A stretch of 64,000 nt of DNA from Deltaproteobacteria bacterium. Its GTDB lineage: Bacteria > Myxococcota > Myxococcia > Myxococcales > SZAS-1. Under the pieces are notes generated by a model. The model saw only the letters and a list, made by a program, of their open reading frames with translations, had not been told where the DNA came from and did not search any database. A program made the translations under genes and the position numbers. Each line of letters starts with the position of its first letter. The first letter of the stretch is position 1. Shown in pieces: positions 1 to 64,000 of this stretch. The DNA is taken from positions 1-64,000 of the forward strand of contig JAFEBB010000014.1 of NCBI GenBank assembly GCA_018266075.1, in the 5' to 3' direction.

Positions 1-82
1 CGAGGCCCATCTTGGCCTCAGCAAGGTGTCTCAAGAAATCGTGACGCGGGGGAGCAGTCGCCGAGAGGAAGAGCACGAAGCC
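1..82. other. left-edge flank, no gene seen
   Basis: I see no supportable gene here. This is the outer flank of the IS5-type insertion. Before that insertion it lay directly downstream of the stop codon of the gene now at 1309-1539. Confidence 0.4.
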
Positions 83-86
83 TTAG

Positions 87-1308
87 CAGGCTGTTGAAGA
101 AAGCCCGTTTCGAGCCGACGGCTTGTTTCTCAGCGCCGGCTCCACGCTTCGTCGGCTCGGTAGGTCAGACCGGGGCCAGCTTCGCGATTCGGACCAGGTT
201 GTACGCCGCGCCGGTCAGCAGCGTCTGCATCGCCACCCGCTTCTCACCTCGGTACCGCGTCTTCCCCATTCCGCCGACCGTCTTCATCCAGCCCCAGATT
301 TCTTCGATCCGTTTGCGTACGCGCTGGCTGATGGCGTACCCCGGCGGCGCCGTGGTCCTCGCGTCGATCGCGGAGCGTCGTCGCGCAGTGATGAATTGCG
401 CCACGTGCGGCGTGACTCTGATCTCTCGACACGCCGCCACGAATCCTTTCGTGTCGTAGTTCTTGTCCGCGCCCACGGTGACTCGCCTCGCTCCGGGCAG
501 CCCGTTGAGCATGCTCTTTGCGGCGTCGCGCTCGGCGGTGCCACTCGCCTGCGTGAGCTGCAGGTCCACCAGGAGCCCGTTTCGGTTCTCCATCAGCGCG
601 TGGCCGACATAGCTGAGCTTGGCTTCCTTGCCGTCGCCCTTGCGCGCCAGCTTCGCGTCGGGGTCGGTGGTCGACTCGTGGGTTTCGTTCGAGCGCTTCT
701 CTCCGTGGAAGTTCACTGTCGGGTTGCCCGGGTCGTCGGGCGGGTTGCCGGGCTTCTCGTCCTTCTTCTTGAAGCTCTTCAGCGACGCCCACGCCTCGAT
801 GAGCGTGCCGTCCACGGTGAAGTGCTCGTTCGAGAGCAGTCGCTTCTCCTTCGCCAGCTGCACCACCTCGGCGAAGAAGAGATTGGCCACCTCGTGCGCG
901 AGCAACCGCTCGCGATTCGCCGAGAACGTGGAGTGGTCGAACACCGGCTCGACCATGTCCATGTCGAGGAACCAGCGGTACAGCAGGTTGTATTCGAGCT
1001 GTTCGCAGAAGAGCCGCTCGGAGCGCACCGAGTAGAGGGCGATGAGCAGGCTGCTCTTGAGCAGCGTCTCGGGCGGGATCGAAGGCCGACCGCGCTCGGC
1101 GTACATCGCATCGAACACGGGCGAGAGGCGCTTGAGCACTTTCTCGGCGTGAACCTTGATCGCGCGAAGCGGGTGCTTCGGCGGCACCCGCTGCTCCGGC
1201 AACTGCAGCGAGAACATCGTCGCCTGCTTCGATTCGTGCCCGCGCATGCGCACCTCGTTCGTGCGCACAGCAAGAGATCACGTTCGCGGGGACTTCTTCA
1301 ACAGCCTG
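87..1308 (-). mobile_element. IS5-type insertion sequence, complete with ends and target duplication
   Basis: The element is 1222 bp and carries one transposase gene on the minus strand. The terminal inverted repeats are perfect over 15 bp: CAGGCTGTTGAAGAA at 87-101 and its reverse complement at 1294-1308. The 4-bp direct repeat TTAG flanks the element at 83-86 and 1309-1312. TTAG fits the YTAR target preference known for IS5-group elements. The intact ends, target duplication and unbroken transposase suggest a fairly recent insertion. The right-hand TTAG includes the stop codon of the neighbouring membrane-protein gene. Confidence 0.88.
165..1247 (-). CDS. IS5-family DDE transposase
   Basis: This is a cut-and-paste transposase of the IS4/IS5 superfamily, 360 aa from the ATG at 1247. 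Upstream GTG codons would add seven residues, but family members usually start near MRGHES. The N-terminal part has the DUF772-type signature (RPSIPPETLL, then YSVRSERLFCEQLEYN). The catalytic domain shows the first Asp in VDGTLIEAW, the second in VGADKNYD and the Glu region in RIEEIWGW. A charged insert (GEKRSNETHESTTDPDA) is typical of this family. The frame is intact, so the element could still be active. It is the only gene between the inverted repeats. Confidence 0.92.
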   Translation of the reverse strand: MRGHESKQATMFSLQLPEQRVPPKHPLRAIKVHAEKVLKRLSPVFDAMYAERGRPSIPPETLLKSSLLIALYSVRSERLFCEQLEYNLLYRWFLDMDMVEPVFDHSTFSANRERLLAHEVANLFFAEVVQLAKEKRLLSNEHFTVDGTLIEAWASLKSFKKKDEKPGNPPDDPGNPTVNFHGEKRSNETHESTTDPDAKLARKGDGKEAKLSYVGHALMENRNGLLVDLQLTQASGTAERDAAKSMLNGLPGARRVTVGADKNYDTKGFVAACREIRVTPHVAQFITARRRSAIDARTTAPPGYAISQRVRKRIEEIWGWMKTVGGMGKTRYRGEKRVAMQTLLTGAAYNLVRIAKLAPV

Positions 1309-1539
1309 TTAGCGCTTGGAGAGGGCTCGGACGACCAGGGTCAGCAGAAGACTCAACAGTATCGACGTCGCCAGCGGCAGGTAGAACCGGAAGTTCCCGC
1401 GCGCGACCACGAAGTCACCAGGCAGGCGCCCGAGCGGCAGGCCGCTCCGAGCCGCAAGCACCAGCAGTCCACACACCAGCGCGAGCCCAACGCCAATCAC
1501 AATCAACAATCGCCCGAGGCCGGAGAGGTCCACGGGCAA
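1309..1539 (-). CDS. small DUF2905-like membrane protein
   Basis: This 76-aa protein has two hydrophobic segments (about residues 9-29 and 53-72). Between them is a loop with GRLPGDFVVARGNFRFYLPL, which matches the compact two-TM DUF2905 family of unknown function. It starts 3 nt after the stop of the upstream membrane gene (1543-2067), so the two are probably co-transcribed. The IS5-type insertion begins immediately beyond its stop codon: the TAA overlaps the TTAG target duplication, so the protein is unchanged. Its original downstream neighbour has been separated from it. Confidence 0.8.
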   Translation of the reverse strand: MPVDLSGLGRLLIVIGVGLALVCGLLVLAARSGLPLGRLPGDFVVARGNFRFYLPLATSILLSLLLTLVVRALSKR

Positions 1540-1542
1540 GGT

Positions 1543-2067
1543 CTAATCATTCGGCGGCAGTTCTTCGAACTTCGCGAGCACCAGCGGCTCGACGAAGTTC
1601 AGCACCCGATTTCGCGACGCGCGGTCGATGCCCGAGCTCGCCAGCGCCGCGCTCACGCCCAGCAGGAGCCCCACGCCGATCGCCGCGAAGCTGACCGCGC
1701 GGAGCAACAGGCAGATCACGACGTTGGTCCCCAGAAACACCCCGACGGGCACTGCGCCTGAGCTGCCCTGGGCGATGTTCAGCTCCAGCCGCGAGCCTCT
1801 CGCCGAGCCCGTGACGATGATCTCCCCGGCGGTGTCCGAGCGCCCCGACCCGAAGGGCGCGCGCCAGAAACGAATGATGTCCCGTTCGAGATCGGGAGAG
1901 CGGTCGATGGTGCCCCACCAGGTGCCGTCGAGGTCGCCGCTTCCGAAGAAGGGCCGCTTGCGCCTGAGGTGCTGCGCCAACCGCAACACCACCTGCTCCG
2001 GCGGAAGCTCCGTGGTGCCGACCAGCCGCATGCCCCATCGATAGCCGCTCAGCAGCGCACTTTCCAC
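1543..2067 (-). CDS. hypothetical membrane protein
   Basis: This 174-aa protein starts with GTG at 2067. I do not recognise a named family. The N-terminal ~110 residues are soluble, with alternating charged and aromatic residues (DGTWWGTID, IIRFWRAPFG). A strongly hydrophobic stretch follows at about 108-147, probably two membrane helices, and then a short soluble tail. It is the first gene of a two-gene unit with the DUF2905-like gene. It is divergent from the pseudouridine synthase gene with only 20 nt between the two start codons, so promoters must overlap neighbouring coding sequence. Confidence 0.6.
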   Translation of the reverse strand: MESALLSGYRWGMRLVGTTELPPEQVVLRLAQHLRRKRPFFGSGDLDGTWWGTIDRSPDLERDIIRFWRAPFGSGRSDTAGEIIVTGSARGSRLELNIAQGSSGAVPVGVFLGTNVVICLLLRAVSFAAIGVGLLLGVSAALASSGIDRASRNRVLNFVEPLVLAKFEELPPND

Positions 2068-2087
2068 CGCCGTGCTACGCAGGGCCC

Positions 2088-2885
2088 GTGGCCCGCAAAC
2101 GCATCCCCAAGTGGCTCGTCGCCGCCAGCCAGCACCCCGGCGGCCTGCCCCCCGGCGAAAAGCCCGACTGGATCTCCCGGGTGCTCACCCGCGCCGGTGC
2201 CGTCACGCCCGCCGAGCTCACCGCCGCCCTCGACGCCGGCCGCGCCACCATCAACGGCAAGCCCGCGCGCGCGCCGCTCACCCTCGCCCGCGCCACCGAC
2301 GACATCCGCTTCGACGGCCAGCCCGTCTCGTTCCGCCCGCCCACGCGGGTGATCGTTTTTCACAAGCCCGCGAACACCATCTGCACCGCGAGCGATCCCG
2401 ACGGCCATCGCACCGTCTACGAAGCCCTCGCGCCCGCGCTCACCCCGGAGCTCGCGCGCTACGGCTGGCACTGCGTGGGCCGGCTCGACCTCGACACCAC
2501 CGGGCTCCTGCTCTTCACCAACGACGAGCGCTTCGTGGGGCACGCCACCTCGCCCGCGTCGCATCTGCCCAAGCGCTACCTGGCCACCGTCGCCGAGAGC
2601 GCCACCGACGCCCAGCTCGAGCCCATTCGACGCGGCATCGATCTGCACGACGGGCCGGCGCGCCCGGCGAAGGCCGCGCTCCGCGCACCCGGCCTCGTGG
2701 AGCTCACGCTGAGCGAAGGCCGCAACCACCAGGTGAAGCGCATGCTCGGCGGCGTGGGCCTGCCCGTGCGCGCGCTGCACCGCGAGGCCGTGGGCGCGCT
2801 GGTGCTCGACGTGCCTGTGGGCCAGTGTCGCGAGCTCTCGGCCGAGGAGATCCGGGTGGCGCTGCGCTTCGAGCCTTCGCCATGA
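2088..2885 (+). CDS. S4-domain pseudouridine synthase, RsuA/RluB/E/F family
   Basis: This enzyme isomerises uridine to pseudouridine in rRNA or tRNA. It has 265 aa and a GTG start. An N-terminal S4-like RNA-binding region (about 25-80) contains SRVLTRAGAV and INGKPAR. The catalytic domain carries the family motif GRLDLDTTGLLLFTND, whose Asp is the nucleophile, and later the conserved SEGRNHQVKRML segment. The order and length fit the RsuA/RluF branch. The exact target nucleotide cannot be read from sequence. The stop codon overlaps the next gene start (ATGA), so it is translationally coupled to the TSUP transporter. Confidence 0.88.
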   Translation: MARKRIPKWLVAASQHPGGLPPGEKPDWISRVLTRAGAVTPAELTAALDAGRATINGKPARAPLTLARATDDIRFDGQPVSFRPPTRVIVFHKPANTICTASDPDGHRTVYEALAPALTPELARYGWHCVGRLDLDTTGLLLFTNDERFVGHATSPASHLPKRYLATVAESATDAQLEPIRRGIDLHDGPARPAKAALRAPGLVELTLSEGRNHQVKRMLGGVGLPVRALHREAVGALVLDVPVGQCRELSAEEIRVALRFEPSP

Positions 2886-3643
2886 TCCACCTCACCACCC
2901 AGGCCCAGGCGCTGCTCGCGCTGGCCGCGTTCGGCGCCGGCTTCGTGGACGCCATCGCCGGCGGCGGCGGGGTGATCACCTTGCCGGCGCTGCTCTTCGC
3001 CGGGCTGCCGCCGCACCTCGCGCTGGGCACCAACAAGGGCCAGAGCGTCTTCGGCTCCGCGGCGGCGCTGGTGCGCTACGCGCGCTCGGGGCTGCTCGAC
3101 GGCAAGCTCGCGCGCGCCACCTTTCCGCTGGGGCTGGTGGGCTCGGCGATCGGTGCGCAATTGGTGCTCGCGGTGAGCCCCGCCGCGCTCAAGGTCGTGG
3201 TCCTGGTGCTCTTGATGGGTGTGGCCGTGTTCCTCGCGCTCTCGGGCAAGCCGGGACAGGCGCGCGCGCCGGTGTCGAGGCCAGTGCTCGTGGCCAGCCT
3301 GCTCGCCTTCGGGCTGGGCGCGTACGACGGCTTCTTCGGCCCCGGGGTGGGCACGTTCCTGATCGTGGCCTTCGTGGCCCTCCTCGGCCGCACCCTCGAT
3401 CGCGCCAGCGCCGATGCCAAGGCGGTGAACTTCGCCTCCAACCTCGCCGCCGTGACCCTCTTCGCCTCGCGCGGGGTGGTGCTCTGGAGCGTCGCGCTGC
3501 CCATGGCCGTGGCCCAGGCCGCGGGCGCCTGGCTGGGCGCGCACGTGACCGTCCGCGGCGGCGCGAAGGTCGTCCGGCCGGTGGCCCTGCTGGTGACCGT
3601 GGGCCTCGTGGCCCGCCTGGTGCGCGATCTCTGGGTGGGCTGA
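2882..3643 (+). CDS. TSUP-family (TauE/SafE, DUF81) membrane transporter
   Basis: This is a 253-aa integral membrane protein with about eight predicted hydrophobic segments. It shows the two repeated glycine-rich motifs typical of the TauE/SafE family: FVDAIAGGGGVITLPALL near the N-terminus and GAYDGFFGPGVGTFL in the second half. Family members export or import sulfite, sulfonates or other organic anions, but the substrate cannot be assigned here. I chose the ATG at 2882 because it overlaps the upstream stop by 4 nt and begins just before the first helix. The pairing with a pseudouridine synthase has no obvious metabolic link. Confidence 0.87.
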   Translation: MIHLTTQAQALLALAAFGAGFVDAIAGGGGVITLPALLFAGLPPHLALGTNKGQSVFGSAAALVRYARSGLLDGKLARATFPLGLVGSAIGAQLVLAVSPAALKVVVLVLLMGVAVFLALSGKPGQARAPVSRPVLVASLLAFGLGAYDGFFGPGVGTFLIVAFVALLGRTLDRASADAKAVNFASNLAAVTLFASRGVVLWSVALPMAVAQAAGAWLGAHVTVRGGAKVVRPVALLVTVGLVARLVRDLWVG

Positions 3644-3769
3644 TCGGAGCTGGAAAGCGCGAAAGGACGCGATCGCGCACACCGCCGGCCGGCCACATGG
3701 AGAAATCGGACGGGGTCGGCTACTAACAAGGAATCCGAGAGGCCGCGTCGCGGGGCGCGGGGTGGCCCT

Positions 3770-6382
3770 GTGAGCGAGCGCGACTTCGACTTCGAGCAGG
3801 TGTACGGCGCGCTCCCCGTCGCGGTGGCGCTGCTCGCCGACGGCCGCGTGGTGCGCACCAACCCCGCCATGGCCGAGCTCTTCCGCTGTGCGCCCGAGAA
3901 GCTCCAGGGCCGCTCGATCTGGGAGTTCGTCTCCGGCGGCGGGAATCTCGAGCGCCTGCAGGACCGGTACGCCGCTCGCCTGCGCGGCGAGACGGTCACG
4001 CCCGTGTACGAGATGGAGCTCCAGCGCGACGACGGCACCGCCCTGCGCGTGGAGAGCACCGCCCGCGCCCTCGACGAGCAGCGCACGATCGTCGTCTTCC
4101 GCGAGCTGCCCACGGGCCGCGGGGTGCCGCTGGTGACCACCCTCGCCGAGGCCGGCGTGCAGCTGCAGCGCGCCACCACGCCCGAGGGCGTGGCCCAGGC
4201 GGCGGTGGCCCTGCTCGCCGGGCTGGGGCTGCGCGCGTACATCAGCGAGGTGCGGGACGGGACGCTCAACCTCATCGCGGCCACGCCGGGCGACGAGATC
4301 ACCGCGCTCACCCATCGCCTCCGGCCCGGCTACGTGAACCGGCCGATGGGGCGCCGGCTGGACCAGCTCAACCAGATCTTCGCGCTCGCCCGCTTCATGG
4401 ACGACTACCCGGCGGTGATCCGCGAGCACCTGCTGACGCTGGGGCTGGATCCGGCGCTGTTCGCCGAGCTCCTGGCCATGCCGGTCTACGCGCGTGGCGT
4501 GATGACGCCCCTGCGCGTGGAGGGCGCGCTCTGGGGAACCCTGACGGTGACGGGCGCGGACCTCCAAGCCCACGACACCTCCGCGCTCGCGCTGTTCGCG
4601 GCCCAGGTGGCGGCGGCGCTGGAGGTCGCGCGCTCCTTCCAGAGCCTGCAGCAGACCAACCGGCAGCTCGCCGCGGTGCACGCCATGGCCGCCGCCGGCG
4701 CCGAGGCCGAGCTCGACAGGCTGCTTCCCAAGCTCCTCGACACCGCCTCCGAAAGCACCGCCAGCCCCTGCAGCATGCTCTGGGTCCTCGACGGCGAAGA
4801 GCTCGTGCTCGCCGGCGCGCGCGGGCTGGCCGATCAGCCGCTGGGCACGCGTCGGCCCGCGCCAGGCTCGCTCACCGGCAAGGTGCTGGGCGAGGGAAGA
4901 GCGCGGGCCTTCGCGCTCGACCGCGTGACGGCCGAGACCGGCTTCGTGGTGCCCCCGTCGAAGCTCAAGCACCTGGCGATTCTGCCCCTCTGGCACCAGG
5001 GCAAGGCGATGGGCACGCTGAACCTGGGGCGCGAGGTCGACCAGCCGTTCACCGCTGCGGACCTCGCGGGCGCGGAGCTCATCGCCGCGCAGCTGGTGGT
5101 GCAGCTCATCAAGGGCCGGCTCATCGAGGCCGAGCGCCGCCGGGTGCACGACCTGCAGCTGCTCCTCGACGTGGGCCGGCTCATCACCGCCTCGCTCGAC
5201 CCCGACGAGCTCCTCGAGAGCGCCGCCGCCAACGTGGCCCGCCTCGTGGACGCCAGCGACGCCTTCATCTGGCTCTACGACCCGGCCACCCGCGAGCTCA
5301 TTGGCGCGGCCACCTCGACGCCCGACTTCCGCGAGCACTTCCGCGAAGTGCGGATGCAGATCAACGGGCCCAACACCGCCGCGGGCCGGGCCATCCTCGC
5401 GCGCGCGCCCGTCCGCATCCTGGACGCGGCCAGCTCCACCATCATCAACACCGACCTCAACCTCACCTACCAGGTGAAGAGCCTGCTCGCCCTGCCCATG
5501 CTGGTGCGCGACCAGCCCATCGGCGCGGTGACCATCGGCGACCGGTATCGCAACCGCGAGTGGACCGAATCGGAGGTCGAGCGGGCCACGGTGGTGGTGA
5601 ACCAGATGGCGGTGGCGGTGGCGAACGCCCGCCTCTTCGACGACCTGAAGCGCAGCTACGACAAGCTGGCCCAGGCGCGCGAGGAGCTGGTGAAGCGCGA
5701 GCGCCTGGCCGCGCTGGGCGAGCTCTCGGCGGTGGTCGCGCACGAGGTGCGCAATCCCCTGGGCGTGGTCTTCAACTCGCTGGGCTCGCTGCGCAAGGCG
5801 GTGCGGGGCAACACCGACGCGGAGATGCTCATCGGCATCGTGGGCGAGGAGGCCGACCGGCTGAACCGGATCGTGTCGGACCTGCTCGACTTCGCGCGGC
5901 CGCACGAGGCCAGCCTGCGCCTGGAGCCGCTGGAGGCGGTGCTGGAGAGCGCCCGTGAGGCCACGCTGGCGCTCACCGGCGGCGCCCACGAGATCGCGCT
6001 GGAGCTGAGCCCCGCGCTGCCCCGCGTGGCCGCCGACGCGCGCATGCTGCGTCAGGCTTTCATTAACCTTCTCGTTAATGCCGTACAGGCCTCGCCGCGC
6101 GGCGGCCAGGTGACGATGCGCGCCCAGTCGCGTGCGGGAAAGCTGCGCGTGGAGGTGGCCGACCACGGCCCGGGCATCCCCGCGGCGCACCGCTCGCGCA
6201 TCTTCCAGCCGTTCTTCACCACCAAGGCCACCGGCACCGGCTTGGGCCTGGCGGTGGTGAAGCGCATCGTGGAGGCGCACCGCGGCGAGGTGACGCTGGA
6301 GAGCACCGAGGGACAGGGCACCACCTTCAGCGTGAGCCTGCCGGTGCCGGCGGACGATCGCGCGACGCAACCCGCGATCTGA
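3770..6382 (+). CDS. PAS/GAF sensor histidine kinase, apparently soluble
   Basis: This 870-aa histidine kinase has no convincing transmembrane segment, so it probably senses a cytoplasmic signal. An N-terminal PAS domain (about 8-118) is followed by three GAF-like regions (about 125-285, 295-455 and 465-635) and a short coiled linker. The HisKA domain has phospho-acceptor His658 in AHEVRNPLG. The ATPase domain has the N box around Asn770 (INLLVNAVQ), the G1 box ADHGPGIP and the G2 region GTGLGLAVV. The start is a GTG at 3770. No response-regulator gene is adjacent, so the partner is encoded elsewhere. The gene ends 3 nt from the convergent SDR gene. Confidence 0.93.
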   Translation: MSERDFDFEQVYGALPVAVALLADGRVVRTNPAMAELFRCAPEKLQGRSIWEFVSGGGNLERLQDRYAARLRGETVTPVYEMELQRDDGTALRVESTARALDEQRTIVVFRELPTGRGVPLVTTLAEAGVQLQRATTPEGVAQAAVALLAGLGLRAYISEVRDGTLNLIAATPGDEITALTHRLRPGYVNRPMGRRLDQLNQIFALARFMDDYPAVIREHLLTLGLDPALFAELLAMPVYARGVMTPLRVEGALWGTLTVTGADLQAHDTSALALFAAQVAAALEVARSFQSLQQTNRQLAAVHAMAAAGAEAELDRLLPKLLDTASESTASPCSMLWVLDGEELVLAGARGLADQPLGTRRPAPGSLTGKVLGEGRARAFALDRVTAETGFVVPPSKLKHLAILPLWHQGKAMGTLNLGREVDQPFTAADLAGAELIAAQLVVQLIKGRLIEAERRRVHDLQLLLDVGRLITASLDPDELLESAAANVARLVDASDAFIWLYDPATRELIGAATSTPDFREHFREVRMQINGPNTAAGRAILARAPVRILDAASSTIINTDLNLTYQVKSLLALPMLVRDQPIGAVTIGDRYRNREWTESEVERATVVVNQMAVAVANARLFDDLKRSYDKLAQAREELVKRERLAALGELSAVVAHEVRNPLGVVFNSLGSLRKAVRGNTDAEMLIGIVGEEADRLNRIVSDLLDFARPHEASLRLEPLEAVLESAREATLALTGGAHEIALELSPALPRVAADARMLRQAFINLLVNAVQASPRGGQVTMRAQSRAGKLRVEVADHGPGIPAAHRSRIFQPFFTTKATGTGLGLAVVKRIVEAHRGEVTLESTEGQGTTFSVSLPVPADDRATQPAI

Positions 6383-6385
6383 GAA

Positions 6386-7084
6386 TCAGGCGCGCCCGTA
6401 CACGGGCAGCGCGGCACCCGAGACGTCCTTCGACGCATCGGAGAGCAGAAAGCTGATCACCGACGCCAGCGAGGCCGGGTTCACCCAGGCGGAGAAGTCG
6501 GCCTGGGGCATGCCGGCGCGGTTCGCGGGCGTGTCGATGGTGGAAGGCAGCACCGCGTTCACGCGCACGTTGGCGCTGAGCACCTCCGCCGCCACCGCCT
6601 GACACAGCGAGACCACCGCGCTCTTGGTGGCCGCGTACTCCGCCGCGCCCGCGCTGGTGTCGGGCCGCACCGCCGCGCGCGAGCCGACGACGACGATGCT
6701 TCCCGCCTTGCGCTCCACCAATCCGGGCAGCACCGCGCGCAACGCGCGGTACGCCGATTCCAGGTTGGCGCCGAGCATGGCCTTCCAGATGGCGTCGTCG
6801 GCGCGTGCGTGCAGCGGGCCGCCGCCCTGCCACCCGCCGGCGATGAGCACCGCGCCCGTGAGAGGGCCGAGCTCCTTCTCCACGCGGGCCATGGGCTCGC
6901 GCCAGGCCGCGGGATCGTTGGCGTCGAAGGGCAGGCCCAGCGCCCCGGACGGGAGCTTGGCCAGTCGCTCGGCCGAGCGGGGCAAGTCCACGGCGGCGAT
7001 CTTGTGGCCCTGCTGCAGGAGGTGCGCGACCACCGCCGAGCCGAGGGCGCCCGCAGCGCCGGTGATGAGGGTGACGTTGGGCAT
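6386..7084 (-). CDS. short-chain dehydrogenase/reductase
   Basis: This is a classical SDR of 232 aa. The Rossmann cofactor motif TGAAGALG lies at residues 8-15, the catalytic Ser in the VVGSRAA region, and the active-site YAATK further on, followed by VRVNAVLPSTIDTP. The C-terminal part matches the usual substrate lid. The substrate is not predictable; such enzymes act on hydroxyl or keto groups with NAD(P)(H). I used the ATG at 7084; an in-frame ATG three codons upstream is also possible. It converges on the histidine kinase gene and diverges from the Ser/Thr kinase gene. Confidence 0.88.
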   Translation of the reverse strand: MPNVTLITGAAGALGSAVVAHLLQQGHKIAAVDLPRSAERLAKLPSGALGLPFDANDPAAWREPMARVEKELGPLTGAVLIAGGWQGGGPLHARADDAIWKAMLGANLESAYRALRAVLPGLVERKAGSIVVVGSRAAVRPDTSAGAAEYAATKSAVVSLCQAVAAEVLSANVRVNAVLPSTIDTPANRAGMPQADFSAWVNPASLASVISFLLSDASKDVSGAALPVYGRA

Positions 7085-7156
7085 GGCGCGCATCCTAGGG
7101 CAGCCGGTCCAGAGCAGCGCCCCAAAATCCTCGTCGACGTTCGATCGCCGTCGCCA

Positions 7157-7177
7157 GCCCCCAGCCCCCAGCCCCCA
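7157..7177. repeat. heptanucleotide tandem repeat, AGCCCCC x 3
   Basis: Three exact tandem copies of a 7-bp unit lie in the intergenic region between the SDR gene and the Ser/Thr kinase gene, about 65 bp upstream of the proposed kinase promoter. Two more 7-bp tandem arrays of different sequence occur within the next 3.6 kb. Confidence 0.8.
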
Positions 7178-7240
7178 TGCACCGACCCGCTGGCCGACCA
7201 GAAAAAACAAGTGCCGTGTGCGTGCACGCCCGCACCGAGG

Positions 7241-7269
7241 TTGTCCTGAGATCAGTTGTTCCGTACTTT
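7241..7269 (+). promoter_or_regulatory. candidate sigma70-type promoter of the Ser/Thr kinase gene
   Basis: TTGTCC at 7241-7246 and TACTTT at 7264-7269 are separated by exactly 17 bp. A start site about 7 nt after the -10 box would leave a leader of under 10 nt before the ATG at 7283. No Shine-Dalgarno sequence is visible, so near-leaderless translation is possible. Matches are partial; this is inference. Confidence 0.35.
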
Positions 7270-7282
7270 GGTGTTCCCTGGA

Positions 7283-9195
<1,913 letters not shown>

Positions 9196-9196
<1 letters not shown>

Positions 9197-9223
9197 TTCC
9201 TGGTTCCTCGTTCCTGGTTCCTG
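9196..9223. repeat. heptanucleotide tandem repeat, GTTCCTG-type x 4
   Basis: Four consecutive 7-bp units (three GTTCCTG and one GTTCCTC) start in the last base of the kinase stop codon. More degenerate GTTCG-type repetition follows to about 9267. The whole gap to the next gene (9197-9326) holds nothing else that I can recognise. Confidence 0.8.
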
Positions 9224-9326
9224 GCGGACGCCCAATCGTGGGTCGTCGTTCGTGGTTCGTTCGTCCGATGCCGGCGTTGCCCCATTGGTGATGCGGATCT
9301 GCCGTCCAATCGGCATCATGTGACCC

Positions 9327-10250
9327 ATGCCGCGCTTCCAGGATCGCGCCACCACCCCTGAACGCGGGCCCCGCGACATGCTCCGCTGGCAGCTCGAGCG
9401 CCTCCGCGCCCCGCGCCCGACACAGGTCGATACGCCCGCACCGTTTCGGCCCAATGACGGCAAGCTGATTCAGGAGCTGTCTGCGTCGCTCACGTGGATC
9501 GGCCACGCGAGCTTCGTGCTCCAGCTCGGCGGCGCGTACGTGGCCGTGGATCCGATCATGTCGGAGCGCATCAGCGGCGTGGTGAAGCGCCTCGCGCCCG
9601 TGGGCCTGCGCTACGACGCGCTCCCGCCCCTCGACGTGGTCTGCCTCACGCACAACCACCGCGACCACCTCGACCTGCCCACCCTCAAGCGGCTCGGGCC
9701 CAAGCCGCTATACGTGGTGCCGCTGGGGAACGGCCCGCTGCTCAAGGACGCGGGCTTTCCGAACGTCGTGGAGCTCGACTGGTGGGAGACCCATCGGCTC
9801 GGCAACGTGGACATCACGCTCGTGCCCGCGCGCCACTGGAGCATGCGCTTCCCCTGGGACCGCAACGACATGCTCTGGGGCGGCTATGTGTTCCGCGGGC
9901 CCGAGGGCGTGGCCTACCACTCCGGCGACACCGCGCTCTTCGACACCTTCAGCGAGATCGGCAAGCGCATGGGCCCCATCGACTGGGCCATGCTGCCCAT
10001 CGGCGCGTACGAGCCGCGCTGGTTCATGCAGCCGCAGCACATGAACCCCGAGGACGCCGGCCAGGCCTTCGAGATGCTGGGCGCGCGCACCTTCGTGGCC
10101 ATGCACTGGGGTACCTTCAAGCTCACCGACGAGCCCACCGGCGAGCCGCCCGACCGCATCCGCAAGATCTTCGCCGAGCGCGGCATCGAGCCCGGCCGGC
10201 TCTGGATCCTCGACGTGGGCGAGACCCGCGCGCTGGAGAAGGCGCCATGA
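9327..10250 (+). CDS. metallo-beta-lactamase-fold hydrolase, NAPE-PLD/UlaG-like
   Basis: This 307-aa protein is a zinc-dependent hydrolase of the MBL superfamily. The metal-binding signature HNHRDH occupies residues 109-114. Downstream ligands are visible as the His in PARHWSM, SGDTALF and MHWGTF. The N-terminal pattern WIGHASFVLQLGG plus the D-P-x-M segment is typical of the phospholipase-D-like (NAPE-PLD) and UlaG-like branch rather than true beta-lactamases or lactonases. The substrate is probably a phosphodiester or lipid, by family analogy only. No signal peptide is seen. The stop overlaps the recX start (ATGA). Confidence 0.85.
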   Translation: MPRFQDRATTPERGPRDMLRWQLERLRAPRPTQVDTPAPFRPNDGKLIQELSASLTWIGHASFVLQLGGAYVAVDPIMSERISGVVKRLAPVGLRYDALPPLDVVCLTHNHRDHLDLPTLKRLGPKPLYVVPLGNGPLLKDAGFPNVVELDWWETHRLGNVDITLVPARHWSMRFPWDRNDMLWGGYVFRGPEGVAYHSGDTALFDTFSEIGKRMGPIDWAMLPIGAYEPRWFMQPQHMNPEDAGQAFEMLGARTFVAMHWGTFKLTDEPTGEPPDRIRKIFAERGIEPGRLWILDVGETRALEKAP

Positions 10251-10726
10251 GCAAGGCCGCCGCGCCGCCGAGCGCGCTCGACCAGGCCCTGCGCTGGCTC
10301 GCCGTCCGCGATCGCACCGAGGGCGAGCTGCGGCTCAAGCTGAAGCGCAAGTCGTATCCCGCAGACCAGATCGCGGCGGCGCTCGAGCGGCTGCGCGGCC
10401 TGGGCTACCTCGACGACGCCCGCTTTGCCCGCGGTCGCGCCGAAGCGCTGCTCTCGCGCGGACGATTGGGGCCGCGCGGCGTCGAGTCGCGCTTGCTCGC
10501 GGCAGGATTGGATCGCGAGCTGATCTCCACGGCCGTGCGCAACGCCATGGCCACCCGCGACGAGCTCTCGCTGGCCCGCGCGGCGCTCGCGCGTCGACAT
10601 CCCGAGGCGCCGGGAACCCCGGACCGCAAGCTGCGGTCGAAGGCCGTGCGCTTCCTGCTCGGGCGCGGGTTCTCCAGCGACGTGGTCTCGCGCGCGCTGG
10701 GCGTCGATGTGGACGGAGGCGATTAA
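10247..10726 (+). CDS. recX: regulatory protein RecX
   Basis: RecX binds RecA filaments and inhibits recombinase and coprotease activity. The protein has 159 aa, the normal length. It is built from helical repeats with the family signatures RTEGELRLKLKRK, LGYLDDARFARG and the C-terminal FLLGRGFSSDVV. The ATG overlaps the preceding stop by 4 nt, and the OmpA-like gene begins immediately after its TAA, so the three genes look like one transcription unit. recA is not in the window, although recX is often next to it. Confidence 0.86.
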   Translation: MSKAAAPPSALDQALRWLAVRDRTEGELRLKLKRKSYPADQIAAALERLRGLGYLDDARFARGRAEALLSRGRLGPRGVESRLLAAGLDRELISTAVRNAMATRDELSLARAALARRHPEAPGTPDRKLRSKAVRFLLGRGFSSDVVSRALGVDVDGGD

Positions 10727-11773
10727 ATGCCGTGGCTCGTGGCTCGTGGCTCGTGGCTCGTGCTGATTGGCGCCATGTGTGTGGCCAGCGTCGCGCGCGC
10801 GGATGACGTCGACGTGGAGCTGAAGAACAAGGTGCCCGTGAAAGAGGGCCTGCCCGCGCTCATTCTCCACGTGCACGCGCGCGTGAGCGACGTGCAGGTG
10901 CACCTCGAGGGCGGCGGCAAGAAGCTCGAGCTCTCTTCCGGCCCGCTGAAGCCCGGCCAGACGAAGCGCTTCACCATCGACCCCGGCAACAGCGCCGTGG
11001 AGTACACGGGTTCACTCACCGTGAAGTACCCGGCCAAGGAGGGCAAGGAAGACGTCTCCATGGACCTGCACTTCGTGGCCGAGGTGATCCGCCCGCTGGC
11101 GGTGAACGTGAGCCCGGGCGACATCGACGTCGCCAAGGGCGAGCTCAAGATGACCGCCAATCGCCCGCTGGCGAAGGTGGAGGTCCAGATCATCGGCGAG
11201 GACGGCTTGCCGCTCGGGGTCTACAGCGTGGACCCCAAAGGCATCGCGGCCGGCGCGCCCATCCCGGTGAGCTGGAAGGTGCCCAAGGGCAACGTCCTCA
11301 AGATTCACATCCAGGCCACCGACGCCGACGGCTTCTACGTGGGCGAAGATCTCTTCCCCTGGCGCGTGGACGTCCCCCACCAGGACGTGAGCTTCGCCAG
11401 CGGCTCGTCGGCGCTTCCGCCCTCGGAGACCGGCAAGCTCGACGCGGCGCTGCAGCAGATCCTCCCGCAGGTCGCGAAGGCGCGGCCGTTCGCCGACGTG
11501 CGCGTCTTCGTGGTGGGCCACACCGACACCGTGGGCAGCGACGAGCACAACCAGAAGCTCTCCGAAGATCGCGCGCGGGCCATCGCCGGCTACTTCCGCG
11601 CCCACGGCGTGAGCGTGCCCATCGAGTACGCCGGCATGGGCGAGAAGGCGCTGCTGGTGAACACGCCCGACGAGACCGACGAGCCGCGCAACCGCCGCGC
11701 GGAGTACGTGCTCAGCGTCGGAGAGCCGACCGTGGCACACGCGACGACGGCGGCCGTCTGGCATCGCCTCTAG
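10727..11773 (+). CDS. OmpA-like periplasmic/outer-envelope protein
   Basis: This 348-aa secreted protein has a signal peptide whose coding sequence is made of 7-bp tandem repeats, with processing likely after VARA. A central region (about 30-215) of beta-rich, Ig-like character follows. The C-terminal OmpA-like peptidoglycan-binding domain (about 220-335) contains VFVVGHTDTVGSDEHNQKLS, then RAIAGYF and the NRRAEYVLS end. Such domains hold envelope proteins to peptidoglycan. The ATG directly follows the recX stop. The start region could change frame if repeat copy number changed. A possible terminator follows the stop codon. Confidence 0.85.
   Translation: MPWLVARGSWLVLIGAMCVASVARADDVDVELKNKVPVKEGLPALILHVHARVSDVQVHLEGGGKKLELSSGPLKPGQTKRFTIDPGNSAVEYTGSLTVKYPAKEGKEDVSMDLHFVAEVIRPLAVNVSPGDIDVAKGELKMTANRPLAKVEVQIIGEDGLPLGVYSVDPKGIAAGAPIPVSWKVPKGNVLKIHIQATDADGFYVGEDLFPWRVDVPHQDVSFASGSSALPPSETGKLDAALQQILPQVAKARPFADVRVFVVGHTDTVGSDEHNQKLSEDRARAIAGYFRAHGVSVPIEYAGMGEKALLVNTPDETDEPRNRRAEYVLSVGEPTVAHATTAAVWHRL
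10732..10759. repeat. in-frame-disrupting heptanucleotide repeat, GTGGCTC x 4, in signal-peptide codons
   Basis: Four exact 7-bp units plus a partial GTG start 5 nt after the first base of the OmpA-like gene start codon. Because 7 is not a multiple of 3, gain or loss of one unit would shift the reading frame right after the start. This is the arrangement seen in phase-variable loci. It also explains the repeated WLVARGSWLV pattern in the signal peptide. Confidence 0.85.
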
Positions 11774-11791
11774 CGCCCCGGATCCCGGGCG
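11774..11791 (+). terminator. possible terminator after the OmpA-like gene
   Basis: An 18-nt inverted repeat directly follows the stop codon: two 8-nt GC arms with one mismatch and a 2-nt loop. It is followed by a short T/C-rich stretch (GTTTCTC). The stem is imperfect and the T-tract weak. Confidence 0.35.
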
Positions 11792-11895
11792 GTTTCTCGC
11801 CTGCAGGCCCGACGATCGGCCTGGCTGGCCCGTGAGCAAACGCACGCTGTCGCACATCCAGGTCGGTTATAGTTGTGCAGACGGGCCGGAGCCGA

Positions 11896-12183
11896 ATGAC
11901 CGCCGACCGATACCGCAGAAGCGAGGATGTCGCGTTTCGCCAGGTCGGCGATGAGTGTCTGCTCGTGCCCATCCGCAAAAGTCCCAAGTCCGAGATGGCG
12001 GTCTTCTCCTTGAACGGTGTGGGCGCGTTCGTGTGGGAGGCGCTGGGCGAGCCGCGCTCTCTCGAAGAGCTGGGCGCGAAGGTGAGCGCCGCGTTCGAGG
12101 TCGCGCCCGCGGATGCCCAGCGCGACGTGGAAGCCTTCGTGTCGCGGCTGGTGGCCAAGGGCCTGGCGCGGGTGGAGGCGTGA
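11896..12183 (+). CDS. PqqD-like RiPP recognition protein
   Basis: This 95-aa protein belongs to the PqqD superfamily, which binds the leader of a precursor peptide and presents it to a radical SAM enzyme. The winged-helix pattern is visible: a first beta strand region (DVAFRQVGDECLLVPI), then the conserved MAVFSLNGVGAFVWEAL and SLEELGAKV, ending in FVSRLVAKGLARV. I chose the ATG at 11896, which has a nearby GGAG, over a GTG 21 nt upstream. A TATAGT box (11868-11873) could be the -10 of the operon promoter, but no clear -35 is present. The stop overlaps the radical SAM start (TGATG). Confidence 0.85.
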   Translation: MTADRYRRSEDVAFRQVGDECLLVPIRKSPKSEMAVFSLNGVGAFVWEALGEPRSLEELGAKVSAAFEVAPADAQRDVEAFVSRLVAKGLARVEA

Positions 12184-13382
12184 TGAGCGCGTCCATCCCG
12201 GTGGTCTCATTCTCGGAGCTGGAGCGGCGCCTGGTGGCCCAGGCCGAGACGCGCCACGTGCCGCTCTCGGGCCAGCTCGAGCTGACCTACCGCTGCAACT
12301 TCGACTGCGTGCACTGCTACGAGCAGGACATCCGGCACACGCCCGAGCTCTCGACGGAGCGCTGGCTGCAGCTGGTGGATCAGCTCGCGGAGCTGGGCTG
12401 CCTCTGGCTCACGCTCACCGGCGGCGAGGCCATTCTTCATCCGGGCTTCGAGCAGATCTACGAGCGCGCCGTCCGCCGCGGCCTGCTGGTGACGGTCTTC
12501 TCCAACGGCTCGATCCTCACCGAGCGCATCGCCGAGCTCTTCCGACGCCTGCCGCCGCGCTCGATCGAGGTCACGCTCTACGGATTCTCCGAGGCCACGT
12601 ACGCGCGCTCCACGAAGCGCGAAAAAGGCTTCGAGCAGGCCGTGGCTGGGATCCGCCGCATGGTGCGCGACGGCCACGAGGTGCAGGTGAAGACGGTGGT
12701 CTTCAACGAGACCGCCGACGACTTCCTGGCCATCAAGAAGTTCGCCGAAGAGCTCGGCTGCGGCTTCCGCTACGACACCAACCTGCACGCCGCGCTCGGC
12801 GGTGGCACGGGCCCGCTCGCGCACCGGCTCTCGCCTGAAGCGACGATCGCCCTCGAGGCGCAGGAGCCGGGCGCCTTCGAGAACGCGCGCAAGAACTACG
12901 GCGCCGCGCCCTCCAACAAGGTCTACCGCTGCGGCGCGGGACGCTTCGCGTTCACCATCGCGCCCGACGGCTTCCTGCAGCTCTGCACGCTGGTCCGCTC
13001 GCTGCGCTTCGATCTCGCCAAGACCGACTTCACCGAGGCCTGGACCGCGCTCGGCCGCGAAGTGACTCGCCGCTACGAGAGCCCCAAGCGCCGCTGCTCG
13101 ACGTGCGAGCTGCAGCACATGTGCGGCACGTGCCCGGGCGTGGCCGACGTGGAGACCGGCGACGTGGAAGCCGCCATCGACCACATCTGCGAGACCACCC
13201 ACCTGCGCGCGAGCGCCGCGCTGGGCCGCGAGTTCATTCCACGCTGGAAGAAAGACAAGCCCGCGCCGTCGAAGCTGAACGTGCTCGGCAACGGAGGACA
13301 CCATGGCGAACGAACGCAAGGATGCGCCGGCGGCTGCGCCGGATGTTCCCGCGCGACGCCCGTACGCGCCGCCGTCGATTGA
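12183..13382 (+). CDS. radical SAM/SPASM peptide-modifying enzyme
   Basis: This 399-aa enzyme has the radical SAM cluster motif CxxxCxxC at Cys38, Cys42 and Cys45 (YRCNFDCVHC), followed by the SAM-binding LTGGEAILHP. A C-terminal SPASM domain binds auxiliary Fe-S clusters: YRCGAGRF, QLC and CSTCELQHMCGTC. PqqE, MftC and related peptide maturases share this architecture. With an adjacent PqqD protein and a short Cys-containing peptide gene, its likely job is installing a thioether or C-C crosslink in that peptide. The last ~27 codons overlap the precursor gene in another frame and give an extra Cys/Gly-rich tail of unclear meaning. Confidence 0.92.
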   Translation: MSASIPVVSFSELERRLVAQAETRHVPLSGQLELTYRCNFDCVHCYEQDIRHTPELSTERWLQLVDQLAELGCLWLTLTGGEAILHPGFEQIYERAVRRGLLVTVFSNGSILTERIAELFRRLPPRSIEVTLYGFSEATYARSTKREKGFEQAVAGIRRMVRDGHEVQVKTVVFNETADDFLAIKKFAEELGCGFRYDTNLHAALGGGTGPLAHRLSPEATIALEAQEPGAFENARKNYGAAPSNKVYRCGAGRFAFTIAPDGFLQLCTLVRSLRFDLAKTDFTEAWTALGREVTRRYESPKRRCSTCELQHMCGTCPGVADVETGDVEAAIDHICETTHLRASAALGREFIPRWKKDKPAPSKLNVLGNGGHHGERTQGCAGGCAGCSRATPVRAAVD

Positions 13383-13497
13383 GCAGGTGACCATCGTGCC
13401 CGACGAGGCGATGTTCGGCTTCTGCAAGACCAGCGCAGGTCAGCCCGCGGCGCTCTCCGCGTGCGGCAACGGCGCCTGCCAGGGGTTGGGGAGCTAG
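13303..13497 (+). CDS. probable RiPP precursor peptide (64 aa)
   Basis: This short ORF has a strong GGAGG 5 nt before its ATG, although it lies inside the 3' end of the radical SAM gene (80 nt overlap). The N-terminal ~36 residues look like a leader: charged, then a RRPYAPPSIEQVTIVPDEA segment of the kind bound by PqqD domains. The putative core follows MFG and contains Cys41, Cys54 and Cys59, with Gly, Ser and Ala spacers, ending CQGLGS. There are no basic or hydrophobic stretches of a bacteriocin. The name is inference from context and layout; no match to a defined RiPP class is claimed. Confidence 0.75.
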   Translation: MANERKDAPAAAPDVPARRPYAPPSIEQVTIVPDEAMFGFCKTSAGQPAALSACGNGACQGLGS

Positions 13498-13511
13498 CGA
13501 TCTTGAACCGG

Positions 13512-14366
13512 ATGCGCCAGAGCCTTCGAATCGGCGGCGTGGGCTTCTCGCTCGCGGGTCTCCCGCAGCACGGCCTGCCCGTGCCGTTCGATGCGTTCGG
13601 CGCACGGCTGACGACGCCCGACGTCTCGCTCGACGTGCTTCGCGAGGCGCCTCCGCCGCTCGCGGGACCCGTGCGCGCGGACGGCCGGATCTGGCGGCTC
13701 ATCGACGACGGCGCGCAGCAGCGGCTGGAGTTCGCCTCGCCGCTCGGCGACTGGACGCCGCGCCTCGCGGTGCACATGGACGCGCGCTGGAGCACCGGCA
13801 CCTTGTGGATGGATCCCGCACACGTCTCGCCGTTCACGCAGGCCGCGCCGCTCGCGGGGCCGCTGGGCGAATTGCTCTTGATGGCGCAACTGCAGGGCGT
13901 GGGGCTCTACGTGCACGGCTCGGCCGCGCGCTGGCCGGATGGCGTGGACGTGTTCCTGGGCTCCAGCGGCGCGGGCAAGACCACGCTCGCGGGGATCGCT
14001 GCGGCGCATGGTGCGCGGATTCTTTCCGACGATCGCACCGTGCTTCGCGTCGAGTCCGGCCGGCTCTACGCGTACGGCACGCCGTTCCACGGCACGGGCC
14101 GTGCGTGGGCCATCGATCGCGCGCCGGTGCGCGGCCTGTTCTTCCTCGAGAAGTCGCCGGAGACGGGCCTGCGGCGCATGGCCACGTTGGACGCGGCCGC
14201 GCGGCTCGCCAGCGTCTGCTTCACGCGCTTCTGGGAGCGCGACGCCATCGAGGCCACCCTCGCCAGCGGCGCCGACGCCGTGTCGCGCGTGGCCGTGCAC
14301 GCCCTGCGCTTCCGGCCGGACGCCTCGGCCGTGGATGCGCTCGAGCTCGCCGCGCACGCGGCCTAG
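13512..14366 (+). CDS. HPr kinase-like ATPase (HprK-related), RiPP-cluster type
   Basis: This 284-aa protein has a P-loop GSSGAGKTT starting at residue 150 and the following SDDRTVLR region, typical of HprK/P-related kinases. The N-terminal ~130 residues are unlike true HprK. The remainder keeps an HprK-like core with YGTPFHGTGR after the Asp motif. HprK-related kinases are repeatedly found beside PqqD-like proteins and peptide-modification genes, where they may phosphorylate the peptide or a partner. That role is inference here. It starts 14 nt after the precursor stop. A TTG upstream of the ATG at 13512 is possible but less likely. Confidence 0.8.
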   Translation: MRQSLRIGGVGFSLAGLPQHGLPVPFDAFGARLTTPDVSLDVLREAPPPLAGPVRADGRIWRLIDDGAQQRLEFASPLGDWTPRLAVHMDARWSTGTLWMDPAHVSPFTQAAPLAGPLGELLLMAQLQGVGLYVHGSAARWPDGVDVFLGSSGAGKTTLAGIAAAHGARILSDDRTVLRVESGRLYAYGTPFHGTGRAWAIDRAPVRGLFFLEKSPETGLRRMATLDAAARLASVCFTRFWERDAIEATLASGADAVSRVAVHALRFRPDASAVDALELAAHAA

Positions 14367-14373
14367 ACACGCC

Positions 14374-14730
14374 GTGCGCCGCGAAGATCTCACCGCGCTC
14401 ATTCGCGAGGTCGTCGGCCGCGGCGGGCACCTGGAGATCGCGGCAGTGGGCCTGTCGATGGCGCCGGCGATTCAGCCCGGCGACAAGCTCGTGCTCGGGC
14501 CGCTGCACCACGAAGAGCCGCGACCGGGACAGATCGTGCTCGTCGCGCGCGAGGGCTCGCTGCTGGCGCACCGCGTGGTGGAGGTCGGCGCGCGCATCAC
14601 CGCCCGCGGCGACGCCTGCGACGCCGACGATCCACCCTTCACCCGCAGTGAAATCCTCGCCGTGGTGCGGAGCCTGCACACGCCGCTTCTCCAGCGCGCG
14701 CGGCGGCTGCTGCGCTCAGCGCGTGGGTAG
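14374..14730 (+). CDS. S26-type signal peptidase-like protein (SipW/S24-S26 family)
   Basis: This 118-aa protein with a GTG start shows the serine peptidase pattern of the S24/S26 clan. VGLSMAPAIQPGD contains the nucleophilic Ser, and LLAHRVVEVG has His in the position used by SipW/ER-type signal peptidases instead of Lys. RGDACDADDPP matches the conserved Asp-rich box. There is no clear membrane helix, so it may act in the cytoplasm or with a partner. Its place at the end of the PqqD/radical SAM/HprK operon suggests it cleaves the modified peptide. It starts 7 nt after the kinase stop and overlaps the convergent C25 gene by 15 nt. Confidence 0.78.
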   Translation: MRREDLTALIREVVGRGGHLEIAAVGLSMAPAIQPGDKLVLGPLHHEEPRPGQIVLVAREGSLLAHRVVEVGARITARGDACDADDPPFTRSEILAVVRSLHTPLLQRARRLLRSARG

Positions 14731-17730
14731 CGGCGTCGCCGGATCGCCGATGAGGTTGTAGGCGTGCACCAGGTCGCTGGCCGGGCCGGTCATGGCCGCC
14801 AGGTTCTGCTCCGCGTGCAGCACCAGATCGCCGGCGGTGCGCACGCTGGGATCCTTCAGCGGCTTGAAGAGCGCGCCGTCGAGCTGCACGTCGAGCGACT
14901 CGTCGACCAGCGTGGACGAGGCCAGCGCCGCGATGGCGCCGCCGTTGGGCAGCTGCGCGAGCTGCTGCGAGATGGGATCGAAGGTGGGCATGGCGAACAT
15001 GCCGTCCCAGCAGTCGACGGTGACGAGCAGGAACGGCCGCGCGTTCGGCAGCGCGGGCACGTCGCTGTAGGAGAGCAGCCCGCTGGTGGACCAATCGAGC
15101 CCGTCCGCGTGGCCGTGGTAGCTCACCAGATCCGGCTGCGCGGCGAGCGCGCTGAGCAGAGCGCTCCGGCCCTGCGCGGGCTCGTACACGCGCGCGGCGC
15201 TGAGCGGGAAGAGCGCCGCGAGCCGATCGCTCTCCGCGGCGAAGAACGGATCCGCCTGCAGCGTGGCGGGATTGGTGCCGTCGGCGGCCCAGACCGCGGC
15301 GCCCGAGGGCGTACCGGGCGTCTGCTCGTAGGCCAGGAGCTTCTGCACCCAGGCCGAGAGGCTGTTCGCGTCGCGCACCGGGAGCCGGCCGATGGCGGCA
15401 TAAGGCGTGCGACCGTCGGCGCCGGCCACCAGCGCGCTGTCCGTGATGGCGTAGCTCGGCTCCATGGTGTCGAGGACGATCACGCTCGGCAGCGCATCGG
15501 GCACGCCCGTCTGCAAGTAGTCGTGCGGATCCACGCTGGGCTTGCCCACCAGGAGCACGCTCTGCGGCGCCGGCGAGAGCTGCGCCAGGTACTTTTGAAT
15601 CGCGGCCGGGCCGTGCTCGCCGTTGCCAAAGGCGTCGTTGAGGGCCTCCACGTCCACCACGAGCGTGGTGAGCCCCTGCGCCTGCCGCTGCGAGACAAGC
15701 GGCGCCAGCGCGGCGCCGAGCCCGTCGGCGGTAATGGCCACCCACTGCGCCGAGCCTGCGGGCACCTCGTTGCCGCGCGAGGCAGCGAGCGCGGGCGCGC
15801 GCGGAACGGCGGCGAAGTAGCGATGGCCGGTCACGTTCGGCGCGGCGAAGCCCAGTCCAAACGTCCCGTCGGCAGCCTGGGTCTTGGCGCCGCCGACCAG
15901 CAATTGGGGCGCGGCAGGGTTGGTCACGTCGACCACCGTGGGCGCTGCCGAGAAACCGGTGAGCTGCACGATCTGGTTGGGCGCGGCGGTGAACCCGAGC
16001 GCGTCGTTCTGCGCGCGGTAGCTGCGTGGCCCGGTGAGGTCCACCGAGACCAACGAGAAGAGGTCGTAGGCCAGGCCGAGGTCGCCGGGCGAGCTCACGT
16101 CGAGCACGTTCCCCGAGGGCAGCAGCGTCCCCGCGGGCACGGCGGCCGTGAACGACGCGCTCGCCGTGCCGCCCCAGGTCGCGTCGATGAGCGGAACGCC
16201 GTTCAGTGCGGCCTGCACGTGGTGCTCGATCGCCACGCCGAAGTCGATCTGCCCGCGCACCTCGATGCTCAAGCTGGTGGCGTCCTGAAGGCCTGGCGCG
16301 TCGACGCTCACCTGGGCGGGCCAGCCGTCGGCCACCGTGGCCCAGGGGAAGCGCGCGTCGGGCGGCGCGCCCGGGTCGAGCTGCAGGTGCTGCTCGAGGT
16401 GCGAGGTGTCCACGAAGGTCGCGGGCCCGCGCGCGGTGGCGCTGCGCACGGGGATGGTCGCGGGCGCGAGGTGCCGGCCGAACGTGACGTGGTACGCGTC
16501 GTCGGCGCGATCGGTGGCGGTCGGGGCGGGCGCATAGAACAGCCAGCCCGCGCCGGTGCGGAAGAGCGGCCGGGCCGAGCCGTCGAAGGTGAAGCCCAGC
16601 GGCGAGTTGGCCAGGCCCACGGTCGCCAGCGCGGTGGCGTCGAGCGCGTACAGGCCCTCGCTGGTCACGCGCGCGAAGGCATCGCCCGGCGGCGTCGACG
16701 TGCGCGGCACAGGATGGAAGGGCTTTCGCTCCACGCGCGTGGTCAGCGTGCCTGGACGCAGCGGCAAGGTCGCCGCGTTGTGCTCCGCAGGGCCGTAGGC
16801 GTGGGGGCCCTGTCGCGACAGCTCGACGAGGAAGTACTTGGTGCCGCGCGCGGGCTCGGGGTCGAGCGCTTCGTAGCTCGCGCCCACCGGGCTCTCCGAA
16901 GCCTTCGCGCGCACGCGGGCCACGCGCGGGCCGGTCGGGCTGCCGCGCCGGATCTCGAAGCCGATGGTCCCGTCCTCGGCGCCGGTCTGCCACACGATGC
17001 GCTCGCCGCCCGGCGCGCTCGCGTGCGCGAAGTGCAGGAGGTGGATCGCGGTGGAGCCAATGAAGTTGTTGGGTGAGGTGCCCGAGAGCGTGGTGGTGTC
17101 GTAAATGGTCGTCGGGTTGTTCGTGGGGAAGACGCTGAGGACGTAGGAGGTGTTGTCGAAGCAGGTGAAGTAGCCGGCCGGGAAGTTGGCTCCCCCCATC
17201 TCGATGTAGTGGCGGGTCACCTGGTTGGGCGGCGTGCCCGTGGTGATGCTTCCCACGCGCGTGGTGTAGGTGACGTTGTTGATGTTCGCGTTGCAGGCCG
17301 GGTTGGTGCCGCCGATGACTCTCACCGCGGTGGTGCAGTTGGTCGCGCTGGTGCAGGTGGTGGTGAAGATCGACTCCGCGCCGCCGCTGGCCGCGTTGCC
17401 GGGGTGGACGATCTGGTAGGTGACGCCGGTGTTGGGCGCGGCCGCGAGCTGGATCATCAGCCACACGTTCGCGTAGTTGTTGTTGGTGCCCGAGTGCGTG
17501 TACTCGAAGCCCAGGATGTTGTCGCCGGCGTTGCCGCCGTTGGTCACGTCGGTGGACGGGTCGGTGACCTGCCACTCGCAGTAGTTGTTGTTGTTCCAGT
17601 CGGCGGGGTTGCCGTCGACGGTGATGTTGGGCTGCTGGTTGCACGCCTGCGCGCCGCGCGGGATCGCGACGAGCGCGAGCCCCAACCCGAGGCCAAAGAG
17701 CACCCGCGCAATCGTCGAGGTTGGGCTCAT
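14716..17730 (-). CDS. gingipain-like C25 family cysteine peptidase, secreted
   Basis: This 1004-aa secreted protein starts at the ATG at 17730, which gives a clean signal peptide ending GAQA before Cys33; 20 further upstream codons are possible. The mature N-terminus has a DGNPADW segment reminiscent of carbohydrate-binding/DOMON-like domains and several paired Cys. A long beta-rich middle follows. The C-terminal ~350 residues carry the clan CD caspase-like fold: catalytic His in YHGHAD (His872/His874) and Cys907 in VTVDCWDG, as in C25 gingipains and PorU. No C-terminal sorting domain is recognised. It converges on the RiPP operon, overlapping the peptidase gene. Confidence 0.85.
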   Translation of the reverse strand: MSPTSTIARVLFGLGLGLALVAIPRGAQACNQQPNITVDGNPADWNNNNYCEWQVTDPSTDVTNGGNAGDNILGFEYTHSGTNNNYANVWLMIQLAAAPNTGVTYQIVHPGNAASGGAESIFTTTCTSATNCTTAVRVIGGTNPACNANINNVTYTTRVGSITTGTPPNQVTRHYIEMGGANFPAGYFTCFDNTSYVLSVFPTNNPTTIYDTTTLSGTSPNNFIGSTAIHLLHFAHASAPGGERIVWQTGAEDGTIGFEIRRGSPTGPRVARVRAKASESPVGASYEALDPEPARGTKYFLVELSRQGPHAYGPAEHNAATLPLRPGTLTTRVERKPFHPVPRTSTPPGDAFARVTSEGLYALDATALATVGLANSPLGFTFDGSARPLFRTGAGWLFYAPAPTATDRADDAYHVTFGRHLAPATIPVRSATARGPATFVDTSHLEQHLQLDPGAPPDARFPWATVADGWPAQVSVDAPGLQDATSLSIEVRGQIDFGVAIEHHVQAALNGVPLIDATWGGTASASFTAAVPAGTLLPSGNVLDVSSPGDLGLAYDLFSLVSVDLTGPRSYRAQNDALGFTAAPNQIVQLTGFSAAPTVVDVTNPAAPQLLVGGAKTQAADGTFGLGFAAPNVTGHRYFAAVPRAPALAASRGNEVPAGSAQWVAITADGLGAALAPLVSQRQAQGLTTLVVDVEALNDAFGNGEHGPAAIQKYLAQLSPAPQSVLLVGKPSVDPHDYLQTGVPDALPSVIVLDTMEPSYAITDSALVAGADGRTPYAAIGRLPVRDANSLSAWVQKLLAYEQTPGTPSGAAVWAADGTNPATLQADPFFAAESDRLAALFPLSAARVYEPAQGRSALLSALAAQPDLVSYHGHADGLDWSTSGLLSYSDVPALPNARPFLLVTVDCWDGMFAMPTFDPISQQLAQLPNGGAIAALASSTLVDESLDVQLDGALFKPLKDPSVRTAGDLVLHAEQNLAAMTGPASDLVHAYNLIGDPATPLPTR

Positions 17731-17926
17731 CCCACGCGCTCCGCTGCGGCCAGAAATCGTCATTGCTCCTGAACCGCTACCCCAAGGCATGGATCGGACT
17801 CAAGAGCTCCAACATTCTAGCGGATCCGGCTTTGGGACGCGCAATTGCGGCCGGGCGCGCCAAGTGGCCGGCTTGCGGGGGAAATCGCGGTTGACGCGGG
17901 GATCGGCCTTTGGTTGCGTGCGGGCC

Positions 17927-18367
17927 ATGCGGACGCTCGCCGTCATCGCCCTCTCGCTCTCGCTGGGCTGCGCCAACGTGCCGCCGCGCGCGGGCTCCGA
18001 CGAGGAGGCCCAGCGCTTCGGCGCGCTCTACCTCAAGGTGCTGCGCTGGGACGGGGTGATGGAGTCGGTGAAGCTCGTCGCGCCCGAGCGGCAAAAAGAG
18101 ATCGTGGCCAAGATCAACGAGGGCAAGCTCGTCGACAAGCTGAAGGTCACCGAGTTCGAGGCCAAGGACGTCACGCGCACCGGCAAGGACACGGTGATGA
18201 TGGCCGCGGATCTCTCTTGGTTCATCGAGCCCGAGGTCACCGTGCACAACGACCACATCGCCCTCCACCTTCGCTACGGCCAGAGCGGCTGGGTGGTCGA
18301 GGGCGTGGAGAACGGGCCGATTCCGTTCGCGCCGCTGCCGCCGGTGACCGATGGCGGCGCGCCGTGA
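17927..18367 (+). CDS. small lipoprotein of unknown function
   Basis: This 146-aa protein has a lipoprotein signal peptide (MRTLAVIALSLSLGC, lipobox Cys15). The mature part is mostly alpha/beta with alternating charged residues and no family I recognise. It contains one conserved-looking segment around SWFIEPEVTVHND. The ATG at 17927 is the only start that gives a proper signal peptide. Its stop overlaps the GTG of the NUDIX gene (GTGA), so the two are translationally coupled. The 196-bp divergent gap before it (17731-17926) must hold the promoters for this gene and the C25 peptidase; I see no clear boxes there. Confidence 0.75.
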   Translation: MRTLAVIALSLSLGCANVPPRAGSDEEAQRFGALYLKVLRWDGVMESVKLVAPERQKEIVAKINEGKLVDKLKVTEFEAKDVTRTGKDTVMMAADLSWFIEPEVTVHNDHIALHLRYGQSGWVVEGVENGPIPFAPLPPVTDGGAP

Positions 18368-18840
18368 AGTTCTGCCCGAAGTGCGGAAAGCCTCTGGGCA
18401 CCCGCGCCGACGGCGGTCGTGAGCGCGCAGCCTGCGCCGACGCGAGCTGCGGCTTCGTCTTCTACGACAACCCGCTCCCGGTGGTGGCCGGCATCGTGGA
18501 GCAGGACGAGCACGTGATCCTCGTGCGCAACAAGGGTTGGCCCGAGAAGATGTACGGGCTGGTGACGGGCTTTCTGGAGCGCGGCGAGTCACCCGAGCAA
18601 GGCATGCTGCGCGAGCTTCGCGAGGAGCTCTCGCTCGAGGGCGAGATCGTGCGGCTCGTCGGCGTGTATCCGTTCGAGCTGATGAACCAGCTCATCGTGG
18701 CCTACCACGTGCGCGCGCGCGGGGAGCCGGTGGTCGGCGAGGAGCTCGCGGGCTTCAAGAAGGTGCCCATCGCCAAGCTGCGGCCCTGGGACCTGGGCAC
18801 GGGCCAGGCGGTGAAGGACTGGCTGGCCTCACGGGGGTGA
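18364..18840 (+). CDS. NUDIX hydrolase with N-terminal zinc ribbon
   Basis: This 158-aa protein has an N-terminal zinc ribbon (FCPKCGKPL, then CADASCGF). The Nudix fold follows, with the signature from GFLERGE to REELSLEG, matching GX5EX7REUXEEXGU. Zinc-ribbon Nudix proteins resemble NudC-type NADH pyrophosphatases, but the SQPWPFPxS-type NudC motif is absent, so the substrate (a nucleoside diphosphate linked to another group) is open. The GTG start overlaps the preceding stop, and the downstream oxidoreductase starts 4 nt after its stop. Confidence 0.87.
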   Translation: MKFCPKCGKPLGTRADGGRERAACADASCGFVFYDNPLPVVAGIVEQDEHVILVRNKGWPEKMYGLVTGFLERGESPEQGMLRELREELSLEGEIVRLVGVYPFELMNQLIVAYHVRARGEPVVGEELAGFKKVPIAKLRPWDLGTGQAVKDWLASRG

Positions 18841-18844
18841 GCGC

Positions 18845-19846
18845 ATGCGCGCGGCGGTGATCGATCGCTACGGCGGTCCGGACGTCCTCCACGTTTCCGA
18901 CGTGCCCGCGCCCCAGCCGGGCCCGGACGACCTGCTCATCGACGTGCACGCCGCGAGCGTCAATCCGGTCGACTTCAAGATCCGCGAGGGCAAGCTCAAG
19001 CCGGTGCTCAAGCTCTCGCTGCCGCAGATCATGGGCAGCGACTGCTCGGGCGTGGTGCGCGCGGTGGGCTCGCGGGTGTCGAGGTTCAAGGTCGGCGACG
19101 AGGTCTACGCGCGGCTGGAGAAGCTGCGCATGGGCGGGCTCGCGGAGCAGGTGGCGCTCGCGGAGTTCACCGCGGCGCTCAAGCCGAAGAACCTGACGCA
19201 CGTGGAAGCGGCGTCGCTGCCTCTGGTGGCGCTCACGGCGTCGCAGGCGCTCTTGCAGATTGGCCGCTTGCAGAAGGGCCAACGCGCGCTCATCCACGCT
19301 GGCGCGGGCGGTGTGGGCAGCTTCGCCATCCAGCTCGCGAAGAACGTGGGCGCGCAGGTGTTCACCACGGCGAGCGCGAGGAACCACGAGCTGGTTCGCT
19401 CGCTCGGCGCGGACACCCCGATCGACTACGCGACGCAGAAGTTCGAAGAGGTCGCGCGCGACTGCGACGTGGTCCTCGATACGCAAGGCGGCGACACGCT
19501 CCTCCGCTCGTTCGGGTGCGTGAAGAAGGGCGGCGTGCTGGTGTCGATTGGTGCCGTGCCGGACGCGATCACCGCCGAGGAGATGGAGCTCGGCGCGCTG
19601 ATCAAGGCCGGCTTGTGGTTCATGAACCGCAAGGTCCGCGCGCTCGCGAAGGCGCGGGGGATCACCTACCGCTACCTGTTCATGAAGCCCGACGGCGCGG
19701 AGCTGGCGCGGCTCGCGGGGCTGGTGGAGCAGGGCGCGCTCAAGCCACTCGTCGAGCGCACGTTTCCGCTCGAGCAGGTTCGCGATGCCTTCGCAGCCGT
19801 CGAGACCGGGCGCACGCGCGGCAAGATCGTGGTCGAGGTTCGCTAG
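18845..19846 (+). CDS. zinc-independent MDR oxidoreductase (quinone oxidoreductase-like)
   Basis: This 333-aa medium-chain dehydrogenase has an N-terminal GroES-like domain with SVNPVDFKIREG and a central NAD(P)-binding fold with AGAGGVGSFAIQLAK. The C-terminal LKPLVERTFPLEQVRDAF is characteristic of the QOR branch. The catalytic zinc ligands of alcohol dehydrogenases are absent, consistent with NADPH-dependent quinone or enone reduction. It follows the NUDIX gene by 4 nt on the same strand and overlaps the convergent rlmH gene by 4 nt. A second, only distantly similar QOR-type gene is at 26466-27443. Confidence 0.87.
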   Translation: MRAAVIDRYGGPDVLHVSDVPAPQPGPDDLLIDVHAASVNPVDFKIREGKLKPVLKLSLPQIMGSDCSGVVRAVGSRVSRFKVGDEVYARLEKLRMGGLAEQVALAEFTAALKPKNLTHVEAASLPLVALTASQALLQIGRLQKGQRALIHAGAGGVGSFAIQLAKNVGAQVFTTASARNHELVRSLGADTPIDYATQKFEEVARDCDVVLDTQGGDTLLRSFGCVKKGGVLVSIGAVPDAITAEEMELGALIKAGLWFMNRKVRALAKARGITYRYLFMKPDGAELARLAGLVEQGALKPLVERTFPLEQVRDAFAAVETGRTRGKIVVEVR

Positions 19847-20301
19847 TCGCGGTGGTACGGCTCGCCGCGCAGCAGCGTGAACGCGCGGTAGAGCTGCTCC
19901 GCCGCGACGACGCGCGCCAGCCGGTGCGGCAGCGTCAGCTTGGAGAGCGAGAGCGAGCGCTCGGCCTTGGCGCGAATCGACGCGCCGTGTCCGCTCGCGC
20001 CGCCGATGGCCAGCGCCAGATCCCGCCCCTCGGACAGCGTGCGCGCCAGCAGCTCCGAGAGCCCGCGCGAGTCGAGCTCCTTGCCGTGCTCATCGAGCAG
20101 CCAGAGCCGCTCGCGGTCGCCGAGCTTGTGAAGGAGCGCGTCGGCCTCTTCGTCGCGGCCGCGATCACCCTCGCGCTTGGACTCGGGGACTTCCACGAGC
20201 TCGAACTTCACATAGCGTGAAAGGCGTTTCTCGTACTCGCGCACCGCAGGCTCGAAGAGCCCGGAGCGGTCGCGCCCGACGGAGAGCAGCCGGATCTTCA
20301 T
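19843..20301 (-). CDS. rlmH: 23S rRNA pseudouridine-1915 N3-methyltransferase RlmH
   Basis: RlmH is a SPOUT methyltransferase that methylates pseudouridine 1915 of 23S rRNA on the assembled ribosome. The 152-aa length fits. Key motifs are LLDEHGKELDSRG, the SAM-binding AIGGASGHG, and the C-terminal EQLYRAFTLLRGEPYHR. The ATG at 20301 overlaps the rsfS stop (TGATG), so rsfS-rlmH is a coupled pair, a common arrangement in bacteria. The 3' end overlaps the convergent MDR gene. Confidence 0.95.
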   Translation of the reverse strand: MKIRLLSVGRDRSGLFEPAVREYEKRLSRYVKFELVEVPESKREGDRGRDEEADALLHKLGDRERLWLLDEHGKELDSRGLSELLARTLSEGRDLALAIGGASGHGASIRAKAERSLSLSKLTLPHRLARVVAAEQLYRAFTLLRGEPYHRD

Positions 20302-20777
20302 CAGTCGCGGATGAGCTCGCGCGGCGCGTCGGCCCAGAGTCCCTCGAGGTCGTAGAAGCTCCGGACCTGGTCCTCGAAGATGTGCGCCACCACGTCGCCG
20401 TAGTCGAGGAGCACCCAGCTGCCGCCCTGGCCCTCGACGGAGATGGGCATCACGCCCTGCTTCTTCAGCTCCACTTCCACGTTCTCGGCGATGGCCTTGA
20501 GCTGCGGACCTGCGGCGCCGCTCATGACCACGAAGTAGTCGGAGATGCTGGTCAGCCCGCGCACGTCGATGAGCAGGACGTTCTCGGCCTTCTTGTCGAG
20601 CGCGGCCTTGGCCACGGCTTTCGCGCGCTGGTGCGAGCGCTCGTCGGCGGCCTGCTTCACCGTGGTGGTCGACGCGCGGCCCGCTGGGCGCTTGGCGCGC
20701 GGGGCCTTGGGACGCGCGGTCTTGGCGTCGGCGCGGCGGGCGGGCTTGGCGGTGCGGGTGGGGCGCTTGGGAGGCAT
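20301..20777 (-). CDS. rsfS: ribosomal silencing factor RsfS
   Basis: RsfS binds ribosomal protein uL14 and blocks subunit joining. The core (about 48-158) has the family signatures NVLLIDVRGLTSISDYFVV and GSWVLLDYGDVVAHIF. The ~40-residue N-terminal extension is Lys/Arg/Ala/Pro-rich and not part of the usual RsfS fold; it may help rRNA contact. The ATG at 20777 was chosen because it starts this basic tail and has good spacing; a longer form to 20813 is possible. The unit rsfS-rlmH is divergent from the Spy-like gene. Confidence 0.93.
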   Translation of the reverse strand: MPPKRPTRTAKPARRADAKTARPKAPRAKRPAGRASTTTVKQAADERSHQRAKAVAKAALDKKAENVLLIDVRGLTSISDYFVVMSGAAGPQLKAIAENVEVELKKQGVMPISVEGQGGSWVLLDYGDVVAHIFEDQVRSFYDLEGLWADAPRELIRD

Positions 20778-20939
20778 GGGGCAGGTGATTGCGGATTGCC
20801 GGCGGGACGTCAAGCGGAACGGGTGCGCCCGCGCGACCGGGCCCCGCGCCGCCCGCGCGTGCGGTTGAGGGCCATCGCATCGCCGCTACCTTGATTTTGA
20901 AGGCCCAGATGCACCTTCCCACCTCCAAGGAGGGCCCAC

Positions 20940-21449
20940 ATGAAACGCACGATGATCCCGCTGATGGCGCTGCTGGGCGGGGCGCCCGCCCTGGCCCTGG
21001 CTGCCGAGACGTCGAACACGCCGGCAACCAACGCGCCGAGCTCCGGCAGCGAAGCCCAATGCCCGCACGCCATGGGCGAGAAGATGGCGGGCAAGCTCGG
21101 GCTCGACGCGCAGGCGACCGCGAAGTTCGATCAAACCAACGAGAAGTTCCGCGAGCAGATGAAGCCCGTCTGGCAGGACGCGCGCCAGACCCAGGACGCG
21201 CTCAAGCAAGAGCTCGCCAAGCCGCAGCCCGACTCGACCAAGCTCACCTCGCTCTCGGACCAGCTGACGAACGATCACCAGAAGCTGGTGAGCCTGCAGC
21301 AGCAGAAGCTCTCCGCGCTGAAGTCGGAGCTCACGCCGGAGCAGTACGCGCAGTTCCTGGTGAACCGCGGCGAGGTCGCGCGCGGCATGTTCCACCACGG
21401 GATGGGCGAGTCGGCGGGCGAGAGCACCGCGCCCACGCCGAGCTACTAG
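20940..21449 (+). CDS. Spy/CpxP-like periplasmic protein (LTXXQ type)
   Basis: This 169-aa exported protein has a signal peptide ending near ALALA and an excellent AAGGAGG at 20927-20933. The mature part is almost wholly helical and charged. It contains the LTPEQYAQF segment of the LTXXQ family, to which periplasmic chaperones and stress sensors Spy and CpxP belong. Single Cys and His residues occur near the N-terminus (QCPHAMG) and a His/Met patch near the C-terminus (MFHHGMG), which could bind metal. It stands alone, divergent from rsfS and convergent with the 61-aa gene. Confidence 0.75.
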   Translation: MKRTMIPLMALLGGAPALALAAETSNTPATNAPSSGSEAQCPHAMGEKMAGKLGLDAQATAKFDQTNEKFREQMKPVWQDARQTQDALKQELAKPQPDSTKLTSLSDQLTNDHQKLVSLQQQKLSALKSELTPEQYAQFLVNRGEVARGMFHHGMGESAGESTAPTPSY

Positions 21450-21460
21450 GGCAGTACGGA

Positions 21461-21646
21461 TCAGCGCGCGCTGGCCACGACCACAGGCGTCGCGGCCGGC
21501 GCCGGCGGCTCGTAGCCCATGGAGTGCATGAACTTGTAGCTGGGCGGCTTGCCGTAGGTGGCGGAGATGAGGAACTGGACCCCATTGGCCACCGGCCAGG
21601 CGAACGCCGCCGCCAGGCACACCACCAGCACACCGATCGTCTTCAT
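21461..21646 (-). CDS. small exported/membrane peptide (61 aa)
   Basis: The ORF starts at the ATG at 21646 with an AGGGACG ribosome-binding site a few nt upstream. It has a hydrophobic N-terminus (IGVLVVCLAAAFAWPVA) that acts as a signal or single membrane helix, followed by a short polar segment and an Ala/Pro/Val-rich end. I recognise no family. It faces the Spy-like gene tail to tail with 11 nt between stops. Confidence 0.55.
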   Translation of the reverse strand: MKTIGVLVVCLAAAFAWPVANGVQFLISATYGKPPSYKFMHSMGYEPPAPAATPVVVASAR

Positions 21647-21842
21647 GGCTCGTCCCTTCGAGGTTTGAAGGTCGAGATCGCAAGGCCCGTGCCTGTGGCG
21701 CCGCGAGGGGAAATCGCGCTTGGACGTGCAAGCCGTGCGTCGACCTGGGAGTGCCTGAGCGGCGTGGGTGCAGCGGCTGCGCGTCAGTGGGCTGGCCTGC
21801 GGAAACGACCCGCACCACATCGTCACCCGCGCCGGATGCCCG

Positions 21843-21965
21843 CGAAATTGGCTTTCCGTCTTGATCCACGAGCGACATCTTCAGCGTGTAGATCGAGTCC
21901 GCCGGCGGGGACGCGCGGGCCACGCCAGCCATGAACAGCGCGGCGATGAGCGCGACGTGCTTCAT
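21843..21965 (-). pseudogene. 5' remnant of an SCO1/SenC-like gene
   Basis: An ATG-started segment encodes a signal peptide and the first mature residues with DSIYTLKMSLVDQDGKPI. This pattern matches the start of SCO family copper chaperones (DSIYxLxxxLxDQxG). After residue 41 the similarity stops and the frame runs on into unrelated sequence without the CxxxC metal site. The gene therefore looks truncated by deletion. Its ATG overlaps the stop of the SUMF1 remnant just upstream, so the two once formed a coupled pair. Confidence 0.55.
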
Positions 21966-22057
21966 GGCGTCTCCGCGTTCTTGGCGCAGCGGAAGCCGAG
22001 GTTCGCGGTGGTGAAGTGCGCCTCGAGGGAGCTGCGGATGCGGAGCGCATGAACGCG
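21962..22057 (-). pseudogene. 3' remnant of a SUMF1/formylglycine-generating-enzyme-like gene
   Basis: The last 31 codons before a TGA read as the conserved C-terminus of SUMF1/EgtB-type proteins, with FTTANLGFRCAKN (the GFRCA signature). Upstream no matching frame continues; the rest of the gene is missing. The stop overlaps the start of the SCO-like remnant (ATGA). Confidence 0.55.
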
Positions 22058-22122
22058 GCGCAGTCGAGCTTGGCGCCGGCGGTCTCCGCGCCACCGCCGC
22101 AGTTCGCTGCGGCGCCGCGCGC

Positions 22123-22254
22123 GACGGCCTCGCGTTCACCGAGCGCATCCTGGCCTGGTGCGGCCAGCCCACGCCCGACGTCCTCCCCGCGGTCGCGGTC
22201 AGCGCGCGCACCGGCGAGCTCGCGCTGGATGCGATTCTGAAGCTCATCCGCTGA
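22123..22254 (+). pseudogene. possible 3' remnant of a small GTPase-like gene
   Basis: On the plus strand an open frame without a convincing start ends in VLPAVAVSARTGELALDAI and a TGA at 22252-22254. This resembles the C-terminal end of P-loop GTPases (the SARTGE motif followed by a helix). Nothing upstream supports a complete gene. It adds to the signs that 21843-22254 is a deletion scar. The rest up to the transketolase start holds no feature I can name. Confidence 0.35.
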
Positions 22255-22360
22255 AGGTCGCGCGTCGTTCGGTCAACGCAGGTGCCGTCGAGCCTCGATT
22301 GATCGTTGCATTTCTCCGCGCCGCCGCCTCCAATGCAGCCACTGCCTCCCGAGGGGAACC

Positions 22361-24343
22361 ATGCCCGACTTCAACAAGCTTTCCGCCGCGAGCCTCATGG
22401 CGCGCGGGCTGGCGATGGATGCGGTCCACAAGTCGGAGTCCGGCCACCTCGGCCTGCCGCTGGGCTGCGCGGAGATCGGCGCGGCCATCTACGGCGACCT
22501 GCTCAACCACGATCCCGCGCACCCGGAGTGGCTCGGCCGCGATCGCTTCGTGCTCTCCGCGGGCCACGGGAGCATGTTCCTCTACGCCTGGCTGCACCTC
22601 ACCGGCTACCCCATCTCGATCGATGACGTGAAGGCGTTCCGGCAGTGGGAGTCGAAGACGCCGGGGCACCCCGAGTTCCACTACACGCCGGGCGTCGAGG
22701 CCACGACCGGCCCGCTCGGCCAGGGCGTGGGCAACGCGGTGGGCCACGCCATCGCCGCGAAGATGCTCACCGGGCGCTTCGACACCGGCGCCGACAAGCT
22801 CTTCGACGGCACCATCTGGTGCCTCGCCGGCGACGGCTGCATGCAGGAGGGCGTGGCGGCGGAGGCGTCGGCGCTCGCTGGCCACCTCAAGCTCGACAAC
22901 CTCATCCTCATCTACGACGCCAACCACGTGACCCTCGACGCGATGGCCGCGCAGTCGCAGAGCGAGGACACCGCCAAGCGCTTCGAGGCGTACGGCTTCG
23001 AGGTGCTGCACCTCGATCAGGGCAACGACATCAAGCAGGTCCACGAAGTCCTCAGCCGCGCGCGCGATCGCAAGAGCGGCAAGCCGCGCTTCGTGGTGGC
23101 GCACACGCTCATCGGCAAGGGCATCCCGGAGGTCGCGGGCACGCAGAAGGCGCACGGCGAGGCGGGCGCCAAGTTCATCGACGCCGACCGCGAGAAGCTC
23201 GGGCTCCCCAAGGAGACGTTCTTCGTCAGCGACGAGGTAAAGACCTTCTTCGCCGCGCGCAAGGCCGAGCTCGGCAAGGCGTACACCGCGTGGCAGGCCA
23301 AGTACGACGCGTGGATCGCCAAGAACCCCGAGCAGGCCAAGGCGCTCGACGCCGCGCTCTCGCGCTCGGTGCCCGGCGACTTGATGGCGAAGATCCCTGC
23401 GTTCGCCGCCGACACCAAGATCGCCACCCGCAAGGCCGGTGAGACCGCGCTGCAGGTCGTTGCGAAGGAAGTGCCCTCGCTCATCGGCGCGAGCGCGGAC
23501 CTCTACGGCTCCACGCTGAACTACATCGCCGGCGGCGAAGACTTCACCGCCGAGAACCGCAAGGGCCGCAACATCCGCATCGGCATCCGCGAGCACGCGA
23601 TGGGCGCGGTGATGAACGGCATCGCCTACCACGGCGGGGTGCGGCCCCACGGCGCCACGTTCCTGGTGTTCGCCGACTACTTGCGGCCCAGCATCCGCCT
23701 CGCGGCGATGTCGCACCTGCCGGTCATCTACATCTTCACGCACGACTCGGTCGGCGTCGGCGAGGACGGCCCCACGCACCAGCCGGTGGAGACGGTGATG
23801 GGCCTGCGCGTGATCCCGAACCTGGACCTCATCCGCCCCGCGGACCCTGAGGAGACGGCGGCCGCGTGGGTGGCGGCGATGTCGCGGGTCGACGGGCCCA
23901 CGCTGGTGGCGCTCACGCGCCAGGCGGTGCCCATGCTTCCCGGCGACGCGGCGACCAAGCGCGACGGCGTGCTCAAGGGCGGCTACGTGCTCGTGAAGGA
24001 GACCGCGCCGCTGGAGACGATCCTCATCGGCACCGGCAGCGAGGTGCAGCACGCGGTGGCCGCGGCGAAGACGCTCGGCGCCGGCACGCGCGTGGTGAGC
24101 CTGCCGTGCTGGCCGCGCTTCGAGCGCCAGAGCCAGGCCTACCGCGACTCCGTGCTGCCCCCGTCGTGCACGAAGCGCGTGTCCATCGAGGCTGGCGTGA
24201 CGCTCGGCTGGCAGAAGTACGTGGGCCTGGCCGGCAAGTCGATCGGGCTCGACGGCTTTGGAAACAGCGCGCCCGGTGCGATCGTGATGGAGAAGCGCGG
24301 GATCACCGCGGCGCACGTGGTCGAGGCGGCGAAGTCGCTCTAG
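22361..24343 (+). CDS. tkt: transketolase
   Basis: This thiamine diphosphate enzyme transfers two-carbon ketol units in the pentose phosphate pathway. It has 660 aa, full length. The N-terminal domain has SGHLGLPLG and the ThDP-binding [13 protein letters not shown] followed by LILIYDAN. The middle domain has [13 protein letters not shown] and [16 protein letters not shown], and the C-terminal domain [11 protein letters not shown]. The frame is intact and the ATG at 22361 is preceded by a GAGGGGAACC stretch. It is followed on the same strand by an FtsE-like gene after 23 nt, though no functional link is evident. Confidence 0.95.
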
Positions 24344-24366
24344 CTCTCTGGGTCAGTGGGTTTTTG

Positions 24367-25062
24367 ATGATTCAGATGTTTCACGTCTACAAGGCGTACC
24401 CGGGCGATCCGCCGGTGCTCCACGACGTGAACCTCTCGGTGGAGAAGGGCGACTTCGTCTTCCTCACCGGGCCCTCGGGCGCGGGCAAGACCACGCTGCT
24501 CAAGCTCATCTTCTGCGCCGAGAAGTCCACCAAGGGCCAGATCCTGGTGAACGGCCGCAACATCGCGCGCCTCGCCGACAGCGCGGTTCCGTACCTGCGC
24601 CGCAACATCGGCGTCGTGTTCCAGGACTTCAAGCTCCTGCCCACGCGCACGGTCGCCGAGAACGTGGCCTTCACGCTGGACGTGCTCGGCATCTCGCGCA
24701 CCGCCAGCCGTCGGCGCGTGCTCAACATGCTCAAGCAGGTGGGCCTCGAGCACAAAGCCGACGCCTATCCGCAGAAGCTCTCCGGCGGTGAGCAGCAGCG
24801 CGTGTCCATCGCGCGGGCGCTCGTGAACGATCCCGCGATTCTTCTCGCCGACGAGCCCACCGGCAACCTCGATCCCGGGCTGACCTTGCAGATCATGGAC
24901 ATGCTGCGCGACTTCAACGCGCGCGGCACCACGGTCCTGGTGGCCACGCACGATCGCACGCTGCTCGAGCGCTACCGGCGCCGGACGATCGCGCTGGAGA
25001 AGGGTCGCATCGTCGCCGATCAGACCGGCGCGCCGCCAGCGTGGGTCTCCGGAACGATTTGA
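24367..25062 (+). CDS. ftsE: FtsE-like ABC transporter ATPase
   Basis: This 231-aa ABC ATPase has Walker A (GPSGAGKTT), a Q-loop [10 protein letters not shown], the signature LSGGEQQR, Walker [13 protein letters not shown] and the H-loop [20 protein letters not shown] at the N-terminus and the [16 protein letters not shown] stretch are typical of FtsE, which works with FtsX to activate peptidoglycan hydrolases at division. Unusually, no ftsX follows; the next gene is convergent and encodes a serine hydrolase. LolD/MacB-type ATPases are a less likely alternative. No Shine-Dalgarno is visible before the ATG. Confidence 0.82.
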
Positions 25063-25065
25063 AAC

Positions 25066-26415
25066 CTATTTGTTCGGTTTCTCGGGCAGCCGCGCGTACG
25101 TGTACTCGACGAGAGCGCGCGCGGCTTCGTAGACGTGCCCGAGCGCTTCGTCACTCTTGTCGTCGGGAAAGTTGAAGTCCGAAACCGATACCGCTATCGG
25201 GCCGCGATCGGTCTGCGTCACCAGCCCCAGAGAGCGCACGTCGGTCTCCACGCCGTTCTTGGCGCCCGCGCTCAGGAAGTGCTCGTCGATGGGCAGCGGC
25301 CCCGAGCCGCCGTCGCCCATGAAGCGCAGGAAGCAGCGCGAGCTCGCCGCGCCCTCGAGCTGCCCGAGTTGCGCGTTCTCGTAGAGCGCCACCAGCTCGT
25401 CGGCGCGCAGGTTCCAGTCGATCACGTGCGCCACGGCCTTGCGCGAGTCGCCCGTCGACTTCCCCTCGTCGCAGCGGGTGTGGAACTCCTCGGGCCCGAG
25501 CGAGAAGCCGTCGCGGGCGGCGTCATCGGCGGCGGCCACGCGCGCGTCGGCGCTCAGCGATTGCAGATACGACGCTTGATCCTTCGGCTCGCGGCCACGC
25601 AGCGGCCCCAACCCGCACTCGAGCGCGAACAGTCCCTCGGTGGTGATCAGCGGCGGAACGTGCTGCACGCCCGCGGCTTCGGCGGTGCGCGAGATGGCGT
25701 CGATGCCGAGCAGATCGCGCAGGAAGTCGGCGGAGGTGTTGTCGCTGTCGGAGACCAGCAGGTGCAGGTAGTCGCGCACCGTGGGCTGCAAGCCGGGATC
25801 GAACTTGCAGAGCACGCAGCTCGGCGTCCCCCGCACCTCTGCAGGAAGCGAGAGCCGATCCGTGAGCTGCCGCTGGCCGCGACCGACCTCCACGCACGCG
25901 CGCGCGAGGAGCAGCGTCTTGTACTGGCTGGCCACGGGCTGCGGCTGGTCCTGGCGATAGCCGAACGCGATCTCGCGGTGCTCCGCGGCCTGCACGTACG
26001 CGCTCGCCATGCCGGGCATGGCCTCGAAGGCCTTCTGCAGCTCGGGCTCGGTCATCGGCGCCGAGCCGTAGCCGTAGAACCAGAAGCCCGAGAGCCGGCC
26101 CGCGTCGTCGAACACCAGCCGCAGCTTTTCGGCGAACGGCGACGCCTCGTAGAAGCCGGCCACGTCCCAGGTGTTGCCGTCGCGCTTGAGCACGCGGACA
26201 CTCTTCAGCGCCTTGTGGCCCTTGCGGAAGTCGTCCTCGAAGCCTCTCCAGCCGTTTCCGAAGACGCTGTTCAGGCCGTCGGTCACTTCGAGATCGGAGT
26301 CGCCCGAGTCCATCTGGTGCAGCGCGCGGACGGGCGGCACGTCCTCCTCGCCGGGCGCGAGGTGAAGCGTGGCGCAGCCGGTGAAGAGCAGGGCGATGAG
26401 CGCGAGGCGACGCAC
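25066..26415 (-). CDS. class A beta-lactamase-like serine hydrolase, lipoprotein
   Basis: This 449-aa protein has a penicillin-binding/beta-lactamase fold. Catalytic SxxK is SQYK (Ser163, Lys166), SDN is at 224-226, and the third motif is KNG (386-388) instead of KTG. The ~130 residues before SxxK form an extra alpha/beta domain with an FWFYGYG segment, as in some cell-wall serine hydrolases. The GTG at 26415 yields a lipoprotein signal (ALIALLFTGC); an upstream ATG at 26469 would bury it. It is probably a peptidoglycan or beta-lactam hydrolase in the envelope; resistance cannot be inferred. It follows the quinone oxidoreductase gene on the same strand. Confidence 0.75.
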   Translation of the reverse strand: MRRLALIALLFTGCATLHLAPGEEDVPPVRALHQMDSGDSDLEVTDGLNSVFGNGWRGFEDDFRKGHKALKSVRVLKRDGNTWDVAGFYEASPFAEKLRLVFDDAGRLSGFWFYGYGSAPMTEPELQKAFEAMPGMASAYVQAAEHREIAFGYRQDQPQPVASQYKTLLLARACVEVGRGQRQLTDRLSLPAEVRGTPSCVLCKFDPGLQPTVRDYLHLLVSDSDNTSADFLRDLLGIDAISRTAEAAGVQHVPPLITTEGLFALECGLGPLRGREPKDQASYLQSLSADARVAAADDAARDGFSLGPEEFHTRCDEGKSTGDSRKAVAHVIDWNLRADELVALYENAQLGQLEGAASSRCFLRFMGDGGSGPLPIDEHFLSAGAKNGVETDVRSLGLVTQTDRGPIAVSVSDFNFPDDKSDEALGHVYEAARALVEYTYARLPEKPNK

Positions 26416-26465
26416 GCGGGGAGAGTAGCTGAGTCGGCGCTGGGAAGCGCCTCCCACAACCCACT

Positions 26466-27443
26466 TCACGACACGGTCAGGATCAGCTTCCCGCGCGTGG
26501 CCCGGCCCTCGAGCAGCTTGTGCGCCTGCGCGGCGTCGGCGAGCGGCAGTGCGCGATCGATGTGCAGCGCGTACCGGCCGTCACGGACACCCTGGAACAC
26601 GGGCGTTCCCAGCGCGAGCGTCGAGGCGCGATCGTGCGCGTAGTCGCGCAGGCTTGGCCGGGTGATGAAGAGCGAGCCCTTCTGCGCCAGCACGCCCAGA
26701 TCGAACGGCGGCACCGCGCCCGAGGCCATGCCAAAGAGCGCGAGCACGCCGCGCGGCCGCAGGCTGTCGAGGCTGCCGGCGAAGGTGTCCTTGCCCACGC
26801 CGTCGTAGACCGCCGCGCACTTCTTCCCGCCGGTGAGGCGCGCGACCTCCGTGGCCACATCCTGCGAGCGGTAGAGGATGGCGTGATCGGCGCCGGCCTT
26901 CTTCGCGAGCGCGGCCTTCTCCTCCGAGCCGACGGTGCCGATCACCGTCGCGCCGCGCTCCTTGGCCATCGCACAGAGCCACAGACCGACGCCGCCCGAA
27001 GCCGCGTGCACCAGCACGAAGTCGCCGCGCTGCACAGGATAGGTCTGGTCGACGAGGAACTTGGCGGTCATGCCCTGCAGCAGCGCCGCGGCGGCCTTCT
27101 CGAATTCGAGTCCGTCGGGGAGCGGGACGAGCCGCCAGGCGTGCACGTTCGCGGCTTCGGCGTACGCGCCGAGCTCCATCGCGTACGCGACCTTGTCGCC
27201 GACCTTGACGCCCTCCACGTTCGGCCCGAGCGCCTCGACGACGCCCGCGCCCTCGGACCCCGGCGTGAACGGCGGCGGAATCGGGTAGCGCCCTTCGCGG
27301 TGGTAGACGTCGACGTAGTTCACGCCGATGGCGCGAAGCCGCACGCGCACCTGGCCTGGAGCTGGCTCGGGCAGCTCGCGATCGCGAAGCTCGAGCGCCT
27401 CGGGGCCGCCCGGATTGTTCACGACGATGGCCTTCACATTCAT
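26466..27443 (-). CDS. NADPH:quinone oxidoreductase-like MDR enzyme
   Basis: This 325-aa enzyme of the zinc-free QOR family begins with VNNPGGPEALELRDRELPEP and has the NADPH fold motif HAASGGVGLWLCAMAK. The YVDVYHREGRYP and AAALLQGMTAKFLV segments are diagnostic for QOR1-type quinone reductases. It would catalyse one- or two-electron reduction of quinones with NADPH. The ATG at 27443 gives the standard length. It is divergent from the arginase-family gene (83-bp gap). Confidence 0.92.
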   Translation of the reverse strand: MNVKAIVVNNPGGPEALELRDRELPEPAPGQVRVRLRAIGVNYVDVYHREGRYPIPPPFTPGSEGAGVVEALGPNVEGVKVGDKVAYAMELGAYAEAANVHAWRLVPLPDGLEFEKAAAALLQGMTAKFLVDQTYPVQRGDFVLVHAASGGVGLWLCAMAKERGATVIGTVGSEEKAALAKKAGADHAILYRSQDVATEVARLTGGKKCAAVYDGVGKDTFAGSLDSLRPRGVLALFGMASGAVPPFDLGVLAQKGSLFITRPSLRDYAHDRASTLALGTPVFQGVRDGRYALHIDRALPLADAAQAHKLLEGRATRGKLILTVS

Positions 27444-27526
27444 GTGCCCGCTCCCGGCTGAGGGCCCATGCGTGCGTCCGGGGGAACGGTTTCGCAACCG
27501 CAATCGTTACGGTAAGAGGTGCGCCC

Positions 27527-28549
27527 ATGAGCTTCGACCCCAACGCCGCTGCCCAGCCCGACTCGGGCGTCTTTGGACTCCCGCACTCCGCCGAGGAGGC
27601 GCGCGTGGTCCTCATTCCCGTGCCGTTCGAGGCCACCACCAGCTACGGCGGCGGCACCGTCGACGGGCCGAAGGCCATCCTCGAGGCCAGCAAGCAGGTC
27701 GACCTCTTCGACATCGAGACCGGCACGCCGTACCAGGCGGGCATCCACATGCTCGAGGAGCCGACCAGCGTCCGCGCCTGGAACGACGAGGCGCGCAAGC
27801 TGGCCCAGGTGGTCATCGAGGAAGGCGGCGCGAATGGCGACCCGATGCTCGAGGCAAATCTCGAGCAGGTGAACGCGCTCAGCGAGCGCATGAACGCCTG
27901 GGTCCACGCCGAGGCGAAGAAGTGGATCTCCGCGGGCAAGTTGGTGGGCGTCGTCGGCGGGGATCACTCCACGCCGTTCGGCAACATCCAGGCGCACGCC
28001 GAGGCCCATCCCGGCATGGGCGTGCTTCACCTCGACGCCCACGCGGATCTGCGCGTCGCCTACGAGGGCTTCATCTGGAGCCACGCGTCGATCATGCACA
28101 ACGTGGTCGAGCGCATTCCGGGTGTCGCGCGGCTGGTGCAGGTGGGCATCCGCGACTTCTGCGAGGAGGAGCACCAGCAGATCGTGGGCTCCAAGGGCCG
28201 CATCGTCACCCACTTCGACGCGCTGCTCGCCGCCGAGAAGCAGAAGGGCGTGACCTGGGCCCAGCAGCTCGCGCGCATCGTCGAGCCGCTCCCGAAGGAC
28301 GTGTACCTCTCCTTCGACATCGACGGGCTCGATCCCGTGCTCTGTCCGCACACCGGCACGCCCGTGCCTGGCGGCTTGAGCTTCCACGAGGCGACCGCGC
28401 TGGTGCGCGCCGTGTGCGAGAGCGGCCGGCGCATCGTGGGCTTCGACCTGAACGAGGTGGCGCCCGGCCCGGACGACGAGTGGGACGGCAACGTGGGCGC
28501 GCGGCTGCTCTACAAGATGATCGGCTGGGCGCTGAAGAGCCGGGGGTAG
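27527..28549 (+). CDS. agmatinase/arginase-family ureohydrolase
   Basis: This 340-aa binuclear manganese enzyme has all three metal motifs: GGDHS (144-148), DAHADLR (Asp170, His172, Asp174) and SFDIDGLDP (Asp264, Asp266). These bridge two metals that activate water to hydrolyse a guanidino group. Substrates in the family include agmatine, arginine, guanidinobutyrate and formiminoglutamate; the N-terminal FEATTSYGGGTVDGP favours an agmatinase-like enzyme, but this is not decisive. A GAGG motif precedes the ATG. A strong hairpin overlaps the end of the gene. Confidence 0.88.
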   Translation: MSFDPNAAAQPDSGVFGLPHSAEEARVVLIPVPFEATTSYGGGTVDGPKAILEASKQVDLFDIETGTPYQAGIHMLEEPTSVRAWNDEARKLAQVVIEEGGANGDPMLEANLEQVNALSERMNAWVHAEAKKWISAGKLVGVVGGDHSTPFGNIQAHAEAHPGMGVLHLDAHADLRVAYEGFIWSHASIMHNVVERIPGVARLVQVGIRDFCEEEHQQIVGSKGRIVTHFDALLAAEKQKGVTWAQQLARIVEPLPKDVYLSFDIDGLDPVLCPHTGTPVPGGLSFHEATALVRAVCESGRRIVGFDLNEVAPGPDDEWDGNVGARLLYKMIGWALKSRG

Positions 28550-28570
28550 GCTCCAGGGCGCCCCCGGCTC
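28537..28570. terminator. bidirectional hairpin between convergent genes
   Basis: A perfect 10-bp inverted repeat (GAGCCGGGGG at 28537-28546 and its complement at 28561-28570) encloses a 14-nt loop. It spans the stop of the arginase-family gene and lies just before the stop of the convergent NHL-repeat gene. There is no T-tract, so termination efficiency is uncertain. Confidence 0.5.
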
Positions 28571-28582
28571 GCGCGCCCGGAG

Positions 28583-31500
28583 CTACCAGACGTACCGCAC
28601 GGCGTTGTTGCCGTAGTCCGCGATGACCAGGTGGCCACCTCCGGTGAAGGCGATGCCGTAGGGCGCATTGAGCTCGGCGGCCGTGGCCGCGCCGTAGTCG
28701 CCCGCGAAGTTCGCCGTGCCGTCCCCGACCACGGTGTAGACCTTCTGGTCGGCGGCGTTGATGCGGCGCACCCGGTTCGTCGAGATGAACGACATGTGGA
28801 GCTCCCCGGCCGGCGAGATCGCCAGGTAGGGCAGGTACTGCAGGTAGAGCGAGGTGGCCACGGTGCCGTCGGTGATGGGGCCGGACGAGGTCACGCCGCC
28901 GGCGACCACGGTGGGAGCGCCGCCCGTCTTGGGAATGCGCATCACGGCCGGCGTCTGGTTGCACGCGCTGTAGTTGTTGGCGCTGAAGTACAGGTTGCCC
29001 GTGCTGTCGAGGGCCATGGAGCAACCGTCGGCTCCGCCGCAGCCGAGGAACGGCTGGTTGCAGCCCGAGCCGTTCGCCACGATCACCGAGGTGATGATGC
29101 CCGTGACCGGATCCACCCGGCGGATGCGGTTGTGGCCGGTGTCCGCGATGAAGACCGAGCCGTCCGCCGGATCCACCAGGATGTGCGAAGCGCCCGAGAG
29201 GTTGGCGGCGGTCGCCGGGCCGTTGTCACCGTAGCCCGGGCCGCCCACCGAGCCGCCGCCCGCGAGGGTGGAGATGATGCCGCTCGCGAGGTCGACCTGG
29301 CGGATGCGCCCGTTGGAGCTGTCGGCGATGTACAGCTGGCCGCGGGCCTCGTCGAGCGCCACGCCGTAGGGGTAGTAGAGCGAAGCGCCCGTCGCCGGAC
29401 CCTGGTCGCCCGAGAACGACGCGGTGCCATTTCCGGCCACGGTGGTGATCTGCCCCTGGGGCGAGACCTTGCGCACCATCTGGTTCCGGTAGTCGGCGAA
29501 GTAGAAGGTGCCGTCGCTCGCCGTGGCGAAGTCGATGGGGCCCGCCACGTGCGCGGCCGTCGCCGGCCCGGGAACGCCCGTGTTCCCCGACGCGTGGTCC
29601 ACGTTGACCGCCGTGAACAGCGTGCCCGCGCTCGGCGCCTGGGCGGTCACGGTGAACGTGGCCGGGCTGCCCGCCACCGGCTGCCCGTGGATGTCGAAGA
29701 ACGTGGCCGCGAAGTGGTAGCTCTGCACCGCCAGGCCCGGCCGCACCGACACCAACGAGATACCCGAGTTGTTGGTGAGCGCGCTGGAGCTGTAGAGGGC
29801 GCCTCCCGGGTCCACCGAGGCCCAGAGCACGTTGAAGCCGCGCAGCGCCGAGTTGTTCGCGTCCACCAGCTTGGCTCCGATGGGCAGCGGCAGCTGGTCG
29901 ACGAGCGGGGTCTGGAGATCCCCCGAGCCCACCGAGAGGGTGCTCACGCTCGGCACCGAGGTGCCCGCGCCCGCGAGCACCCGGATCGCGTTGTTGGAGG
30001 CGTCGGAGATCCAGAGGCTGTTCGAGGGGTCGAAGGCGATGGCCGAAGGTGCGCTCAGCTGCGCCGAGGTGCCCACGCCGTAGTCGCCGCTGAAGCCCGC
30101 CGAGCCCGTCCCGGCCACGGTGGTGATGCGCCCGTTGCCACCCTCGATGCGGCGCACCGTGTTCGCCGAGGCGATGGAGAGGAACAGGTTCCCCGCGGGA
30201 TCGAAGGCCAGGTTGGGGATCGAGGCGATGTAGGCCGCCATCGCCGAGATGCCCTCGGCGGTGGAGCCGCCGCTCGAGCTGTTGCCGCCAGCGATGAGCA
30301 CCGGGGTGCCGCCCGTCTTGGGCACGCGCGACACCGCGTAGTAGTAGTTGCAGCTCACCTGGCTGCCGAAGAACAGGTTGCCCAGGCCGTCGAGGGCCAT
30401 GGTGCAGCCGCTGATGCTCCCGCCGCACGCCCCGAACGCCAGGCCGCAGCTGCTGTTGTCGCTCTGCACCACCAGGCTGATCACCGTGGAGATGGGGTTG
30501 ATGCGCCGGATGCGGTTGTGGCCGGTGTCGGCCACGTAGACCGAGCTGTCCACCGGGTCGACCAGCAGGTGCGAGGGGTACGAGAGCGCCGCGTTGCTCG
30601 CCGGTCCGTTGTCGCCGTAGCCGGGGCCAGGCGCGGTACCTCCGCCGGCGAAGGTGTAGATGTCGTGGCTGGCGAGGTCCACCACCCGGACCACATTATT
30701 GTAGGTGTCGCCGATGTAGAGCTGACCGTTGGGCTCGTCGAGGGCCACGCCCGTGGGGTAGTAGAGCTTCGCGCTGGTGGCGGCGCCCAGGTCGCCCGAG
30801 TAGCCCGCGCTGCCGGTGCCCGCCACCACGCTGATCACACCCTGCGGCGAGATCCGCTTCACCATGTGGTTGTTGCTGTCTGCGAAGTACACGGTGCCGT
30901 CGCTGGCCACTGCCAGATCGCTGGGGGAGTAGATCTGCGCAGCCGTGGCCGGGCCGGGCGCGCCGGAGTTGCCGCTGGCGTGGGCCACGTCGACGGCGGT
31001 GAAGATGTTCCCGGTGCTCACCGCGTTGGCGGTGGCGTGGATCACCAGCGGCTGCGCCCCCGGCGCGGTCGCGGTGAAGGCGTAGTCACTGGCGGCGAGG
31101 CCCAGGGTGGGCGTGAACGTCACCCGGCCCAGCCCGCTGGTGACCCCGGTGGTGGGCGAGAGCGCCACGCCTGCCGGCGCGGCGAGGGTCACGGTGACCC
31201 CGGGCACCGCGGTGCCGCCCGTGTCCGCGAGCTTGAGGGTGATCGGGCTGAGCGGCTGATCCACGGAGACGGTCTGGGCGTCGCCGACGAGGACCGTGAG
31301 CACGTACTGGGAGGTCTGGCAGCTGCCCCCGTTGCAGTAGGCGTTCGGGCCGCAGTTGGTGCCGTCGGGCGCGTTGGTGCCGGTGTCGGTGCACACGGCT
31401 GCGCCGGTGGAGCAGGAGTAGGCGCCCAGGTGGCAGGCGTTGGTGGGCGCGCACGCCCCGCCCGCGGTGCAGGCCACGCAGCCGCCCAGGCCGTCGCAGA

Positions 31501-32371
31501 CGTGGTCCACGCCGCCGTCCGTGCCGGTGCCGCAGGCCGTCCCCGGGTTCTCGGCCACGAACTGGCACTGGCCGCTGGTCGTGTCGCAGCTCGCGCCCAC
31601 GGCGCTGTAGCAGGTGGGGGCCACGCTGCAGTCCACCGGAGGCGTGGTCTGGGTGCAGGTCCCGGTGCTGCAGGTGCTCACCCCGTTGCAGAGGTTGCCG
31701 TCGTCGCAGTTGGCGCCCTCGTTGCCCGGCGACCAGGCGGAGGTGGAGACCGCGGCCGTGCACACCTCGCAGGCGTTGTTCGGGTTCACCGCGCCGTCCG
31801 CGTAGAGCGTGCCGCCGATCTTGCAGGCGTTGCACGCTCCGCTCAGGCAGTAGGCCAGCCCGCCGCCCGCCGGGGTGCAGGCGATGCCGTCGACCTCATT
31901 CGCCCAGCCGCTCGGGTTGCTGGAGCTGTCGCAGAGCTCGCAGGGGTTGGCCGGGTTGTAGGTCCCGTCGGGGTAGGAGGTCCCGTTGATGGTGCAGCCC
32001 GAGCCGCCGGTGGAGCCGCTCGAGGTGCCGACGGTGGAGCCGCTCGTACCCGAGGAGCCGCTGGCGGTGCTCGAGGAGCTCGAAGCGCTCGAGCCGGAGT
32101 TGCCGGTGGCGCCGCTGCTGCCGGTCGAGGTGGTGGTGGAGCTGCCGGTGGAGGCGTTGGAGCCGTTGCTGCCCGAGGTGCCGGTGTCGCCGGTGCTCCC
32201 CGTGGCGGTGGTGGTGCTCGACGAGGCCGAGCCCGAGGCATTGCTGGCCGTCGAGGAGTTGGTCGAGCCGGAGCCGTTGTTGCCCCCGGACGAGCCCCCG
32301 TTGTTCGAGCTGCCTCCCGACGTGCAGGCGGTCACCCAGAGCACACAAACAACAGCAGCAATCCTTCGCAT
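28583..32371 (-). CDS. giant NHL-repeat, Cys-rich surface lipoprotein with internal duplication
   Basis: This 1262-aa protein has a lipoprotein signal (VVCVLWVTAC, Cys16) and a GGGGAG ribosome-binding site. A Ser/Thr/Gly linker (about 17-130) leads to a Cys-rich region (about 140-390) of EGF/thrombospondin-like spacing. A beta-sandwich segment comes next, then a block of NHL repeats (about 455-805). A second beta-sandwich and a second NHL block (about 916-1262) repeat the first almost feature by feature, for example DASDGTxYFAD, YYPxGVALDE and VADTGHNRIRR. NHL blocks form beta-propellers for protein or ligand binding. It is probably displayed on the cell surface. Confidence 0.88.
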   Translation of the reverse strand: MRRIAAVVCVLWVTACTSGGSSNNGGSSGGNNGSGSTNSSTASNASGSASSSTTTATGSTGDTGTSGSNGSNASTGSSTTTSTGSSGATGNSGSSASSSSSTASGSSGTSGSTVGTSSGSTGGSGCTINGTSYPDGTYNPANPCELCDSSSNPSGWANEVDGIACTPAGGGLAYCLSGACNACKIGGTLYADGAVNPNNACEVCTAAVSTSAWSPGNEGANCDDGNLCNGVSTCSTGTCTQTTPPVDCSVAPTCYSAVGASCDTTSGQCQFVAENPGTACGTGTDGGVDHVCDGLGGCVACTAGGACAPTNACHLGAYSCSTGAAVCTDTGTNAPDGTNCGPNAYCNGGSCQTSQYVLTVLVGDAQTVSVDQPLSPITLKLADTGGTAVPGVTVTLAAPAGVALSPTTGVTSGLGRVTFTPTLGLAASDYAFTATAPGAQPLVIHATANAVSTGNIFTAVDVAHASGNSGAPGPATAAQIYSPSDLAVASDGTVYFADSNNHMVKRISPQGVISVVAGTGSAGYSGDLGAATSAKLYYPTGVALDEPNGQLYIGDTYNNVVRVVDLASHDIYTFAGGGTAPGPGYGDNGPASNAALSYPSHLLVDPVDSSVYVADTGHNRIRRINPISTVISLVVQSDNSSCGLAFGACGGSISGCTMALDGLGNLFFGSQVSCNYYYAVSRVPKTGGTPVLIAGGNSSSGGSTAEGISAMAAYIASIPNLAFDPAGNLFLSIASANTVRRIEGGNGRITTVAGTGSAGFSGDYGVGTSAQLSAPSAIAFDPSNSLWISDASNNAIRVLAGAGTSVPSVSTLSVGSGDLQTPLVDQLPLPIGAKLVDANNSALRGFNVLWASVDPGGALYSSSALTNNSGISLVSVRPGLAVQSYHFAATFFDIHGQPVAGSPATFTVTAQAPSAGTLFTAVNVDHASGNTGVPGPATAAHVAGPIDFATASDGTFYFADYRNQMVRKVSPQGQITTVAGNGTASFSGDQGPATGASLYYPYGVALDEARGQLYIADSSNGRIRQVDLASGIISTLAGGGSVGGPGYGDNGPATAANLSGASHILVDPADGSVFIADTGHNRIRRVDPVTGIITSVIVANGSGCNQPFLGCGGADGCSMALDSTGNLYFSANNYSACNQTPAVMRIPKTGGAPTVVAGGVTSSGPITDGTVATSLYLQYLPYLAISPAGELHMSFISTNRVRRINAADQKVYTVVGDGTANFAGDYGAATAAELNAPYGIAFTGGGHLVIADYGNNAVRYVW

Positions 32372-32499
32372 GGTTCTCTCCCCGGCGGACCGTCGTCGGC
32401 CTTCTCGGTCCAGTGGCGGACGGGCTCTTAGCAGAATGCCCGCTCTTCGGGGTAGCTGGCCCAAGTGGGTCGTGCGCGGCGCGGGGGCTGTTGCTCGAA

Positions 32500-32528
32500 T
32501 TGAGTCTGGCCTGCGCCGACGTTATACC
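32500..32528 (+). promoter_or_regulatory. candidate promoter of the DsbA-like selenoprotein gene
   Basis: TTGAGT at 32500-32505 and TATACC at 32523-32528 are separated by exactly 17 bp. A start 7-8 nt downstream would fall on or next to the A of the ATG at 32536, implying a leaderless transcript. No Shine-Dalgarno sequence precedes this ATG, which is consistent. The boxes are partial matches only. Confidence 0.35.
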
Positions 32529-32535
32529 GCCGCCC

Positions 32536-33147
32536 ATGAGCACCACGCTGACCCTGTACACCGACTTCGTTTGACCGTTCTGCTTCATTGCGGAGCGAAG
32601 CAGCCTGGTCAGGCTGCAAAAAGAATTCGACATCGAGCTGGACTGGCACGGCTACGAGCTGCACCCGGACACGCCGCCGGGCGGCATCGCGCTCGTCGAG
32701 AAGTTCGGGCCGCGCATCCACGCCATGCACAAGAACCTCGAGCAGTTCGCCAAGGGCTTCGGCGTGACGGACATGAAGCTGCGCGAGCGCTCGCCCAACA
32801 CGCGCCGCGCGCTCGCGGTGGCCGAGTACGCCCGCGAGCAGGGCAAGCTCGAGGCCTTCCGTCAGCGCGCCATGGACGCCCACTGGACCCAGGGCAAGGA
32901 CCTCGAGTCCGACGTCGACCTGCGCGCGCTGGCCACCGAAGCCGGGCTCGATCCCGACGCCGCCGTCGCCGCGTCGAACGATCCCAAGTACCTCGCGCGA
33001 ATCGATGCGCGCCGCGAACAGGCCGAAGAGGTGGGCATCACCGGCATCCCCACGTTCGTGATTGGCAACCGAGCGGTCGTCGGCTGCCAGCCGTACGAGG
33101 TGCTCGCGAAGTTCGCCGAGGTCTGCGGGGCGAAGCGGAAGAGCTGA
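32536..33147 (+). CDS. DsbA/FrnE-like thiol oxidoreductase, candidate selenoprotein (UPFC active site)
   Basis: Read with TGA (32572-32574) as selenocysteine, this gives a 203-aa thioredoxin-fold protein. It begins MSTTLTLYTDFV, then U13-P-F-C16-FIAERSSLV. Family members have CPFC exactly here, so the TGA replaces the first, attacking Cys. The frame stays open with strong family similarity on both sides (WHGYELHPDTPPGG, GITGIPTFVIGN with the cis-Pro, and VVGCQPYE). A perfect hairpin with a GGUC loop follows the TGA at bacterial SECIS distance. There is no signal peptide, as in FrnE-like cytoplasmic enzymes. The alternative is a nonsense mutation; the placement at the redox Cys, the SECIS and the otherwise pristine frame argue against that. 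sel genes are not in the window. Confidence 0.85.
32600..32617 (+). promoter_or_regulatory. candidate bacterial SECIS element
   Basis: GCAGCCT (32600-32606), a GGTC loop (32607-32610) and AGGCTGC (32611-32617) form a perfect 7-bp stem with a GGU-containing apical loop, the feature recognised by SelB. The apical loop begins 32 nt after the in-frame UGA, inside the 16-37 nt range known for bacterial SECIS elements. An alternative 7-bp hairpin (CTGCTTC at 32580-32586 with GAAGCAG at 32597-32603) shares the GCAG bases and cannot coexist with it. Confidence 0.8.
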
Positions 33148-33243
33148 GCGTCGAACGGGCGTCAGGAGTTCGGCGGCTGCGAAAGTGCGCCACGCGCAAG
33201 TCACCGGATTCGCGATGGCCGCCAGGTTGCACTCCTGGCTGGC

Positions 33244-33786
33244 ATGCGAATGCCCACGATCGCCGCCGTGTCCCTGCTCACGCTGCTGGCTGCGGGGCCG
33301 GCGCACGCGAGCCCGAGCGGTCTCCCGCAGGGCGACCAGGATCTCTCCGTGGGCTTCTGGGGCGCGGGCGGGAAGAACGCACTGGGCCAGGGCGTCGAGG
33401 GCACGTACTCGTACAGGGGCTTCGCGCACCTCTCGCTCGGCGTGGCGGCGCTCGAGCACAACGGCGTCACCTGCGACGCGTACGGCGACGCCGGCGTCTG
33501 GGCGCTGCTCTCGGTGGCGGCCGGCGCCGGCTTCCACGGCTCGATGAATGGCGCGCTCGGCTTCGGCCCCGAGGCGCACCTCTTCTTCGGATTGCCGATC
33601 CCCATTCCTGTCAGCAGCGACGGCTGGTTGGTCCTCGAGCCCATCCTGCGCGTCACGCGGCTCTGGAGTGCAGCGGGCAACGAGACGTTGGTGCAGGGCG
33701 GCTTTCAGGTCCGCCTCGCAGGTCCGGCGCCGCACCTCGGGATGTCGTCGGAGGGCCACGTGGACCCGAATCCGAAGCGGGGCTGA
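33244..33786 (+). CDS. exported protein of unknown function
   Basis: This 180-aa protein has a clear signal peptide (AAVSLLTLLAAGPAHA). The mature part is rich in Gly and aromatic residues in alternating patterns (LSVGFWGAGG, LGFGPEAHLFFGLPIPI, LVLEPILRVTRLW), consistent with a small outer-membrane beta-barrel. I recognise no family. Two ATGs six nt apart (33244, 33250) are both possible starts. It lies between the selenoprotein gene and the lipoprotein operon, 96 nt and 155 nt away, and is probably transcribed alone. Confidence 0.6.
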   Translation: MRMPTIAAVSLLTLLAAGPAHASPSGLPQGDQDLSVGFWGAGGKNALGQGVEGTYSYRGFAHLSLGVAALEHNGVTCDAYGDAGVWALLSVAAGAGFHGSMNGALGFGPEAHLFFGLPIPIPVSSDGWLVLEPILRVTRLWSAAGNETLVQGGFQVRLAGPAPHLGMSSEGHVDPNPKRG

Positions 33787-33941
33787 AGGCGCCGACTCCC
33801 GAGAACTTTCGAGCGCCAATTGCGGCCCTTTCACCAGGGAACAGCAGGCGTCCGAACGTGCGGCCGACGCGCGCTCGCGGCCTTAGAAAGCTGCTAGGCT
33901 TCGCCGCGCCGGGCCGGAGTGTCCGAGGTCGGGTTTTCTCC

Positions 33942-35138
33942 ATGCGTCGCTTCTTCGTGGCACTGATCCTCGCGGTGGCCGTGTCTGCATGCGGGGGCGA
34001 CAAGCTCACCCACGTGCCCGCCCCCGGGACGCACACCGAGGTCTTCCCCCAGAACGCGGCGTCGAAGATCGACCTGCTCTGGGTGGTCGACAACTCCGGC
34101 TCCATGGCCGACAAGCAGGCCAAGCTCGCCGCGTCGTTCCAGCGCTTCATCGACGCGTTTGCGGCAGGCGCGATCGACTACCGCATCGCGGTGACCACCA
34201 CCGACGTCTTCGCGGACGTGCCCGGCTCGGCGGGCAACTTCTACGGCACGCCGACCGTCATCAAGCCCACCGACGACGACCCGCTCCAGGAGTTCCAGAT
34301 CAACGTGAAGGTGGGCACCAACGGCTCGGGCAACGAGGAAGGCCTCCAGGGCGCCAAGCTCGCGCTCGACAAGGTGAACGCCGCCAATGCCGGCACCTAC
34401 GCGGCCTACAACCTGTGCTCGACCTCTTGCACCACCTCGACCGATCGCAACTGCGTGGCCACCTGCCAGGCGCAGCACGAGCCCGACTTCTTGCGGCCCG
34501 ACGCGTACCTCTACGTGGTGTTCGTGTCCGACGACGAGGATCACTCGGACGACGAGCCCATCCACTACGCGCGCTATCTGCAGACGGTGAAGGGCCTGGG
34601 CAACGAGGCGATGGTGGCCGCGTCGGCGATCGTGGGCGATCCCTCGGGGCCGCCGTGCGACGCGCGCGCGGGTGTGAAGTACGCCGACGTGGCCCAGTAT
34701 ACCGGCGGCATCTTCGGCTCGATCTGCGACTCGACGTTCGATCAGAACCTCACCAACATCGCCCAGAACGCGGTGGGCCTGCAGCGCCACTTCCTGCTCG
34801 GCGCCAACCCGCAGCTCACGCCCACCAACACCCTCGCGCTGCAGATCAACTACCGCTGCGACACGCCGCAGGGCGAGCTCACCGGCTGCCAGAGCGTGAC
34901 CAGCAACTGCAGCGGCGCGGCAGGGAGCACGCTGGGCCTGGCCTGCATTCCTCCCCAGTCGACCCAGGTGCCCGTGGACGCCGATCACCCCGAGGGCTTC
35001 ACCCACGGCTGGACCTACGCCTGCGCCGACAACTCCATCACCTTCCACAAGGACGCCACCGGCGACAGCGTGCCGGGCCTGCGCTCGCAGCTCGCGGTGA
35101 CCTTCCTGGTGAGCTCGACCGTCCAATGCAGCCCCTGA
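33942..35138 (+). CDS. von Willebrand factor A domain lipoprotein
   Basis: This 398-aa lipoprotein (LAVAVSAC, Cys17) is the first of a five-gene coupled operon. The VWA domain begins with LLWVVDNSGSM, where DNSGS (50-54) is the MIDAS metal motif. Later VVFVSDDEDHSDDEP supplies another acidic metal-binding region. Six or more Cys in pairs (LCSTSCTTSTDRNCVATC) are likely disulfides. VWA domains mediate metal-dependent adhesion. The ATG at 33942 lacks an obvious Shine-Dalgarno. The next gene starts 5 nt after its stop. Confidence 0.85.
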   Translation: MRRFFVALILAVAVSACGGDKLTHVPAPGTHTEVFPQNAASKIDLLWVVDNSGSMADKQAKLAASFQRFIDAFAAGAIDYRIAVTTTDVFADVPGSAGNFYGTPTVIKPTDDDPLQEFQINVKVGTNGSGNEEGLQGAKLALDKVNAANAGTYAAYNLCSTSCTTSTDRNCVATCQAQHEPDFLRPDAYLYVVFVSDDEDHSDDEPIHYARYLQTVKGLGNEAMVAASAIVGDPSGPPCDARAGVKYADVAQYTGGIFGSICDSTFDQNLTNIAQNAVGLQRHFLLGANPQLTPTNTLALQINYRCDTPQGELTGCQSVTSNCSGAAGSTLGLACIPPQSTQVPVDADHPEGFTHGWTYACADNSITFHKDATGDSVPGLRSQLAVTFLVSSTVQCSP

Positions 35139-35143
35139 GCGCG

Positions 35144-36616
35144 ATGAAACATTTTGGTTTCATGCTCGGCGCGCTGGCGCTGGTGGGCGTTTTCGCGTGC
35201 AGCGGGCAGAAGGTGCAGGCTGTGCAGCCGCAGATGGTGGCCACGCAAGGGCCGCTCGCGTTCGGCAACGTGCCGGTGCTCAACGCCAAGAAGCTGCCCT
35301 TCTCCGTGCAGAACCTGGGGCGCGCGCCGCTCACCATCAAGTCGCTCGCGCTCGCCGCGGGGACGGATCCCGCGTTCAGCCTGAGCGGCGAGCTGCCGCC
35401 GACGGTCGCTGCGGGCGCGACCGAGATCGTCGAGGTCGTCTACACGCCGCCGGCGGAGGCGCCGGCCACGGGCACGCTGCACCTCGAGACGGACGACCCG
35501 ACCACGCCCTCGCTCGACGTGCAGCTCACCGGCGCGGGCTCGACGAAGGCTTCGATCGCCGTGCACCCCACGGCGCATCCGGACGCGGGCTCGGTCGACT
35601 TTGGCCGCGTGGGCGAAGGCCAGGTGCAGCTCGCGGGCGTGGACATCGTGAGCTCGGGCACTGCGGACCTCATCGTCGACGGGCTCGCCCTCTCCGGCGA
35701 CACGGACATCACCTTCCAGAGCAGCGCCCGCACGCCCGTGACCGTGCCCGTGGGCCAGACGCTGACGCTGCAGATGGAGTTCGCGCCGCCCGAGGGCGCG
35801 CCCACGCCCAGCAACACCACGCTCACCGTGCACTCCACGGATCCGGATCACCAAACGGTTACATTGCCGTTGACCGGCACCGTGAACCGCGCGCCCATCG
35901 CGTCGATCGCGGATCCGGGGCCGCTCGCGCCCGGGCAGACCGTGCAGCTCGACGGCTCGGCGAGCAACGATCCCGACGGCGACGACCCCATCGCCTTCCT
36001 CGACAGCAACGGCGGCCCGGGCTGGACCCTCGCGCGCGCGCCCGTGAACTCGCAGGCGGTGGTTGCGCCGGGCGATCAAGCGAAGCCGTCCGTGACGCTG
36101 GATCTGCCCGGCCAGTACGTCGTTCGCCTGGTGGTCACCGACAAGACCGGCTTGCAGACGCTGCACCCCGCCGAGCAGACGCTGGTGGCCAAGCCCGCGC
36201 AGGCGCTCGTCGTCGAGCTCGTTTGGGACAACCCGGACACGGATCTCGATCTGCACTTCCTGCCGCACGGCGCGCAGCTCGACGGCCCCGAGGATTGCTG
36301 GGCCAACAACAAGGTTCCCACGCTGCCGACCGCGACCGACGGCGGGCCGATCCTCGCCCGCGACGCGCTCGACCACTTCGGCCCCGAGGAGATGACCTGG
36401 GCCAGCCCGGTGGCCGGCACCTACGACGTGGACGTGGACTTCTACTCGAACCATGGCTCGGCAACGCCCGCCACCACTGCCACGGTGCGCGTGTACGTCT
36501 TCGGCGAGGTGGTCGCCGAGTACAGCCGCCAGATTCCGGATCAGGGCCACGTCTGGAGCGCCGCCACGGTCGACTGGCCAGGCGGCACCGTCACCAAGAT
36601 CGACACCCTGCAATGA
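35144..36616 (+). CDS. Ig-like/PKD-domain lipoprotein (choice-of-anchor D type)
   Basis: This 490-aa lipoprotein (LVGVFAC, Cys19) has two ASPM/HYDIN-type Ig-like domains (about 35-250; LAFGNVPVLNAKKLPFSVQN, then VDFGRVGEGQVQLAGVDI). A PKD-like domain (about 255-345; GSASNDPDGDDPIAFL) follows, and then a C-terminal domain with LVWDNPDTDLDLHFLPHG, resembling DUF2135/YfaP. All are extracellular adhesion-type folds. An upstream ATG at 35126 overlaps the preceding gene; 35144 gives a normal signal. The stop overlaps the next ATG (ATGA). Confidence 0.83.
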   Translation: MKHFGFMLGALALVGVFACSGQKVQAVQPQMVATQGPLAFGNVPVLNAKKLPFSVQNLGRAPLTIKSLALAAGTDPAFSLSGELPPTVAAGATEIVEVVYTPPAEAPATGTLHLETDDPTTPSLDVQLTGAGSTKASIAVHPTAHPDAGSVDFGRVGEGQVQLAGVDIVSSGTADLIVDGLALSGDTDITFQSSARTPVTVPVGQTLTLQMEFAPPEGAPTPSNTTLTVHSTDPDHQTVTLPLTGTVNRAPIASIADPGPLAPGQTVQLDGSASNDPDGDDPIAFLDSNGGPGWTLARAPVNSQAVVAPGDQAKPSVTLDLPGQYVVRLVVTDKTGLQTLHPAEQTLVAKPAQALVVELVWDNPDTDLDLHFLPHGAQLDGPEDCWANNKVPTLPTATDGGPILARDALDHFGPEEMTWASPVAGTYDVDVDFYSNHGSATPATTATVRVYVFGEVVAEYSRQIPDQGHVWSAATVDWPGGTVTKIDTLQ

Positions 36617-38256
36617 CCCGCTCCTCGAGACATATCGCGACATGTCTTGTCGCCCTGTCCCTGGTGGCTTGCCACAAGTCCGGCTCCCCCAAGGCCGACG
36701 GCGGCGCGGTCGACGCAGGCCCGGTCTGCGCCACCAACGACGACTGCGCGGACGGCGAGGTCTGCGACAGCGCCACCGGCAGGTGCAGCGCGTGCAAGTC
36801 GAGCGGCCAGTGCAAGCCGCACCAGCTCTGCCAGGCGCCCGCGCGCAACGAGCCGCTCGCGTGCGTCTATGCCGAGGGCTACGGCGACGACTGCAAGCTC
36901 AACGACGACTGCCCCGCGGGCCAGCTCTGCCACCAGGGCCTGTGCCTGCCCTCGAGCGAGGTGACGACGTGCCCCACCGGCGCGTGTCCGTCCGGCCAGC
37001 GCTGCAACAAGGCGAACCTGGTCTGCGAGGAGAACTCGGGCTGCTTCACCGACGACGACTGCCAGACCACCGAGGTCTGCAACACGGCCACGCACGCGTG
37101 TGATCTGCGCTGCACCGCGGACAACGTGGACACGGTCTGCGCCGCGGGTCAGAAGTGCGCCAACGGCCGCTGCGCCCAGTGCGGCCAGGACTCGGACTGC
37201 CCCGGCGGCCTGACCTGCGACACCGCCGCCGGCACCTGCACCAACGGCAACACCTGCTTCTCCGATCGCGATTGCCAGGTGCCGCTGGTCTGCAATCCCA
37301 CCACCAGCCAGTGCACCCAGCCGCCGCCGCCGTGCGTGTCCGACGAGCAGTGCAAGGTCGGCTACATGTGCGATCTCGCCTCGGGCCGCTGCGCGCTCGC
37401 GGGCTGCCAGCCCGACGCGTACGAGCCCGACAACCACAGCCAGGCCACGGCCGCCGCGATCGGCCCCGGTCCGGTGATCACCGTGAACAGCCTCAGTCTC
37501 TGCGGTGGCGAGCAGGACTTCTTCTCGTTCGCCATGCTCCAGGGCGACATCGTGCAGGTCGTCGTCAACGCGGATGCGCTCGCGGCGACCACGTTCGACA
37601 CCGCGCTGCTCGATCCGCAGGGGCGCGTGATCGGTTCGGGCGATCTGGCGGTGAACGCCCAGGCCGACTCGGATGGCACGTACGCCGTCCGCGTGCACTC
37701 CTCCGACGACGGCGAGACCTACTCGCTGCGCGTGACGATCGATCACACCGCGTCGAGCTGCCAGAACGACGCCTACGAGCCCAACGACACCTTCGCGCAA
37801 GCCACGCACGTGGTGCCGCCGGGCTTGAACACGCTCGCCATCTGCGCGGGTGATCACGACTGGTTCAGCATCGACGTGCCCGCTTCACTGGGAGTGAACA
37901 TCGCCGAGAGCTCGGATCCGCTGCAGGGCGATCTGGATCTCTACGTCTACGCGAGCGACGGCACCACGCTGCTCGGGCAGTCCGCCACCTCGAACGCGAC
38001 GGAGCTGGTGCAGCTCGGGCCGTCGAAGGTGGCGGGCGCGCGCGCGTACGCGCTGGTGCAAGGCGGCGATGCGCGCAGCGAGAACCAGTACACGCTCTCG
38101 GTCGTCTACCGCACCGATGAGCCGGATGCGGGTCCGGTCGACGCAGGTCCGGTCGATGCGGGCGACGTCGACGGCGGCGCGTCCGACGCAGGCCAGGCCG
38201 ACGCAGGCAATTCCGACGCGGGCAGCGATGGCGGCCCGTCCGATGGGGGTGGGTGA
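36613..38256 (+). CDS. Cys-rich repeat lipoprotein with PPC-type domains
   Basis: This 547-aa lipoprotein (LVALSLVAC) has about eight Cys-rich repeats with a CxxDxDC...GxxCdxxtxxC pattern (about 38-270). Two pre-peptidase C-terminal (PPC)-like beta domains follow, each opening with DAYEPDNHSQA or DAYEPNDTFAQA (about 275-390 and 395-515). It ends in a low-complexity Asp-Ala-Gly tail (VDAGPVDAGD). The same Cys-repeat type recurs in the last gene of this operon. It is coupled to both neighbours by overlapping stop/start codons. Confidence 0.83.
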   Translation: MTRSSRHIATCLVALSLVACHKSGSPKADGGAVDAGPVCATNDDCADGEVCDSATGRCSACKSSGQCKPHQLCQAPARNEPLACVYAEGYGDDCKLNDDCPAGQLCHQGLCLPSSEVTTCPTGACPSGQRCNKANLVCEENSGCFTDDDCQTTEVCNTATHACDLRCTADNVDTVCAAGQKCANGRCAQCGQDSDCPGGLTCDTAAGTCTNGNTCFSDRDCQVPLVCNPTTSQCTQPPPPCVSDEQCKVGYMCDLASGRCALAGCQPDAYEPDNHSQATAAAIGPGPVITVNSLSLCGGEQDFFSFAMLQGDIVQVVVNADALAATTFDTALLDPQGRVIGSGDLAVNAQADSDGTYAVRVHSSDDGETYSLRVTIDHTASSCQNDAYEPNDTFAQATHVVPPGLNTLAICAGDHDWFSIDVPASLGVNIAESSDPLQGDLDLYVYASDGTTLLGQSATSNATELVQLGPSKVAGARAYALVQGGDARSENQYTLSVVYRTDEPDAGPVDAGPVDAGDVDGGASDAGQADAGNSDAGSDGGPSDGGG

Positions 38257-41200
38257 TGGGCGCCTCCGGCATCAAGCGCGTGCTGCTCCTGGCTGCGCTC
38301 GCACTCGCGGGCTGCCACAGCACACCTTCGCAGACGCACAACCCGGTCGATGCGGGCACGACCTTCGTCCCCGACGCGGGGCCGCCGCAGTGCACCGTGA
38401 GCTGTCACGAAGTTCCGGACGCGGGCGTTGACGCGGGCTACCAGGCGCAGCCGCTCACCATCACTGCCGTGGTGCCGCACCGCGCGCCGATCACCGGCGG
38501 CACCAGCGTGCAGATCACCGGCTCGGGCTTCATGCAGACGTTCGCCGGGGACGCCACGCAGGCGCCCGCGCAGTCCACGCTGCTCGTGGGCGGCAACCCC
38601 GCGCTCGACTACACCGTCATCAGCGACGGCATCGCCGAGTTCACCGCGCCGCCGGGCAACGCGGGCGCCGTGGACGTGGTGCTCTCGAACCCGAACGGCA
38701 CCGCGACCTGTCCCGGCTGCTTCACCTACTACGCGCCGGTCTTGCTGCAATCTGTCGCTCCAACGAATGGACCGCTTGCGGGCGGCACCGTGGTCACGCT
38801 GGTGGGAAAGGGCCTCACCGCGGACACGGTGGTGCTCTTCGGTGACAAGACCGCGACCGGCGTCACCGTCGATGCCACGAGCGGAAATCTGACCGCGACC
38901 ACGCCGCCTGGCGAGAGCGTGGGCAGCGTCGACGTGCGCGTGTTCAATCCGGTCGGCACCTCGAGCTTGCTCCAGGCCTTCCGCTACACCGGCCCGCCGC
39001 TGCTCACCGCGAGCTCCCCTGCAGGCGGACCCATCGCCGGCGGCACGGCCGTCAACCTCCAGGGCCGCGGGCTCGCGGACCTCACCGCCTGCAGCATCGG
39101 CCCCAACGCCGCCACGCTGCTCATCCAGGACGACGCGCACGCCCAGCTCGTCGCGCCGCCGGGCGCCGAGGGCAGCTTCGACATCAGCTGCACGGCAGCC
39201 GCGGGAACCACGACGCTGAAGCGCGCGTACACGTACTTCGATCCGACGAACACCTCGCTGCGACTCATCGGCATCGGGCCGACGCACGGGCCGCCCACGG
39301 GCGGAAATGTGGTGACGTTGGTGGGCGGCGGGCTCGCGAGCGTGACCACCGTGACCTTCGGCGGCCAGCCCGCGACCATCGTCGCCGAGGGCGCGAACCT
39401 GCTCGTGGTGCAGGCGCCGCCGGGCCCCGCGCGCACCGACGTGGACGTCGCCATCGACTCGGGCGCCACGCTCACCGCCGGCTACCACTACAACCTGGCG
39501 ATCGCGGACGTGCGGCCCGCGCATGGCCCCGCACACGGTGGAACGCCGCTCCAGCTCGACGGCGCTGGCCTCGACGCGAATGTGCTGGTGACCGTCGGCG
39601 GACGCGCGATCACCAACGAGGCGGCGACGAGCGCGCAGCTCCTCACCGGCCGCGCGCCGCAGGGTGAAGGTGGCGCCGCGCTGGTGCGCGCGTCGTCGCC
39701 GACGGATCCGGAAGACTTCTGCGAGCTCCCTGGCGGCTACACCTTCGACGTCCCGCTCGGCGTGGGCGCCGTGGTGCCGGCCTCGGGCTCGATCGCGGGC
39801 GGCACCTTCGTGACCGTGTTCGGCGACGGGTTCGCGGCAGGTACCGTCGTCAGCTTCGGCGGCCACCGCGCGAAGGACATCACCATCGTGGATTCGCACA
39901 CCATCACCGCCCACACGCCCGCGGGCAGCGTGGGCAGCGTGACCGTGTCGGCGACGCTCTCGACCGAGCTCGCCAGCGTGGCCGATGGCTTCAGCTACAT
40001 CGACACCACCAACGCGGGCGGCGGCTCCTCCGGCGGCCCGCTCGACGGCACGATAAACATCACCGTGCTCGACGACACCTTCACCCAGTACGGCCAGCCG
40101 GTCGTCGGCGCGTTCGTGATCCTCGGCAACGATCCCTCGACGCCGTTCCAGGGCACGACCGATCAGCACGGCCAGATCACCTTCTCGGATCCTGCGTTGA
40201 TCAAGGCGCAGACGGTGTCGGTCTCGAAGAACGGCTACCAGTCGGTGACCGTGGTGGACCAGGCCTCGCAGAACCTCACCGTCTTCATCGGCCAGGACGA
40301 CGGCACCGGCGGCGCACCCGGCAGCGGCTCTCCGGGGCCCACGCCGGTGGACATCAGCGGCCAGGTGCACGGCTTCAAGGCGCCACACGTGCTTCAGCCG
40401 TACGAGCACGAGGAGTGTCACGTGGCGGTGGCGCCGCACTCCGTCTACGACGCGCCGCCGCTCGGTTCGCCCGACCAGCCCCAGCCCGGCGAGCGCAGCG
40501 TGCTCACCGCCGACGGCCAGACCTACTCCCGCATCGTCTACCCGGGCCTGTACGCGGTGTACGCCATCTACGGCATCGTCGATGAGCGCACGGGCGTCTT
40601 CACCCCGGTGCTGATGGGCCTGGCGCGCGACATCGAGGTCTCCGACACCCACCCCGCGCAGCACCAGGACATCGTGCTGGACATGCACCTCGATTACAGC
40701 GCTCCCGTGTCCATCACCAACGCGCTGCCCATCCCCGGCCTGGACGCGCCCGCAGCGAACGACGTGTACCCGTTCCTGGACCTCGGCGGCGAAGGCGTGG
40801 TGCCGCTCCAGTACAGCGAGAGCTTCACGCCGGATCTCCTGGTCACCGGCTTGCCCGAGGTGGACGGCTCGAACCTCATCTTCATCAACGCCACCAACGT
40901 GAACGGCTCGCCGGCGTCGTTCTTCTTCCGCCGGCAGCCGGGCGACGTGCGCAGCGGCATCACCCTCGGGCCCATGCTCGGGCTCATCACCTTCACCCAG
41001 CCCACCGTGGACAACCCGGCCTTCACCGGCACGCTCTCCTGGACCTACGGCGACGGCCCACCGCCCGACATGGCCCAGGTGCAGATCATCAAGCTCACGC
41101 CGGTGGGCACGGTGACGCTCTGGACCGTGGTGCTGCCCGGCGCGGCGACCACGCTGACCTTGCCCGGCTCGGCGGTGCAGAGCCTGCTCGATCGCGAGCC

Positions 41201-41363
41201 GCCGGGTGAGCAGCTCGAGGTGATCGTCATCGCCGATCGGGCGCCGCGCTTTGATTACAACCACTGGACGTATGGAGACCTGGGACAGCTCTCGTGGACG
41301 AGCTTCAGCTACGACGTGGTGGCCACCCAGCTCCCCGACGCGCCCGATGGCGGTGGACCATGA
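38256..41363 (+). CDS. IPT/TIG multi-domain surface lipoprotein
   Basis: This 1035-aa lipoprotein (LAALALAGC) starts at the ATG whose A is the last base of the preceding stop (TGATG). After a short DAG-rich linker come six IPT/TIG Ig-like domains, each opening with a P-x-x-G-P-x-x-GG-T pattern such as APTNGPLAGGTVVTL (about 67-585). A CarboxypepD_reg-like domain (about 600-690; GQPVVGAFVILGND) is next, and then a ~340-residue beta-rich C-terminus that I do not recognise. The architecture is that of a long extracellular stalk with a terminal module. Confidence 0.83.
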   Translation: MGASGIKRVLLLAALALAGCHSTPSQTHNPVDAGTTFVPDAGPPQCTVSCHEVPDAGVDAGYQAQPLTITAVVPHRAPITGGTSVQITGSGFMQTFAGDATQAPAQSTLLVGGNPALDYTVISDGIAEFTAPPGNAGAVDVVLSNPNGTATCPGCFTYYAPVLLQSVAPTNGPLAGGTVVTLVGKGLTADTVVLFGDKTATGVTVDATSGNLTATTPPGESVGSVDVRVFNPVGTSSLLQAFRYTGPPLLTASSPAGGPIAGGTAVNLQGRGLADLTACSIGPNAATLLIQDDAHAQLVAPPGAEGSFDISCTAAAGTTTLKRAYTYFDPTNTSLRLIGIGPTHGPPTGGNVVTLVGGGLASVTTVTFGGQPATIVAEGANLLVVQAPPGPARTDVDVAIDSGATLTAGYHYNLAIADVRPAHGPAHGGTPLQLDGAGLDANVLVTVGGRAITNEAATSAQLLTGRAPQGEGGAALVRASSPTDPEDFCELPGGYTFDVPLGVGAVVPASGSIAGGTFVTVFGDGFAAGTVVSFGGHRAKDITIVDSHTITAHTPAGSVGSVTVSATLSTELASVADGFSYIDTTNAGGGSSGGPLDGTINITVLDDTFTQYGQPVVGAFVILGNDPSTPFQGTTDQHGQITFSDPALIKAQTVSVSKNGYQSVTVVDQASQNLTVFIGQDDGTGGAPGSGSPGPTPVDISGQVHGFKAPHVLQPYEHEECHVAVAPHSVYDAPPLGSPDQPQPGERSVLTADGQTYSRIVYPGLYAVYAIYGIVDERTGVFTPVLMGLARDIEVSDTHPAQHQDIVLDMHLDYSAPVSITNALPIPGLDAPAANDVYPFLDLGGEGVVPLQYSESFTPDLLVTGLPEVDGSNLIFINATNVNGSPASFFFRRQPGDVRSGITLGPMLGLITFTQPTVDNPAFTGTLSWTYGDGPPPDMAQVQIIKLTPVGTVTLWTVVLPGAATTLTLPGSAVQSLLDREPPGEQLEVIVIADRAPRFDYNHWTYGDLGQLSWTSFSYDVVATQLPDAPDGGGP

Positions 41364-42529
41364 GCTCCTCCCGCGCAACGTTGGTCGTCTTCGCCCTCGC
41401 GCTCGCAGGCTGCAACAGCGGCAAGGTGAAGACGGTGGTGGGCTGCCAGTCGGACGCGGACTGCGGCGACGCCACGCTCTTCCAGTGCGACACGGGCACC
41501 GGCATCTGCCACTGCCGCAACGACAGCGCCTGCCAGAAGGGCGAGTTCTGCAACCCGGCCGGCTTCTGCCAGACCAAGGTCACCTGCTACACGAACAGCG
41601 ACTGCGACAACGGCCAGATCTGCGACTCGAGCGCGAACGTCTGCATCCCGCAGGGCCGCTGCACGAGCGACGACCAGTGCGCGCTGGGCACGCTCTGCGA
41701 CCGCGCCACGGGCACCTGCCAGCCGGGCTGCCACAGCTTCGGCGACTGCCCCGAGGGCAACGCCTGCTTGTGCGTGGGCCCGGACGGCGGTCCCGCGGAG
41801 TGCGTGTGCAACAGCCTGGATCCCGCCGTCCGCGAGCAGTGCCCGGTGGGGAGCTGCTCCACGGCGGCGTGTCCCAACAACGCCGCATGCGCGTACGGCC
41901 TCACCTGCGACGCGCTCGACGGCGGCGGCTTGCCCCAGTGCACCAACGAGTACGATCACGACGTGCGCCCGTACTGCGACGCCTGCACCGCGCAGCCCGG
42001 CACCAACTCCTACTGCGGCACGGGCGGCGCGAACTTCTGCCTGCTCGACACCTCGAACTCCGGCTTCGGGGGAAGCTACTGCGGCGTGGATTGCTCGCAG
42101 GGCGAGAGCTGCCCCAACGGCTACCACTGCGCGGACGTGGTCGTGGTTCGCTCCATCGGCTGCCAGCAGGACACCGACTGCCCGGTGAACCCCACGCCGT
42201 GCGCCACGGACGCAGACTGCCCGAACACCGGGCTCTGTCAGATCGCCCCGGGCGCGGCGAGCGGCTTCTGCAGCGGCCGCTGCTACAAGCACGAGGGCGA
42301 CACCGCCGGCTTCTGCACCTGCTCCATCGACAGCGAGTGCAACCAGGACGTCTGCGTCACCTCGACGCGCACCTGCAGCATCACCCGCCAGCCGTGCGAT
42401 CCGAACGAAGCGCAGCCGTGCAAGCCCATCCGCTGCGTGCCGTTCCACGGCTTGGGTGGATGCTTCATCGGGCAGAACTGCGCGCCGAATGAAGGCCTCT
42501 CGTGCACGCAGGTGCGGCCGCCGAATTGA
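41360..42529 (+). CDS. Cys-rich repeat lipoprotein
   Basis: This 389-aa lipoprotein (ALALAGC, Cys18) is almost entirely Cys-rich repeats with CxSDxDCxxGxxCD-type spacing. That spacing is the same family as in the gene at 36613-38256 and suggests many disulfides or metal binding. No catalytic motif is visible. It is the last gene of the coupled operon (ATGA overlap with the IPT gene). A perfect 11-bp terminator hairpin follows 127 nt downstream. Confidence 0.8.
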   Translation: MSSSRATLVVFALALAGCNSGKVKTVVGCQSDADCGDATLFQCDTGTGICHCRNDSACQKGEFCNPAGFCQTKVTCYTNSDCDNGQICDSSANVCIPQGRCTSDDQCALGTLCDRATGTCQPGCHSFGDCPEGNACLCVGPDGGPAECVCNSLDPAVREQCPVGSCSTAACPNNAACAYGLTCDALDGGGLPQCTNEYDHDVRPYCDACTAQPGTNSYCGTGGANFCLLDTSNSGFGGSYCGVDCSQGESCPNGYHCADVVVVRSIGCQQDTDCPVNPTPCATDADCPNTGLCQIAPGAASGFCSGRCYKHEGDTAGFCTCSIDSECNQDVCVTSTRTCSITRQPCDPNEAQPCKPIRCVPFHGLGGCFIGQNCAPNEGLSCTQVRPPN

Positions 42530-42655
42530 GCCACGAGCGGCCCGGGATGCACGAGGGCCAACTCGGATCCCAAGCACGCGACGACGCGCCTCTGGGCAAG
42601 GGGGCTTCTTCGGGCCTTGCTTCGGGCGGGCGCTGTGGCGAATCGAGGCTTCGAG

Positions 42656-42694
42656 CCGCCCTCGAGGCTCTCGAGGGCGGTCTGAGTTTTGTTG
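42656..42694 (+). terminator. rho-independent terminator of the lipoprotein operon
   Basis: CCGCCCTCGAG (42656-42666), a 3-nt GCT loop and CTCGAGGGCGG (42670-42680) form a perfect 11-bp stem. It is followed by a T-rich stretch (TCTGAGTTTTGTTG). Orientation and position fit the end of the five-gene operon. It is the clearest intrinsic terminator in the window. Confidence 0.8.
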
Positions 42695-42765
42695 TGATAT
42701 GGCAGAACAAATGGCCTCAGATGTACTTGCATATAATAACAGAAAATCGACAACTCACGAAGTCG
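42685..42765. other. AT-rich island in the 372-bp gap between convergent genes
   Basis: The gap 42530-42901 holds the operon terminator, then ~80 bp that are far richer in A/T than anything nearby (for example TTGCATATAATAACAG), then GC-rich sequence without a supported gene. A TATAAT at 42732-42737 has no -35 partner at the right distance. It could be a protein-binding site, an unprocessed remnant or a small-RNA promoter; I cannot tell. Confidence 0.4.
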
Positions 42766-42901
42766 AGCGAGCAGCACCTCAGGCCGACGAACCGCCCCTC
42801 TCTCAAATGCAAGACCGAGGCGCCGGTCCTGGATCCGCGGATCCGATCGAGCGCCCCGGCTCCCGCGCGGCCGAAGGCCGATGCCGTCACCCGCGTGAAG
42901 G

Positions 42902-45190
42902 TCAGTGACACCCGCCGCCGCTGCAGGTCTGACCGGGCGCGCAGGGCAGGCCGCAGCCGCCGCAGTTCTGGGGATCGCTGTCGGTGTCGACGCAGCCCGC
43001 CGCGCAGCACAACCCGAGCCCATCCGCGAGGTGGCAGGGCGCGCCCGCGTGCGATGCATCGCAGGTGTCGACGCCGCACCCGCCGTGCGCGCAGGTGGTG
43101 CTCCCCGCACAGCCGTGGCCGCAGTCGCCGCAGTTGTGCGGATCCGTGTCGAGGTCCACGCAGCTCGAGCTGCAGCAGTTGCCTGCGCCGCCGTCGGCCG
43201 CGCAGGGCGCCGTCTCGGTGCTCGCGGTGCAGGTGAGCGCGGTGCAGGTTCCGCCCACGCAGGCCAGGCCGCCGTAGCACGCGTTGCCGCAGTAGCCGCA
43301 GTTCTGGCTGTCGGTCTGGGTGTCCGCGCACCCCGAGGCGCAGCAGACGTCGGCCGTGCCCGCATCCACGTCGCAGAACTCGGCGTGGTGGCCCAGGCCG
43401 CAGCCCGTCGACGTGCCCGTGCACGCGCCGTCGACGCACGTCGCGCCGGTTGGACACGTCCAGCCGCAGCTCCCGCAGTTCTGCGGATCGCTGCTGAGGT
43501 CGGCGCAGGTGTTGTTGAAGAAGCCCTGGCAGCACACGCCGAAGCCGCCGGTGCTCGCGGCACAGGTCTGGCCAGGCATCGCCTGGTCGCAGCTCGCGGT
43601 CACGCACTGGTCGCCCACGCAGACCGTGCCCCCGAAGCAGCCGCCGAAGCCGCAGCCCGCGCCGCCGCCGTCGTAGACCGGGAAGCAGGTGCCGCCGGTG
43701 AAGAGGGAGCTGGCGCAGATGCCGGAGCTGCACACCGTCCCGCAGGCGCCGCAGTTCTGGGGATCCTGGCCGAGGTCCACGCAGGTGCCGTCGCAGCAGG
43801 TGCCCTCCGCAGACGTGGAGTAGGCGCCGGTCCCGAACGCGCACGCGCCGCCGGAGGCGCCGGGCGCACAGGTGGGCAGGTCGCAGCCGTAGCCGTTGCA
43901 CACGTAGCCCGCGGGGCAGCCCAGCTCCCAGCAGCCCAGCTCGCCGCCGTCCGACTCGCGGCACGAGCCGCTCTGGCACACGTCGCCATCCGAGCAGGAG
44001 CGGCCGCAGCGGCCGCAGTCGTAGGCGTCGTTCGCGATGTCCAGGCAGCTGCCGTTGCAGCACGCGCCCGCGCGGCCGTCGCTGAGCGGGCAGGGCGTGT
44101 CCGAGTCGGTGGCGTTGCAGCTGGGCACCGCGCGGCACGCGCCCTCGTAGCACCACTCGCTCCCGCCGCACGCGTGGCCGCAGGCGCCGCAGTTCTCGTG
44201 GTCATTGAGGAGATCCGCGCAGCCCTGGCCGCAGCACTGGCCCGAGCCGTCGGCGGTGTAGCACGCAGAGCCGAGCGTCGAAGGGCTGCACGACGCCGCG
44301 GCCTGCACGCACCAGCCCTCGCTGTTGCACTGCTCGCCCGCGGGGCAGGGGTAGCCGCCATTGCCGCCGTCGGCGGTGCAGTAGGCGTAGCCGCCGTCCG
44401 GAATGGTGCAGTAGTCGCTGCCGCCGCAGCTCGCGCCCATGGGACACGACTTGCCGCAGGCGCCGCAATTGAAGCTGTCGTCTTCGCGGAGGCACTGGCC
44501 GTCGCAGCACGAGCCGTAGGTGCCGGCGTCGGGATCGGTGCACGTCCTGCCGGCGTTGGCGGCGAGGCTGCAGTCCGACGCGTAGCAGCCGCCGTTCATG
44601 CAGGCCATTCCCGCGGGGCAGGGATTTCCGCAGCCGCCGCAGTTCTGCGCGTCCGACTCGACGTCCACACAGTCCAGGCCATCCACGCCGCAGCACTCGC
44701 CGTAGCCCGCATCGAGTACGCAGTAGCCGCTGTTCTCGCAGGTGTACGTGTAGCAGTCGCCGCCGTAGCAGAACTGGCCGCCGCCGCAGGCGTGGCCGCA
44801 GCTGCCGCAGTTCTCCGCGTTCTGGTCGAACGCAGGGACGCACACGTCGCCGCAGCACTGGCCCTGCACGCCTTCCATCGCACAGCCCGCGCCATCCGCG
44901 CCGCAGCCGCCGCTCGAGCCGGTGCTGCCTGTCGACGAGGTCGAGGTCGAGGTCGAGGTGGACGTCGTCGATGTCGAGGTCGTCGTCGTGCTGGTGCCCG
45001 CGGCGCCGGTGGTGCCGGTGCTGCTGCTGCTCGTGGTCGAACCGGCGCTGGTCGAGCCGGTGGTGGTCGACGTCCCGTCGGTGCTGCCCGTCGCCGTTCC
45101 CGAGGTGCTCGACGCCGAGCTGCTCCCCGACTTCCCGGAACAAGCGACCAGAAGCAGGGCCGCCGACGCGGCCATCACGATGCGGTTCAA
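42902..45190 (-). CDS. Stig1-like Cys-repeat surface lipoprotein
   Basis: This 762-aa lipoprotein (AALLLVAC, Cys18) uses a TTG start at 45190, preceded by a GAGGGGG ribosome-binding site; no ATG upstream of it fits a signal peptide. A Ser/Thr/Gly linker (about 19-95) includes a short Ser-Thr tandem repeat. About fourteen repeats of ~45-50 residues fill the rest, each built around D-x-x-NCGxCGxxC...GxxCxxGxC, close to the Stig1 family pattern. No enzymatic motif is visible. The protein is probably a long, disulfide-stabilised rod on the cell surface. It converges on the lipoprotein operon. Confidence 0.85.
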   Translation of the reverse strand: MNRIVMAASAALLLVACSGKSGSSSASSTSGTATGSTDGTSTTTGSTSAGSTTSSSSTGTTGAAGTSTTTTSTSTTSTSTSTSTSSTGSTGSSGGCGADGAGCAMEGVQGQCCGDVCVPAFDQNAENCGSCGHACGGGQFCYGGDCYTYTCENSGYCVLDAGYGECCGVDGLDCVDVESDAQNCGGCGNPCPAGMACMNGGCYASDCSLAANAGRTCTDPDAGTYGSCCDGQCLREDDSFNCGACGKSCPMGASCGGSDYCTIPDGGYAYCTADGGNGGYPCPAGEQCNSEGWCVQAAASCSPSTLGSACYTADGSGQCCGQGCADLLNDHENCGACGHACGGSEWCYEGACRAVPSCNATDSDTPCPLSDGRAGACCNGSCLDIANDAYDCGRCGRSCSDGDVCQSGSCRESDGGELGCWELGCPAGYVCNGYGCDLPTCAPGASGGACAFGTGAYSTSAEGTCCDGTCVDLGQDPQNCGACGTVCSSGICASSLFTGGTCFPVYDGGGAGCGFGGCFGGTVCVGDQCVTASCDQAMPGQTCAASTGGFGVCCQGFFNNTCADLSSDPQNCGSCGWTCPTGATCVDGACTGTSTGCGLGHHAEFCDVDAGTADVCCASGCADTQTDSQNCGYCGNACYGGLACVGGTCTALTCTASTETAPCAADGGAGNCCSSSCVDLDTDPHNCGDCGHGCAGSTTCAHGGCGVDTCDASHAGAPCHLADGLGLCCAAGCVDTDSDPQNCGGCGLPCAPGQTCSGGGCH
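44937..44960. repeat. short hexanucleotide repeat in the Ser/Thr linker codons
   Basis: Three exact GAGGTC units and one GAGGTG (plus-strand reading) encode the Ser-Thr-Ser-Thr linker of the Stig1-like protein. Copy-number change would alter linker length without changing frame. Confidence 0.6.
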
Positions 45191-45257
45191 GGAGTCCCCC
45201 TCGGCTGGTCGGTAGTGCGACCACGCCGGGAGGGCATTCAAAGTGAAAAGGAATTGC

Positions 45258-46025
45258 TCAGCCCGGCCGGCCCAGGCAGCGCAGGGACTGGTTCTTGGCG
45301 CGCTCGGCCTCGGGCCGCGGCAGGAGGTTGAAGCCCGCCATCTCCTCGATCACGTTGTTGCGCTTGATCTTCAGGAGCGTGGGGTTCTTGCAGCGCCAGA
45401 CCTCGTCGTAGTCGACCTCGGCCAGGAGCAGCTCGGCGGTCTCCGCCACGTTCAGCGCCTTGGGTTCCTTGCCCATGAGCCGCTTGCTCGCCGCGCGCAC
45501 GCCCAGGATGCCCGGGGCGAAGTAGCGCACAGAGAGCTCCAGATCGATGAGCTCGCGCGGGGTGAGCGACTGGTGGATCTCGTAGGCCGCCAGGGCGCGG
45601 TGCGGCCCGCTGGGCAAGCCGAGGGCGATGGCCAGGCGGTCGGCGAAGAGCAGCTCGCAGCGTCCGGGGCCGGGTGAGCCATAGCCGTTGCCCATGCCGA
45701 AGCTCACCACTCGGCCGAGCCAGGCCGAGCCGTCCTCCTTCACGGGCCCGAAGTAGTCGGGGCAGCCCGAGGCCGCGAGGGCGCCGTTCACCAGCGGCGC
45801 GGAGAGCTCGTCCTCGCCCAGCGACACGAACGGCTCGACCAGCTGGCTGTTCACGCCCGCGAACTGCTGTTGCCGCTGGCCCTCCACGAAGATCTTCATG
45901 GTGTGGACCACTTCGTCGCGGCTCCACAGCGGGGGCAGGTCGCGCGCGAGCACCAGGTAGCTCGCGGGCACGCCCAGCGCGAGCAGGAACACCACGCCCA
46001 TCACCAGCGCGAGCAGCTTTCTCAT
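45258..46025 (-). CDS. degenerate GT51 transglycosylase-like membrane protein
   Basis: This 255-aa protein has an N-terminal membrane anchor (LLALVMGVVFLLALGVPASYLVLA). The C-terminal half is recognisably GT51: ELSVRYFAPGILGVRAASKRLMGK and the following LNVAETAELLLAEV match the conserved end of peptidoglycan glycosyltransferases. The catalytic part does not: where the catalytic Glu of EDxxFxxHxG is expected there is ASGCPDYFG, and the QGGSTITQQ motif is replaced by GRCELLFADRL. It is probably a non-enzymatic relative. Before the IS630 insertion it lay ~100 bp downstream of cpaF on the same strand. Confidence 0.65.
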   Translation of the reverse strand: MRKLLALVMGVVFLLALGVPASYLVLARDLPPLWSRDEVVHTMKIFVEGQRQQQFAGVNSQLVEPFVSLGEDELSAPLVNGALAASGCPDYFGPVKEDGSAWLGRVVSFGMGNGYGSPGPGRCELLFADRLAIALGLPSGPHRALAAYEIHQSLTPRELIDLELSVRYFAPGILGVRAASKRLMGKEPKALNVAETAELLLAEVDYDEVWRCKNPTLLKIKRNNVIEEMAGFNLLPRPEAERAKNQSLRCLGRPG

Positions 46026-46161
46026 TCGAGCGAACGACTGCTGGCGCCGGCGCGGATCGCGGATGAGGTCCTGCGACTGGGGCGCCGAGGCATCCTAACC
46101 CCACCGCTCGGTTGAGGCGATCCGGCTTGCTTGCAAGATCGCCATGTGATCTTCCCTCGGC

Positions 46162-46578
46162 ATGTCCGAGGCATACACGATCGAGTTGAGGCGCCGAGTT
46201 GTCGAGGCGCATGAGCGCGGCGACGGCTCGTACCGCGTTCTCGCCGAGCGCTTCTCAATAGGTGAGGCGACGGCGAAACGCTGGGTCTGGCAGTTCCGGC
46301 GAGATGGTACCCTCACGCCCCGAAAGAAGGGCGGAGGCAACCGCTCGGACATCTCAGTTGCTGTGTTGGAGCGCATCGTCGCGGAGCTCGGTGACGGCAA
46401 CGCGGACGAAATCACGGCGGCGTACAACCGCGGGCGGCGCGGCAAAGCTCGTAGACATGTGTCGAGCATCAAGCGAGCGCTGTACCGCGCGGGATACGTC
46501 ATCAAAAAAAACGGCTCCGGTCGGCAGAGCAGCTCCGGCCCGACGTGGTCGAAAAGCGCAAAGCCTTCTGGCGGCTGA
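46162..46578 (+). CDS. IS630 transposase, N-terminal frame (HTH domain)
   Basis: This 138-aa frame contains the helix-turn-helix DNA-binding part: SEAYTIELRRRVVEAHERGD, then YRVLAERFSIGEATAKRWV and a basic linker. It runs past an A8 tract (46504-46511), after which the encoded residues no longer resemble a transposase. A -1 shift on the AAA-AAC codons there would join it to the catalytic frame ending at 47117. Frameshifting at A-rich heptamers is known in this IS family. Without the shift only a short DNA-binding product is made. Confidence 0.85.
   Translation: MSEAYTIELRRRVVEAHERGDGSYRVLAERFSIGEATAKRWVWQFRRDGTLTPRKKGGGNRSDISVAVLERIVAELGDGNADEITAAYNRGRRGKARRHVSSIKRALYRAGYVIKKNGSGRQSSSGPTWSKSAKPSGG
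46504..46512 (+). other. programmed -1 frameshift site in the IS630 transposase
   Basis: Eight A residues followed by C provide the heptamer A-AAA-AAC in the upstream frame. Slippage by one base moves translation from the HTH frame into the DDE frame exactly where family similarity changes frame. Confidence 0.7.
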
Positions 46579-47117
46579 TTCGCCGGGTTCCCGTGCACAA
46601 GCTGGTCTTCCTCGACGAATCGGGCCTGAACGCGTCGATGACCAGGAGCCACGCCTGGGTGAAAAAGGGCACGGAGTTCATCGAGAGGACGCCCATGAAC
46701 TGGGGCAAGAACCTCACCTTGTTGGGCGCCATCCGGCTCACCGGTTGGGTCGTACTCACCACCATGTTCGCGAGCACGAACAAGCCGCGCTTCGTGAAGT
46801 GGCTTCGTTCGAAGCTGCTTCCCCGACTCAAGCGCGGCGACGTGCTGGTACTCGATAACCTTCAAGCGCATCACGATGACCGCGTGGCGACGCTGTGCGC
46901 GGCTCGTGGAATCCGAGTCATCTACTTGCCGCCGTACTCGCACGACTTCAATCCCATCGAGTCGGGCTGGGCCCTCCAAAAGCAACATGTCCGCAAGCAC
47001 GCGCCGCGCGACCGAATCATGCTCCGCCGGGTAGCGCGGCGCGCTCGGTTTCGCGTGAAGCCACGGCACTGTAGACAGTGGTTCCATCATTCTGGATATG
47101 CGGTTCAACCCAAGTGA
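46545..47117 (+). CDS. IS630 transposase, catalytic DDE frame
   Basis: The catalytic frame is open from about 46503; family-like residues KKRLRSAEQLRPDVVEKR begin right at the slip site, so the start at 46545 is only formal. The three acidic residues are visible: Asp in LVFLDESGLN, Asp in VLVLDNLQAHH and Glu in PPYSHDFNPIESGW. The full fusion product would be about 318 aa, normal for IS630. The frame is intact, so the element may still be active. Confidence 0.87.
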   Translation: MVEKRKAFWRLIRRVPVHKLVFLDESGLNASMTRSHAWVKKGTEFIERTPMNWGKNLTLLGAIRLTGWVVLTTMFASTNKPRFVKWLRSKLLPRLKRGDVLVLDNLQAHHDDRVATLCAARGIRVIYLPPYSHDFNPIESGWALQKQHVRKHAPRDRIMLRRVARRARFRVKPRHCRQWFHHSGYAVQPK

Positions 47118-47126
47118 TCGGTGGGG

Positions 47127-48980
47127 TTAGTCCTCGCCGTTGCCACCGCTGTCGCCGCCGCCGAAGCCGCGGCTCGGCGCCGGGCGACGCGGGCCCGTGG
47201 GGCGAATGCCTGCGGTGGGGCGAGGCGCGCTCGGTCCCGGTCGGCGCAGGGGCTGGCGCTCCTCGGCCGGCGGCTCCTCCTCGGCGGGCGCGTACTCCGT
47301 CGAGCCGAACTCGTCGTCGTTCGGCGGCGCCTCCTCTTCCTCCACCTCTTGCCGCTGCGCCTGACGCTGCTGGGGCGGCTGGTGGGTCACCTCGCCGTCG
47401 TCCATCAGCTCGCTGGAGATCTGGATCGATCCGCCGGTCTTGTTCGCGGGAGGAGTCGAGGACGGCCCCGGCCGCGGTGCGCCCGGACTCGGACGCGCCA
47501 TGTTCGGCGAGGGCGAGGGCTGCCGATTGCCGGCGCTGCTCGGTCCGGGCGTGGGAACGGGCCGAGCCTGCGACGGGCCTGCCGCGCTCTGCTGCGGCGC
47601 GGGCTTCTGCGGCTCGGGCAGCGCGGCGCGCGGCGCAGGCGCGGCGGGCTTGGGCTCTTCGGCGGGCGGCGGCTTGGGCGCGGCGGCTGCGGCGGCGGCC
47701 TTCTTGGCGGCCTCCTCGCGGGCCTTGTTCTCGATCTCCTTGCCCTTCTTGAGCCGCTCCTCGGCCCAGATCGCGCTCTGCTCGTCGCTGTCTGCCTCGC
47801 CGCGCTCGCGGTGCTTGAGCTTCTTGATCCACTGGGTGTGGACGCCGTCCGCGTGGAAGATGGGCGGCGGCGGCACGCCGTAGGTCTCGGGATCGAAGAA
47901 CGCCTCGGTCATGTCGGTGAAGCCGTAGGCGTGGAGCCGGCCGAGGAAGTGCGGGAGCACGCCGGTGGGCGCGTGGTAGCCGTGGATCTTGCCCTCCGCG
48001 TCCTTGTGGGTGGGCGTGAAGACGAAGATGTCCTGGGTGCGGTAGTCGCCCTTCTCGTTGAGCGGCAGCACCTCGCTGATGGCGGTGGTCTTGCGCGAGC
48101 CGTCCTGGAGGCGCTCGCAGCAGATGACCACGTTGATGGCGCTCGCCACCTGGGCGCGCACGGCCACCATGGGCAGCTCGATGCCGCTCTGCAGACAGAG
48201 CGACTCGATGCGGCGCAAGGTGTCCGTGGGCGTGTTGGCGTGGGTGGTGGCCATCGAGCCACCGTGGCCGGTGTTCATGCACTGCATGAGGTCGAAGGCC
48301 TCGCCGCCGCGGACCTCACCGACGACGATGCGGTCGGGCCGCAGACGCAGGGCGGAGTGGAGCAGGTGCCCCATGTTCACCTCGCCCTTGCCGAACTTGT
48401 CGGGCGGGCGCGACTCGAACGGGACGATGTGCTCCTGGTTCAGCTGAAGCTCAGCCGAGTCCTCGATGGTGAGGATGCGCTCGTCGGCAGGAATGAGCGA
48501 GCTGACGATGTTGAGGAGGGTGGTCTTGCCGGAGCCGGTGCCGCCGGCCACCAGCACGTTCTCCTTGATGATCACGCAGCCCTCGATGAACCGCGCCATG
48601 GCGGAGGTCATCGAGCCGAACTCGACCAGCTTGTCGATGGTGAGCTTGTCCTTGAAGAACTTGCGGATGGAGATGGTGGTGCCCTTGCGGGCGATGGGCG
48701 GGATCACCGCGTGGACGCGGCTGCCGTCGGGCAAGCGGGCGTCGAGGCGCGGGGCCTCGTCGGTGAGGCGGCGGCCGACGAACTGGGCGATGTTGCGCGC
48801 GCAGCCGAGCAGCGCTTCTTCGCTGAAGGTCGCGTCGGTCTTGATCAGCTTGCCCTTCTTCTCGATCCAGATGTCGGTCGGGCCGTTGATCATGATTTCG
48901 GCGACGGCTTCGTCGTCGAGGTACTTGAGGACGGGCTTGAGGAACGCGCGGAGCGACTCCGCGTACATGTTCTGTGCCAT
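47127..48980 (-). CDS. cpaF: CpaF-type secretion/pilus ATPase with long Pro-rich tail
   Basis: This 617-aa hexameric ATPase belongs to the CpaF/TadA family. The N-terminal domain (EIMINGPTDIWIEKKGKL) precedes Walker A AGGTGSGKTTLL, the Asp box ILTIEDSAELQL, Walker B RIVVGEVRGGEA and the His box SMATTHANT. The ATPase core ends near residue 400. A ~200-residue Ala/Pro/Glu-rich, disordered extension follows, which is unusual. No other tad/cpa genes are nearby, so its partner system is elsewhere. The IS630 element abuts its stop codon (original TAG, now TAA with one base from the IS), leaving the protein intact. Confidence 0.92.
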   Translation of the reverse strand: MAQNMYAESLRAFLKPVLKYLDDEAVAEIMINGPTDIWIEKKGKLIKTDATFSEEALLGCARNIAQFVGRRLTDEAPRLDARLPDGSRVHAVIPPIARKGTTISIRKFFKDKLTIDKLVEFGSMTSAMARFIEGCVIIKENVLVAGGTGSGKTTLLNIVSSLIPADERILTIEDSAELQLNQEHIVPFESRPPDKFGKGEVNMGHLLHSALRLRPDRIVVGEVRGGEAFDLMQCMNTGHGGSMATTHANTPTDTLRRIESLCLQSGIELPMVAVRAQVASAINVVICCERLQDGSRKTTAISEVLPLNEKGDYRTQDIFVFTPTHKDAEGKIHGYHAPTGVLPHFLGRLHAYGFTDMTEAFFDPETYGVPPPPIFHADGVHTQWIKKLKHRERGEADSDEQSAIWAEERLKKGKEIENKAREEAAKKAAAAAAAPKPPPAEEPKPAAPAPRAALPEPQKPAPQQSAAGPSQARPVPTPGPSSAGNRQPSPSPNMARPSPGAPRPGPSSTPPANKTGGSIQISSELMDDGEVTHQPPQQRQAQRQEVEEEEAPPNDDEFGSTEYAPAEEEPPAEERQPLRRPGPSAPRPTAGIRPTGPRRPAPSRGFGGGDSGGNGED

Positions 48981-49027
48981 GGGGCAAACCTAGCACGGTC
49001 GCTTTCGCGTGGCAGCGGGCGGGCGGA

Positions 49028-49336
49028 TCAGGGGCAGCGACAGTCGTCGGTGCAGGTGGCGTCGATGGTGGGTGCGCCCGTGGGGCCCACGCCGAGGCAA
49101 TAGTTGCTGTCCTGGCCGCGGCAGCAGGGCTTTCCCGTGTGGCCACAGTCGACGCAACCTGCGTTGCCCTGGCAAGTCAGCCCTGGGTCACAGCCGCCGT
49201 CGCACGGGCCGCCCTCGGCACGCGCAGGCACGTCGGGGTTGCTCATCGGGAAGGAGCACGCGCCAGGCGCGGAGCTTGGTGCGCACGAGGCGAAGAGCGT
49301 GAGCGTCGACGCGAGCAGGAGCACGTGCGTGGTCAC
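49028..49336 (-). CDS. small Cys-rich lipoprotein
   Basis: This 102-aa protein starts at GTG 49336 and has a lipoprotein signal (LLASTLTLFASC, Cys18). The mature part has twelve Cys in a compact pattern (GGPCDGGCDPGLTC, CVDCGHTGKPCC, CTDDCRC), similar to small disulfide-rich domains in the larger lipoproteins of this window. No function can be assigned. It lies between cpaF and the coiled-coil zinc-ribbon protein, all on the minus strand. Confidence 0.65.
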   Translation of the reverse strand: MTTHVLLLASTLTLFASCAPSSAPGACSFPMSNPDVPARAEGGPCDGGCDPGLTCQGNAGCVDCGHTGKPCCRGQDSNYCLGVGPTGAPTIDATCTDDCRCP

Positions 49337-49362
49337 GCTTCGATCGTAGCGCGGATCCCGGA

Positions 49363-50466
49363 TCAACCCGGCATTGGCTCGGGCGCGAGGGGCGGCGTCA
49401 CCGGCGCGACCGGCGTCGACGTCCCACAGCTCGAACAATGCTCCGCGTGCACCAGCCGCGGCGACTGGCAGCTGGGGCAGGGCGCGTAGAGCGCGAGGCC
49501 GCACGCGGCGCAGATGCGCGGGTGCAGTGCGTCCACGTCGTAGTGCAGGGTGCGCGCCTTGCGGCCCAGGCCGGCGTCGAGGCTGGTCTCGCGGCCGAGG
49601 AGGTAGTCGCGGTCGCAGCCGGGGCAGCGGTGCTTGGCGATGGCCTGGTCCACGATGCGGCGGCGGCGAATGCTGGCGCGCGAGTTCAGCCAGCGGGCGA
49701 GGGTGATCGTTCCCCATGCGGTGACGCCGAGGCCCAGGGCGAGCGGCGCATATCCGCCGTAGCGCGGCAGGTACGGTCCCATGCCCCAGAGCACCATCCA
49801 CAGCGCGAACGCCCAGTAGCCCCAGAGCAGCGTGACATACGAGATCTTCGCGCGGCGCCGCCAGAGCACGATCGCCACCACCACGACCGGGAACGCGAGG
49901 GCCACGCGCGCGGCGAGGACCTTCCAGCGCCACACGCGCTCGGCGGCGTCGTACTCGGCCTGGGCCTGCTTCTCGGCTTGCTGGATCCGCTTCTGGATCT
50001 CGTCGCGGGCCTTCTCGCGCGGATCGGGCGCGGCGCGGGCGGTGGCGAGGCGCACCTGGGCGGCGTCGCGCTCGGCGCGCATGGCGTCGAGGTTGTCGCG
50101 GCGCGCGCGGACGCTCTGGTCTTCCGACTTCGTTCCGCCCAGCGTGGCCCGCGTCTCCAGCCACGCGCGCCAGCTCTCCTCGCCGCGCCGCGTGGCCGAC
50201 GAGAGATCCTCATAGTCGCGCTCGGCCGAGGCGATCTGCGCCTCGCGCGGATCCGGCTGGCGCTCGACCGCCGCGAGCTCGTCGCGCAGCGGCTGCAGGT
50301 GCGTCTCGGAGATCTCGGAGTAGCTCGGTTCGCGGAAGAGGTCGGCCGCGTCGGAGAGGCCCTGCGTGCCCAGCGCGCCCAGGAAGAGCGCGAAGAGGAT
50401 GCCCAGGATCCACAAGATCGGGCTGGTGCGGATGGTCTTCTGGTCGAGGGAAGGGGTGGTGTCCAT
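49363..50466 (-). CDS. membrane protein with coiled coil and zinc ribbons
   Basis: In this 367-aa protein an N-terminal membrane helix (SPILWILGILFALFLGALG) is followed by a long charged coiled coil (about 55-175; many E/R/A heptads). Two or three more helices (about 185-262) come next. The cytoplasmic end has zinc-ribbon pairs: HRCPGCDRDY, HPRICAACG, APCPSCQ and EHCSSCG. I recognise no family name. The layout suggests an envelope scaffold or sensor. It starts 97 nt downstream of the FHA-GGDEF gene end. Confidence 0.65.
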   Translation of the reverse strand: MDTTPSLDQKTIRTSPILWILGILFALFLGALGTQGLSDAADLFREPSYSEISETHLQPLRDELAAVERQPDPREAQIASAERDYEDLSSATRRGEESWRAWLETRATLGGTKSEDQSVRARRDNLDAMRAERDAAQVRLATARAAPDPREKARDEIQKRIQQAEKQAQAEYDAAERVWRWKVLAARVALAFPVVVVAIVLWRRRAKISYVTLLWGYWAFALWMVLWGMGPYLPRYGGYAPLALGLGVTAWGTITLARWLNSRASIRRRRIVDQAIAKHRCPGCDRDYLLGRETSLDAGLGRKARTLHYDVDALHPRICAACGLALYAPCPSCQSPRLVHAEHCSSCGTSTPVAPVTPPLAPEPMPG

Positions 50467-50565
50467 GCGCCCCTGAAAAGCGAGGCGCGTGCCGCGCGCG
50501 AAGGGCGCGAAAGCACTAAGTGAGAATGGAGCGGTGCGTCAAATCTGCGACGGGGCGTCGAACGC

Positions 50566-51465
50566 CTACCGCGACAGCATCTTCGCCTCGACGCGGTTCC
50601 GGCCGCTCTGCTTGGCGCGGTACAGGTACTTGTCGGCGGCGGCGATCATCTCGTCGGGGCCGGGGTACTCGGCGTCGGAGAGCGTGGCCAGGCCCAGCGA
50701 GCAGGTCACGGGGATCTTCTTGTTCTCGAAGGTGAAGTCCGTGCTCTCGATGAGCCGGCGGATGCGCTCGCAGAAGATGAAGCCCTTGTCCTCTTCGCAC
50801 TCGCGGAGCAGCAGCACGAACTCCTCGCCGCCGTAGCGCGCGAAGACATCCTCGGTGCGGATCGTCTCCTGGATCTTGGTCGCAAGCCGGGTGAGCACGA
50901 AGTCGCCGGCCTGGTGGCCGTGGGTGTCGTTCACCTTCTTGAAGTGATCCACATCGAGGATCACCAAGCTGAGTGGCACGCGGTGGCGCAGGCAGTAGCT
51001 GAAGTCCTTGCGGAACGTGTCCGCGAAGTACTTCTTGTTGTAAACGCGCGTCATGGGATCGCGCGTGGCGCTCTCGTAGAGGTTCTTCTGGTACTGCTCG
51101 TCCAGGTTGTCCTGGTACGAGAACTTGAGAATCGTCGTCGAGCCGATCTGGATCTTGTCGCCGTCGCGCAGGCTGTGAACGTCGACGCGGTTGCCGTCGT
51201 AGAAGGTGCCGTTGGTCGAGCCGAGATCGACGATGTTCACGCTGCCATCCGGCCGAACGACGATCTTCGCGTGACGGCGCGAGATGCCGTCGTCGTTGAT
51301 GGAGATGTCGGCCTCGCTGGAGCGGCCAATCACCATCTCCGGCTGGGTGAGCTTGAACATCTTGCCCACCGACGAGCCGGTGACGCAGATCAGGTACGCA
51401 CTGTTCTTGCGGACTTGCGCCAACAGGTCGGAGATGTTTTGGACCTGGGTCTTCTCTTCAGCCAT
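50566..51465 (-). CDS. FHA-GGDEF diguanylate cyclase
   Basis: This 299-aa cytoplasmic protein has an FHA phosphothreonine-binding domain (about 22-115) with VIGRSSEADISI, SRRHAKIVV and LGSTNGTFYDGN. The C-terminal GGDEF domain (about 130-298) has active site RYGGEEF and, five residues before it, the RTED inhibitory I-site. It should make cyclic di-GMP with product inhibition and be directed by phosphorylated partners, fitting a genome with Hanks-type kinases such as the one at 7283-9196. A PilZ-type c-di-GMP receptor is encoded nearby (54705-55136). Confidence 0.93.
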   Translation of the reverse strand: MAEEKTQVQNISDLLAQVRKNSAYLICVTGSSVGKMFKLTQPEMVIGRSSEADISINDDGISRRHAKIVVRPDGSVNIVDLGSTNGTFYDGNRVDVHSLRDGDKIQIGSTTILKFSYQDNLDEQYQKNLYESATRDPMTRVYNKKYFADTFRKDFSYCLRHRVPLSLVILDVDHFKKVNDTHGHQAGDFVLTRLATKIQETIRTEDVFARYGGEEFVLLLRECEEDKGFIFCERIRRLIESTDFTFENKKIPVTCSLGLATLSDAEYPGPDEMIAAADKYLYRAKQSGRNRVEAKMLSR

Positions 51466-51578
51466 GGGGGCCGCCGCGCCGAGGTGGCTTCGCTCTTGCC
51501 AGCATACGGCGGGGCATCGGGCAAGCCAAGCAGCGAGGCACGGCTCGGGTCCAGCCTGGAAACCCCGGCTTCCAGGCG

Positions 51579-52901
51579 TCAGAGGGCCCGGCTGGTGATG
51601 CGCTTGGCTTCGGTCTCGGCGCGCGCCAGAAGCCCGCGAAGATCCACGTCCAAGAGCTCTCCGTGCTGCACCCGCACCTGGCCGTCGACGATCACCGTGT
51701 GCACGTTTCGCGACGTCGCCGAATAGACAATCTGCCCGTAAAGATCCGGCCCCGCCGGGGTGCTGTGGGCCTGGTGCAGGTCGAGCAGCACGAGGTCCGC
51801 GCGCTTGCCCACTTCGAGCGAGCCGATCTCCTTCTCGAGCCCGAGAGCGCGCGCGCCGCCGAGGGTTGCCATCTCCAGCACCTGCTGCGCGGGCATCGAG
51901 GTCGGCCCGAGGCGCGGCTTGGGCAAGAGCGCGGCGAGCCGCATCTCGAAGAAGGCGTCGAGGTTGTTGTTGCAGGGCGCGCCGTCCGAGCCGAGCGCCC
52001 AATGCACGCCCACGCCGGCGAGCTCGGGCACCTTGGCGATGCCCGACGCGAGCTTGAGGTTCGAGCTTGGGCAGTGCACCAGGCAGGTCCCCGTGTCGGC
52101 GACGAGGCGCTGCTCGTGCGCGGTCAGCCACACGCCGTGCGCCAGCGACGAGCGCGGGCCGAGCAGGCCGAGGTTGTGGAAGTAGTCGACGTTGTCGGAG
52201 CCCACGCGGTCGCGCACGGCCATGCACTCGGCCTGGTTCTCGGAGGCGTGGGTGTGCACGCGGCAGTCGTGCTCCTTGGAGAGCTTGGCGACCTCGCGGA
52301 GCTGCTCGGGCGTGGAGCTGAGCACGAACCGCGGACAGAACGCGTAGCGCAGCCGGCCGTTCTCTTGCCCGTGGTAGGTGCGCAGCAGCGCGAGCGAGTC
52401 GTCGATCGAGGCTTGCGTCGTCTCGCGAAGGGCTGCGGGCACGCCCTGGCCCGCGTCCATCATGGCCTTGCCGCCCACGTAGCGCAGGCCGGTCTCGCGC
52501 GCGGCCTCGAAGACGACCTCGTGGTGTCGCACCGTGCCCATGTCGAGGATCGCGGTGGTGCCCGAGAGCAGCAGCTCGGCGATGCCCAGCTCGGCGCTGA
52601 CCTTGAGGCTCTTCGGATCGTGCGCGGCCTCGAAGGGCCAGATGCGCTCGCGCAGCCACTCCAGCAGCTCGAGCCCATCGGCGTGGTTGCGGAAGAGCGT
52701 CTGACAGAGATGGATGTGCGCCTGGATCAGCCCGGGGATGGCGACCAGTCCGGACGCGTCGATCACCCTGCGCGGACCCTTGGCCGCGGGGATCTTGCCG
52801 ATGGCGACGATGGCGCCGTCGCGGATGAGCAGGTCCTCGCGCAGGATGTCGCGCGCGCCGGTCATGGTGACCAGGGTGGCGCCGCGGATGAGGGTGTCCA
52901 T
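51579..52901 (-). CDS. amidohydrolase of the TRZ/ATZ (MtaD-like) deaminase family
   Basis: This 440-aa metal-dependent hydrolase has the metal and catalytic residues of the family: HIHLCQTLFR (HxH), HTHASEN (His plus the catalytic Glu) and ALGSDGAPCNNN (Asp). The sequence is closest to S-adenosylhomocysteine/methylthioadenosine and guanine deaminase-like members. Given the cytidine deaminase and nucleoside phosphorylases nearby, a nucleoside or base deaminase is likely; the exact substrate is open. I used the ATG at 52901; an upstream TTG/ATG region to 52922 adds a non-conserved tail. Confidence 0.85.
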   Translation of the reverse strand: MDTLIRGATLVTMTGARDILREDLLIRDGAIVAIGKIPAAKGPRRVIDASGLVAIPGLIQAHIHLCQTLFRNHADGLELLEWLRERIWPFEAAHDPKSLKVSAELGIAELLLSGTTAILDMGTVRHHEVVFEAARETGLRYVGGKAMMDAGQGVPAALRETTQASIDDSLALLRTYHGQENGRLRYAFCPRFVLSSTPEQLREVAKLSKEHDCRVHTHASENQAECMAVRDRVGSDNVDYFHNLGLLGPRSSLAHGVWLTAHEQRLVADTGTCLVHCPSSNLKLASGIAKVPELAGVGVHWALGSDGAPCNNNLDAFFEMRLAALLPKPRLGPTSMPAQQVLEMATLGGARALGLEKEIGSLEVGKRADLVLLDLHQAHSTPAGPDLYGQIVYSATSRNVHTVIVDGQVRVQHGELLDVDLRGLLARAETEAKRITSRAL

Positions 52902-52940
52902 GGCTGGCGCGGACTGTAGCACCGGGCTCCTGCGAGGCCC

Positions 52941-53354
52941 TCAGAAGAAGCGCTTGGTGAACGCGTAGGGCAAGAGCTCTCCCACGGTCCAATGGGCCTG
53001 CTTGCCGTGGTGGTTCTCGGAGAAGACGGGCGTCTCGGGCGGCATGAACTCGGCGAGCGTCTGGCGGCACATGCCACAGGGCGGCACCGGCGCGGGCCCG
53101 GATGCGGAGATGGCGATGGCGTCGAACTCGCGCTCGCCCGCGGCGACGGCCTGGGCCACGGCGTTGCGCTCGGCGCAGATGGCGAGGCCGTAGCTGGCGT
53201 TCTCGACGTTGCAGCCGAGATAGACCTTGCCGCTCTTGCCCAGCAGCGCGGCGCCGACGGTGTACTTGGAGTACGGCGCGTAGGCGCGCTTACGCATGGC
53301 GCGCGCCTTCGCGAGCAGCGCCTTGGAGTGGATGGTCTTGGTTTGCTTGGCCAC
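52941..53354 (-). CDS. cdd: cytidine deaminase
   Basis: This 137-aa enzyme converts cytidine or deoxycytidine to uridine derivatives. Zinc and catalytic motifs are NVENASYGLAICAERNA (Cys and the catalytic Glu) and PPCGMCRQTLAEF (two Cys). Substrate-binding AYAPYSKYTVGAAL precedes them. The length is normal for the homotetrameric type. It lies upstream of the amidohydrolase on the same strand with 39 nt between. Confidence 0.94.
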   Translation of the reverse strand: MAKQTKTIHSKALLAKARAMRKRAYAPYSKYTVGAALLGKSGKVYLGCNVENASYGLAICAERNAVAQAVAAGEREFDAIAISASGPAPVPPCGMCRQTLAEFMPPETPVFSENHHGKQAHWTVGELLPYAFTKRFF

Positions 53355-53396
53355 GAGGGAATTGTGGTCGGCGAACGTCGCGTCGGCCAGTTTTTG

Positions 53397-54701
53397 TCAG
53401 GCCGCGGCGGGCTTCCGAGCGAGCCACCAGCGCCGGCCGGCGTAGTACACGAGCCCCGCCACGAGCAGCTCCGCGCTCCGACGCCACTCGTCGCGACCCG
53501 GCGAGCCCACCCAGAGCAGCGCGATCGAAGCCACGATGGCCAGCACCGCCACCAGGTCGCCCATCGGCACGCGGAAGCCCGTCGGCAGATCCGGTCGCTT
53601 GCGGCGGAGCACCATCACCGCGAGGCAGGTCGGCAGGTACTGCGCGAAGAGGGCGACATTGCCGACGTCCACGAGATCCTCGAACGGAAGCGCGAACGCC
53701 ACCAGCGCGCTGCTCCCCGCGCCGAGCGCGATGGCCCAGACCGGCGTTCCGAGCTTGGTGTGCATGCGTCCCACGGCGCCGGGCAGCAGTCCGTCCTCCG
53801 CGAACGCGACGATGAGCCGCGGCCCCACCAGCGCGCTCGAGGCGCAGAAGCCGGCCATGCTCACCGTCCCCGCGACAGCGATCGCCTTGGCGCCAATCGG
53901 TCCGATGAGCTGGCTGGCCGCGTCGGCGAGAGGCTGCTCGCTGCCGGAGATGTTCGCGCTGCCCACCAATGCGAACTGCACCAGCGCATAGAGCGCCACG
54001 GCGCCTGCGAGCGCGCCGATCATCGCGCGCGGGACGTCGCGGCGCGGATCCTTCGCTTCGCCCGCGGGCACCGCCGTGTACTCCCAGCCCGAGCAGGCGA
54101 ACACCGCGAGGAACACGGCCGCCGAGAATCCGTGGTGCCCGGTCGCAGGCCAGAACGGGTGCAGCTTCGCCGGCTGCAGGTGCCAGAGCCCGACGATCAG
54201 CAGCAGGCCCAGCGGCACCAGCTTCACGATCGAGAGCACGTCCGAGGTGTGCGCGCCCTTCTTGAGGCCGGCGATGTTCACCGCGCCCAGGAGCAAGATG
54301 AAACCGCCCGCGAACGACGCCTGTCCCCACGGTCCCGCGAGCGCGGGCACGAGCGCGCCAACCTGGCTCGCGAGCCCGCGCGACACGGCCGCGTATCCGA
54401 TCACGCCCTCGCACAGGCTCATCCAGCCGATGACGAAGCCCACGCCGTCGCCGAGCGCCGTGCGCGCGTACAAGAACGCGCCGCCGGAGCGGTCGAAGCG
54501 GCTCGCAGCCTCGGCGAAGCAGAGCGCGACGAGGAGGAAGACCAAGCCGCACGCCACGAACGCGAGCACGGAGCTCGGCCCGGCGGCGGCGGCCATCTTG
54601 CCCGGGAGCAGGAAGATGCCCGAGCCGACGATGCCGTTGATGCCGATGGCGATGCAGTCGAGCAGCGAGAGCCGCCCCCGCGGCTGCGCTGGCTCGGCCA
54701 C
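53397..54701 (-). CDS. APC-superfamily amino acid permease
   Basis: This 434-aa integral membrane protein has about twelve helices. The first carries the APC signature GINGIVGSGIFLLPGK, and later segments include FACSGWEYTAVPAGEAKDPRR, typical of the family. The substrate (amino acids or related amines) is not predictable. The GTG at 54701 begins 3 nt after the PilZ gene stop, so both are co-transcribed. Cytidine deaminase follows on the same strand after 42 nt. Confidence 0.87.
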   Translation of the reverse strand: MAEPAQPRGRLSLLDCIAIGINGIVGSGIFLLPGKMAAAAGPSSVLAFVACGLVFLLVALCFAEAASRFDRSGGAFLYARTALGDGVGFVIGWMSLCEGVIGYAAVSRGLASQVGALVPALAGPWGQASFAGGFILLLGAVNIAGLKKGAHTSDVLSIVKLVPLGLLLIVGLWHLQPAKLHPFWPATGHHGFSAAVFLAVFACSGWEYTAVPAGEAKDPRRDVPRAMIGALAGAVALYALVQFALVGSANISGSEQPLADAASQLIGPIGAKAIAVAGTVSMAGFCASSALVGPRLIVAFAEDGLLPGAVGRMHTKLGTPVWAIALGAGSSALVAFALPFEDLVDVGNVALFAQYLPTCLAVMVLRRKRPDLPTGFRVPMGDLVAVLAIVASIALLWVGSPGRDEWRRSAELLVAGLVYYAGRRWWLARKPAAA

Positions 54702-54704
54702 GGC

Positions 54705-55136
54705 CTACGACCGCTCGTCGATGAAGCGCGCGATGGCCAGCTGCGTGTCGAGGTCGAGGTCCGCGAACTTCACGTGCGCGCCGTAGCCGCCGGCCTTCTT
54801 CTGCGAGACCTGGATCACCTCGCCGTGCACGCGGACTTCTTCGGTGCGGCCGGGCAGCTTGAAGCGCAGGTCGATCTGCTTGCCGGTGATGGGCAGCTTG
54901 TCCACGAAGTGCAGCCCGCCCACGGAGATGTCGCCCTCCACCTGCTCGAAGGTGTTGCTGGCCGAGTTCTTCACCCAGACCTTGATGGGCAGGCGCGGCG
55001 ACTCGCGGCGGTCGCCCATGCGGCGCTCGCGGCGGCGGAGCTCGGTGCGGTCGGGGACGACCTTGCGGCTCTTGGCCTTCGTGGTCTTCGGTGTATCGCG
55101 TCGATCGCGGCCGGCTCCGCGGCGTTCGGTGGGCAT
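54705..55136 (-). CDS. PilZ-domain c-di-GMP-binding protein
   Basis: This 143-aa protein has a basic N-terminal tail (about 1-45) and a PilZ domain. The c-di-GMP binding residues are present: RRESPRLPIKV (RxxxR) and GDISVGGLHFVD (DxSxxG). No other domain is present. PilZ-only proteins act as adaptors that report c-di-GMP to motility or envelope systems. The ATG at 55136 is preferred because residues upstream look like read-through of the promoter. It is divergent from the Cys-rich lipoprotein gene. Confidence 0.87.
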   Translation of the reverse strand: MPTERRGAGRDRRDTPKTTKAKSRKVVPDRTELRRRERRMGDRRESPRLPIKVWVKNSASNTFEQVEGDISVGGLHFVDKLPITGKQIDLRFKLPGRTEEVRVHGEVIQVSQKKAGGYGAHVKFADLDLDTQLAIARFIDERS

Positions 55137-55225
55137 GGCTTTCCTCGGGATGCGACCCCCCAAACAAGCAGGTTCTCGACGAGGGGTCAACGCGTTGCCC
55201 CTCGCAGGTGGCCTAGACTGAGGCC

Positions 55226-56077
55226 ATGAACCGGATCCTGAACCTGGTCGCCGTCGTCGCCGCGTGCATGCTCGGCTGCGGTCTCAAGGCCACCTCGGAG
55301 ACGAGCGCGTCGTCGTCGAGCACGGGCGCGGGCGCGACGGGGAGCAGCCACGGCGCGACCTCGTCGGGCGCAGCCACGGGCTCGAGCGGCGCGGCCAGCA
55401 CGGGGACGACCAGTTCGTCCACCGCGAGCGCGTCGTCGTCCACCGGCTCCAGCGCGGCCTCCACGTCGAGCGGCAGCACGGGCGCGTCGAGCTCTAGCGG
55501 CGGCAGCACCGGCACGAGCGGCCACGGCGACTGTCGCAACGACACCGACTGCTTCGGCCAGCCGTGCATCGCGGTCACCGACGGCGGTTACCGCGAGTGC
55601 CAGGCGCCGCCGAGCCCGCCGGAGGCGTGTGCGGGCGGCGGCGGCCCCGGCCAGGACCAGTGCTGCACCGACAGCGACTGCCCCAACAGCGAGTCCTGCG
55701 TGCTCGGCCCCATCCAGCCCTATTGCGGCGGCGTGGTCATGGGGCCGTACAACGTCTGCGCGGTCGACGGCTGCCAGTCCGACGCCGATTGCCAGCAAGC
55801 CGGCCAATCGTCGTCGTTCATCTGCGCGCCCGCGGGGACCATGAACCTGCAGGCCCGGTCGTGCGTCTACGCGGGCTGCCGCACCGACGCGGACTGCACC
55901 GCGTCCCCGGGTGGCGTCTGCACACCGGTCCCCGACGCCTGCTGCCAGACGGTCTACGGCCTCTACTGCGTGTACCCGGGCGGCTGTCGCTTCAACTCGG
56001 ATTGCCCGTCGGGCTACTGCAAGACCGACGGCGCCTCGACGAGCTGCCAGGCCGGCGTGCCCGCCTGCCCGCTGTAG
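55226..56077 (+). CDS. Cys-rich lipoprotein with Ser/Thr linker
   Basis: This 283-aa lipoprotein (AACMLGC, Cys18) has a Ser/Thr/Gly/Ala linker (about 22-98) and then Cys repeats of the CxxDxDC type (about 100-283). It is the same general architecture as the larger surface proteins here. It is the only plus-strand gene in this stretch and ends 1 nt before the convergent purine nucleoside phosphorylase stop. Function unknown; probably a short surface stalk. Confidence 0.78.
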   Translation: MNRILNLVAVVAACMLGCGLKATSETSASSSSTGAGATGSSHGATSSGAATGSSGAASTGTTSSSTASASSSTGSSAASTSSGSTGASSSSGGSTGTSGHGDCRNDTDCFGQPCIAVTDGGYRECQAPPSPPEACAGGGGPGQDQCCTDSDCPNSESCVLGPIQPYCGGVVMGPYNVCAVDGCQSDADCQQAGQSSSFICAPAGTMNLQARSCVYAGCRTDADCTASPGGVCTPVPDACCQTVYGLYCVYPGGCRFNSDCPSGYCKTDGASTSCQAGVPACPL

Positions 56078-56078
56078 C

Positions 56079-56924
56079 TCAGCCCTTGGCGATGCGGGGC
56101 AGGAAGTCCGCGAGGAGCGCGGTGAAGCGGTCCTTCACCCGGTCCGCGGTTTCACTGACCTCGGCGTGGCTCAGCGGCCGCTTGCCGATTCCCGCGGCGT
56201 AGTTGGTGATGCAGCTGATGCCCGCCACCGGCACGCCCATGTGCGCCGCGGCGATCACCTCGGGCACGGTGCTCATGCCCACCGCGTCGGCGCCGAGGGT
56301 GCGCAGCATGCGGATCTCGGCGGGCGTCTCGTAGCTCGGCCCCGCGAGCTGCACGTACACGCCCTTGCGCAGCGCGTTTCCGGTGGCCTTCGCCGAGAGC
56401 TCCATCTTCTCCGAGAGCTCCGGCGCGTAGGCGGCGCTCATGTCCGGGAAGCGCGGGCCGAGCGAGTCTTCGTTGGGGCCGATGAGCGGGTTCATGCCCG
56501 AGAGGTTGATGTGATCGGTGATGCGCATCAGGTCCCCGGGCACGAAGTCCGGGTGGATGCCGCCGGCGGCGTTGGTCACCACCAGCGCCTGGATGCCCAG
56601 CCGGCAGAGCACGCGCGCGGGGAGCGCCACCTGCCACGCCGCGAAGCCCTCGTAGAAGTGCACCCGGCCCTGCATCGCCACCACCGGCACGCCGCCCACT
56701 TTCCCGAGCACCAGTCGGCCCGCGTGGCCCACCACGGAGGACACCGGAAACCCGGGCAGCTGCCCGTAGGGAATGGCGACCTTCTCCGCGAAGCTGTCCG
56801 CGAAGGCGCCCAGGCCGGAGCCGAGGATGACCCCGGTGAGCGGCGCGAGCGCGCTCCGCCGGCGGATCTCCTTGACGATTTCGTCGACCACGGGTGCGAC
56901 CGGCGCGTGGATCTCGGTGCTCAT
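56079..56924 (-). CDS. punA: purine nucleoside phosphorylase (trimeric type)
   Basis: This 281-aa enzyme performs phosphorolysis of guanosine/inosine-type nucleosides. Motifs are the phosphate-binding ILGSGLGAF, GHAGRLVLG, MQGRVHFYEGF, VTNAAGGI, AGPSYETPAEI, and MSTVPEVIAAAHMG, all of class II (trimeric) PNP. It should work with the deaminases and pyrimidine nucleoside phosphorylase encoded nearby in nucleoside salvage or catabolism. It lies downstream of the FecR-type/sigma pair on the same strand with a 58-nt gap. Confidence 0.93.
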   Translation of the reverse strand: MSTEIHAPVAPVVDEIVKEIRRRSALAPLTGVILGSGLGAFADSFAEKVAIPYGQLPGFPVSSVVGHAGRLVLGKVGGVPVVAMQGRVHFYEGFAAWQVALPARVLCRLGIQALVVTNAAGGIHPDFVPGDLMRITDHINLSGMNPLIGPNEDSLGPRFPDMSAAYAPELSEKMELSAKATGNALRKGVYVQLAGPSYETPAEIRMLRTLGADAVGMSTVPEVIAAAHMGVPVAGISCITNYAAGIGKRPLSHAEVSETADRVKDRFTALLADFLPRIAKG

Positions 56925-56982
56925 GCTCCCGCGAGCATAGGCGCCCTCGCGCAGCCGCCCAAATTCCTTGCCAGCCTTTGTT

Positions 56983-58459
<1,477 letters not shown>

Positions 58460-58473
<14 letters not shown>

Positions 58474-59155
58474 GGCTGCTCCCTCCCGACGCGACCTCGG
58501 CGAAGAACTCGGCCAGCGCCGGGTCCTGCACCGCCATGGCCGCGAGCTCCTTGCGCGCGTAGAAGAGCCGCGTGCGCACGGTGAGCACCGGTGCGCCGAC
58601 GAGCTTGGAGATCTCCTTGGGGCTCACGCCTTCCAGGTCGTGGAGCACGAGCACCATGCGCTTCTTGGGCGCGATCTTCTCGATCATCGCCTGCACCCGG
58701 CGGGCGCGCTCCTGGGTCTCGGCGCCCTCGTGCGGCGTGGCAGACGGATCCGGCAGCTCGGGGCGCAGGGTGGGCTCGTCGGCTTCGCCCACCTGGCGGT
58801 AGCGGCGCTTCATGTGGCGCACGGCGGTGCGCACGCAGACGCGGTGCAGCCAGGTGGTGAACGCCGCCCGCCCCTCGAACTTGCGCAGCGAGCGGCTCAC
58901 CTCGACGAAGACCTCCTGGAGGATGTCGTCGGCGTCGTGGGTGTGGCGCACGGCGTGGCGGATGAAGCGCATGGCCTCGCCGCGGTACCGCCGGTAGAGC
59001 TCGGCGAGCATCTCGCGCTCGCCCTTGGCGGCGCGCGAGATGACCTCGCCATCGTCGAGGGTTGCGAGCGGCGAGCGGGCGGAGGTCACGGCGAGCGGCC
59101 TTCCCGGGCTCGAGCGGCTGGCCTCCCCGTCGATGCACCGGAATGAAGCCACCAT
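58460..59155 (-). CDS. ECF-type RNA polymerase sigma factor
   Basis: This 231-aa sigma70-family factor lacks regions 1 and 3. Region 2 is visible as LAELYRRYRGEAMRFI and HDADDILQEVFVEVSRSL, and region 4 as LVLHDLEGVSPKEISKLVGAPVLTVRTRLFYARKEL. The N-terminus is uncertain: the ATG at 59155 gives a ~40-residue unstructured lead, while a GTG at 59089 would start closer to region 2. It is coupled to the overlapping FecR-type anti-sigma gene, and autoregulation is likely. The 179-bp region upstream holds no clear promoter. Confidence 0.88.
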
Positions 59156-59334
59156 AGACCCCAGTCTCCCCGCCCGGCAAACGTCCGGAGCGCTGGGGAG
59201 TGGGTGCCAGGATGCCTGCCCGGCATTCATTCGATGGGGCAGGCGTTTTCCAGGAGACGCCGGGCGCAAACCGCCGCGATTTCAGGGCTGGAGCGCGGGG
59301 CACCCTCGACGACCCGCGTAGGGTCGCGCGCTGC

Positions 59335-59472
59335 CTACCGGCGCACCGGCGGCGTGGCGTTGCACTGGCAGCGCTGCGCCGGCGGAATGTGGCCCATCAC
59401 CTGCTCCACGTGCTTTCCGCAGCCTGCCCAGGTGGGCTTTCCGCAGCGCGTGCACGTCACCAGCTTGCACAT
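59335..59472 (-). CDS. small zinc-binding protein (45 aa)
   Basis: This is a tiny protein with six Cys in ribbon-like pairs (CKLVTCTRCGKPTWAGC, CQC) and two His. It has an excellent AAGGAGG ribbon-binding-site-like Shine-Dalgarno upstream of the ATG at 59472. Similar small TWAGCGxH proteins occur widely in bacteria without known function. It starts 13 nt after the pyrimidine nucleoside phosphorylase stop and is likely co-expressed with it. Confidence 0.72.
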   Translation of the reverse strand: MCKLVTCTRCGKPTWAGCGKHVEQVMGHIPPAQRCQCNATPPVRR

Positions 59473-59485
59473 TGGCAACTCCTCC

Positions 59486-60823
59486 TTATCCAGCGATGCG
59501 CTCCACGAACGTCGTCTTTGCTGCGATGCGCTCCACGATGAGCGGCCGCACCGGCGGCGCCGCCTCGCCAATCCGATAGGCGCGCGCCAGCCGTTGCTCC
59601 ACGTCGCCGAGCGTCTTCTGGCCGTTGTGGTGCACCCGCACCAGCGGCTCGCCCGCGGCCACCCGGTCGCCGACCTTCTTCAAGAGCGTGAAGCCCACGG
59701 CGTGGTCGAGCTTGTCGTCGGTCTTCTTGCGACCGGCGCCGAGCTCCACGCCCGCGAGCCCGACCTCCTCGCACTGAATCGCCTGCACCACGCCGGCGCT
59801 CGCGGAACGCACCTCGCTGACGGACCGCGCGCGCGGCAGCTTCGACGGATCCCGGATCGCCGCCGGATCTCCGCCCTGTGCGGCCACGATCTCCTCGAAC
59901 TTGCGCAGCCCGGAGCCGTCGGCGATCGCGGCACGCACGCGCGCGCGCCCGGCCTCGAGATCCTTCGAGACGCCCGCGAGCAGCAGCATCTCCGCGGTCA
60001 GCTCCACGGTCACCGTCACCAGATCTTCCGGGCCGCCGCCGCGAAGCACGTCGATCGACTCCTCGACCTCCAGCGCGTTGCCCACCGCGCGCCCCAGCGG
60101 CTGGTCCATGTCGGTGAGCACCGCGGTCACGCGCTTGCCCATGGCCTGGCCGATGCCGACCATGGTCGTCGCCAGCGCGCGCGCGTCCTCGGGCTTCTTC
60201 ATGAACGCGCCCGAGCCCACCTTCACGTCGAGCACCAGCGCGTCGATGCCCTCCGCGAGCTTCTTGCTCATGATGCTGGAGGCGATGAGGGGCAGGCAGT
60301 CCACGGTCGCGGTGACGTCGCGCAGGGCGTAGAGCTTCTTGTCCGCGGGCGCGAGCGTGGACGTTTGGCCGATGAGGCAAGCGCCCACGTCGCGCACCAG
60401 GCGGCGATAGGTCGGGACGTCGAGGTCCACGCGGAAGCCGGGGATGCTCTCGAGCTTGTCCAGCGTGCCGCCGGTGTGGCCCAGGCCGCGGCCGCTGATC
60501 ATGGGCACGCGCACGCCGCACGCGGCCGCGAGCGGGGCCAACGGCAGCGAGACCTTGTCGCCCACGCCGCCGGTGGAGTGCTTGTCGACCTTGGTGCCGG
60601 GGATGTCGGAGAGGTTCAGCACCTCGCCGGAGCGGAGCATGCTCTCGGTCCAGGCGCCGAGCTCGGTGGAGTCCATGCCCTTGAAGAACACGGCCATGAG
60701 CAGCGCCGACATTTGGTAATCCGGGATTTCACCGAGCGTGTAGGCGCGCATGAAGGCCGCGATGTCGTCGGGCGAGAGGGTCCCGCCGTCGCGCTTGCGC
60801 TTGATGAGCTCGTAGGGAGTCAT
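59486..60823 (-). CDS. deoA: thymidine/pyrimidine nucleoside phosphorylase
   Basis: This 445-aa enzyme cleaves thymidine or uridine with phosphate to the base and (deoxy)ribose 1-phosphate. The phosphate-binding signature DKHSTGGVGDKVS, the SGRGLGHTGGTLDKLESIPG active-site segment and KKTDDKLDHAVGF in the C-terminal domain are all present. Length and motifs fit the PyNP/TP family; substrate preference is uncertain. The ATG at 60823 is used; upstream starts extend past the promoter of the divergent response regulator. It is co-directional with the 45-aa zinc protein gene. Confidence 0.93.
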   Translation of the reverse strand: MTPYELIKRKRDGGTLSPDDIAAFMRAYTLGEIPDYQMSALLMAVFFKGMDSTELGAWTESMLRSGEVLNLSDIPGTKVDKHSTGGVGDKVSLPLAPLAAACGVRVPMISGRGLGHTGGTLDKLESIPGFRVDLDVPTYRRLVRDVGACLIGQTSTLAPADKKLYALRDVTATVDCLPLIASSIMSKKLAEGIDALVLDVKVGSGAFMKKPEDARALATTMVGIGQAMGKRVTAVLTDMDQPLGRAVGNALEVEESIDVLRGGGPEDLVTVTVELTAEMLLLAGVSKDLEAGRARVRAAIADGSGLRKFEEIVAAQGGDPAAIRDPSKLPRARSVSEVRSASAGVVQAIQCEEVGLAGVELGAGRKKTDDKLDHAVGFTLLKKVGDRVAAGEPLVRVHHNGQKTLGDVEQRLARAYRIGEAAPPVRPLIVERIAAKTTFVERIAG

Positions 60824-60924
60824 TCCGGAGGGATTAACACGCGAAAGGAGCGAGGGCGACGTTCCGGCTCCGTTGATCATTGTGGCGCCGGAGAAAGCAC
60901 CCTACGATTTCGCGCGTGGCCACC

Positions 60925-61611
60925 ATGCTCCGTTGCCCGGCGTGCAACCAGGACGTCGGCCCGATCACCGGGCCGACGGGCATGCTCCACTGCCCGCTGT
61001 GCAACCTGATCCTCGGCCGGGGAATCTCCGAGTCGGTGGTCGGCCGGGTGGCGATCAAGCGGGTGAGCGCTGCGGAGATGGTGGAGGCGCCGGTCGTCAT
61101 CGGCACCAACGTCCTCGAGGACAAGCCGTTCCAGGCCGCCAGCGCAGCCCCGGCCAAGCCGCCGGGCGTGAAGTTCGGGCTGGCGCTCATCTCGGAGGAC
61201 CTGGAGCTGCACCGGCAGCTGATTTCAGACGGGCTCCGCGAGCGCGGGCTCTGTGCGGAGGTGGTGTCGACGGCGCGCGGCGACCGCTTCCTCACCGCGG
61301 TGACGGATCACCTGCTGCGGCGCCGGCCGCCGGACCTGTGCATCCTGGATCTCGAGATGCCCGGGCTCTCGGGCTACCACACGGCCCTCGCGCTCCGGTC
61401 GATCGAGCGAGCATTCAACGTGCCGCACGCGCCGATACTGTTCTTCAGCGCGCGCATCTGCGACGAGACGTTCAAGCGGGCGATGGAAGAGGTGGGCCAC
61501 GCCAGCTACTTGAACAAGGGCGGGTCGGCGCCCGGCGAGTTCTTCGGGCGGCTGGAGCAGGTGCTGCGCACTTTCCAGGGCGAGCCCGCGCTCGACGAGC
61601 CGAAAGTCTGA
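60925..61611 (+). CDS. zinc-ribbon response regulator (single receiver domain)
   Basis: In this 228-aa protein an N-terminal zinc ribbon (LRCPACNQD, HCPLCNLI) and linker precede a receiver domain (about 90-225). The receiver has the phospho-acceptor Asp in CILDLEMPGLSGY, the Ser/Thr region LFFSARI and the Lys in YLNKGG. There is no output domain, so it signals by protein contact. A GTG three codons upstream (60916) is an alternative start. No histidine kinase is adjacent. It ends 6 nt from the convergent adaptor gene. Confidence 0.83.
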   Translation: MLRCPACNQDVGPITGPTGMLHCPLCNLILGRGISESVVGRVAIKRVSAAEMVEAPVVIGTNVLEDKPFQAASAAPAKPPGVKFGLALISEDLELHRQLISDGLRERGLCAEVVSTARGDRFLTAVTDHLLRRRPPDLCILDLEMPGLSGYHTALALRSIERAFNVPHAPILFFSARICDETFKRAMEEVGHASYLNKGGSAPGEFFGRLEQVLRTFQGEPALDEPKV

Positions 61612-61617
61612 GCGGCT

Positions 61618-62712
61618 TCAGTTCTTGTCGATCTCGTTCTTCACGAAGAGCGCGCCCTCGACGACGATCGTCTCGCCGTCCTTGAGCCCCTCGAGCACGC
61701 GCACCTGGCCCTCGTGCTCCGGGCCCACTTCCACGTCGCGCGCGCGATAGGTCCCGCGGCCGTCGGCCACGATCACCCGGTTGCGCTCGCCATCGGAGAT
61801 GAGCGCCGACGCCGGGATCGACACCTGCGGTGTCCCCGCCCGCGCCGTCAGCGACACGCGCGCGAACATCTCCGGCTTGAGCCGGCCGTCCGGGTTGGGC
61901 ACGCCGATGCGGACCTTCACCGTGCGCGTCTGCGGGTCCACGACCTCGCCCACGTGCTGCACGGTGCCCTTCCACACGTCGGCCGGATAGGCGGCCACGC
62001 GGACCTCGGCGGTGTCGCCTTCCTTCACCCGCGCCAGATCGCGCTCGAACACATCGGCAAGCACCCAGAGCGTGCGCAGGTCGGCCACGGTGAGCAGCGG
62101 CGTGCCCGAGTCGGAGCGGACTTCAGAGCCAGGCAAGATGTCGCGGGTGCAGATGATGCCGTCGATGGGCGAGCGAAGTACAAAGGTCGAACCGAAGTCC
62201 TTCTCGTTCACGCCCAGAATCTGCAGCCGGCCCTTGGTGCGCTCCACGTTGCTCTTGGCCTTCACCTCGTCGTTCTCGGCGTTCTGCAGATCGCGCTGGG
62301 AGATGGCCTGCTCGCCGAAGAGCCGCTTGGCGCGCTCCAGCTCCCGCTCGGCCACCTGCAAGTCGGCGTTGGCCTGGATGGCCTCGGCGCGGGCGGCCTC
62401 CACATCCGGGCTGGCGATGGTGAGCAGCGGCTGGCCCTTCTTGACCTTGTCGCCGAGCTGCACGTTGAGCTGCTGCACGCGTCCCGACACGGGCGAGCCC
62501 ACGCGCGAGGTCACGTCCTCGTTGAAGCTGACCTTGCCCGTGGCCGCGGCCGACTCCGTCTCCATCGCGGCCTTCACCTGGGCCGTCTTCACGAAGCCCA
62601 TCTTCGGCGAGGCGGGATCGAGCTGGAGCGACGGCGACTCCGGCGCTTCAGCCGCGGCCTGCGAGCAGGCGGCGCTCGCGAACGCGAGCACGGCGAAGAG
62701 AATTCGCTTCAT
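61618..62712 (-). CDS. RND-type efflux periplasmic adaptor (CusB/CzcB-like), lipoprotein
   Basis: This 364-aa membrane-fusion protein has a lipoprotein signal (LAFASAAC, Cys16). The lipoyl-like halves are GSPVSGRVQQLNVQLGDKV and LRSPIDGIICTRDILPG, separated by a helical hairpin (about 105-165). Beta-barrel and membrane-proximal domains follow. CusB/CzcB-type adaptors connect an RND pump to a TolC channel to export metals or drugs. The start overlaps the TolC gene stop by 4 nt. No RND pump gene lies downstream within the window; the next gene is convergent. Confidence 0.9.
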   Translation of the reverse strand: MKRILFAVLAFASAACSQAAAEAPESPSLQLDPASPKMGFVKTAQVKAAMETESAAATGKVSFNEDVTSRVGSPVSGRVQQLNVQLGDKVKKGQPLLTIASPDVEAARAEAIQANADLQVAERELERAKRLFGEQAISQRDLQNAENDEVKAKSNVERTKGRLQILGVNEKDFGSTFVLRSPIDGIICTRDILPGSEVRSDSGTPLLTVADLRTLWVLADVFERDLARVKEGDTAEVRVAAYPADVWKGTVQHVGEVVDPQTRTVKVRIGVPNPDGRLKPEMFARVSLTARAGTPQVSIPASALISDGERNRVIVADGRGTYRARDVEVGPEHEGQVRVLEGLKDGETIVVEGALFVKNEIDKN

Positions 62713-64000
62713 GGCGTGGTGCCTCCTTCGCCCTCGGCGCGCTGGAGCTCCAGCACGCTGGCGCCGCGCTCGAGCAGCGCGTCCACGTAGCTGGCGCGCG
62801 TCTCGAGGTAGGTGCGCTGGGCCTCCAGGAACTCGAGCAGCGAGGCCTTGCCCTCGCGGAAGCTGCGCTCGGCGACGAAGAGCGCCTTGTCCGCGCGGCC
62901 GAGGTAGTCGTTCTCCAGGTCGTCGACGGCGGTGCTCGCCGACGCCAGGTGACCCAGCGCCAGCCGCACTTCGCGCTCGGCGTCGGCGCGGCCGCGCTCG
63001 TTGGCGAGCTTGCTGCGGTCCACCTCGAGCTCGGCCTTCTGGATCTCGCCCTGGTTGCGGTTGAAGACGGGCAGGGCGACGGTCGCCGTCGCGCCAATGG
63101 TCGACACCGCACCGCTGGGGTTGGTCGAAGGCGAGTACGCGTAGGCCACGCCGAGATTCACGTCGGGAACGGCCTGCGACCTGGCGAGCTCGAGGTCCTT
63201 CTCGGCCTTGTCCTGCGCGGCCTGGAGCGCGGCGAGGTCCGGACGATTGCCCAGCGCCTTCTTCACCAGCGCGTCGACATCCGCCGGCAGCGGCTCCTTG
63301 GGGAAGCTGCCGTCCACGCGGTCCTCGTCGGGCTTGCCGGGGATGCCCACCAGGCGGAAGAGCTCGGCGCGCGCCTCCACCGCGGCGCGCGCGCTCTCGC
63401 GGGCGTCCTGGGTGTAGCGCTGCTTCTCCAGCTCTATCTTGTTCACGTCGGCTCCGGCGTCTTCGCCGGCCTCGAAGCGGGCCTTCACCAGCCTCACGCT
63501 ATCCAAGTACCGGGCCAGCGATTCCGTGGCGATGCGTTGCCGCTCCTCCGCCCAAAGGGCCTGTAGGAAGGCCTTTTGAATGTCGAAGTGGCTGGTGCGC
63601 TGCGTATCTCGCACCGTGGCGTCACTCGCCGACACGCCGGCCTCGGCGCTCGCCTGCCGCTTGCCGCGCTTGCCTCCCAGCTCGATGTCTTCCGAGATGC
63701 CCGCGCCGTAGACCAGAAGCTGGCTGCTCAAGTCCTGCCGCGAACCGAAGAACGGAAGATTGGAGAAGCCCAACTGCAGCTGCGGATTGGGGATCAGCCC
63801 GGCCGTGACCCAGTCGGCGCGGGCCTCGCCGGCCTTCAGCTTCGCGTCGCGGACGTCGGGCTGGTGGCTGTCCGCCTCGTTCAGGATCTCGGGCAGGGTC
63901 CAGGTGCGCCCGCCAGGTCCAGGCGCGGGCACCGGCCCGACGGCACCCACACCCGCTTGGGGCGGTGGGGAAGCGGCCGGGCCTCCGGCTGCCGCAGTCA
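62709..64000 (-). CDS. TolC-family outer-membrane efflux protein, partial at window edge
   Basis: The frame is open through the right end of the window, so the true start and signal peptide lie beyond 64000; at least 430 residues are present. The sequence consists of long helices with TolC/CusC features: ADWVTAGLIPNPQLQLGFS near the N-terminus, LVKARFEAGEDAGADV, then LALPVFNRNQGEIQKA, repeated in the two structural halves. It would form the trimeric exit duct for the adaptor encoded next to it. A Pro/Ala/Gly-rich N-terminal segment precedes the first helix. Confidence 0.88.
   Translation of the reverse strand, partial: TAAAGGPAASPPPQAGVGAVGPVPAPGPGGRTWTLPEILNEADSHQPDVRDAKLKAGEARADWVTAGLIPNPQLQLGFSNLPFFGSRQDLSSQLLVYGAGISEDIELGGKRGKRQASAEAGVSASDATVRDTQRTSHFDIQKAFLQALWAEERQRIATESLARYLDSVRLVKARFEAGEDAGADVNKIELEKQRYTQDARESARAAVEARAELFRLVGIPGKPDEDRVDGSFPKEPLPADVDALVKKALGNRPDLAALQAAQDKAEKDLELARSQAVPDVNLGVAYAYSPSTNPSGAVSTIGATATVALPVFNRNQGEIQKAELEVDRSKLANERGRADAEREVRLALGHLASASTAVDDLENDYLGRADKALFVAERSFREGKASLLEFLEAQRTYLETRASYVDALLERGASVLELQRAEGEGGTTP

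Follow-up and report, generated by a model that had tools for sequence, protein, structure and literature searches.

A FrnE-like DsbA-family protein with a predicted selenocysteine in its UPFC active site

The locus and its reading frame

The window, that is, the whole 64-kb stretch of DNA analysed, comes from a myxobacterial genome and contains a forward-strand frame that reads MSTTLTLYTDFV-TGA-PFCFIAERSS and otherwise stays open as far as a TGA stop at 33145–33147 (Table 1). The internal TGA is the only one in frame, and it occupies codon 13, the place of the first Cys in a CPFC active site. The PF01323 (DSBA) domain spans residues 4–192 of the translated protein, and in a genome-wide search with this domain the best match is the same locus, with one TGA within. 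Besides Sec13, the protein holds Cys only at residues 16, 184 and 195, and residue 203 is the last. The frame had been reported in a preliminary description, and our re-reading agrees with it. That description also warned that ordinary annotation would either drop the first 63 codons or call a pseudogene; a standard ORF caller gives 32725–33147.

Table 1. Features of the selenoprotein locus (positions in the window)
Feature	Position	Strand	Basis
FrnE/DsbA-like selenoprotein CDS, 203 residues; TGA codon 13 read as Sec (predicted), terminal TGA as stop	32536..33147	+	PF01323, E 2.5e-35 (Cys substituted for TGA)
UGA codon for predicted Sec13, which opens the U-P-F-C active site	32572..32574	+	relatives: 129 TGA, 60 TGC/TGT, 0 other
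Codon of Cys16 in the UxxC motif, presumably the resolving residue	32581..32583	+	invariant in alignments A1/A2
Codon of Pro172 (in GIPTF), presumably the cis-Pro that faces the active site	33049..33051	+	invariant column; cis from fold family
Cys184 codon in VVGCQPYE, third conserved Cys of most UPFC and gammaproteobacterial members	33085..33087	+	alignments
Internal ATG, codon 64; start chosen by a standard gene caller, active site lost	32725..32727	+	ORF list
Putative SECIS apical hairpin, 7 bp, GGUC loop (32607–32610), within the coding frame	32600..32617	+	fold, conservation
Weaker second hairpin between UGA and SECIS, role unsure	32576..32597	+	predicted fold
TATACC, -10-like hexamer 7 nt before the ATG	32523..32528	+	family comparison

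Upstream, a divergent gene on the reverse strand (28583–32464) encodes a long NHL-repeat protein, and the downstream gene encodes a 180-residue protein with no Pfam match; neither neighbour gives a functional hint. Of 38 family members, 17 have a TANNN[TC] element that ends 6–8 nt upstream of the start codon, whereas the same test further upstream finds a mean of 0.6 and a maximum of 3. This pattern suggests that the mRNA of the gene, and often that of its UPFC relatives, is leaderless, in which case UGA recoding would often occur at codon 13 of a leaderless message. A promoter scan of the locus with the sigma-70 consensus returned nothing, and the -10-like hexamer is visible in the family comparison only. 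Some family members have an AAGGAG-like site before the start instead.

Codon 13, the hairpin and the selenocysteine machinery

Relatives were collected from contigs of 84,980 species, which yielded 80 loci, and from 195 genomes of the same phylum, of which 108 had matches. The active-site residue is readable in 189 of these loci, which are not all independent since the two sets overlap in some genomes: 129 carry TGA, 60 carry TGC or TGT, and none carries any other codon. One additional locus ends before this position and stands outside the count. TGA is found at the same codon in many independent assemblies, including those of the isolates Anaeromyxobacter terrae and A. oryzisoli. The nearest relatives share about 60% identity with the window protein, which is the sole family member of its lineage in the genomes listed. 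The nearest relative (61%), which bears the same hairpin, lies in a metagenome-assembled genome labelled Chloroflexi (L018), by transfer or in a mislabelled bin. A search of plasmids for relatives found only distant ones, below 60% identity. We also notice a genome with two paralogues (L110 and L218 in G059), both with TGA at the active site, and a locus with one TGA and one TAG within the match (L193 in G070), perhaps a pseudogene or an error.

Downstream of the TGA lies a perfect 7-bp stem, GCAGCCT-GGTC-AGGCTGC. Both strands of the 64-kb window considered, no other GGTC-loop hairpin has at least six Watson-Crick pairs, and the 69 nt starting at the UGA fold with a z-score of -3.0. The apical loops of bacterial SECIS elements lie 16–37 nt after the UGA (PMC10778597). 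The present loop falls in this range, beginning 32 nt past the UGA, and contains the expected G.

The conservation of the hairpin is tied to the UGA. Simply taking the best hairpin of each member proved too permissive to choose the SECIS in all of them, so the hairpin was tested at a fixed position. In the 31 distinct UGA sequences of the UPFC clade, the GGTC loop and the codons CTG-GTC-AGG are invariant and the four inner pairs are always formed (31/31). In the Cys members of this clade, both the GGTC loop and the innermost pair are missing (0/9 each). The Arg codon AGG in the hairpin is used by all 31 Sec members, whose genes otherwise have AGG at 3.4% of their Arg codons, and by none of the nine Cys members. 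Third positions differ from the window gene in 1.1% of cases within the hairpin codons, compared with 32.5% just before and 40.6% just after. A SECIS covariance model scores 86 bits at the window site, and its second-best hit in the whole genome has 18 bits; Cys relatives reach 37–50 bits, probably from shared coding sequence. Covariation itself is weak, with one compensatory change that 44 of 500 shuffles equal, because the stem is nearly invariant. An Rfam scan of the site gave a chance match only, and Rfam has no matching SECIS family.

The genome possesses the whole selenocysteine pathway. In profile searches, selA (558 bits), selD (385 bits) and selB (300 bits across its full length) all exceed their cut-offs, and tRNA-Sec (selC) scores 71.8 bits against a cut-off of 47, with the anticodon tca (UCA) read by ARAGORN. 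Matches to formate dehydrogenase in the same genome contain no TGA and are therefore not evidence for selenocysteine use. Across the 107 phylum genomes with a readable residue, selA is present in 70 of 70 with TGA and in 32 of 37 with Cys (Fisher p 0.004, relatedness ignored, resting on the five selA-less Cys genomes). All five readable matches in selA-less genomes thus have Cys; three (G095, G068 and G072) fall within Sec-bearing clades and two (G161 and G162) are more distant FrnE-type proteins. The preliminary description had placed the TGA on the first Cys of CPFC and a 7-bp GGUC hairpin at SECIS distance, and had named as checks Cys/Sec pairs among homologues and selA, selB, selC and selD in the genome; each of these is borne out.

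Readings of the UGA codon

By every computational test made, the gene appears to be a genuine selenoprotein gene. We regard it as almost certain that UGA codon 13 is decoded as selenocysteine and that the product is a thiol/selenol-disulfide oxidoreductase belonging to the FrnE branch of the DsbA family. SelB would bind the GGUC-loop hairpin 32 nt downstream and bring Sec-tRNA, with its UCA anticodon, to the ribosome. Sec13 would then be the exposed attacking residue of the UPFC site, exchanging with substrate disulfides, and Cys16 would resolve the mixed selenenylsulfide. The protein has no signal-like N-terminus, and its location is presumably cytoplasmic.

In other bacteria, near-cognate tRNAs are known to misread UGA as Cys or Trp, and the same could be imagined here in place of Sec insertion. 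We consider this very improbable, as the Sec machinery of the genome is complete, every Cys relative in the clade has lost the SECIS hairpin, and UGA is not found in the selA-less genomes.

The TGA could instead have arisen by an error of sequencing or assembly, or by a nonsense mutation that made the gene a pseudogene, the true residue being Cys. TGA and TGC are one base apart, and the sequence comes from a draft assembly in 166 contigs. Against this, relatives in many independently assembled genomes, isolates among them, share the TGA at this codon; the gene has the GGUC hairpin that true Cys relatives lack; and its 203 codons show no damage apart from the TGA. This explanation is refuted in practice. 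Termination at the UGA, with a 140-residue product beginning at the internal ATG as the ORF caller reports, can likewise be dismissed: GC3 is 0.90 from the TGA to that ATG and 0.91 in the rest of the gene and in the whole, so codons 14–63 look coding, third positions in the codons tested on that side vary more than first and second ones, and such a product would contain nothing of the active site and would miss the first strands of the thioredoxin fold.

Sec/Cys exchange and relation to known proteins

A tree of 104 proteins, built by a quick method with no bootstrap, contains three Sec-holding clades: the UPFC clade (34 rows, support 98), a myxobacterial UPWC clade (27 rows, support 100) and a mainly gammaproteobacterial UPWC clade (29 rows, support 99). 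The UPWC members come from marine-type Gammaproteobacteria (L035, L037, L039 and others) and from other Myxococcota (L139–L211), and their hairpins lie closer to the UGA. The hairpins of the three clades are unlike in sequence and in place: the loop begins about 32 nt past the UGA in the UPFC clade, about 21 nt in the myxobacterial UPWC clade and about 20 nt in the mainly gammaproteobacterial one. At minimum, 11 Sec/Cys changes are needed on this tree, and at least five are forced by starred branches.

Two near sisters, L116 (G053) and L117 (G054), differ at this site: one has TGA and the hairpin, and the other has TGC and a broken hairpin. Both genomes have selA. To judge from the sequences, the pair marks a recent Sec/Cys switch.

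Repeated gain of Sec is one possible history suggested by these sequences; it is also possible that one ancestral SECIS moved and that Sec was repeatedly lost. As a tentative proposal, which we hold at somewhat less than even confidence, the FrnE family gained Sec more than once (three clades, at least five switches), and in the UPFC clade the recoding takes place at codon 13 of an often leaderless mRNA.

We considered a coupling between Sec and the third Cys, in VVGCQ, and rejected it, as the residue tracks the clade instead. In the UPFC clade this position is Cys in 27 and Ala in 8 of the Sec forms, and Cys in 9 and Ala in 1 of the Cys forms; in the myxobacterial UPWC clade it is Ala in all members read.

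Standard annotation would begin the window gene at codon 64 and discard its active site, and the same misannotation is a risk in many myxobacterial and gammaproteobacterial genomes. Since near-sister Sec and Cys forms occur, some in selA-less genomes, the family is well suited to asking why bacteria retain or lose selenocysteine.

The AlphaFold model of the window protein is confident throughout (mean pLDDT 96.5). Its best fold matches in the PDB are structures of Deinococcus radiodurans FrnE (TM 0.82–0.83), followed by a Streptomyces DsbA-like protein, 2-hydroxychromene-2-carboxylate isomerase and kappa-class glutathione transferase. FrnE is also the best PDB match by sequence, and together with the PF01323 domain this upholds the 'FrnE-like' label of the preliminary description. 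None of the NCBIfam models attains its cut-off with the window protein. One of them, NF041057 (Rcas_1661 family thioredoxin-like (seleno)lipoprotein), is likewise thioredoxin-like with Sec in some members; we rejected membership in it, the match scoring 33.9 bits against a cut-off of 190 and being limited to residues 127–193.

D. radiodurans FrnE (DR_0659; PDB 5cnw and others) is thus the closest solved protein in fold and in sequence. In the sequence alignment, Cys22 of its CPWC motif aligns with Sec13, so that it has Cys where the window protein has Sec. It is a cytoplasmic disulfide reductase/isomerase, and D. radiodurans without it is sensitive to cadmium and diamide (PMC8945050). By analogy, the window protein more likely acts as a reductase or isomerase than as an oxidase. 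A C-terminal CX4C motif (residues 239–244) is proposed to regenerate the active site of D. radiodurans FrnE (PMC8945050). The window protein, in contrast, is without this motif, and we infer that its regeneration differs. Some other FrnE proteins also lack CX4C (PMC8945050), hence the motif does not define the family.

The published DsbA-like selenoproteins are assigned to COG2761, the FrnE group. The Sargasso Sea yielded such a protein, with a UxxC motif, in 2005 (PMC1088965). A list from 2006 includes one for Anaeromyxobacter dehalogenans (PMC1794560), DsbA selenoprotein families were found in ocean metagenomes in 2008 (PMC2398784), and a 2026 review includes 'DsbA-like protein form 1' (PF01323), predicted with high confidence (PMC13188914). 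The preliminary description was not aware of this FrnE-like subfamily being commonly annotated as selenoproteins; novelty is its weak point in view of these reports, and the window gene is therefore not of a new kind. In two single-contig genomes, assigned to Anaeromyxobacter from the match of loci L031 and L124, the only TGA-bearing PF01323 match is the ortholog of the window gene, and the 2006 A. dehalogenans entry is probably that ortholog. What may be new is the repeated Sec/Cys switching in three clades with differently placed hairpins, and the apparently leaderless mRNA. In its Pfam domain, its UxxC motif and a bacterial SECIS right after the UGA, the window gene matches the published DsbA-like selenoproteins.
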